Source: a virus
Length of the DNA: 27,273 bases
Direction: 5' to 3' (one strand)
Virus record (IMG/VR): IMGVR_UViG_3300032265_000097
Location: 1 to 27,273 of that record
Part shown: in pieces, positions 1-27,273 of the stretch
How the letters are laid out: every line of letters starts with the position of its first letter
Position numbering within the stretch: position 1 is the stretch's first letter
The notes under the pieces: generated by a model
Databases searched by the model: none
Seen by the model: only the letters and a program-made list of their open reading frames with translations
What the model was told of the DNA's origin: nothing
Made by a program: the position numbers and the translations under genes

Positions 1-231
1 GCGCTGCGGGATGCTGGCGCTTACGTTTGGATTATTGGTCTACCTGTTGACCTTTTAGTGGGTTACAAAGGCCACACGTTTCTGGTAGAGGTTAAAAATG
101 GCCCTCAGAAGCGTTTAACGGGCTTACAAGCAGACTTTTTTGAAAGTTGGGTTGGAGGTACGTTGGCAAGGATTGACAGCCCTGAAGCGGCTTTAAGAAT
201 GTTGGGGGCAATCGGTGAAATACGACCTTGA
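1..231 (+). CDS. Partial PD-(D/E)XK / VRR-NUC-like nuclease, 3' end
   Basis: The frame is open from base 1 to a TGA at 229-231, giving 76 residues with no start inside the window. The visible part has a nuclease-like layout: Asp17 in PVDLLVG, then the E-x-K of FLVEVKNG (Glu30, Lys32), then LTGLQADFF with Gln43. This is the order of catalytic residues in small phage VRR-NUC or Holliday-junction-resolvase-like enzymes, which cut branched or recombining DNA. The 3' end overlaps the ninB-like gene by 17 nt, suggesting coupling in a recombination operon. The N-terminus is missing, so the exact family is uncertain. Confidence 0.7.
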   Translation, partial: ALRDAGAYVWIIGLPVDLLVGYKGHTFLVEVKNGPQKRLTGLQADFFESWVGGTLARIDSPEAALRMLGAIGEIRP

Positions 232-625
232 CAACGAAGCCCAGGCTTTAGCCTTAATGCGTAGTCTTTGGCCCAAGATCAAAGATGCGTTAAACGCTGG
301 CAGACAGCTCACGCTAGAGATCAAACCAGCATCTAAAACTAGGCGGCAGGAAGAAAAATATCATGCAATTATTGGTGAGATTGCCAGACAAGCGCAGCAC
401 ATGGGTGCAACGTGGGACGCTGAGACATGGAAAAGGTTGCTTGTGGACAAATATTGCCGAGAAATCGGTTTAAACAGTCAAATAATGGCCAACTTGGAAA
501 ATGATGCAATTATTCAATTGGGTGTACAGACCCGCAAATTCACAAAAGAACAGGCCAGCGAGTTTGTAGAATTCTTACTGGCTTGGTCAGCAGAAAATGG
601 AGTAACAATCAATGAAATGTCCTAA
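215..625 (+). CDS. ninB: NinB-family recombination protein (lambda Orf-like)
   Basis: This 136-aa protein starts at a GTG (215) inside the end of the nuclease gene. It resembles NinB/Orf, the lambda recombination mediator that binds ssDNA and SSB and can stand in for RecFOR. The recognisable part is residues 30-80: RQLTLEIKP, then the region with RRQEEKYHAIIGEIARQ, then WDAETWKRLLVDKY, which parallels the lambda segment with conserved W-x-D-A-E-[ST]-W-K. The length is typical for the family (about 140 aa). It sits between a nuclease and a DUF1364-like gene, the usual nin-region company. The assignment rests on motif recognition by eye. Confidence 0.82.
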   Translation: MKYDLDNEAQALALMRSLWPKIKDALNAGRQLTLEIKPASKTRRQEEKYHAIIGEIARQAQHMGATWDAETWKRLLVDKYCREIGLNSQIMANLENDAIIQLGVQTRKFTKEQASEFVEFLLAWSAENGVTINEMS

Positions 626-776
626 ATGTGCGGCTGCAACAGACGTAAAACACACAAAAGACGGTATTCGTACAAGAGAGTGCTTTAACGAACACACTTT
701 CAAGACGCAAGAAATCGTGATAACAGAGCCAAAGTTGAAGCGCGATTGGAAAAAAAACCGTGATACCAAAATATAA
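612..776 (+). CDS. Small zinc-ribbon protein (54 aa)
   Basis: ATG at 612 lies inside the 3' end of the ninB-like gene (14-nt overlap), and the TAA at 774-776 lies inside the next gene (17-nt overlap), so it fits exactly into a chain of coupled genes. The protein begins MKCPKC and has a second pair, Cys24 and His28 (ECFNEH), followed by TFKTQE. This is the Cys2-Cys/His pattern of the NrdR N-terminal and Ogr-like zinc ribbons that phages often carry as stand-alone proteins. The C-terminus is rich in Lys and Arg. The likely role is DNA or RNA binding, possibly in transcription control; the target is unknown. Confidence 0.72.
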   Translation: MKCPKCAAATDVKHTKDGIRTRECFNEHTFKTQEIVITEPKLKRDWKKNRDTKI

Positions 777-1059
777 CTACTTTAGAAGCAAAAAGCACCT
801 GATGAACGTGGCAGACCTGCCTTGCCAGAATTGCTACATTGAAGGCCAGACCCAGGCGGCACATTCAAACTGGGCTGAACACGGCAAAGGACGGGGAATC
901 AAGGCCAGCGACGAATACACGGCGGCACTATGCCAAACTTGCCACACAGAGTTAGACCAAGGCTCACATCTATCCAAAGATCAAAGAAGACAGATGTGGG
1001 ATAGAGCCTATGAAAGAACAAAAGAAAGATTAAAAGAACAAAATCTATGGATTTCGTAA
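760..1059 (+). CDS. DUF1364-like HNH-type nuclease
   Basis: This 99-aa protein starts with GTG at 760, overlapping the zinc-ribbon gene. It has the Cys/His arrangement of DUF1364 proteins: PCQNC near residue 24, AAHSNWAEHGKG (conserved His then Gly-rich turn), and LCQTCHTELDQG around residues 58-69. Lambdoid phages carry these HNH/treble-clef proteins next to nin genes, and they are thought to be nucleases acting in recombination. The C-terminal third is a charged helix rich in Lys, Arg and Glu. No biochemical function is established from the sequence alone. A tiny ORF (1047-1154) overlaps its stop. Confidence 0.68.
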   Translation: MIPKYNYFRSKKHLMNVADLPCQNCYIEGQTQAAHSNWAEHGKGRGIKASDEYTAALCQTCHTELDQGSHLSKDQRRQMWDRAYERTKERLKEQNLWIS

Positions 1060-1154
1060 GAGCTGTTAAGCCAGCATTCGAGGATGTTTCTTTAGGGAAT
1101 TTTCTGGCTTTCTGCCCTATTAAGACGAGACCAAATCGAGGCTCTTACATCTAA
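1047..1154 (+). CDS. Possible 35-aa ORF overlapping the DUF1364 gene
   Basis: ATG at 1047 is 13 nt inside the preceding gene and the frame runs to TAA at 1152-1154. The product begins MDFVRAVKP and ends RGSYI. The overlapping start is typical of this operon, but I recognise no family, and no strong Shine-Dalgarno sequence is visible beyond the A-rich stretch. It could be a real small protein, the N-terminal remnant of a longer gene (several stops follow closely), or chance. Confidence 0.3.
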   Translation: MDFVRAVKPAFEDVSLGNFLAFCPIKTRPNRGSYI

Positions 1155-1347
1155 TAATAAAGCATTACTCTCGGAGAAGCTGACTCCCATCTTCACGTAG
1201 ATAGAGTAAAGACTAATGGAAGGATAGATAGGATGACTATTTGCATGACAACACAAAACAAAAAAGAAAAAAATTAGATGAATAGACGCTTGAAACACTT
1301 TTCAGCGACAATCTGCATTATTACGCACACGCGCATTAGGGAAAACC
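1155..1347 (+). other. Gap before the terminase operon; possible tiny ORFs, no clear promoter
   Basis: This is the largest stretch without a firm gene. It is purine-rich and separates the recombination genes from the late (packaging) genes, so a late promoter or antitermination target would be expected here. The best -35-like element, TTGAAA near 1290, has only a poor -10 (CATTAT) at a 20-nt spacing, so I do not call a promoter. Two overlapping short ORFs are present: 1233-1286 (17 codons after a GGAAGGA-like site) and 1278-1373 (31 codons, running out of frame into terS). Neither has a recognisable product; either could be a leader peptide or chance. Confidence 0.3.
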
Positions 1348-1854
1348 ATGACGGCATTACTTCACCCACTTGATCGCCCGAAGATGGGCAGACCGCTGCT
1401 TTATCCATTGACTAACCCTTGCTGGCAGAGGATTGTTGACGGGATATCTGCGGGCAAGAGCTTAACCAGCGTCTTGAAGGAAGATGGGATGCCTAGTTAT
1501 CGCTTGGCTAGGAACATGATTTCTGACAACGTAGAGTTCCGCGCCATGTATGAGAAGGCCGTGGAGGATAGGGCTGACAAGCTGGCAGAGGAAATCATTG
1601 AGCTATCAGATGCGGAGATGCCTGAAGGACTAAGGGGTCCGGAAGCTAGTGCCTGGGTGCAGCAAAAGCGCCTACAAGTGGATGCGAGGAAGTGGGTGGC
1701 CAGTAAGCTCAAGCCTAGGACGTATGGCGATAAGATAGACGTGAGTGTGACTGACGCACGTATCAGCGTGATAGACGCCATTACCGAGGCACAATCAAGG
1801 GTAACATTCGACAAGACCAACGCCACAGATGTCACGCCCAAGAATGGCCAATGA
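1348..1854 (+). CDS. Terminase small subunit
   Basis: This 168-aa protein recognises the packaging site on phage DNA and hands it to the large subunit. The family signature is the C-terminal segment QVDARKWVASKLKPRTYGDK (near residues 110-129), common in phage small terminases. The N-terminal half holds a helix-turn-helix-like region (ISAGKSLTSVLKEDGMPS) suited to DNA binding, and the middle is an acidic helix (ADKLAEEIIELSDAE). P22 gp3 is a similar 162 aa. The ATG at 1348 has AGGG six bases upstream. The large subunit follows at 2392 after one unknown gene, an insertion not seen in P22. Confidence 0.87.
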   Translation: MTALLHPLDRPKMGRPLLYPLTNPCWQRIVDGISAGKSLTSVLKEDGMPSYRLARNMISDNVEFRAMYEKAVEDRADKLAEEIIELSDAEMPEGLRGPEASAWVQQKRLQVDARKWVASKLKPRTYGDKIDVSVTDARISVIDAITEAQSRVTFDKTNATDVTPKNGQ

Positions 1855-1876
1855 CCCATCTGGTCGATGGGGGGGG
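1855..1876 (+). other. Hairpin plus G8 run directly after the small terminase stop
   Basis: CCCATC (1855-1860), a 5-nt loop, then GATGGG (1866-1871) form a perfect 6-bp inverted repeat starting at the base after the terS stop. The right arm continues into eight consecutive Gs (1869-1876). There is no T-run, so it is not a standard terminator. It may shape mRNA processing between the terminase genes or belong to a packaging-initiation region, which in P22 lies inside the small-terminase gene. Function is not shown. Confidence 0.4.
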
Positions 1877-1945
1877 TAGGGCCGAGAAGGGAAAGGTCAC
1901 AGGAACGGTGGACCCGTGAACAAAATTTATTTTTTTGAGGTAAAA

Positions 1946-2374
1946 ATGGCAACCAATGCTTTAGCCCCGTATGCAAGTCGAATGAATGCTTTGGCTCCTG
2001 CGCCTTATGCTGCGATCACGGATTTTGACAAATATGCAAAATTGACTAGCGACAATGAGAACTTAAAAGTTGACTTTAAGCCTTTGAACTTTGATTTGTT
2101 GATGAAGTCTGGTGCTTTGAGGGTAACGCATAGGGGGTTGGATGAGGGGTATGACCCAGACCCAAAGGCTGGTTTTTCAATTGTGTCTGCTTACAACGAT
2201 GCTATTGGTCCGCAGACAAGGGGATGGAAGGACAATCCTACGGCTTTGCCTGTGGTTAAAGAAATGATGACTGCGCGCCCTGCGGACATTGGAGCGCATA
2301 AATATATGCAGATTGTTCAATCGGCGAGGGACATGGGTTTAACAGACGCTGAAATTTTTGATTTGAAAAAATAA
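1946..2374 (+). CDS. Hypothetical protein between the terminase genes
   Basis: The product is 142 aa with no family I recognise. It starts MATNALAPYASRMNALAPAPYAA, with a repeated NALAP motif at residues 4-8 and 14-18; this motif recurs at the very C-terminus of the 680-aa protein (QNALAP). I chose ATG 1946 because GAGG (1937-1940) lies five bases upstream; the in-frame GTG at 1916 lacks such a site. The body is mixed charged sequence ending MGLTDAEIFDLKK, without membrane segments or Cys motifs. Its position between terS and terL suggests a virion-assembly or packaging accessory role, but that is only context. Confidence 0.65.
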   Translation: MATNALAPYASRMNALAPAPYAAITDFDKYAKLTSDNENLKVDFKPLNFDLLMKSGALRVTHRGLDEGYDPDPKAGFSIVSAYNDAIGPQTRGWKDNPTALPVVKEMMTARPADIGAHKYMQIVQSARDMGLTDAEIFDLKK

Positions 2375-2391
2375 TTGCGTAAAGGCTGTTA

Positions 2392-3915
2392 ATGCAAACC
2401 CCAATCTATAAATCGGAAGAAGAACAAAAGCTAATGGTTGAGCTGTGGTCGCCTGCGATTGCGGATGATCCTGAATCGTTTGTGTTGTTTGCTTTCCCTT
2501 GGGGGTTAAAAAATACACCTTTGGCTAATTTTTCTGGTCCAAGAAAGTGGCAAAGAGAAGTCCTGAGGGATATTACGGCTCACATTAAGAAACAAAAAGG
2601 ATTAGTTGATTACGAAACAATACGAATGGCTGTGTCGTCTGGCCGAGGAATTGGTAAGTCTGCGCTAGTTTCTTGGCTTATTCTGTGGATGCTGACAACT
2701 AGGATTGGCGGCTCTGTTGTCGTTTCGGCCAACAGCGAAAATCAGTTGCGTTCGGTTACATGGGCTGAATTGACTAAATGGGCGGCTATGCTCATAAATA
2801 GTCATTGGTGGGAGATTTCGGCGACAAAGTTAATTCCTGCGCAGTGGTTGACTGAATTGGTAGAGCGTGATTTGAAGAAGGGTACGCGCTACTGGGCATG
2901 TGAGGGCAAGCTGTGGAGTGCTGAAAATCCTGATTCTTATGCTGGTGTGCACAACCAAGACGGCATGATGTTAATTTTTGACGAATCTAGCGGTATTCCT
3001 AACCCGATTTGGGAGGTGGGTGCTGGATTCTTTACTGAAAACACACCAGACCGCTATTGGTTTGCGTTTTCTAACCCACGTAGAAACGAAGGCTACTTCT
3101 TTGAGTGTTTTCATGCCAAACGGGACTTTTGGACGTCAAAAATTGTTGACGCTAGAACTGTGGAAGACACAGACAAGTCTATTTATTCCCAAATTATTGC
3201 GGAATACGGAGAAGATTCAAGCCAAGCCAAAGTTGAGGTTTACGGAGAATTCCCGTCCGCAGGAGAAGATCAATTTATCTCTCCGATGATTGTGGACGAC
3301 GCTATGAGCCGCCCAAAATGGAAAGATTTAACTGCGCCGATTATTGTGGGGGTTGATCCAGCTAGGGGTGGGGCTGACTCTACCGTGATTGCTGTCAGAC
3401 AAGGACGGGACATTGTTTCTATAAAACGCTATAAGGGCGAAGACACAATGGAAATCGTTGGTAGGGTGATTGAGGCTATTGAAGAATTTAAACCTACGCT
3501 TACCGTAATTGACGAAGGCGGCTTGGGGTACGGGATATTGGATCGATTGACTGAGCAGCGATACAAAGTTAGGGGCGTTAATTTTGGAAACAAAGCAAAA
3601 CAACCACAGGCATTTGGAAATAAACGCGCTGAAATGTGGAATGATATGAGGAATTGGTTAAAATCTGCTAGTATTCCGACTGATAGACAATTAAAAGCCG
3701 ACTTGACTGGGCCGACAAAAAAACCAAATTCGTCAGGTACGATATTTTTAGAAGGCAAAAAAGAAATGAAAGCTCGAGGTCTTGCATCACCTGATGCTGC
3801 TGATGCAATTGCTGTAACTTTTGCTTTCCCCGTGGCGCATAGGTCATACACAGAAGTTGCTAGACGTATTGTGGCTGATCGCAGTACCGTAGCAACTGGA
3901 TGGATGGGAGCTTAA
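2392..3915 (+). CDS. Terminase large subunit (ATPase-nuclease)
   Basis: This 507-aa motor pumps DNA into the procapsid through the portal and cuts it at the start and end of packaging. ATPase motifs: Walker A SGRGIGKSA (residues 83-91, Lys89), Walker B MMLIFDE (192-198, Asp197-Glu198) and a coupling-type motif FAFSNPRR (224-231). The RNase H-like nuclease domain has its acidic triad in VGVDPARGG (Asp322), TVIDEGG (Asp374) and SPDAADA (Asp468/Asp471). Size is close to P22 gp2 (499 aa). It is followed one base later by a small basic ORF. Confidence 0.96.
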   Translation: MQTPIYKSEEEQKLMVELWSPAIADDPESFVLFAFPWGLKNTPLANFSGPRKWQREVLRDITAHIKKQKGLVDYETIRMAVSSGRGIGKSALVSWLILWMLTTRIGGSVVVSANSENQLRSVTWAELTKWAAMLINSHWWEISATKLIPAQWLTELVERDLKKGTRYWACEGKLWSAENPDSYAGVHNQDGMMLIFDESSGIPNPIWEVGAGFFTENTPDRYWFAFSNPRRNEGYFFECFHAKRDFWTSKIVDARTVEDTDKSIYSQIIAEYGEDSSQAKVEVYGEFPSAGEDQFISPMIVDDAMSRPKWKDLTAPIIVGVDPARGGADSTVIAVRQGRDIVSIKRYKGEDTMEIVGRVIEAIEEFKPTLTVIDEGGLGYGILDRLTEQRYKVRGVNFGNKAKQPQAFGNKRAEMWNDMRNWLKSASIPTDRQLKADLTGPTKKPNSSGTIFLEGKKEMKARGLASPDAADAIAVTFAFPVAHRSYTEVARRIVADRSTVATGWMGA

Positions 3916-3916
3916 A

Positions 3917-4177
3917 ATGGCTACAAAAAAGAATGTTTCATTATCTGTAGGCCGAGGCGAAAAGTTGCCCGTTAGCAAGGGTGCTGGTTTGACTGCCAAA
4001 GGGCGAGAAAAGTACAACCGCGAAACTGGCTCAAATCTAAAAGCGCCAGCACCTAATCCTAAAACGAAGGCAGACCAAGGACGCAAAGATTCATTTTGCG
4101 CGAGAATGGGTGCAGTAGCCGCCAACGCCAAGGATGGCGAACGCGCTAAAGCAGCTCTTAAACGATGGAAGTGTTGA
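3917..4177 (+). CDS. Small basic phage protein (DUF6321-like)
   Basis: An 86-aa protein beginning one base after the large-terminase stop, with net charge of roughly +15. The central SKGAGLTAKGREKYNRETGS and C-terminal FCARMGAV...RAKAALKRWKC are features I associate with DUF6321, a family of small phage proteins of unknown function usually found between terminase and portal. It has two Cys (one in FCARM and one at the last residue), no membrane segment, and looks largely disordered. Nucleic-acid binding is plausible from charge only. Confidence 0.7.
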   Translation: MATKKNVSLSVGRGEKLPVSKGAGLTAKGREKYNRETGSNLKAPAPNPKTKADQGRKDSFCARMGAVAANAKDGERAKAALKRWKC

Positions 4178-4178
4178 T

Positions 4179-4334
4179 ATGGCCACCAAACCTGGACTTT
4201 ACGCAAACATTCACGCCAAACAAGAACGCATCAAAGCTGGTTCTGGCGAGAAGATGAACAAAGTGGGCAGCAAAAACGCTCCAACTGCCAAAGATTTTAA
4301 AGATTCTGCCAAAACTGCGAGGAAAGGCAAGTGA
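4179..4334 (+). CDS. Lys-rich 51-aa hypothetical protein
   Basis: ATG 4179 follows the previous stop by one base, with GGAAG about eight bases upstream; an upstream in-frame start at 4134 lies inside the preceding gene and is less likely. The protein has about 11 Lys and 2 Arg in 51 residues and reads MATKPGLYANIHAKQERIKA with GSGEKMNKVGSKNAPTAKDF following. Similar tiny proteins occur next to terminases in environmental phages; none that I know of has a defined function. It is probably unstructured and could bind nucleic acid. Confidence 0.6.
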   Translation: MATKPGLYANIHAKQERIKAGSGEKMNKVGSKNAPTAKDFKDSAKTARKGK

Positions 4335-4681
4335 TGCCTGATTTTGCAGATATTTCAGCATTTACCCCGCAAGAACAAGCGGCGCTGAATTATCATCGTT
4401 CGCATTTAATTAACAATACGTACAAGAAAAATCCGGACAAATCTTTGACCACGTTTTATGGTACTGTTGTTGATACAGACCAAGGCGCTAAAGTCATTCC
4501 AACGTATTGGGGCGGTCAAACACGTGAAGTGCCGGATGCTATGCGGTTTGCAGCGCGGTCTAACATTAATTTTCCAACTTATGCCGACGTACCAACGGCA
4601 TTAGAAGCTGAAAAGCGGATGCACGACATCATGGAGCAAGATATTGGTGCGTTTATGAAAGCAAAAAATGCCACTCGTTAA
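4334..4681 (+). CDS. Hypothetical protein, 115 aa
   Basis: The start is coupled to the previous stop (TGATG, ATG at 4334); a GTG one codon earlier is also possible. GAGGAAAGG lies about six bases upstream. The protein begins MPDFADISAFTPQEQAALNY and contains a short beta-rich middle (TFYGTVVDTDQGAKVIPTYW) and a helical C-terminus (ALEAEKRMHDIMEQDIGAFM). No catalytic motif is visible and I do not recognise a named family. It lies in the terminase-portal interval, which often holds packaging accessory genes. Confidence 0.65.
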   Translation: MPDFADISAFTPQEQAALNYHRSHLINNTYKKNPDKSLTTFYGTVVDTDQGAKVIPTYWGGQTREVPDAMRFAARSNINFPTYADVPTALEAEKRMHDIMEQDIGAFMKAKNATR

Positions 4682-4820
4682 ATCTAAATCACCTCAAGCA
4701 TTTCGCAAAAACGTGGCCGCTGAAGTAAAATCCGGCAAACCCGTGAAACAGGCAGTGGCAATAAGTTATGCTGTTAAACGGGAGGCTGAAAAGAAATCTT
4801 CTTCTCGGCGTCCCAAATAG
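4668..4820 (+). CDS. Small basic protein, 50 aa
   Basis: ATG 4668 overlaps the end of the preceding gene by 14 nt and the frame ends at TAG 4818-4820. The product is MPLVKSKSPQAFRKNVAAEV followed by KSGKPVKQAVAISYAVKRE and a Lys/Ser/Arg tail. The pattern NV..EVKSGKP.KQAVAI.Y is one I recognise from many tiny phage proteins of unknown role. Net charge is about +11. Its last 47 nt are shared, on the opposite strand, with the 3' end of the HNH endonuclease gene, so the HNH insertion may have altered its C-terminus (EKKSSSRRPK). Confidence 0.7.
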   Translation: MPLVKSKSPQAFRKNVAAEVKSGKPVKQAVAISYAVKREAEKKSSSRRPK

Positions 4821-5199
4821 ATCTCATGCGTTCCTCAATCTCAACTTTTTGGTGGGCCGCGTTTGATAACACAGCTAAGTTTTCTAGCCTGTTGTCATGC
4901 GAATCTCCATTGATATGATGAACATGCTCCCAAGACATCAATTTTCGCCCCAAGTGTTGTTCCATCAAATGACGGTGGACGCGCACTTGTTTTCCATTTA
5001 TAGTCATGGTTTTATACGTCCGTTTGGGTTTATTGGCGGGCTGAAACCGAAGACGCGAGAATTGATCAAGATGTACTTTGGCCAAACAAGACCGAGAACA
5101 ATATTTTGCTTTTTCCGCCCTGTAAGGGGGAACGTAATAAGTTACGCCGCAGCATTCACAAATTTTGTTTGTTCCAGTGGGATGTCCATAATTAGGCAT
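4774..5199 (-). CDS. HNH homing endonuclease with zinc ribbon (antisense)
   Basis: A 141-aa protein on the strand opposite to the virion genes. Residues 14-38 carry a zinc ribbon (Cys14, Cys17, Cys34, Cys38). Residues 74-116 carry the HNH core: RVHRHLMEQHLG, then EHVHHINGDSHDNRLENL with the His-His pair at 94-95, Asn103 and a late His116. This architecture is typical of free-standing phage HNH endonucleases that cut sites in related phage DNA and spread by repair. It ends head-on with the 50-aa ORF (47-nt overlap) and starts 56 bases before the portal gene. A TATACT box (5230-5235, minus strand) could be a -10, but there is no good -35. Confidence 0.88.
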   Translation of the reverse strand: MPNYGHPTGTNKICECCGVTYYVPPYRAEKAKYCSRSCLAKVHLDQFSRLRFQPANKPKRTYKTMTINGKQVRVHRHLMEQHLGRKLMSWEHVHHINGDSHDNRLENLAVLSNAAHQKVEIEERMRSIWDAEKKISFQPPV

Positions 5200-5255
5200 A
5201 CGCTATTCCAATGTAAGTTGCTATTGCGTAGTATAACCCAAAAAGGCAAAAAATA

Positions 5256-7430
5256 ATGGCTGATTACACAGGCATCGTCGCTGCAGCCAACGTGTCCGCT
5301 GGCGGCAAACCAGCAAAGTCTGATTCAGACATTCTGTCCACGGCTCGTTCGCGTCTGGATATGGCGGTTGCTGCTTTGTCTGAATCCCGTGACGACGAAA
5401 TTGACGATTTGCGCTTTTATGCTGGCTCTCCGGACAATCATTGGCAATGGCCATCAGACGTTTTAGCCACTCGCGGCGCGGTTCAGGGGCAGACCATCAA
5501 TGCTCGCCCCACATTAACCATTAACAAGTTGCCCCAACATGTGCGCCAAGTCACGAACGACATGCGCCAAAACCGCCCAGGGGCCAAGGTCATTCCCGTG
5601 GATGACAACGCCGACGTTGAAGTGGCCGACATTTTTAACGGCATGATTCGTCATATTGAGTACATCTCGGACGCTGATGTAGCTTATGACACCGCCTGTG
5701 AGAACCAAGTGTCGTACGGCGAAGGCTATATTACCTTGATGACGGAGTATTGCGACGAAAACACATTTGATCAAGACATCAAAATTGGCCGTGTTCGCAA
5801 TTCTTTCTCGGTTTACATGGACCCTATGATTCAAGACCCTACTGGCGCGGATGCCAAGTGGTGTTTTATTACTGAAGACCTAACAAAAAAAGAATACGAG
5901 CGCCAATACCCTGATGCAGCGCCAATTTCTACTTTGCAGTCCCTTGGCGTCGGTGACCAATCAATTAGCAATTGGCTTAATGAAGACACCGTGCGTATTG
6001 CCGGGTATTACTACATTGATTACGACAAAACTACGTTAAATTTGTATCCAGGTAACGCCACAGCATTTGAAGGTACGCCCGAGGACAAACAGTTGCGTGC
6101 AATGTACGGCAAGCCTAAACGCAATCGGATATCCGAACGACCACGGGTTAAATACTGCAAAATTAATGGCTACGAAATTCTTGAAGAAAAAGAATGGGCG
6201 GGCAAATGGATTCCTGTGATCCGTGTTGTGGGTAATGAATTTGAGGTGGACGGTAGGTTATATGTTAGTGGCCTTGTGCGTAACGCCAAGGATGCCCAGC
6301 GCATGTACAACTATTGGGTGTCCCAAGAGGCTGAAATGCTTGCCTTGGCTCCGAAAGCACCATTTATTGGCTATGGTGGCCAGTTTGAAGGCTACGAAGA
6401 CAAGTGGAAGACTGCTAACACCAATAACTGGCCTTATTTGGAGGTCAATCCAGACGTTACAGACGGCTCTGGAAGCATTCTTCCATTACCCCAGCGTGCC
6501 CAGCCTCCAATGGCTTCCAGCGGCTTATTGCAGGCCAAATCTGGTGCATCTGAAGACATTAAAGCTACTACCGGACAATACAACGCTTCTTTGGGTATGA
6601 CTTCCAACGAGCGTTCTGGCAAAGCTATTCTTGCGCGTCAGCGTGAAGGTGATGTTGGCACGTATCACTATGGTGACAACCTTACTCGTGCTGTGCGCCA
6701 TGTGGCTCGTCAGTTGGTTGACCTAATTCCAAAGATTTACGATACCCAGCGCATTGCCCGAATCATTGGTGAAGACGGCGAGACTAAGATGGTCAAGATC
6801 AATCCTGACCAGCCGCAGCCCGTCAACAAGATTGTCAATGAGCAGGGTATTGTGATTGAAAAGATCTACAACCCTGGCGTTGGCAAGTACGATGTGGTGG
6901 CCACAACTGGCCCAGGCTACGCAACCAAGCGCCAAGCGGCATTGGAAGCTATGGCTCAACTGTTGCAGGGTAATCCCCAACTGTGGACTGTGGCCGGCGA
7001 CTTATTTGTCAAGAACATGGATTGGCCTGGCGCACAAGAAATGGCCGCACGTTTCAAGAAAACCATTGACCCTAAATTGCTGCAAGACGGTGATGAAGAC
7101 CCAGCATTGCAAGCGGCTCAACAACAAATCCAAGCGATGGGTCAAGAGATGGAAGCCATGCACAGCATGATTACCAATGTCGGCAAGTCAATTGAGATGC
7201 AAGACCAAGAGCGCAAAGATTTTGAAGCGCAAGTTAAAGCATACGAGGCAGAAACTAAACGCATATCTGCGGTGCAAGCCAGCATGTCGCCAGAGCAGAT
7301 TCAAGACATTGTAATGGGCACGGTCCACGGCATGATCACTTCAGGCGATCTGGTTGGAGAAATGCCAGGCCGTGAACAAAATGAAATGATGCCCGAAAGT
7401 GCAGAATATCAACAAGGAATGCCACAATGA
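5256..7430 (+). CDS. Portal protein (P22 gp1-like)
   Basis: The 724-aa protein forms the dodecameric ring at one capsid vertex through which DNA enters and leaves. It is almost the same length as P22 gp1 (725 aa). Recognisable parts include DDLRFYAGSPDNHWQWP (about 50-65), INARPTLTINKLPQHVRQV, the long clip/wing region with VSYGEGYITLMTEY and FSVYMDPMIQDP, and a C-terminal helical, Gln-rich segment (about 615-690) like the P22 barrel. The ribosome site (AAAAAGG) is weak. The ATG lies 56 bases from the antisense HNH gene. Its stop overlaps the next start (ATGA). Confidence 0.94.
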   Translation: MADYTGIVAAANVSAGGKPAKSDSDILSTARSRLDMAVAALSESRDDEIDDLRFYAGSPDNHWQWPSDVLATRGAVQGQTINARPTLTINKLPQHVRQVTNDMRQNRPGAKVIPVDDNADVEVADIFNGMIRHIEYISDADVAYDTACENQVSYGEGYITLMTEYCDENTFDQDIKIGRVRNSFSVYMDPMIQDPTGADAKWCFITEDLTKKEYERQYPDAAPISTLQSLGVGDQSISNWLNEDTVRIAGYYYIDYDKTTLNLYPGNATAFEGTPEDKQLRAMYGKPKRNRISERPRVKYCKINGYEILEEKEWAGKWIPVIRVVGNEFEVDGRLYVSGLVRNAKDAQRMYNYWVSQEAEMLALAPKAPFIGYGGQFEGYEDKWKTANTNNWPYLEVNPDVTDGSGSILPLPQRAQPPMASSGLLQAKSGASEDIKATTGQYNASLGMTSNERSGKAILARQREGDVGTYHYGDNLTRAVRHVARQLVDLIPKIYDTQRIARIIGEDGETKMVKINPDQPQPVNKIVNEQGIVIEKIYNPGVGKYDVVATTGPGYATKRQAALEAMAQLLQGNPQLWTVAGDLFVKNMDWPGAQEMAARFKKTIDPKLLQDGDEDPALQAAQQQIQAMGQEMEAMHSMITNVGKSIEMQDQERKDFEAQVKAYEAETKRISAVQASMSPEQIQDIVMGTVHGMITSGDLVGEMPGREQNEMMPESAEYQQGMPQ

Positions 7431-7789
7431 AAGCCGCTGATTTTTTAGGTCTGTTGTTTTTGGCCCGTGATGTAGCGCACAGTGTTCATCTGAATACCCG
7501 CAGTTTTTCCAAGCACACGGCGCTCAACATTTTTTATGACCGCATCATTGATGCTGCTGATGATTTTGCTGAATCGTACCAAGGCCGTCACGGTTTGATT
7601 GGTCCAATTACATTGCATTCAGCCAAAAAAACAGCCAACATCATTGAGTTTTTGGAAGATTCGTTGAAGCAGATTGAAGATGCGCGGTACGAAGTGGTTG
7701 ACAGAACTGATATGTCCCTTCAGCAACTGATTGACAACATCATTGAAATTTATTTGCGAACCCTATACAAACTTAGGTTCTTAGCATGA
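7427..7789 (+). CDS. DUF5856-like protein, possible ferritin/Dps-like helical fold
   Basis: The 120-aa protein is coupled by ATGA overlaps both to the portal gene before it and the fibre gene after it. It resembles DUF5856, an unannotated phage family: FLARDVAHSVHLNTRSFSKH followed by ALNIFYDRIID...FAESYQGR and a C-terminal IIEIYLRTLYKLRFL. The spacing of His18, His21, His30, Asp38, Asp42 and Glu49 along predicted helices recalls the metal-binding helices of Dps/ferritin-like proteins; this is my inference, not a known activity. The sequence is all-helical with no signal peptide. Confidence 0.75.
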   Translation: MKAADFLGLLFLARDVAHSVHLNTRSFSKHTALNIFYDRIIDAADDFAESYQGRHGLIGPITLHSAKKTANIIEFLEDSLKQIEDARYEVVDRTDMSLQQLIDNIIEIYLRTLYKLRFLA

Positions 7790-10293
7790 CTGTCGTAGTT
7801 ACCCATACTACACCTGCTGACGGTTCTTTTAGCACTACCGGCGCTGCTGCGTGGAATGCAGACCACACGCTGTCTGGCGTGGGCACTATGGCGGGCCAAG
7901 ACGCCAACGCTGTGGCAATCACAGGCGGTTCAATTTCGGGTGTTTCAGGTGTTGTTACTTCGGTGGCGGCAACTGCTGGAACAGGCATAAGTATTACTGG
8001 TAGTCCAATTACATCTAGCGGTACGCTAAACATAACAAACACAGCCCCAGATCAAACGGTTGTGTTGACTGCTGGAACAGGCATATCTACAAGCGGGACT
8101 TACCCCAACTTTACGATTACCAACACAAGCCCATCGTCAGGCGGTACGGTTACATCGGTAACGGGTACAGCTCCTGTTGTGTCTTCTGGTGGAACAACGC
8201 CAGCCATCAGCATGGCAGCAGCCACTACATTAGTTGATGGTTATCTAACTTCAGCAGATTGGGCAACTTTTAACGGTAAGCAAGCTGCTTTGGTAAGCGG
8301 CACAAACATCAAGACTGTTAACAGCAACAGTTTGCTTGGTTCTGGAAACGTATCTGTTGGCACAGTCACAAGCGTGGGCGGCACAGGCACAGTCAACGGC
8401 CTATCACTTAGTGGCACAGTCACAAGCTCTGGCAACCTGACTTTAGGGGGTACGCTTGATCTATCCAGCCCACCTGCTATTGGATCAACTGCTGCAAACA
8501 CAGGCGCATTTACAACTCTCAGCGCATCATCTACTGTTAGCGGTACGGGTTTCAGCACATACCTTGCATCACCACCCGCTATTGGTGGCACAACCGCAAG
8601 CACAGGCAGATTTACAACGGTTACATCTACTGTTGCAACAGGAACAGCTCCATTCACAGTTGCTTCAACTACTGCCGTTGCTAACCTTTCAATTGGTGGT
8701 AATGCAGGTACTGTAACCAACGGCGTGTACACAACCGACACGGGAACAGTAACCAACACAATGTTGGCAGGTTCTATTGCCAATGCCAAGTTAACCAACT
8801 CAAGCATCACTTTTGGTTCTACTGCACAGGCATTGGGGTCTACAGTAAGCGCCATCAGCGGTGTAACGATTGATAACGGCGCTATCGGTGGAACAACTGC
8901 GGCTGCGGGTACGTTTACTACGTTGATCGGTGGTAGCGGTTCAGCTAACTACGAACAAATTACAGGTGGTGCAACAGGTAAAGCTGTCCAGTTTCAGTCT
9001 CTTGGTAGCGATGCTGCTGTTTCCCTTGCTATTCAATCCAAAGGCACAACAGGCGCTATTGATTTGTCTGCCCAAGGCGGTGTGAACATCAGCAACGGTG
9101 GTACTGTTACTGCTATTACTAGGACTGCTGCTGGTGTAAGTTACACAAGCCCGCCTTCTGTTGCAATCTCAGCCCCGACGACTGCTGGTGGAGTACAAGC
9201 TACTGCAACTTCTACAGTATCCCTTCAAACAATTGCTGTTAACGCTGGAGGCAGCGGTTATTTAGTTGGTGATGTATTGACTTTGGTAGGCGGTACAGGT
9301 ACAGCTGCAACAATAACAGTCGCAACATTGTCTGGTTCTGCGGTTGCCACGGTAAACATTACATCTAGTGGCGCATATACAGTTATTCCATCAAACCCAA
9401 TATCCGTTACGGGTGGAACAGGAACTAGCGCAACATTCACAGCGTCTTCTTACGCTTTATCAAGCACAATTAACATCACAAACGCAGGTAGTGGCTACGT
9501 AGAACAGCCCACAGTCACTTTCTCAGGTGGTGGTGGTAGTGGTGCTGCTGCTTATGCTGCGGTGGGTTCAAATCCTATTGTTAGAACACTTGGTGGTTCT
9601 TTATCGGTTTATTCACCCGGCGGAGAGCAGTTAAGAGTTGGTGATACATATACTGGCGGTACATCGGCAAACTATATTTATATTAGGGGTCGAAGCGCAG
9701 GTGCTGGCCCTATTATTGCAGCCAACGGTAGTGATGCTGCTGTATCTCTTAACATAGCTTCTGCCGGAACAGGATCAATTGGTTTTCAAACGGCAAACGG
9801 CGGAACAACACAGTTTTTTATTACAAATACCACATCTGCTGTTAACTACGTACAAGTAACGGGTGCGGCTACAACGGGTGCGCCAACAATAAGTTCACAA
9901 GGTAGTGATGCAAACCCTAACGTAGCAATATTTCCCAAAGGTCTTGGGATTGTTCTGATGAACCAGCAGACCCCGACGGCTGTTACCGCAACGGGAACAT
10001 TGACAATTGCCAACCTGCTGACTCAGATCATTACATCAACATCGGCAACGGCGGTATCATTAACTTTGCCAACGGGTACGCTGTCTGATGCAGGTGTATC
10101 GGGCGGCACAAGTGCAGTAAACACCAGTTTTGATTATTCAATCATCAACACAGGTTCTGCTGTGGGCGATGTAACTCTGGTAGCGGGAACGGGCCATACA
10201 ATTGTGGGGTCTGTGAGCGTACCTGTGGGCACATCAGGCCGCTTCAGATGCAGGAAAACGGCAACCAACACATTTGTTTCTTATAGGGTATAA
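7786..10293 (+). CDS. Large repeat-rich tail fibre / structural protein
   Basis: An 835-aa Gly/Thr/Ser-rich, beta-repetitive protein. The N-terminus (VVVTHTTPADGSFSTTGAAAWNADHTL) is a common phage fibre start. Further on are GGTVTSV-type repeats (about 50-200), paired SPPAIG.T.A.TG.FTT modules (about 225-285), a tract of GSGY/GG.G-A repeats (about 438-594), and three copies of a module with ANY...G..A...SQGSDA (from residues 388, 629 and 687). The C-terminal 80 residues match a module in the coat-proximal protein at 16781. The role is most likely virion surface attachment. A minus-strand 204-aa frame inside it is a shadow. It lies between portal and coat, unlike in P22. Confidence 0.8.
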   Translation: MTVVVTHTTPADGSFSTTGAAAWNADHTLSGVGTMAGQDANAVAITGGSISGVSGVVTSVAATAGTGISITGSPITSSGTLNITNTAPDQTVVLTAGTGISTSGTYPNFTITNTSPSSGGTVTSVTGTAPVVSSGGTTPAISMAAATTLVDGYLTSADWATFNGKQAALVSGTNIKTVNSNSLLGSGNVSVGTVTSVGGTGTVNGLSLSGTVTSSGNLTLGGTLDLSSPPAIGSTAANTGAFTTLSASSTVSGTGFSTYLASPPAIGGTTASTGRFTTVTSTVATGTAPFTVASTTAVANLSIGGNAGTVTNGVYTTDTGTVTNTMLAGSIANAKLTNSSITFGSTAQALGSTVSAISGVTIDNGAIGGTTAAAGTFTTLIGGSGSANYEQITGGATGKAVQFQSLGSDAAVSLAIQSKGTTGAIDLSAQGGVNISNGGTVTAITRTAAGVSYTSPPSVAISAPTTAGGVQATATSTVSLQTIAVNAGGSGYLVGDVLTLVGGTGTAATITVATLSGSAVATVNITSSGAYTVIPSNPISVTGGTGTSATFTASSYALSSTINITNAGSGYVEQPTVTFSGGGGSGAAAYAAVGSNPIVRTLGGSLSVYSPGGEQLRVGDTYTGGTSANYIYIRGRSAGAGPIIAANGSDAAVSLNIASAGTGSIGFQTANGGTTQFFITNTTSAVNYVQVTGAATTGAPTISSQGSDANPNVAIFPKGLGIVLMNQQTPTAVTATGTLTIANLLTQIITSTSATAVSLTLPTGTLSDAGVSGGTSAVNTSFDYSIINTGSAVGDVTLVAGTGHTIVGSVSVPVGTSGRFRCRKTATNTFVSYRV
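8947..9975 (+). repeat. Three diverged protein-level repeat modules in the fibre gene
   Basis: Copies begin near 8947, 9670 and 9844. Each encodes an ANY/VNY start (NYEQITGGATG, NYIYIRGRSAG, NYVQVTGAATTG), then a GSDAAVSL or GSDANPNV core, then a Gly-terminated strand. The spacing from the NY to the GSDA core is about 21-27 residues in each. The repeats are clear in protein but diverged in DNA, as expected for old duplications in a fibre shaft or tip. Confidence 0.6.
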
Positions 10294-10295
10294 AC

Positions 10296-10565
10296 ATGGC
10301 ACTCATTAAAGCAATTCCAAGTGACTACGGAGTAGATTGCTGCTACTGGAATATTGGCGCAGTCCAAGAAGACTTCAAAGGCCAAGGCATTGAAGTCACG
10401 TTCTATGGCTACGCATCCAAAGAAGCCCGTGAAGCTGGTAAACAGCCATTGAGCGCAGGCAAGGTTCAGATCGCTGGTGAAGAATATGTTGCAGGCGCAG
10501 ACCGTGCGGCCTTATACTCGATCATCAAGCAAAAGCCTGAATTTGAAGGTGCAGAGGACGCGTAA
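10296..10565 (+). CDS. Hypothetical protein, 89 aa, downstream of the fibre
   Basis: The ATG is two bases after the fibre stop and the TAA overlaps the next ATG (TAATG). The protein begins MALIKAIPSDYGVDCCYWNI and contains VTFYGYASKEAREAGKQPL and KPEFEGAEDA. It resembles small proteins encoded just after fibre genes in many phages, but I know of no defined function; its position would suit a fibre-assembly helper or a small virion protein. It has a Cys-Cys pair at residues 15-16 and no membrane segment. Confidence 0.65.
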   Translation: MALIKAIPSDYGVDCCYWNIGAVQEDFKGQGIEVTFYGYASKEAREAGKQPLSAGKVQIAGEEYVAGADRAALYSIIKQKPEFEGAEDA

Positions 10566-10684
10566 TGTCCGGGCCGTTTTTTAATGGTAATTTTTTTAGC
10601 GGTGGATTTTTTCAGTCCGTTGTAGTGTACGCAGATCAATTGTTGATTAAACTTCGGTCATTCACCGAAAGAAGGAGATTTTAA
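10565..10684 (+). CDS. Possible 39-aa Phe/Gly-rich protein
   Basis: The ORF begins at an ATG overlapping the preceding TAA and ends in a TAA directly abutting the next ATG (10685), so it fills the gap exactly. The N-terminus is striking: MSGPFFNGNFFSGGFFQSVV, with three FF pairs spaced by Gly/Asn/Ser; the rest is LLIKLRSF and a basic tail. I recall similar tiny [GN]-F-F proteins in phage tail gene clusters, without function. The C-terminal codons also contain the next gene's Shine-Dalgarno site (AGAAGGAG) and a hairpin, so part of the frame may be regulatory. Confidence 0.5.
   Translation: MSGPFFNGNFFSGGFFQSVVVYADQLLIKLRSFTERRRF
10653..10669 (+). promoter_or_regulatory. Hairpin before the 10685 gene's ribosome site
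   Basis: TTCGGT (10653-10658), a CATTC loop and ACCGAA (10664-10669) form a perfect 6-bp stem ending three bases before AGGAG of a strong Shine-Dalgarno site. It is inside the 39-aa ORF, has no T-run, and may influence translation or mRNA ends for the 10685 gene. Confidence 0.4.
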
Positions 10685-10990
10685 ATGGCAATTAACCTTA
10701 AAGCTATTACTTCGGTAATGGGCTACCAGCAGATCACAAGCCTGAGTTCTGCAACCAAATTGACTGTGCCTCAGCGCGATCTGACTGGCTTGGTGGGCAC
10801 GCCCCGCATTGCCATCATTACCCCTGAAACGCAAGGTGTTCGTTGGCGTGATGACAACGTGGCTCCAACGGCTTCTGTTGGTATGCCTTTGGCTGCTGGC
10901 GTCACTTTGCAATATGACGGCGACTTGTCGCAAATTCAGTTTATTGAGCAAACTGCAAGCGCCAAACTAAACATCACCTACTATTCCTAA
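10685..10990 (+). CDS. Small beta-rich structural protein, 101 aa
   Basis: Preceded by one of the strongest ribosome sites in the window (AAGAAGGAGATTTTAA). The protein has a pattern I associate with a small phage virion family: PRIAIITPETQGVRWRDDN then APTASVGMPLAAGVTLQYDG then a final strand (AKLNITYYS). It is short, beta-rich and lacks Cys. The strong initiation site and place among fibre genes suggest a virion component made in quantity, for instance a decoration or tail protein; direct evidence is lacking. Confidence 0.65.
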   Translation: MAINLKAITSVMGYQQITSLSSATKLTVPQRDLTGLVGTPRIAIITPETQGVRWRDDNVAPTASVGMPLAAGVTLQYDGDLSQIQFIEQTASAKLNITYYS

Positions 10991-10999
10991 GAGGTAAAA

Positions 11000-11488
11000 A
11001 TGCAAGTTTCCAATGACACCCCCGCATTAAATTATGTTGAATATTTCACCAAGCAACTGCCCGTTGACTTGGCTACTATGGCTGCATTGCGCGATGAATT
11101 AGCCATTCGCCAGGGCGCTTTGTCTGCCGCCCAAGATGCAATTACTGACCGCGCCAAAGCCGCTGAAGAATTGGCCAAAGCCAAGAGCGATGCAGACGCT
11201 ATGTTGGCTCAAGCGCGTCAGACCTTGGACGATGCCAAAGCATCGGCTTCTGATTCAAAAACCCAAGCTGCTAATTTGGAAGCTCAAAAAGTTGCCGTCA
11301 ATGCTGATTTGGTTGCGCGTGAAGCTAATGTGGCCAAACGCGAAAAAACAGCCGCTGCTCTTGATTTGCGCCTGCAAAATTTGCAAGACAGCCTTGATGC
11401 CAAAGAAGCCAAATTGTTTGCCGATCAAGCCGCTTTTGATGCACGAGTTAAAGCATTTCAAGATAAAGTTGCAGCATTGAGCGCGTAA
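11000..11488 (+). CDS. Coiled-coil protein, 162 aa
   Basis: After a short N-terminal segment (MQVSNDTPALNYVEYFTKQL) almost the whole protein, residues 25-160, is an Ala/Lys/Asp/Glu-rich helix with heptad-like spacing (for example AKAAEELAKAKSDADAML and LQDSLDAKEAKLFADQAAF). No Cys, Pro or Gly breaks appear in the long helix. GAGGTAAAA precedes the ATG. It could be a fibre shaft, trimerisation adaptor or assembly scaffold; the dedicated coat scaffold is the separate gene at 14709. No homolog is recognised. Confidence 0.65.
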   Translation: MQVSNDTPALNYVEYFTKQLPVDLATMAALRDELAIRQGALSAAQDAITDRAKAAEELAKAKSDADAMLAQARQTLDDAKASASDSKTQAANLEAQKVAVNADLVAREANVAKREKTAAALDLRLQNLQDSLDAKEAKLFADQAAFDARVKAFQDKVAALSA

Positions 11489-11498
11489 GGATAAAAAT

Positions 11499-11978
11499 AT
11501 GGCCGTATTCCTCTCACCCGTGGGCGGCGTTGCGGCCCAGTTCTTTACCAATACCGGCGCTGTTTTAACTGGCGGTAAGTTGTACACCTATGCTGCGGGG
11601 ACAACTACGCCAGCTACTACGTACACTACTAACGCAGGTAATGTAGCCCGCGCCAACCCGATTGTTTTGGATTCAGCAGGCCGAGTGCCAGATGGCGGCG
11701 AAATTTGGGTTACTTCTATTGCGTACAAGTTTATATTAAAAACATCAGCAGACGTTTTAATTGCTACTTACGACAATATTTTTGGCGCAGGAGCCGCAAT
11801 AGTTCAAAACTATACAGGAAATGGGTCAACCGTTGGATATTCTGTTTCAGGAAATGTGATTTCTGTTTATATTAATGGCGTATATCAAAATAAAAATACG
11901 TATTCTGTTGCAAGTGGTACTTTAACATTTACTCAAGCGCCTCCAAGTACATCTGTAATTGAAATTCTGTATAACTGA
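11499..11978 (+). CDS. Tailspike head-binding-like adaptor, 159 aa
   Basis: Residues 1-105 resemble the N-terminal particle-binding domain of P22-like tailspikes: GGKLYTYAAGTTTPATTY, then ANPIVLDSAGRVPDGGEIWV, then YKFILKTSADVLIATYDNI. Residues 108-159 carry a second small beta module (NYTGNGSTVGYSVSGNVISV...) found in many phage fibres. No beta-helix follows in the same frame, so this looks like a stand-alone anchor for receptor-binding proteins encoded by the next two genes. It is preceded by AAGGATAAAA. Confidence 0.75.
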   Translation: MAVFLSPVGGVAAQFFTNTGAVLTGGKLYTYAAGTTTPATTYTTNAGNVARANPIVLDSAGRVPDGGEIWVTSIAYKFILKTSADVLIATYDNIFGAGAAIVQNYTGNGSTVGYSVSGNVISVYINGVYQNKNTYSVASGTLTFTQAPPSTSVIEILYN

Positions 11979-11990
11979 TAAGGAATCATC

Positions 11991-12569
11991 ATGGCAGATA
12001 AAAAGATTTCAGCGTTAAGCACCGCTACTACACCACTTGCAGGCACAGAAGTATTACCGATTGTTCAATCCGGTGCAACTGTTCAGGTATCGGTTGCAAA
12101 CCTAACAGCTGGGCGAGCAGTTACTGCCACTAGCATAAAATTTGGTTCTGGTTCTGTATTATCTTCATATGAAGAAGGTACTTGGACGCCTACATTGATA
12201 GGCACTACAACCAACCCTACAGTTACGTATAGTTTGCAACGCGGTGTCTACACAAAAATTGGCAGAGTTGTTACAGTTACTGCCTACATAAATTGGTCTG
12301 CTTTATCTGGTGGTTCTGGAAACATTGGTTTTGGAAATTTGCCTTTTACAATTGAAAGCAGCACTGGCGCAAGCTCTGCGGGTTCAATTGCATATTTTGA
12401 CGGTTTTACTTTAAGCGTTGGCAGAACTTCTGTTGGAATTCTTGGCTCATCAAATACAACATACAGTTTACCAACATGCTTTGGTAGCGCAGTATCAACG
12501 CAATACGTAACTGTTGGCTCTGTTGCAGCGTCAGGAATTGTTCTTTACCAACTTACTTACTCTGTCTAA
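11991..12569 (+). CDS. Receptor-binding/linker protein, 192 aa
   Basis: Residues 1-45 (MADKKISALSTATTPLAGTE then VLPIVQSGATVQVSVANLT) are a widespread phage fibre linker. From residue 59 (SYEEGTWTPTL) to the end is a beta-sandwich type module (VYTKIGRVVTVTAYINWSAL, FGNLPFTIESS) seen at the C-termini of fibres and tailspikes. It sits between the adaptor and the beta-helix tailspike genes with short gaps. The likely role is a separate receptor-binding or intermediate component in a branched tail structure. Confidence 0.7.
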   Translation: MADKKISALSTATTPLAGTEVLPIVQSGATVQVSVANLTAGRAVTATSIKFGSGSVLSSYEEGTWTPTLIGTTTNPTVTYSLQRGVYTKIGRVVTVTAYINWSALSGGSGNIGFGNLPFTIESSTGASSAGSIAYFDGFTLSVGRTSVGILGSSNTTYSLPTCFGSAVSTQYVTVGSVAASGIVLYQLTYSV

Positions 12570-12578
12570 GGAACAAAA

Positions 12579-14339
12579 ATGGCTTTGACAAAAGTTTCTT
12601 ACTCAATGATTACTGGAGCGCCAGTAAACATTAAAGATTTTGGTGCTGTTGGCGATGGCTCAAATGATGACACCGCTGCAATGCAAGCAGCTATTACGGC
12701 TGTAGCAACAACTGGTCAAGGTTTGTATATACCAGCAGGCACATACAAAATTACTTCTGCATTGACCTCTACGGGACATCTTAATATGTTTGGCGATGGC
12801 GATAAGTCAATAATTGACTTTAGCAGCGCCACTTTGTCTGGTTCTGGCATTACTGTATCTGGCTCAATCACTGCCATACAAAGTATTACAGCGGCAAGTG
12901 CTGGCAACTTGACTGTTACTTTTGCAAGCGCACCATCGTTAGTGGCTGGTGATGTGTTTTGCATTTATTCAACAGATTTGTGGAACACGATCAGATCGTA
13001 CTACTACGCTGGTGAATGGTGTGAATGTCGCGGCACATCTGGTTCTAATGCTTTATTGTCCAACCCATTGTATGACTCATATACAGCAGCCAATGTTACG
13101 GTTTATAAACTCAACAGCAAAGCTGTGTCATTTAAAAATTTAAGATTAAATGGCGGTGCAAATTCTTTTGGATTGCTTAATATTCAATTTTGTGACAATC
13201 CTTTGCTTGAAAACATAAGCGCATACAACGAAAACTATCAAGCAATTATGTTTGATCGTTGCTATCGGCCTCACGTTTCCAACTGCAACATCTATAACAA
13301 AGGCACAGGCACTCTTGATGATTACGGTTTATTGATTGGTAACTGTCAAAAAGTAAATATTGAAGGCGGCGATTTTTACGCTAGACGGCATGGCATCACT
13401 ATTGGTGGCGGTGACTATGCTTGTGCTGTTACTAACCGAGATGTAAAGATTTCAAACGCTACTATCAGCAACGATATTTTGTCTCAAGTATATGCTGCCG
13501 ATATGCACGGCAACATTCAAGATTTGGTGTATCAAGGCTGCACCTTATACCAGGGCGGCGGTTGGGCTGGTATGGATACTGGCTACGACAACTGCATCAT
13601 TTATGCTGAATATGGCGGTATGGTTTTATATGCTGCTGAAATTAAAGGTGGCGAATTGTTTGTAAGAAATTGCAAACTTTACACATCAAATGACCCATCT
13701 TCTATTAGTAGAGGAATTCTTGATGTTGGCGGCAACAGCTCTGCATTAACAACATCGACAACTGCTACCGTCAGTATTATTGTTGAAAACTGTTATTTGT
13801 TTGCAAATGCAGCAAGTAGTTCAACTGACTTTGTAAAAGTTGCAAATTCTGGTTCAACTGCAAATGTTAATATTTACATTGATGGTGTTAGGGCAACTGT
13901 GAATGCAATGGGTTCCGTATTAAGAACAAACATAAATTCAGGCAGTGCATATTCTCAAGCTATTGTTGTTGACAATATTAGCAATTTCCCATCTGGAACT
14001 TATCTTCATGTGCCTCAAGGAAATTATTATTTAAATGTTCCTCAACGAATGATGGGTCAGTCTGGAACGGTATCTATGACCGCGACATCAGGCACTAAAA
14101 CTACAATAAATTCAGGAATTACGTATAAGTACACATATCCAAGAACACCTGTTGCTGTTTGTGCAGTTGGTGGTGAAACTGGTGCGTATTCTAATAGTGC
14201 TGGCGAAAATATTGGGGCTGCAAATTATTCTGTTGCTTACAACATAATTCGTCCAGCACTTGTTTCAACAAGCAACGCAAACTGGACTGCAACAAATACA
14301 TTTACTGTAAATTGGTCTGTTGGAATTGAAGAAATTTAA
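12579..14339 (+). CDS. Beta-helix tailspike (pectate-lyase-3-like), possible depolymerase
   Basis: The 586-aa protein has the classic opening of right-handed beta-helix tailspikes, VNIKDFGAVGDGSNDDTAAM (residues 17-36), then GQGLYIPAGTYKITSAL and a long run of N/G-rich coils up to about residue 470. The final 85 residues (TATSGTKTTINSGITYKYTY onward) form a beta-sandwich-like end domain. Such spikes bind and often cleave surface polysaccharide. Catalytic residues cannot be identified by eye. It lacks its own particle-binding domain; the adaptor at 11499 could supply it. The spacing to the preceding gene is nine bases. Confidence 0.85.
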   Translation: MALTKVSYSMITGAPVNIKDFGAVGDGSNDDTAAMQAAITAVATTGQGLYIPAGTYKITSALTSTGHLNMFGDGDKSIIDFSSATLSGSGITVSGSITAIQSITAASAGNLTVTFASAPSLVAGDVFCIYSTDLWNTIRSYYYAGEWCECRGTSGSNALLSNPLYDSYTAANVTVYKLNSKAVSFKNLRLNGGANSFGLLNIQFCDNPLLENISAYNENYQAIMFDRCYRPHVSNCNIYNKGTGTLDDYGLLIGNCQKVNIEGGDFYARRHGITIGGGDYACAVTNRDVKISNATISNDILSQVYAADMHGNIQDLVYQGCTLYQGGGWAGMDTGYDNCIIYAEYGGMVLYAAEIKGGELFVRNCKLYTSNDPSSISRGILDVGGNSSALTTSTTATVSIIVENCYLFANAASSSTDFVKVANSGSTANVNIYIDGVRATVNAMGSVLRTNINSGSAYSQAIVVDNISNFPSGTYLHVPQGNYYLNVPQRMMGQSGTVSMTATSGTKTTINSGITYKYTYPRTPVAVCAVGGETGAYSNSAGENIGAANYSVAYNIIRPALVSTSNANWTATNTFTVNWSVGIEEI

Positions 14340-14345
14340 CCCGTA

Positions 14346-14387
14346 CTGATGCGGCCCATCAGCCTTAATGTGTAGCGGGATAGCTAC
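14346..14387 (+). other. Two short hairpins after the tailspike gene
   Basis: CTGATG/CATCAG (14346-14351 with 14357-14362, loop CGGCC) and GTAGC/GCTAC (14372-14376 with 14383-14387, loop GGGATA) stand in tandem in the 68-nt gap before the 82-aa gene. No T-run follows either, so they are not convincing rho-independent terminators; mRNA processing or stability is possible. Confidence 0.4.
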
Positions 14388-14407
14388 TCTGGAAACAAGG
14401 AAATATC

Positions 14408-14656
14408 ATGCTAGAAAAAATTGAATCTGTTGACTTGGTTGAGATCATTGAAAACGGTTGCATCCAAGTTCGTACTAGAACTGCCGTTAAAGAAGATGGC
14501 GTTGAGATTAGCAGCAAGTTTCACCGCCACGTTGTTGTGCCTGGTGCTGACTTCAGCGCTGAAGACGCCAAAGTGCAAGCAATTGCTTCAGTTGTTCACA
14601 CTAAAGAAGTGATCGCTGCATACGTTGTTGCACAATCTCAAGAATCTGTTGCATAA
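14408..14656 (+). CDS. Hypothetical protein, 82 aa, before the scaffold gene
   Basis: Start ATG has ACAAGGA upstream. The protein reads MLEKIESVDLVEIIENGCIQ, then VRTRTAVKEDGVEISSKFHR then HVVVPGADFSAEDAKVQAIA. The beta-hairpin then VxPG-x-D-[FY]-S-x-EDAKVQAI stretch is conserved in small phage proteins I have seen near structural genes, none with known function. The C-terminus is helical and Ala-rich. It is separated by structured gaps on both sides, so it may be controlled apart from its neighbours. Confidence 0.65.
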   Translation: MLEKIESVDLVEIIENGCIQVRTRTAVKEDGVEISSKFHRHVVVPGADFSAEDAKVQAIASVVHTKEVIAAYVVAQSQESVA

Positions 14657-14690
14657 TAGCTACGCAACTGTATCGGCCCAGTAGACCGAG

Positions 14691-14704
14691 GAATCCAAGG
14701 ATTC
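14691..14704 (+). other. Inverted repeat just before the scaffold start
   Basis: GAATCC-AA-GGATTC (14691-14704) is a near-palindrome of two 6-bp arms with a two-base centre, five bases before the scaffold ATG at 14709. The AAGG of the centre and right arm is the only Shine-Dalgarno-like sequence, so pairing would hide it. It could also be an operator; no protein is known for it. Confidence 0.35.
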
Positions 14705-14708
14705 GTAA

Positions 14709-15500
14709 ATGACTGAAGAAGTCCAAGCCCTAGCGGAAGTAGACTCCGCGCCAACCACGGATGTGACGGCCACACCTGAAGTTGTTGAAAGTACGCCGGA
14801 AGTCGCTGAGAATCAAGTTGACCAAGCCACAGAGGAAAAAAAGTACTCCCAAGCTGAAATTGATGCGATGATCGGCAAACGCCTCGCAAGAGAGCAGCGT
14901 AAATGGGAAAGAGAACAAGCTAATCGGTCTGCGGAAACGCAAATTGTAAAAGCAGCTTCGTCAGCATCCGTTGACCAGTTTGAAAGCCCTGAAGCCTATG
15001 CGGAAGCATTGGCTTATCAGAAAGCTGAAGAACTGATCGCTAAACGTGAAACGGCAAAGCAGCAGTCGCAAGTTCTTGAGAGTTATCACGACTTGGAAGA
15101 AGAAGCTAGGACTAAATACGACGACTTTGAACAAGTCGCTTATAACCCTAAACTTCCGATTACAAACGTGATGGCAGAAACGATCCAGTCTTCGGATATT
15201 GGACCTGAGTTAGCGTACTACCTTGGCTCAAATCCTAAAGAAGCAGATCGCATCTCACGCATGTCGCCCTTGAGTCAGGCGAAAGAAATTGGAAAAATTG
15301 AAGCCAAATTGGTTTCATCACCTCCAATTAAGAAAACAACATCTGCGCCAGCGCCGATTTCACCTGTCACCGCACGCTCCGCTGGAGTGTCGGCTTATGA
15401 CACTACTGATCCAAGGTCTACCAAGACCATGACGGATTCGCAGTGGATTGAAGCCGAGCGCAAACGACAAGTGAAAAAGTGGGAAGCGCAGAACCGCTAA
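14709..15500 (+). CDS. Capsid scaffolding protein
   Basis: The 263-aa protein directly precedes the coat gene, as P22 gp8 (303 aa) does. Residues 1-42 are acidic and disordered; residues 44-70 contain YSQAEIDAMIGKRLAREQRK, a motif common in phage scaffolds; residues 75-135 are helical and charged. The C-terminus (SQWIEAERKRQVKKWEAQNR) is a basic helix like the part of P22 scaffold that binds coat protein. It would shape the procapsid and leave before DNA fills it. A near-palindrome covers its ribosome site, which may limit expression relative to coat. Confidence 0.82.
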   Translation: MTEEVQALAEVDSAPTTDVTATPEVVESTPEVAENQVDQATEEKKYSQAEIDAMIGKRLAREQRKWEREQANRSAETQIVKAASSASVDQFESPEAYAEALAYQKAEELIAKRETAKQQSQVLESYHDLEEEARTKYDDFEQVAYNPKLPITNVMAETIQSSDIGPELAYYLGSNPKEADRISRMSPLSQAKEIGKIEAKLVSSPPIKKTTSAPAPISPVTARSAGVSAYDTTDPRSTKTMTDSQWIEAERKRQVKKWEAQNR

Positions 15501-15519
15501 TTTTTAAAGGACTTTTGAA

Positions 15520-16728
15520 ATGTCAAACAGCATCTTAACCATTGACATGATTACCCGCAAATCGCTGGAAATCTTGGAAAACAATCTTGTTATTACACGT
15601 AACGTGAACCGCCAGTACGACGATAGCTTTGCTGTCGAAGGTGCAAAAATTGGTTCAACTTTGCGTATCCGTTTGCCCGACCGCGCTCTGGTAACTGACG
15701 GAGCCGCCCTGCAAGTTCAGGACGACAACGAGCAGTACACCACTTTGACCGTTGCCAGCCAAAAGCACATCGGAGTCAACTTCACATCTGCTGAATTGAC
15801 CATGCAATTGGATGACTTTGCTGAGCGTGTGTTGAAACCTCGTATCAGCCAGTTGGCCTCCAGCATTGACGCTGACGTTGCTAACGCTTATTTGAACATT
15901 GGTAACTCGGTTGGTACTCCTGGTACTACCCCCGCTACTTCTTTGGTGCTGTTGCAAGCCCAACAAAAGCTGAACGAAAACGCTGCCGTGATGACCCCAC
16001 GTTACGCTACCGTTAACCCTGCCGCTAACGCTGGTTTGGTTGAAGGCATGAAAGGTTTGTTCAATCCTACCGACACTATCAGCAAGCAATTTAAGAACGG
16101 CATGATGGGTACTGGCGTGTTGGGTTTTGACGAAATTAACATGTCTCAGTCGATCAAGCAGTTCACCACCGGTTCGCGTACGGCTACCGGCGGTACAACT
16201 TCTGCTGCCGTGACTGCCCAAGGCGCAACTACCATTGCCATTACTGGTGCTGGTAACGCTGGCGTGGTTAAGATCGGTGACGTGTTTACTGTGGCTGATT
16301 GTTATTCTGTAAACCCACAGACTCGTGAATCAACCGGTTCGTTGTTCCAGTTTGTTGCTACTGCTTCAACAACTTTGGACAGTTCTGGCGCTGGTAACAT
16401 CACCGTGGCTCCTATCTACACCTCTGCCAATGCTTTGGCGACTGTGGACAGCTTCCCTGGTTCTAGCAAAGCTGTTGTGTTTGTGGGTGCTGCATCTACT
16501 CAGTATGCCCAAAACTTGGTGTACCACAAAGATGCTATTACCTTTGCTACCGCCGACTTGCTGTTGCCACAAGGTGTGGACATGGCTGCCCGCGCAGTGC
16601 ATAACGGTATCAGCTTGCGTGTTGTGCGCCAGTACGACATCAACAACGATCGTATGCCTTGCCGTATTGACGTGCTGTACGGCTATAGCACGATTCGCCC
16701 ACAAATGGGCGTTCGTCTCTGGGGTTAA
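15520..16728 (+). CDS. Major capsid (coat) protein, P22 gp5-like
   Basis: The 402-aa protein forms the icosahedral shell with the HK97 fold; P22 coat is 430 aa. Markers are the opening with ILTIDMITRKSLEILENNLV, a P-domain-like region with KIGSTLRIRLPDRA and HIGVNFTSAELTMQLDDFAE, and the C-terminal HNGISLRVVRQYDINNDRMP then CRIDVLYGYSTIRPQMGVRL. The middle (about 225-310) is a variable beta-rich insertion, in the place of the P22 I-domain. AAAGGA lies upstream of the ATG. A strong terminator follows, consistent with a highly expressed gene. Confidence 0.93.
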   Translation: MSNSILTIDMITRKSLEILENNLVITRNVNRQYDDSFAVEGAKIGSTLRIRLPDRALVTDGAALQVQDDNEQYTTLTVASQKHIGVNFTSAELTMQLDDFAERVLKPRISQLASSIDADVANAYLNIGNSVGTPGTTPATSLVLLQAQQKLNENAAVMTPRYATVNPAANAGLVEGMKGLFNPTDTISKQFKNGMMGTGVLGFDEINMSQSIKQFTTGSRTATGGTTSAAVTAQGATTIAITGAGNAGVVKIGDVFTVADCYSVNPQTRESTGSLFQFVATASTTLDSSGAGNITVAPIYTSANALATVDSFPGSSKAVVFVGAASTQYAQNLVYHKDAITFATADLLLPQGVDMAARAVHNGISLRVVRQYDINNDRMPCRIDVLYGYSTIRPQMGVRLWG

Positions 16729-16734
16729 TTGATT

Positions 16735-16756
16735 GGGGCTTCGGCCCCTTTCTTCG
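16735..16756 (+). terminator. Rho-independent terminator after the coat gene
   Basis: GGGGC (16735-16739), loop TTCG, GCCCC (16744-16748), then TTTCTTC. The stem is all G-C with the stable UUCG tetraloop and begins six bases after the coat stop. The T-run is interrupted by C, so some readthrough to the next gene is likely. Confidence 0.75.
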
Positions 16757-16780
16757 TATCAAATTTGAAAGGAAATTATC

Positions 16781-17191
16781 ATGGCTACTCTCCCTAACGG
16801 CGCAGGCGGTTACCAACTTGGTGACGGCAACCTGAACGAACTCACTATCGGCTACATGGCCGCACCTCAAACCGCTACTGCAACAGCCACTTTGACTGCT
16901 GCTCAAGTAACCGGCGAAATGTTAGTTGCCAACCCAAGCACAACTGCTGCTACTTACACTTTGCCCACAGCCGCTTCTATTGATGCAGTTGTGACCAGCG
17001 CAAAAGTCGGTAGCACTTTTGATCTGAACATCATTAACACTGGCACTTCAACCGGCACTGTTACTTTGGCAACTGCCACTGGTATTACTGACGGCGGCAA
17101 TGCTTTTGTGGCTGTTGCTGTAACCGCAAGTGCACTTTTCCGGTTTCGCAAAACTGGTGATGCTGCGTACACTGTGTACAAAGTTGCTTAA
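16781..17191 (+). CDS. Decoration-like virion protein, 136 aa
   Basis: The gene lies directly after the coat terminator with GAAAGGAAA upstream. The N-terminus MATLPNGAGGYQLGDGNLNE is followed by ELTIGYMAAPQTATATATL. Residues 55-136 (TYTLPTAASIDAVV..., STFDLNIINTG..., ALFRFRKTGDAAYTVYKV) form a beta module that is clearly related to the C-terminus of the 835-aa fibre (FDYSIINTGSAVGDVTLVAG ... GRFRCRKTATNTFVSYRV). The position suggests a capsid decoration or head-fibre protein; this is inference. Confidence 0.72.
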   Translation: MATLPNGAGGYQLGDGNLNELTIGYMAAPQTATATATLTAAQVTGEMLVANPSTTAATYTLPTAASIDAVVTSAKVGSTFDLNIINTGTSTGTVTLATATGITDGGNAFVAVAVTASALFRFRKTGDAAYTVYKVA

Positions 17192-17195
17192 ATTT

Positions 17196-17222
17196 AAACG
17201 GGGGCTTTGGTCCCCGTTTTTT
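17196..17222 (+). terminator. Rho-independent terminator after the first decoration gene
   Basis: AAACGGGG (17196-17203), a loop, then CCCCGTTT (17212-17219) with a T-run continuing through 17222. It starts four bases after the stop and ends just before the next gene's AAAGGA site. Confidence 0.82.
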
Positions 17223-17233
17223 AAAGGAACATC

Positions 17234-17647
17234 ATGTCCAATAGTCAATCAATAGGCGTTGCATATAGCGACCCCGAATTTACTACCTGTTATGCAAGCC
17301 AAGAAATTGGTTATAGCACAGCAGCTCAAGGTACTGTGACTCAACTAACAGACAAATCCACAGGGGTAACTCTGAACAAGTCTGCTGGTCGTATCACAAT
17401 GAACAACGCAGCATTGGCTGGCGGTGCGGTGGCATCGTTTACGTTGAACAACAACTTGATTTCTGCTAACGACACAATCATTGTGTGCGTGTCTAGTACC
17501 ACTACTGGAAGCACCGCTGGAGCGTATACAACTTACGTTTCTAACATGACTGTTGGTTCTGCTTTGATCTCGTTGCGTAATTTAAGTGCAACTTCATATT
17601 CTGAAGCTGTCATCATCAATTACGCCATCATCCACGGCGCAAGCTAA
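17234..17647 (+). CDS. Second decoration-like virion protein, 137 aa
   Basis: AAAGGAACATC precedes the ATG. Residues 30-137 contain GTVTQLTDKSTGVTLNKSAG then RITMNNAALAGGAVASFTLN then AGAYTTYVSNMTVGSALISL and SEAVIINYAIIHGAS, a beta-rich domain widespread in small phage virion proteins. It stands between two terminators, with the coat gene two genes upstream, so a capsid surface role is likely. The sequence has two Cys and no signal or membrane segment. Confidence 0.7.
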   Translation: MSNSQSIGVAYSDPEFTTCYASQEIGYSTAAQGTVTQLTDKSTGVTLNKSAGRITMNNAALAGGAVASFTLNNNLISANDTIIVCVSSTTTGSTAGAYTTYVSNMTVGSALISLRNLSATSYSEAVIINYAIIHGAS

Positions 17648-17650
17648 ATT

Positions 17651-17677
17651 AAATGGGGGCTAATCACCCCCATTTTT
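17651..17677 (+). terminator. Rho-independent terminator after the second decoration gene
   Basis: AAATGGGGG (17651-17659), loop CTAATCA, CCCCCATTT (17667-17675), and T-run to 17677. The nine-pair stem is the longest of the three terminators. The next ATG (17682) is only four bases past the T-run and has no Shine-Dalgarno site. Confidence 0.88.
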
Positions 17678-17681
17678 AAAT

Positions 17682-17867
17682 ATGGTAATTTATCTCAAAC
17701 ATCCCATTCACGGCGCCAAAGTGGCAACCATGCACTTAGAGGCAGAAGCGGATGAAGAAAACGGTTGGGTGCGCTACAATCTTGACACGCCTTCTGAACC
17801 TGAAGCGGCTCCCGTGAACGTGCTGGAAGTTAAGCGCCGTCGTAAAGTGACCATTGAAGAGGTTTAA
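17682..17867 (+). CDS. Hypothetical protein, 61 aa, acidic middle and basic tail
   Basis: The product reads MVIYLKHPIHGAKVATMHLE then AEADEENGWVRYNLDTPSEP, ending LEVKRRRKVTIEEV. It matches a common type of tiny phage protein with [VI]YLKHP.HG.KVAT..AEA..DE.NGW.R[YF], of unknown function, often found between coat and head-completion genes. The start lies four bases after a terminator and lacks a visible ribosome site, so expression would need readthrough or another start. Its final codons (GAA GAG GTT TAA) are repeated at the end of the homing endonuclease that follows. Confidence 0.65.
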   Translation: MVIYLKHPIHGAKVATMHLEAEADEENGWVRYNLDTPSEPEAAPVNVLEVKRRRKVTIEEV

Positions 17868-17872
17868 ACATG
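17857..17872 (+). repeat. Direct repeat, left copy, at the GIY-YIG gene start
   Basis: AAGAGGTTTAAA (17857-17868) followed by C-ATG. It spans the stop of the 61-aa gene and the GAGG ribosome site seven bases before the endonuclease ATG. The right copy at 18396 is identical over 12 bases and differs only at the base before ATG. Confidence 0.75.
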
Positions 17873-18406
17873 GCATCAGCCATTTACGCGATTGTCAACA
17901 CTGTCACACGCGACATGTACGTTGGCTCTGCTGTGGCTGTCAACCGTAGGTGGTCCGCACATCGCCGAGATTTGGCTAGGCAATGCCATTACAACACTCG
18001 ACTTCAGAGAGCGTACGATAAATACGGCAAAGATGCTTTTGATTGGGAAGTAATCCAAACTGTTGACGACAAAAATAAACTAATTGAACGTGAACAATTC
18101 TGGATGGATTTTTTTGCGCCAGCGTACAACGGGCGCCCTATTGCCAATTCTCCTCTCGGTACAAAACACTCAATTGCAACACGCGCTAAAATGAGCGAGT
18201 CAGCCAAAAAACGCGGTTTTACTGAAGAGCATAAACAAAATATCTCATTGGCAAAAAAAGGTGTTTCTACAGTTACTGACGCGCAACGTAAATTGTTAAG
18301 TGAACGCGCCAAAACACGCGTGTTTTCGGCTGAAGAACGCGCTAAGATTTCAACCTCTTTGATTGGGAACAAGCGTGCGGCAAACAAAACCACAAAAGAG
18401 GTTTAA
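17870..18406 (+). CDS. GIY-YIG homing endonuclease with NUMOD3 repeats
   Basis: The 178-aa free-standing endonuclease has a GIY-YIG fold: IYAI (residues 5-8) and YVGSA (17-21), Arg26/Arg27 in NRRW, KYGKDAFDWEVI, and the catalytic-type Glu75 in EREQFWMD with the YN pair at 86-87. Residues 98-167 hold about three NUMOD3 DNA-binding repeats (GTKHSIATRAKMSESAKKR, GFTEEHKQNISLAKKG, VFSAEERAKISTSLIGNK). It resembles Seg-type enzymes that spread by cutting related phage DNA. It separates the 61-aa gene from the gp4-like gene and is bounded by a 12-bp direct repeat. Confidence 0.9.
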   Translation: MASAIYAIVNTVTRDMYVGSAVAVNRRWSAHRRDLARQCHYNTRLQRAYDKYGKDAFDWEVIQTVDDKNKLIEREQFWMDFFAPAYNGRPIANSPLGTKHSIATRAKMSESAKKRGFTEEHKQNISLAKKGVSTVTDAQRKLLSERAKTRVFSAEERAKISTSLIGNKRAANKTTKEV

Positions 18407-18411
18407 AAATG
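18396..18411 (+). repeat. Direct repeat, right copy, at the GIY-YIG gene end
   Basis: AAGAGGTTTAAA (18396-18407) followed by A-ATG. It covers the endonuclease stop and supplies GAGG seven bases before the gp4-like gene's ATG (18409). The repeat unit is 539 bp from left copy to right copy. Confidence 0.75.
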
Positions 18412-19134
18412 ACAACTTATACGGCGGGTGACCAGATAAACAGGGCACTTAGGCTGCTCGGCATTCTCGCCGAAGGTGAAACGCCATCTGCTGCCATGTC
18501 GCAAGACGCGTTGATGGCGCTCAATCAAATGATCGACAGTTGGAACACTGAGCGATTAATGATTTTTAACACCATTGATCAAGTGTTTACTTGGCCATCT
18601 GGTGAAATTCAGCGTCATCTTGGCCCTAGCGGTGCAAGCATTGGCGGTTTTGATGGCATTCGGCCTATTTTGCTGGATGATGCTACATACTTCAAAGCGC
18701 CGAATGGCGTATCGTATGGCATCAAGTTTATTAACCAGCAGCAGTATGATGGTATTGCTGTCAAAACAGTTACTTCCACGTATCCACAAGTCATGTGGAT
18801 CAACATGGAGTATCCCAATATTCAGATGACACTGTATCCTCGTCCTACACAGGATTTGGAATGGCACTTTATCAGCGTACAAGAACTGGATCAGCCTGCT
18901 GATTTGTCCACGACCATGTATTACCCACCAGGCTATCTGCGTGCGTTTACATACAACTTGGCAATGGAAATCGCACCTGAATTTGGCGTTGAGCCAAGCC
19001 CACAGGTAACTCGCATTGCCATGACCAGCAAGCGCGATTTGAAGCGCATCAATAACCCTGATGATGTAATGGCAATGCCATACGCAATGGTGGCCAACCG
19101 TCAACGATTTAACATTTATGCGGGTAACTACTAA
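18409..19134 (+). CDS. Head-closure / tail accessory protein, P22 gp4-like
   Basis: The 241-aa protein seals the portal after packaging and forms the base of the short tail. Family features are TAGDQINRALRLLGILAEGE, ALMALNQMIDSWNTERLMIF (near 35-54), INMEYPNIQMTLYPRPTQ and the C-terminal ALRAFTYNLA-type helix (YPPGYLRAFTYNLAMEIAPE) with SKRDLKRIN. P22 gp4 is shorter (166 aa), but this longer version is common in related phages. Its ribosome site is the right copy of the repeat flanking the GIY-YIG gene. Its stop overlaps the next start (TAATG). Confidence 0.86.
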   Translation: MTTYTAGDQINRALRLLGILAEGETPSAAMSQDALMALNQMIDSWNTERLMIFNTIDQVFTWPSGEIQRHLGPSGASIGGFDGIRPILLDDATYFKAPNGVSYGIKFINQQQYDGIAVKTVTSTYPQVMWINMEYPNIQMTLYPRPTQDLEWHFISVQELDQPADLSTTMYYPPGYLRAFTYNLAMEIAPEFGVEPSPQVTRIAMTSKRDLKRINNPDDVMAMPYAMVANRQRFNIYAGNY

Positions 19135-20573
19135 TGAAGTCACCCATCCTTGGCTCTAGCTACGTTGCTCGCAGCGTCAACGCTGCGGATTCGAGGATGG
19201 TCAACTTGTTTCCTGAAGTTGTGCCTGAAGGCGGCATTGAACCTGCGTTCTTAAACCGCGCGCCTGGTTTAAAGTTGTTAAATGCTGTTGGAAGCGGGCC
19301 TATTCGTGGCTTGTGGGCATTTTCATCTAACAACACCGATGCGTTTGTTGTATCTGGCACTGAGCTGTACAAAATCAACACGTCGTATGTAGCAACCAAA
19401 TTAGGCAACGTATCTGGCACTGGCCCTGTCAGTATGGCTGACAATGGTACGCAACTGTTTATCGCCTGTAACGGACCTAGCTACATTTACAACAACACGA
19501 CTAGCACGTTTGGGCAGATTACTGATCCAGATTTTCCTGGTGCTGTAACTGTGGCTTACATTGATGGTTACTTTGTGTTCAACGAGCCTAATAGCCAAAA
19601 AATGTGGGTGACCGTGTTGTTGGATGGCACATCAATTGACCCGTTGTCGTTTGCCAGCACCGAAGGCTCACCTGACGGTTTGATTGCTGTGGCGTCTAAC
19701 TTCCGCGAAGTTTGGGCGTTTGGCACAAACTCAATTGAGGTCTGGTACGACCCTGGCAATCCAGGTTTTCCGTTAGAACGCATCCAAGGCGCGTTCAACG
19801 AGTTGGGTTGCGCTGCGCCTTACTCGGTCGCCAAGCTGGACAACAGCATTTTCTGGCTTGGACGCGATCGACGTGGGCAAGGCATCGTCTACCGCGCTGA
19901 AGGCTACACCGGCAAACGCGTGTCAACGCACGCTGTTGAGTGGCAAATCCAGCAGTACGGCGACATGTCGGACGCAATTGGTTACTCATACCAACAAGAC
20001 GGCCACACGTTCTACGTGCTGATTTTTCCTATTGCTGACACTACATGGGTGTACGACGCTGCTGCTGGCGCTTGGCATGAGCGTGCAGGTTGGAACAACG
20101 GGTCGTTTACCCGCCACCGCAGCAACTGCCAGATGGCGTTTAACAATAAAATTGTTGTGGGCGACTACCAAAACGGCAACATCTACGCGTTTGACTTGGA
20201 AGACTATTCTGACAATGGCGGGATACAAAAGTGGTTGCGTACATGGCGCGCGCTGCCACAAGGCACAAACAACTTGAAGCGTACGTCGCAGCACAGCTTG
20301 CAACTTGAGTGTGAGTCTGGTGTTGGCTTGAACTCAGGCCAAGGCAGCGATCCGCAGGTTATGTTGCGATTCTCGGACGATGGCGGTCATACGTGGTCTA
20401 ACGAACAATTTGCCGGTACGGGTAAGATTGGCGAATACTACCGCCGCGTGTTTTGGCGTCGTCTAGGCATGACTTTGAAGTTGCGCGACCGTGTATATGA
20501 ATTGTCAGGCACTGACCCAGTTAAGATCACGATCACGGGCGCTGAATTGATTTTAAGCGGAACCAATGCTTAA
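19134..20573 (+). CDS. Packaged-DNA stabilisation / tail hub protein, P22 gp10-like
   Basis: The 479-aa protein (P22 gp10 is 472) forms the tail hub below gp4 and plugs the DNA exit with the needle. It opens MKSPILGSSYVARSVNAADS and RMVNLFPE, followed by FLNRAPGLKLL, then repeated beta-blade-like segments (AFVVSGTELYKI, LFIACNGPSYIY, EVWAFGTNSIEVWYDPGNPG, GIVYRAEGYTGKRVSTHAVE, FYVLIFPIADTTWVYDAA). These are the hallmarks of the Phage_stabilise family. Translation is coupled to gp4 (TAATG), and the next gene starts eight bases inside its end. Confidence 0.9.
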   Translation: MKSPILGSSYVARSVNAADSRMVNLFPEVVPEGGIEPAFLNRAPGLKLLNAVGSGPIRGLWAFSSNNTDAFVVSGTELYKINTSYVATKLGNVSGTGPVSMADNGTQLFIACNGPSYIYNNTTSTFGQITDPDFPGAVTVAYIDGYFVFNEPNSQKMWVTVLLDGTSIDPLSFASTEGSPDGLIAVASNFREVWAFGTNSIEVWYDPGNPGFPLERIQGAFNELGCAAPYSVAKLDNSIFWLGRDRRGQGIVYRAEGYTGKRVSTHAVEWQIQQYGDMSDAIGYSYQQDGHTFYVLIFPIADTTWVYDAAAGAWHERAGWNNGSFTRHRSNCQMAFNNKIVVGDYQNGNIYAFDLEDYSDNGGIQKWLRTWRALPQGTNNLKRTSQHSLQLECESGVGLNSGQGSDPQVMLRFSDDGGHTWSNEQFAGTGKIGEYYRRVFWRRLGMTLKLRDRVYELSGTDPVKITITGAELILSGTNA

Positions 20574-21243
20574 TACGCCTGTAACGCCCCCACGGGTTCC
20601 AATCATTGACCCGCGCACAAATCTGATTGATCGTGCTTGGTACATGTTTTTTGTGTCGCTTAGTTCTACCGCTGGCGCGTATCTCAATAACCCTAATGTT
20701 GGCCCAAGTCTTGAATCTTTGGTTTCTAGTTACGACGCGGCTTTACAAGCCTTGGCGCAAGATGTAAATACGCAACCAACGATAGTGCAAACGCCAGTTG
20801 GTGATAACCCTGTGATTGATAACGGGCTACTGTCTACTGTTGCAGAAATGCAAAAACAAATTGAAGGGTTGCAAGTACAACCTTTCATTGACACTGCAGC
20901 CATCACCGCTGCAATTGCTGGCTCATATAGAGCGCCTGTTACTAAGACTGCTGACTTTACGGTGGCCGACAACGAGACTTGGTTGATCAACAACAAGTCG
21001 GGGTCAACTTGTACAGTAACGCTGCCCACCGCGTCGGCATGGATAGGTCGAGAGCTGACGTTTAAAAACTTGCAGGCTCAAACCTTGGTGTCAGCATCAA
21101 GTAATGTAATCTTGATTGACGGCACAACTGCTGGCACTGCTATTCTCTTGGCAGTTGTTGGCAATTGGGCGACAATGGTGTCTGACGGCACTAATTGGGT
21201 CATTATGCAACAAGCCGCAAATAACTGCCTTCTTTTGGAGTAA
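20566..21243 (+). CDS. Structural protein in the tail-needle slot, 225 aa
   Basis: The start overlaps the gp10-like gene by eight bases. The N-terminus has VPIIDPRTNLIDRAWYMFFV (residues 11-30), a motif common in phage structural proteins; residues 86-106 (NGLLSTVAEMQKQIEGLQVQ) look like a short coiled coil; residues 122-215 are a beta domain ending in DGTNWVIMQQ. The gene sits exactly where P22 encodes its tail needle gp26 (233 aa), so it may be a needle with a beta-rich knob like that of Sf6. The helix is much shorter than in gp26, so this is tentative. It could instead be a minor fibre. Confidence 0.65.
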   Translation: MLNTPVTPPRVPIIDPRTNLIDRAWYMFFVSLSSTAGAYLNNPNVGPSLESLVSSYDAALQALAQDVNTQPTIVQTPVGDNPVIDNGLLSTVAEMQKQIEGLQVQPFIDTAAITAAIAGSYRAPVTKTADFTVADNETWLINNKSGSTCTVTLPTASAWIGRELTFKNLQAQTLVSASSNVILIDGTTAGTAILLAVVGNWATMVSDGTNWVIMQQAANNCLLLE

Positions 21244-21246
21244 ACC

Positions 21247-21582
21247 ATGACAGTCTTAGTCAAAGTCTTAGTACCAGCAAAATTTGCTGAAAACTCACAA
21301 ACTATCCAGTACACCGCTACTGGCGTAACCACCATTATTGACAAGTTTACCGCTACCAACATTAGCGGTTCTGCTGCCACAATCAGCGTAAACTTGGTGA
21401 CGACTGCTGGCACTGCTGGCAACACCAATTTGATCACCAAGACCAAGACATTGCAGTCGTCCGAGGTCTACACTTTTCCTGAACTTGTGGGCCAAGTGTT
21501 GGGAGCAGGCGATTTCATTAGTACAATCGCCGGAACTGCAAGTGCAATTAACATTCGCGTCAGCGGCCGTGAGGTTACTTAA
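21247..21582 (+). CDS. Small beta-rich structural protein, 111 aa
   Basis: The ATG is three bases after the previous stop and the last base of its TAA is the A of the next ATG (TAATG). The protein has IQYTATGVTTIIDKFTATNI then SGSAATISVNLVTTAGTAGN then EVYTFPELVGQVLGAGDFIS and the end INIRVSGREVT. This pattern is frequent in phages and prophages for small proteins near tail genes, probably a beta-sandwich in the virion. No function is known to me. Confidence 0.65.
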   Translation: MTVLVKVLVPAKFAENSQTIQYTATGVTTIIDKFTATNISGSAATISVNLVTTAGTAGNTNLITKTKTLQSSEVYTFPELVGQVLGAGDFISTIAGTASAINIRVSGREVT

Positions 21583-22031
21583 TGGATTTGGCAGAGTTTA
21601 CGGCGACCCCAACAAGGGAACAAATTGATCGGCTTCAAGCCGAAGTAATGAAATTGCCACAGGTTGAGCCTGTGACAGAAAATTACTTTTCCGAAGGGAT
21701 GTATTGCCGTAAAGTCTGGCGTTGCGCCAACACACTTGTGATTGGTAAAGTACACAAAAAAGATCATTTCTTTATTTGCGCTGCTGGCGAAATCATGGCG
21801 TGGACTGAAGGCGGCATGAAGATTCTTCGCGCCGGTGATGTTATTGAATCTAAGCCAGGAACCAAGCGTGTGACATTGGCGCTGACTGACGCGATTGGCA
21901 TTACGGTTCACAAGACAGATAAAACTGATATTGATGAAATTGAAGCTGAACTGATTGAAACTGAAGTGGCGTCATTGTTTGACGCCAACAACAAAATCAA
22001 GCCCGTGCTAATCGCAGATAAAGGAGAATAA
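21582..22031 (+). CDS. Cupin-like phage protein, 149 aa
   Basis: Starts in a TAATG overlap. After a helical N-terminus (PTREQIDRLQAEVMKLPQVE) residues 38-112 have the jelly-roll rhythm of small cupins: EGMYCRKVWRCANTLVIGKV, HKKDHFFICAAGEIMAWTEG, GDVIESKPGTKRVTLALTDA, then ITVHKTDKTDIDEIEAELIE. Family members seen in phages keep the H-x-[KT]-x-[DE]-H motif that could bind a metal. The role is unknown; position suggests a virion or assembly protein rather than metabolism. Confidence 0.72.
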   Translation: MDLAEFTATPTREQIDRLQAEVMKLPQVEPVTENYFSEGMYCRKVWRCANTLVIGKVHKKDHFFICAAGEIMAWTEGGMKILRAGDVIESKPGTKRVTLALTDAIGITVHKTDKTDIDEIEAELIETEVASLFDANNKIKPVLIADKGE

Positions 22032-22032
22032 T

Positions 22033-22767
22033 ATGACATGGTGGGTAGCTGGAGCCGTTGTAGGCTCATCTCTTATTGGCTCAAGCGCATCTCAAAGCGC
22101 TGCCGATACGCAAGCCACTGCTGCAAGTAATGCCGCCGCACTTTCAAACGAACAATTTAGGCAAACACGCGAAGACCAAGCGCCTTATCGCGCGGCTGGT
22201 TATACCGCGTTAGGCGAGCTACAACGCACCGCTGGTAATGTGCCAGGCGCGTTTAAGTTTGGTGCTGGCGATTATCAGGCTGACCCAGGATACGCGTTTC
22301 GCCTATCAGAAGGTCAAAAAGCGCTTGACAATCAAGCTGCTGCGCGTGGCGGTTTAATTTCTGGAAACGCTTTGCGAGCTGCAACAGCGTATGGCCAAAA
22401 CATGGGATCGCAAGAGTATCAAAACGCTTATAACCGTGCATTGACTGGATACAACACTGGCGTAGCTAGTGAAAACCAATTGTATAACCGCCAAGCTGGA
22501 TTGGCTGGAATTGGCCAAACAGCAACAAACATGATTGGTCAAGCTGGCGCAACAAATGCCGCCACAATGGGTAATTATTTGACTGGCAGCGCGGCGGCTC
22601 AAGCTGCTGGTCAAGTAGGTTCTGCCAACGCGTTTAACCAAGGCGTAAGCCAATATTTGAATTACAACCAAAGCAATAATTTGTTGAACATATTAAGCCG
22701 AAGTCGTGGTCAAACACCTATAGGCTATGGCAACGTCGTAAATGACCCTTACGGTAGTCAAGGTTAA
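22033..22767 (+). CDS. DNA ejection protein in the P22 gp7 position
   Basis: The 244-aa protein begins MTWWVAGAVVGSSLIGSSAS, a short hydrophobic, Gly/Ser-rich N-terminus, followed by an Ala/Gln-rich helical region with NEQFRQTREDQAPYRAAGYT, DPGYAFRLSEGQKALDNQAA then ARGGLISGNALRAATAYGQN and SQEYQNAYNRALTGYN. The latter is a pattern I know from phage proteins annotated as DNA transfer proteins. P22 gp7 is 229 aa and is the first of three ejection genes. Such proteins leave the virion ahead of DNA and help cross the envelope. Confidence 0.68.
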   Translation: MTWWVAGAVVGSSLIGSSASQSAADTQATAASNAAALSNEQFRQTREDQAPYRAAGYTALGELQRTAGNVPGAFKFGAGDYQADPGYAFRLSEGQKALDNQAAARGGLISGNALRAATAYGQNMGSQEYQNAYNRALTGYNTGVASENQLYNRQAGLAGIGQTATNMIGQAGATNAATMGNYLTGSAAAQAAGQVGSANAFNQGVSQYLNYNQSNNLLNILSRSRGQTPIGYGNVVNDPYGSQG

Positions 22768-22776
22768 GGAATAAAT

Positions 22777-24099
22777 ATGGCTATTGATCCATCCATTTCG
22801 CTTCAAGTTAAGCCTATTGAAGTCGCTAATCCTTTGGCACAGTACGGTCAAGTTGCGCAGTTGCAAGCCGCACAAAACCAAAACGCGTTGGCTCAGTATC
22901 AATTAGGTTCTGCACAACGCCAAGAAGCGGCGCAAAACGCCCTTTCTGATGTATATAAATCAGCGTTTAATCCTGAAACTGGCGCGGTCAATAACGCGAT
23001 GGTGCTAAAAGGTTTAGCTGAACGCGGCGTGGGGCATTTGATTCCTGACGTTCAAGCCAAACTGCTTGAAGCGCAAACCAAACAAGCAACGCTAAAAAAG
23101 ACTACCACTGAGACATCGGGCTTGGAGTTTAAGCAGCGCGTTGATAAAGCCAATAAAGCTATCTCTGACATTGCTGCGCTGAATAGCCCTGAAGAAGCTA
23201 TAGCTAGCATTGACAAACACTTAGCGAACGGCGATATCGACGCTCAAAAAGCAGACATGATGAAAGCGCAATTGACACAAGCGCCATCATTTGGTGCTTG
23301 GCAAAAAGGAATGTTGACCAACATTTTGGATGCTAAAGAACGACTGACAATGATTGCGCCAAAACCAATGCAAGTTAAGCGTGCTGACGGCAGCGTTATT
23401 TTCTTGGACGAAAATCCAAACAGTCCAACATTTAAGCAAGAAGTGTTGCCTGCCCAAGCTGCGGGGATGACTCCTCACGAACGCGCTAGTTTGGGTATCC
23501 AAGCGGGCAACTTGGCGGTAAATCAAGCACAACTTGCTTTGGCGCAAGAAAATGCTACTAAGCCCGTGTTTAATGCTGCGATCGGCGGGTTTGTTTCGCC
23601 GCCTACCAAAGCAAACCCACAGGGTACGTTTACGCCTGTTACCGGCGTGCAAGAAACTAAAGATCAGCAAGCCGCAGTCAAGGCTTTGAAGTCTGCTGGT
23701 TACGATCCTACAACCGGCGAAGACAACATTTCCAAACTGATTGCCCAATCAACCAGCGGCGGTTTGCAAGCTGGAACAGCAGCTGCGCTGGCTTTCTTTA
23801 ACAAAACTACTGAAGGTCGCAAAGCGATTGCTGCGTTGGAAGGCACGGCCAATCAAATCGCTACCGATTTGGCGGGTGGCAAACTGGGCGCTGGCATTTC
23901 TAACACTGACCGCGACTTTATCGTAGGCGCGTTAGGCGACGTTTCCAACCCAATGAAGACATCGGCTGAACGATTGGCTGGTTGGGAAGCTGCCAAAGAA
24001 CGTATGATGCGTGTAGGTCTTATTCCACCACCCAAAGCTGCGACTGCGGCTGCTGGCGCTGTAGATACAAGTAACCCATTGCTTGGCGGCAAACCATAA
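22777..24099 (+). CDS. Probable ejection protein in the P22 gp20 position
   Basis: The 440-aa protein (P22 gp20 is 471) is mostly helical, rich in Ala, Gln and Lys, without a catalytic motif. The N-terminus, QVKPIEVANPLAQYGQVAQL then QAAQNQNALAQYQLGSAQRQ, is typical of phage internal virion proteins. A central beta-type patch carries MQVKRADGSVIFLDENPNSP. It lies between gp7- and gp16-like genes with nine-base gaps on both sides. Assignment comes from order, size and composition, not from a specific motif. Confidence 0.62.
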   Translation: MAIDPSISLQVKPIEVANPLAQYGQVAQLQAAQNQNALAQYQLGSAQRQEAAQNALSDVYKSAFNPETGAVNNAMVLKGLAERGVGHLIPDVQAKLLEAQTKQATLKKTTTETSGLEFKQRVDKANKAISDIAALNSPEEAIASIDKHLANGDIDAQKADMMKAQLTQAPSFGAWQKGMLTNILDAKERLTMIAPKPMQVKRADGSVIFLDENPNSPTFKQEVLPAQAAGMTPHERASLGIQAGNLAVNQAQLALAQENATKPVFNAAIGGFVSPPTKANPQGTFTPVTGVQETKDQQAAVKALKSAGYDPTTGEDNISKLIAQSTSGGLQAGTAAALAFFNKTTEGRKAIAALEGTANQIATDLAGGKLGAGISNTDRDFIVGALGDVSNPMKTSAERLAGWEAAKERMMRVGLIPPPKAATAAAGAVDTSNPLLGGKP

Positions 24100-24108
24100 G
24101 GGCACAAC

Positions 24109-26151
24109 ATGGCTGATCTATCGAGCATCCTGACTGACCCTAATTATGTCAACGCAAACGCGGCTACCAAGCAAGCAATTTTTGACAAATTTTCGGCCAA
24201 CGACACAAACTATACAAAAGCCAATCCTGCTACGCAGGATGCTATCCGAGTAAAGTTTGGCTTAACTCCGATTACAGCCGCAACACAAGAACCATCGACA
24301 TACTCACAAATTCGTGAGTTTGTTGCGCCTACTGTAGAAGCGCTTGGCGCTGTTGGCGGCGGCGCGTTAGGCTCGCTTGGCGGTCCTATGGGTACTGTTG
24401 CAGGCGCTGGCCTTGGCTACGCAGGCGCAAAAGAGTTGTTGAAACTGGCTGACACTGCTGCTGGCGAAGGCGGTCCCAAAGAGTCAATGGCTCAAGCTGG
24501 CGTACGTCAAGCCAAAACTGCGCTTGAAGGCGCGACGATGGAATTGGGCGGCCAAGCCCTTGGTAAAGCCATCGGCTATGTTGGCGGCAAGATTGCTGAC
24601 CTGCGTCAAATTCCCAAGCAAAAAGCAGCTGAAATTGCTCGCAATGCGTTGGGCCCAGATTTAGGCGAAGTTAAAAACGTGCTCGCGCAAGCGCCAGCTA
24701 ACGTAACTGCTGGCCAAGCTACTGCTGACATCAACAGCCCAACATGGCAGGCTTTGCTAGACCGCGCCATCAAACGTGATCCTCGCTTCTTGGAAGCGCT
24801 TAAAGATTCTCAAGGTGATGTGTCAATCAATGCTTTGGCCAAACTGGCCGGTGGTACAACGGCGACTGACGTCCGCGCAGGTGCTGAAGCAACTAAGGCA
24901 AACGTAAACCGCGTGTTGGAGCCCGTCAAAGAGGCCGCGCTCAAACGTGCCAACTTAGGCCAAGCCACAGCTCAATATGCTAATGACGCCGAACGTCTGG
25001 CAGCAGAAGCCGCGCAAGGCGTGCAAGACGTGCGTCGCTTTGAGGCCGCCAAACCTCGCGCCGAAGCACTTGCGCGCACTGCTTTGATTGAAAAAGGTCA
25101 GCCTGTTGGCGCGGCCAAATACACGTATGTCGGCGGCGATTTGCCAAAGCTGGCCGAACAAGCGTCTGCCGAAGCCGCCAGCGGCTCACTCAAAGCTGGC
25201 GCTGAATCACGTTTTTCACAATTGGCGTCTGACGCGTTGCGTAGCTCTGGCATTAAACCACTTGAAACTCAATCTTTGGTTGGTAGTCTGAACGACATCA
25301 CCAAAAACCCGTCTTTTGCAGGTAATGACATTGTTTCTGGCGCGGTTAAAAACGTCATTAAAGACGTCAATCAGTGGTCTAAAAACGGCGTCATTGACCC
25401 CGTTGCATTAGACGCAGTACGTAAAAACTCAATCAACGCTGCGATTGAACAATTGCGTCCTGGCGTAGACGCCAGCACACAAAAGAATTTAGCTGCAAGT
25501 GTGCTTGACAAAGTGCGGCCCGCCATCATCGACGCGATTGAAAACGCTGGTGGTACAGGCTACCGCGAATACCTGACAAACTACTCCAAAGCTATGCAAG
25601 GGATTGCCGTCAAAAAGCTTGGCGGCGAAGCCTTAGACCTGTACAAGACCAACCCCGACGCCTTTGTCAAATTAGTGCAAGGTGAATCGCCTGAAGTTGT
25701 CGAGAAAATTCTTGGGTCCGGCAAATACAACATTGCCAAAGAAGTCAGCGACAACATGATGGCCACGCTACAAGAGCAAGCCGCTAAAGTCATCCGTGAC
25801 ACCAAAATAGCTAAGCAAGCAACGGCTGGTCAAGACGCACTCAAAGAATTGCTGCTGCAACAAATCTCTAAGATTCGCGTGCCTTCTTACTTGAGCGCTG
25901 TTGCATCGACAACAAACAAAGCGCTGCTAATTTTGGAAGACCGCATCGGCACGAAAACGATGGATGTGTTGACAAAAGCGTCGCAGACGCCTCAAGGTGC
26001 TGCTGAGCTGCTCAACACGCTGCCTGGCCAAGAACGTGTGCGTGTGCTTAACATTTTGTCCAACCCTCAAAACTGGAAATCTGGCGTTGCAGCAGCGTCA
26101 GTTAACGCCTTAGTCCCATCTTCTCAAAGCCAAAACGCACTAGCACCATGA
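24109..26151 (+). CDS. Large internal ejection protein in the P22 gp16 position
   Basis: The 680-aa protein (P22 gp16 is 609) has an N-terminal helical region (LTDPNYVNANAATKQAIFDK, with a second copy-like TNYTKANPATQDAIRVKFGL), then a Gly/Ala-rich membrane-like segment (about 79-107, GAVGGGALGSLGGPMGTVAG) such as ejection proteins use to enter membranes, then a long Ala/Lys/Glu helix. The C-terminus ends in QNALAP, echoing the NALAP motif of the 142-aa protein at 1946. The stop overlaps the next ATG. No lytic transglycosylase motif is evident. Confidence 0.68.
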   Translation: MADLSSILTDPNYVNANAATKQAIFDKFSANDTNYTKANPATQDAIRVKFGLTPITAATQEPSTYSQIREFVAPTVEALGAVGGGALGSLGGPMGTVAGAGLGYAGAKELLKLADTAAGEGGPKESMAQAGVRQAKTALEGATMELGGQALGKAIGYVGGKIADLRQIPKQKAAEIARNALGPDLGEVKNVLAQAPANVTAGQATADINSPTWQALLDRAIKRDPRFLEALKDSQGDVSINALAKLAGGTTATDVRAGAEATKANVNRVLEPVKEAALKRANLGQATAQYANDAERLAAEAAQGVQDVRRFEAAKPRAEALARTALIEKGQPVGAAKYTYVGGDLPKLAEQASAEAASGSLKAGAESRFSQLASDALRSSGIKPLETQSLVGSLNDITKNPSFAGNDIVSGAVKNVIKDVNQWSKNGVIDPVALDAVRKNSINAAIEQLRPGVDASTQKNLAASVLDKVRPAIIDAIENAGGTGYREYLTNYSKAMQGIAVKKLGGEALDLYKTNPDAFVKLVQGESPEVVEKILGSGKYNIAKEVSDNMMATLQEQAAKVIRDTKIAKQATAGQDALKELLLQQISKIRVPSYLSAVASTTNKALLILEDRIGTKTMDVLTKASQTPQGAAELLNTLPGQERVRVLNILSNPQNWKSGVAAASVNALVPSSQSQNALAP

Positions 26152-26354
26152 GCGAAATGATCACCACCACCGAGGCTAAGTTGCAAACACATGAGGCGGT
26201 GTGTGCTCAACGCTATCAGACCATCACCGAAAGCCTTAGCAACGGTGAAAAACGCATGACCAAGATTGAATATTACATTTGGGCGGTGCTGGCTGCGGTG
26301 TTGCTTGGCCCAGGCGCTGCGGCTGAATTTTTTAAAAAACTGATAGGCGTGTGA
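26148..26354 (+). CDS. XhlA-like / holin-associated membrane protein, 68 aa
   Basis: Starts in an ATGA overlap. Residues 1-40 are a soluble helix (EAKLQTHEAVCAQRYQTITE, then NGEKRMTKIE), and residues 42-59 (YYIWAVLAAVLLGPGAAA) form one membrane segment, followed by FFKKLIGV. The N-helix plus C-terminal membrane segment resembles XhlA-type lysis accessory proteins. It opens the lysis region together with two more membrane proteins and a 3-TM holin-like gene. Confidence 0.7.
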   Translation: MSEMITTTEAKLQTHEAVCAQRYQTITESLSNGEKRMTKIEYYIWAVLAAVLLGPGAAAEFFKKLIGV

Positions 26355-26355
26355 C

Positions 26356-26928
26356 ATTGAACCGACCCTTATCTTTGCCGGATGCAAACTTGCCTACGAA
26401 GGAATCAAGTCGGCGGTTGAGGCGTATCAAGAGATCAAGAGGACTGGCGGCGAGGTTGCAGGTATCGCTAATGAGGTCGGTGGGTTTTTATCGAAATTCT
26501 TTTATGGTCAAGACCAACTAGAACAAGAATACAAAGCCAAGAAAGAAGAAACCAAGGAATTAGCCAAGCAGGGCAAGCCACGTAATGTGACGATGGAGGC
26601 CATAGACAACGTGCTAATGGTTCGCCAGATACGTCAGTATTACAGGGATTTGGAGCAAATGGTCAGATGGGAATTGGGCATGCCTGACCTGTGGGCAGAA
26701 ATTATTGAAGAGCGAGACAGGCTGCTACAAGAAAGAAAAATAGCAAAACAAGAAGAAGACCGCAAAATAATGCAAGCAAAATTAAAACGAGAGTATTTTT
26801 TGTTTGTTTTGCGTCAACGTGTTTATCTTGTTTTAGCCATCATTATTGGTATTTTTTCAATCATTGGGTCTGTATGGGCAATAAAGGAGCTAGTGGAAGC
26901 GGACAGGATAAGGCGGTGGGGCTATTGA
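26356..26928 (+). CDS. Lysis-region protein, 190 aa, apparent ATT start
   Basis: The frame is open from 26347 to 26928, but the first ATG is at 26593 and a GTG at 26587. The missing N-terminal part is clearly protein-like: [I]EPTLIFAGCKLAYEGIKSAV then EAYQEIKRTGGEVAGIANEV, matching small phage lysis-region proteins I recall beginning M-[ED]-P-x-x-x-FA...GIK...E.Y.E.K.TGG.V..IA.EVGG. An ATT at 26356 would be codon 1, with TAGG eight bases upstream, right after the previous stop. Residues 50-150 are helical and charged and 155-175 (VYLVLAIIIGIFSIIGSVW) form a membrane segment. The exact start is uncertain; +1 frameshifting is an alternative. Confidence 0.72.
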   Translation: MEPTLIFAGCKLAYEGIKSAVEAYQEIKRTGGEVAGIANEVGGFLSKFFYGQDQLEQEYKAKKEETKELAKQGKPRNVTMEAIDNVLMVRQIRQYYRDLEQMVRWELGMPDLWAEIIEERDRLLQERKIAKQEEDRKIMQAKLKREYFLFVLRQRVYLVLAIIIGIFSIIGSVWAIKELVEADRIRRWGY

Positions 26929-27083
26929 GGCTTGCCGTTTGGATTCTTACCGCCCTGCTGGTTTCTGTTGTGATTGAGCTGTCGTATTGGTGGGCATCGC
27001 AAGAAAAGATAATTGCCGAACAAAAGATAGAACGCATTAAAAATGAATTAAAAATCTGTAGAAAGGAAAAGGAAAATGAATGA
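26916..27083 (+). CDS. Small membrane protein, 55 aa (start uncertain)
   Basis: The frame may begin at ATG 26874 (69 aa) or at GTG 26916 (55 aa). I prefer 26916 because AGGATAAGG lies just upstream, while 26874 is deep inside the preceding gene with no ribosome site. One membrane segment (LLRLAVWILTALLVSVVIEL) is followed by a charged helix (SQEKIIAEQKIERIKNELKI). The layout resembles a very short spanin- or holin-like protein, but no cysteine-anchored or lipobox partner is seen. It overlaps both neighbours. Confidence 0.6.
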   Translation: MGLLRLAVWILTALLVSVVIELSYWWASQEKIIAEQKIERIKNELKICRKEKENE

Positions 27084-27273
27084 CTTATTCAATTTACTTA
27101 AGGGTATCGCGCCGACATTGGCGACAGCGGTTGCCGGGCCACTCGGTGGTGCTGCCGTTAGTGCTTTGGCTGCTAAGTTTGGCGTTGCTGACAGCGTTGA
27201 AAGCGTGGCAAAAGCTATCGCTGGTGACCCTGCGGCTGCGTCAAAACTTCAAGAATTAGAGCTGGAGTATGCC
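27076..27273 (+). CDS. 3-TM holin-family protein, N-terminal part (cut by window end)
   Basis: ATG 27076 overlaps the previous stop by eight bases, with AAGGAAAAGG upstream. The 66 visible residues read NDLFNLLKGIAPTLATAVAG then PLGGAAVSALAAKFGVADSV then AKAIAGDPAAASKLQELELE, matching the N-terminus of GTA_holin_3TM/phage 3-TM holins, whose first part is an amphipathic Ala/Gly region before the membrane helices. The three membrane segments would lie beyond the window. It completes a lysis cassette of small membrane proteins; the endolysin is not in view. Confidence 0.75.
   Translation, partial: MNDLFNLLKGIAPTLATAVAGPLGGAAVSALAAKFGVADSVESVAKAIAGDPAAASKLQELELEYA

Follow-up and report, generated by a model that had tools for sequence, protein, structure and literature searches.

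A GIY-YIG endonuclease gene at the start of a phage gp4-like gene: a probable free-standing homing cassette flanked by a 12-nt repeat

How does an endonuclease gene come to lie in a tightly packed virion operon with both of its neighbors intact? The question is raised by a freshwater virus record of 27,273 bases (the window, meaning the whole stretch of DNA analyzed), in which terminase, portal, scaffold, and major capsid genes are present. A gene for a 178-amino-acid (aa) protein of the GIY-YIG type lies between a 61-aa gene (p61) and a gp4-like head-tail adaptor gene, and the 12-nucleotide (nt) word AAGAGGTTTAAA occurs at both of its ends. A sequence-only reading of the locus had taken this repeat to be a target that was duplicated, or captured, by the insertion. 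The features are as follows.

17682..17867, + strand: p61 (61-aa gene), upstream of the insertion, recipient-type through its last base
17857..17868, + strand: copy 1 of AAGAGGTTTAAA, native p61 end plus native gp4 ribosome site, the latter apparently now used by the GIY gene
17870..18406, + strand: GIY-YIG endonuclease gene (178 aa), with ATGGC at the position of the gp4 start in the empty allele
18367..18406, + strand: tail of the GIY gene carrying the gp4 ribosome site, ungapped against the L081, L083, L086, and L289 tails
18396..18407, + strand: copy 2 of AAGAGGTTTAAA, probable cassette-borne ribosome site plus a stop codon two codons ahead of the usual family stop
18409..18412, + strand: ATGA, the gp4 start overlapping an in-frame TGA, which serves most relatives as their GIY stop
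18409..18444, + strand: reworded gp4 codons 1 to 12 (right-hand replaced tract), with a right edge at 18443 to ∼18510
18409..19134, + strand: gp4-like head-tail adaptor gene (P22 tail accessory factor type), from profile matches

The repeat and the genes around it

Both copies of the repeat are at the coordinates first given for them, and the spacing between them is 539 bp, as had been counted. Each copy contains Glu-Val-stop codons and a GAGG site: in copy 1 these belong to p61 and the GIY gene, respectively, and in copy 2 to the GIY gene and gp4. The spacing to both starts is the same in the two copies. As was originally claimed, both neighbors keep their stop and ribosome site. We rejected the idea that AAGAGGTTTAAA is a general operon-wide ribosome site because no third exact copy was found in the window. 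When the 24-nt upstream regions of the window were compared two by two (561 pairs), no pair had a longer word in common than the repeat pair (12 nt); another pair reached 11 nt, and thus the repeat is notable rather than extreme.

The 178-aa protein matches PF01541 (35.9 bits versus a cutoff of 22.6; E, 9e-9) and the homing endonuclease family phrog_314, and its NUMOD3 match, at 20.4 bits, equals the cutoff. Residues Y6, Y17, R27, H31, E75, and N87 are invariant across nine GIY members; with the conserved Tyr, Arg, Glu, and Asn in place, the protein belongs to the GIY-YIG nuclease family. The family profile matches the I-TevI catalytic domain (1mk0) with an E value of 5e-20. A structure model, which is modest (pLDDT, 60) and was used for the catalytic half alone, resembles I-TevI with a TM-score of 0.70 to 1mk0, normalized by the target. 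When bacterial and archaeal genomes were searched with the GIY profile, no relative was confirmed.

The product of gp4 matches phrog_12985 (E, 2e-43) and the head-tail adaptor family phrog_637 (E, 1e-11), and its match to PF11650 (19.6 bits) is slightly under the cutoff of 21. The next gene encodes a head-closure/stabilization protein. The domain matches, together with the empty alleles of the same junction described below, bear out the view that a homing-type GIY-YIG gene was inserted into a virion operon.

Other variation was seen in this part of the genome. Directly before p61 and 3′ of a 137-aa gene, the sequence AATGGGGGCTAATCACCCCCATTTTT (window positions 17653 to 17680) resembles a terminator-type hairpin. 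There was no p61 match in L336, L338, L340, L349, and about 20 others of L324 to L403, in which gp4 starts ∼40 nt past the 137-aa gene; p61 itself may have been gained or lost among relatives. Additional DNA is present between gp4 and gp10 in L006, L007, L009, L012, L028, L036, L039, and L050, and in some relatives part of it matches the 137-aa gene in the manner of a second copy. This interval is another insertion hot spot beside the p61/gp4 junction. In MW202483.1 (L162:4685-5173, minus strand), an endonuclease is annotated on the opposite strand, just past gp4.

Empty and occupied alleles

In IMG/VR, many relatives have p61 followed directly by gp4 (empty alleles, including L362, L038, and L027). 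In the same database, gp4 is adjoined by a GIY gene in 31 distinct alleles, and every contig that holds a recognizable p61 has it on the other side of that gene. The GIY sequence is a gene of its own, with no intron or intein and with intact conserved genes on both sides, and it is present or absent among relatives; this comparison of alleles identifies it as a free-standing endonuclease gene. Whole-record searches of six empty contigs, several of which are fragments, found no GIY gene elsewhere in those records.

L362, in which gp4 is 99% identical, is the empty allele that best corresponds to the window. Its left junction is identical to that of the window through ATTGAAGAGGTTTAAACATGGC, which is present once; the last 24 nt of p61 are identical, and nt −60 to −24 are 97% identical. 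GAAGAGGTTTAA also precedes gp4 in L006, L007, L012, and L032. The expectation that an empty site would read EV-stop plus GAGG once is therefore realized on the left-hand side in L362, L006, and L007. On the left of the insertion, the occupied member of each near-isogenic pair has recipient sequence as far as the GIY start codon, and in the occupied phages this codon lies at the gp4 start position of the empty allele. As judged from these alignments, the GIY gene uses the native ribosome site that lies in the end of p61.

The right-hand side is different. In near-isogenic pairs the initial ∼15 to 40 nt of gp4 differ, after which the sequence returns to that of the recipient. Between the window and L362, 11 of the 36 nt in gp4 codons 1 to 12 differ, followed by ∼98 to 100% identity, and 9 of the 10 codons from 3 to 12 are changed synonymously. 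A short replaced gp4 tract was also found in the pairs L085/L038, L090/L027, and L286/L017. The identity of the tract to the nearest empty allele was 0.70 for occupied alleles (n = 8) versus 0.96 for empty controls (n = 127), with P of ∼1e-7 if relatedness is ignored, although related phages are not independent samples. The commonest motif of the empty alleles, CCGCTGG, is present in 120 of 183 empty alleles versus 0 of 31 occupied alleles (Fisher's test, 3e-13, relatedness again ignored). The codons ACC GCT GGC show little synonymous variation in empty alleles compared to most other gp4 Thr, Ala, and Gly codons. Over all occupied alleles, GIY distance and reworded-tract distance were hardly correlated (Spearman's coefficient, 0.17), and thus long-term coinheritance of the tract with the gene is without support across this set.

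Because the right junction consists of cassette sequence followed by ∼36 nt of reworded gp4, simply removing one 539-bp unit from the window would not yield the L362 allele.

Origin of the repeat

The longest word common to the left and right junctions is 12 nt in the window versus 4 to 6 nt in the 30 other distinct occupied alleles. When left and right junctions were permuted among phages, P was 0.08, indicating that junctions from the same phage are not generally more alike. Target-site duplication as a feature of the family was rejected, as the 12-nt repeat occurs in 1 of 31 GIY alleles and the rest have 4 to 6 nt.

The tails of the GIY genes align codon for codon, without gaps, from AAAA to the TGA over the gp4 ATG. 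The window tail, which includes GAGGTTTAA, reads AAA GAG GTT TAA AAA TGA. Sister tails are in the same register and are without the repeat: AAA GGA GAT TCC CAA TGA in L081, AAA AAG GCT CAG GTA TGA in L086, and AAA GGA CAA TCT CTA TGA in L289, with L083 likewise. Since the alignment is ungapped, copy 2 of the repeat belongs to the endonuclease's own tail. The TAA stop of the window is two codons before the usual family TGA, which is still in frame over the gp4 ATG. An ATGA overlap of the GIY stop and the gp4 start was found in 24 of 31 occupied alleles, and the same overlap of p61 and gp4 was found in 2 of 117 distinct empty alleles. A pattern search for a closer GIY relative with a window-like tail found none.

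These results bear on the proposed duplication or capture, in which the insertion would have copied the native end of p61 so that the GIY gene now ends in a captured p61 tail. The 12-nt identity, equally spaced to both starts, is what such an event would give, and the p61 end of two empty alleles, L282 and L283 (ACCACCGAAGAGGCTGAAAAATGACAACTTATACGG), matches the right junction of the window codon for codon with few changes. However, the repeat is absent from the 30 other alleles, the sister tails are homologous and of equal length with other sequences, and the ATGA overlap of the L282 type otherwise marks occupied alleles. We regard duplication or capture as improbable. A variant, capture of KTTxEV-stop from the p61 of L036-like phages, was rejected because GIY genes have the K-x-x-K tail as an ancestral feature.

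Instead, the repeat probably consists mainly of two ribosome sites with separate origins, the native one and one contributed by the cassette tail, a judgment that we make jointly with the homing-cassette explanation given below. The two sites would have become identical in the lineage of the window by convergence or by a short local conversion, and either can account for the perfect 12-mer. GAGG is absent from the p61 end of L288, yet the tail of this allele contains AAAAAGAGGTTAAA, which indicates that a matching target is not needed for similar words to arise. The similar words found in other contexts, in the L288 tail and in the empty allele L064, were counted against the homing-cassette explanation. 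L064 also has an ATGA overlap (AAAGAGGTTCTGGCATGACAACTTACACGG), making it the second such empty allele, and is possibly an independent scar of endonuclease loss.

Local conversion specifically would mean that, in a tail already equipped with a ribosome site, a ∼10- to 20-nt patch was replaced, with either the native copy or an empty allele as donor. In the window, AAGAGGTTTAAAAATGACAAC equals the native form seen in related empty alleles (GAGGTTTAAAAATGACAACG, L036 to L046), and cassette-type sequence flanks the patch on both sides. On the other hand, L288 reached its word with a p61 end that is without GAGG, the ribosome-site pair with 11 nt in common is also in the window, and conversion is compatible with a homing cassette and hard to tell from convergence. 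We consider conversion possible but doubtful.

L282 and L283 (on contigs shared with L324 and L325) are the closest relatives of the window by the upstream 137-aa gene (96%). They have no GIY gene, yet they carry exactly the window tract from AAAAATGACAAC to CAGGGC. The pattern of that tract was found in only three IMG/VR contigs, those of the occupied allele L281 (the contig of L085) and of the empty alleles L282 and L283. In the latter, GAAGAGG is the point at which the tract joins p61, an ATGA overlap is present, and save for two base differences the junction is the expected product of recombination between AAGAGG copies. It is thus possible that these alleles have lost the endonuclease across AAGAGG; the reverse order, with L282 as ancestor, appears less likely. 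If L282 and L283 were native ancestors without a scar, the reworded start would be ordinary gp4 variation into which the GIY gene was inserted. Their closeness to the window in the 137-aa gene and their shared gp4 start are as such a history would have them, but that start and the ATGA overlap are of the occupied class and rare among empty alleles, and their gp4 matches the window across the short tract only, with ∼75% identity beyond it. Native ancestry is in our judgment unlikely.

A candidate homing cassette and its relation to known systems

The allele comparisons are best explained if the start of gp4 is the fixed insertion site of a free-standing GIY-YIG homing cassette, and we think this explanation is probably correct. 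The enzyme would cut empty alleles within the initial dozen codons of gp4, around TACACCGCTGGC, and repair from a carrier would copy the endonuclease gene and a short right-hand tract. The replaced tracts of the near-isogenic pairs are in keeping with site-specific cutting of alleles without the endonuclease and with biased inheritance. The reworded start would remove the target and so shield the carrier from cutting, while the reworded codons would leave the gp4 protein nearly unchanged. Expression of both genes would be kept because the GIY gene uses the old ribosome site of gp4 and its tail supplies a new one. The AAGAGG repeat may then permit clean loss of the GIY gene, giving a reworded, endonuclease-free allele such as L282 or L283.

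The short tracts adjacent to the junction suggest a nearby cut site. A target at the junction would be atypical for free-standing phage endonucleases, as those of the T-even phages cleave at a distance of hundreds to thousands of bases (PMC2988022). Like SegA to SegG of these phages, the gene described here is an intronless GIY-YIG gene that lies among conserved phage genes, occurs in some relatives and not in others, and has had flanking sequence replaced (PMC2988022). Unlike the case with the Seg enzymes and their distant cut sites, only ∼15 to 40 nt beside the insertion are replaced, the start codon of the neighbor is taken over, and its ribosome site is resupplied. The intron-encoded I-TevI of T4 has a homologous catalytic domain (residues 1 to 97) and a NUMOD3-type tail, and a close spacing of target and insertion, if it holds here, would resemble intron homing. 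In contrast to I-TevI, there is no intron, and the GIY gene adjoins the start of a gene and interrupts none. MobE of T-even phages is also a free-standing operon gene with overlapping stop and start codons, suggesting translational coupling (PMC2988022), but MobE is an HNH enzyme with the overlap at the endonuclease start, whereas here the overlap is between the endonuclease end and the downstream gene.

In logic alone, the arrangement is analogous to the yeast WHO elements, in which an endonuclease gene travels with a target-gene end that resists cutting (PMC7282813). The WHO enzymes are LAGLIDADG/intein-like, and they replace the FBA1 3′ end and leave old fragments (PMC7282813); here the enzyme is GIY-YIG, the host is a phage, the 5′ end is replaced, and there are no fragments. 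At this locus the gp4 start is reworded, and the commonest wild motif is absent from 31 of 31 occupied alleles; resistance to cutting would be a candidate property, and we make no claim that the locus belongs to the WHO family. A narrow literature search found no phage case with start-codon takeover and a reworded 5′ end.

We tentatively propose that the mobile unit comprises the endonuclease gene, a ribosome site, and the 5′ end, in reworded form, of a virion gene that is essential; such a unit would be the 5′-end counterpart of WHO in prokaryotes. Entry would be undamaging through start-codon takeover, the carrier would be protected by synonymous rewording, and loss across the ribosome-site repeat would leave homing-resistant empty alleles (L282 and L283). 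The locus offers a testable route by which a selfish endonuclease gene may enter a tightly packed virion operon with its neighbors unharmed, the start of the downstream gene being taken and a new one supplied. The natural empty, occupied, and possible post-loss alleles are exact DNA pairs with which cutting, resistance, and loss can be tested.
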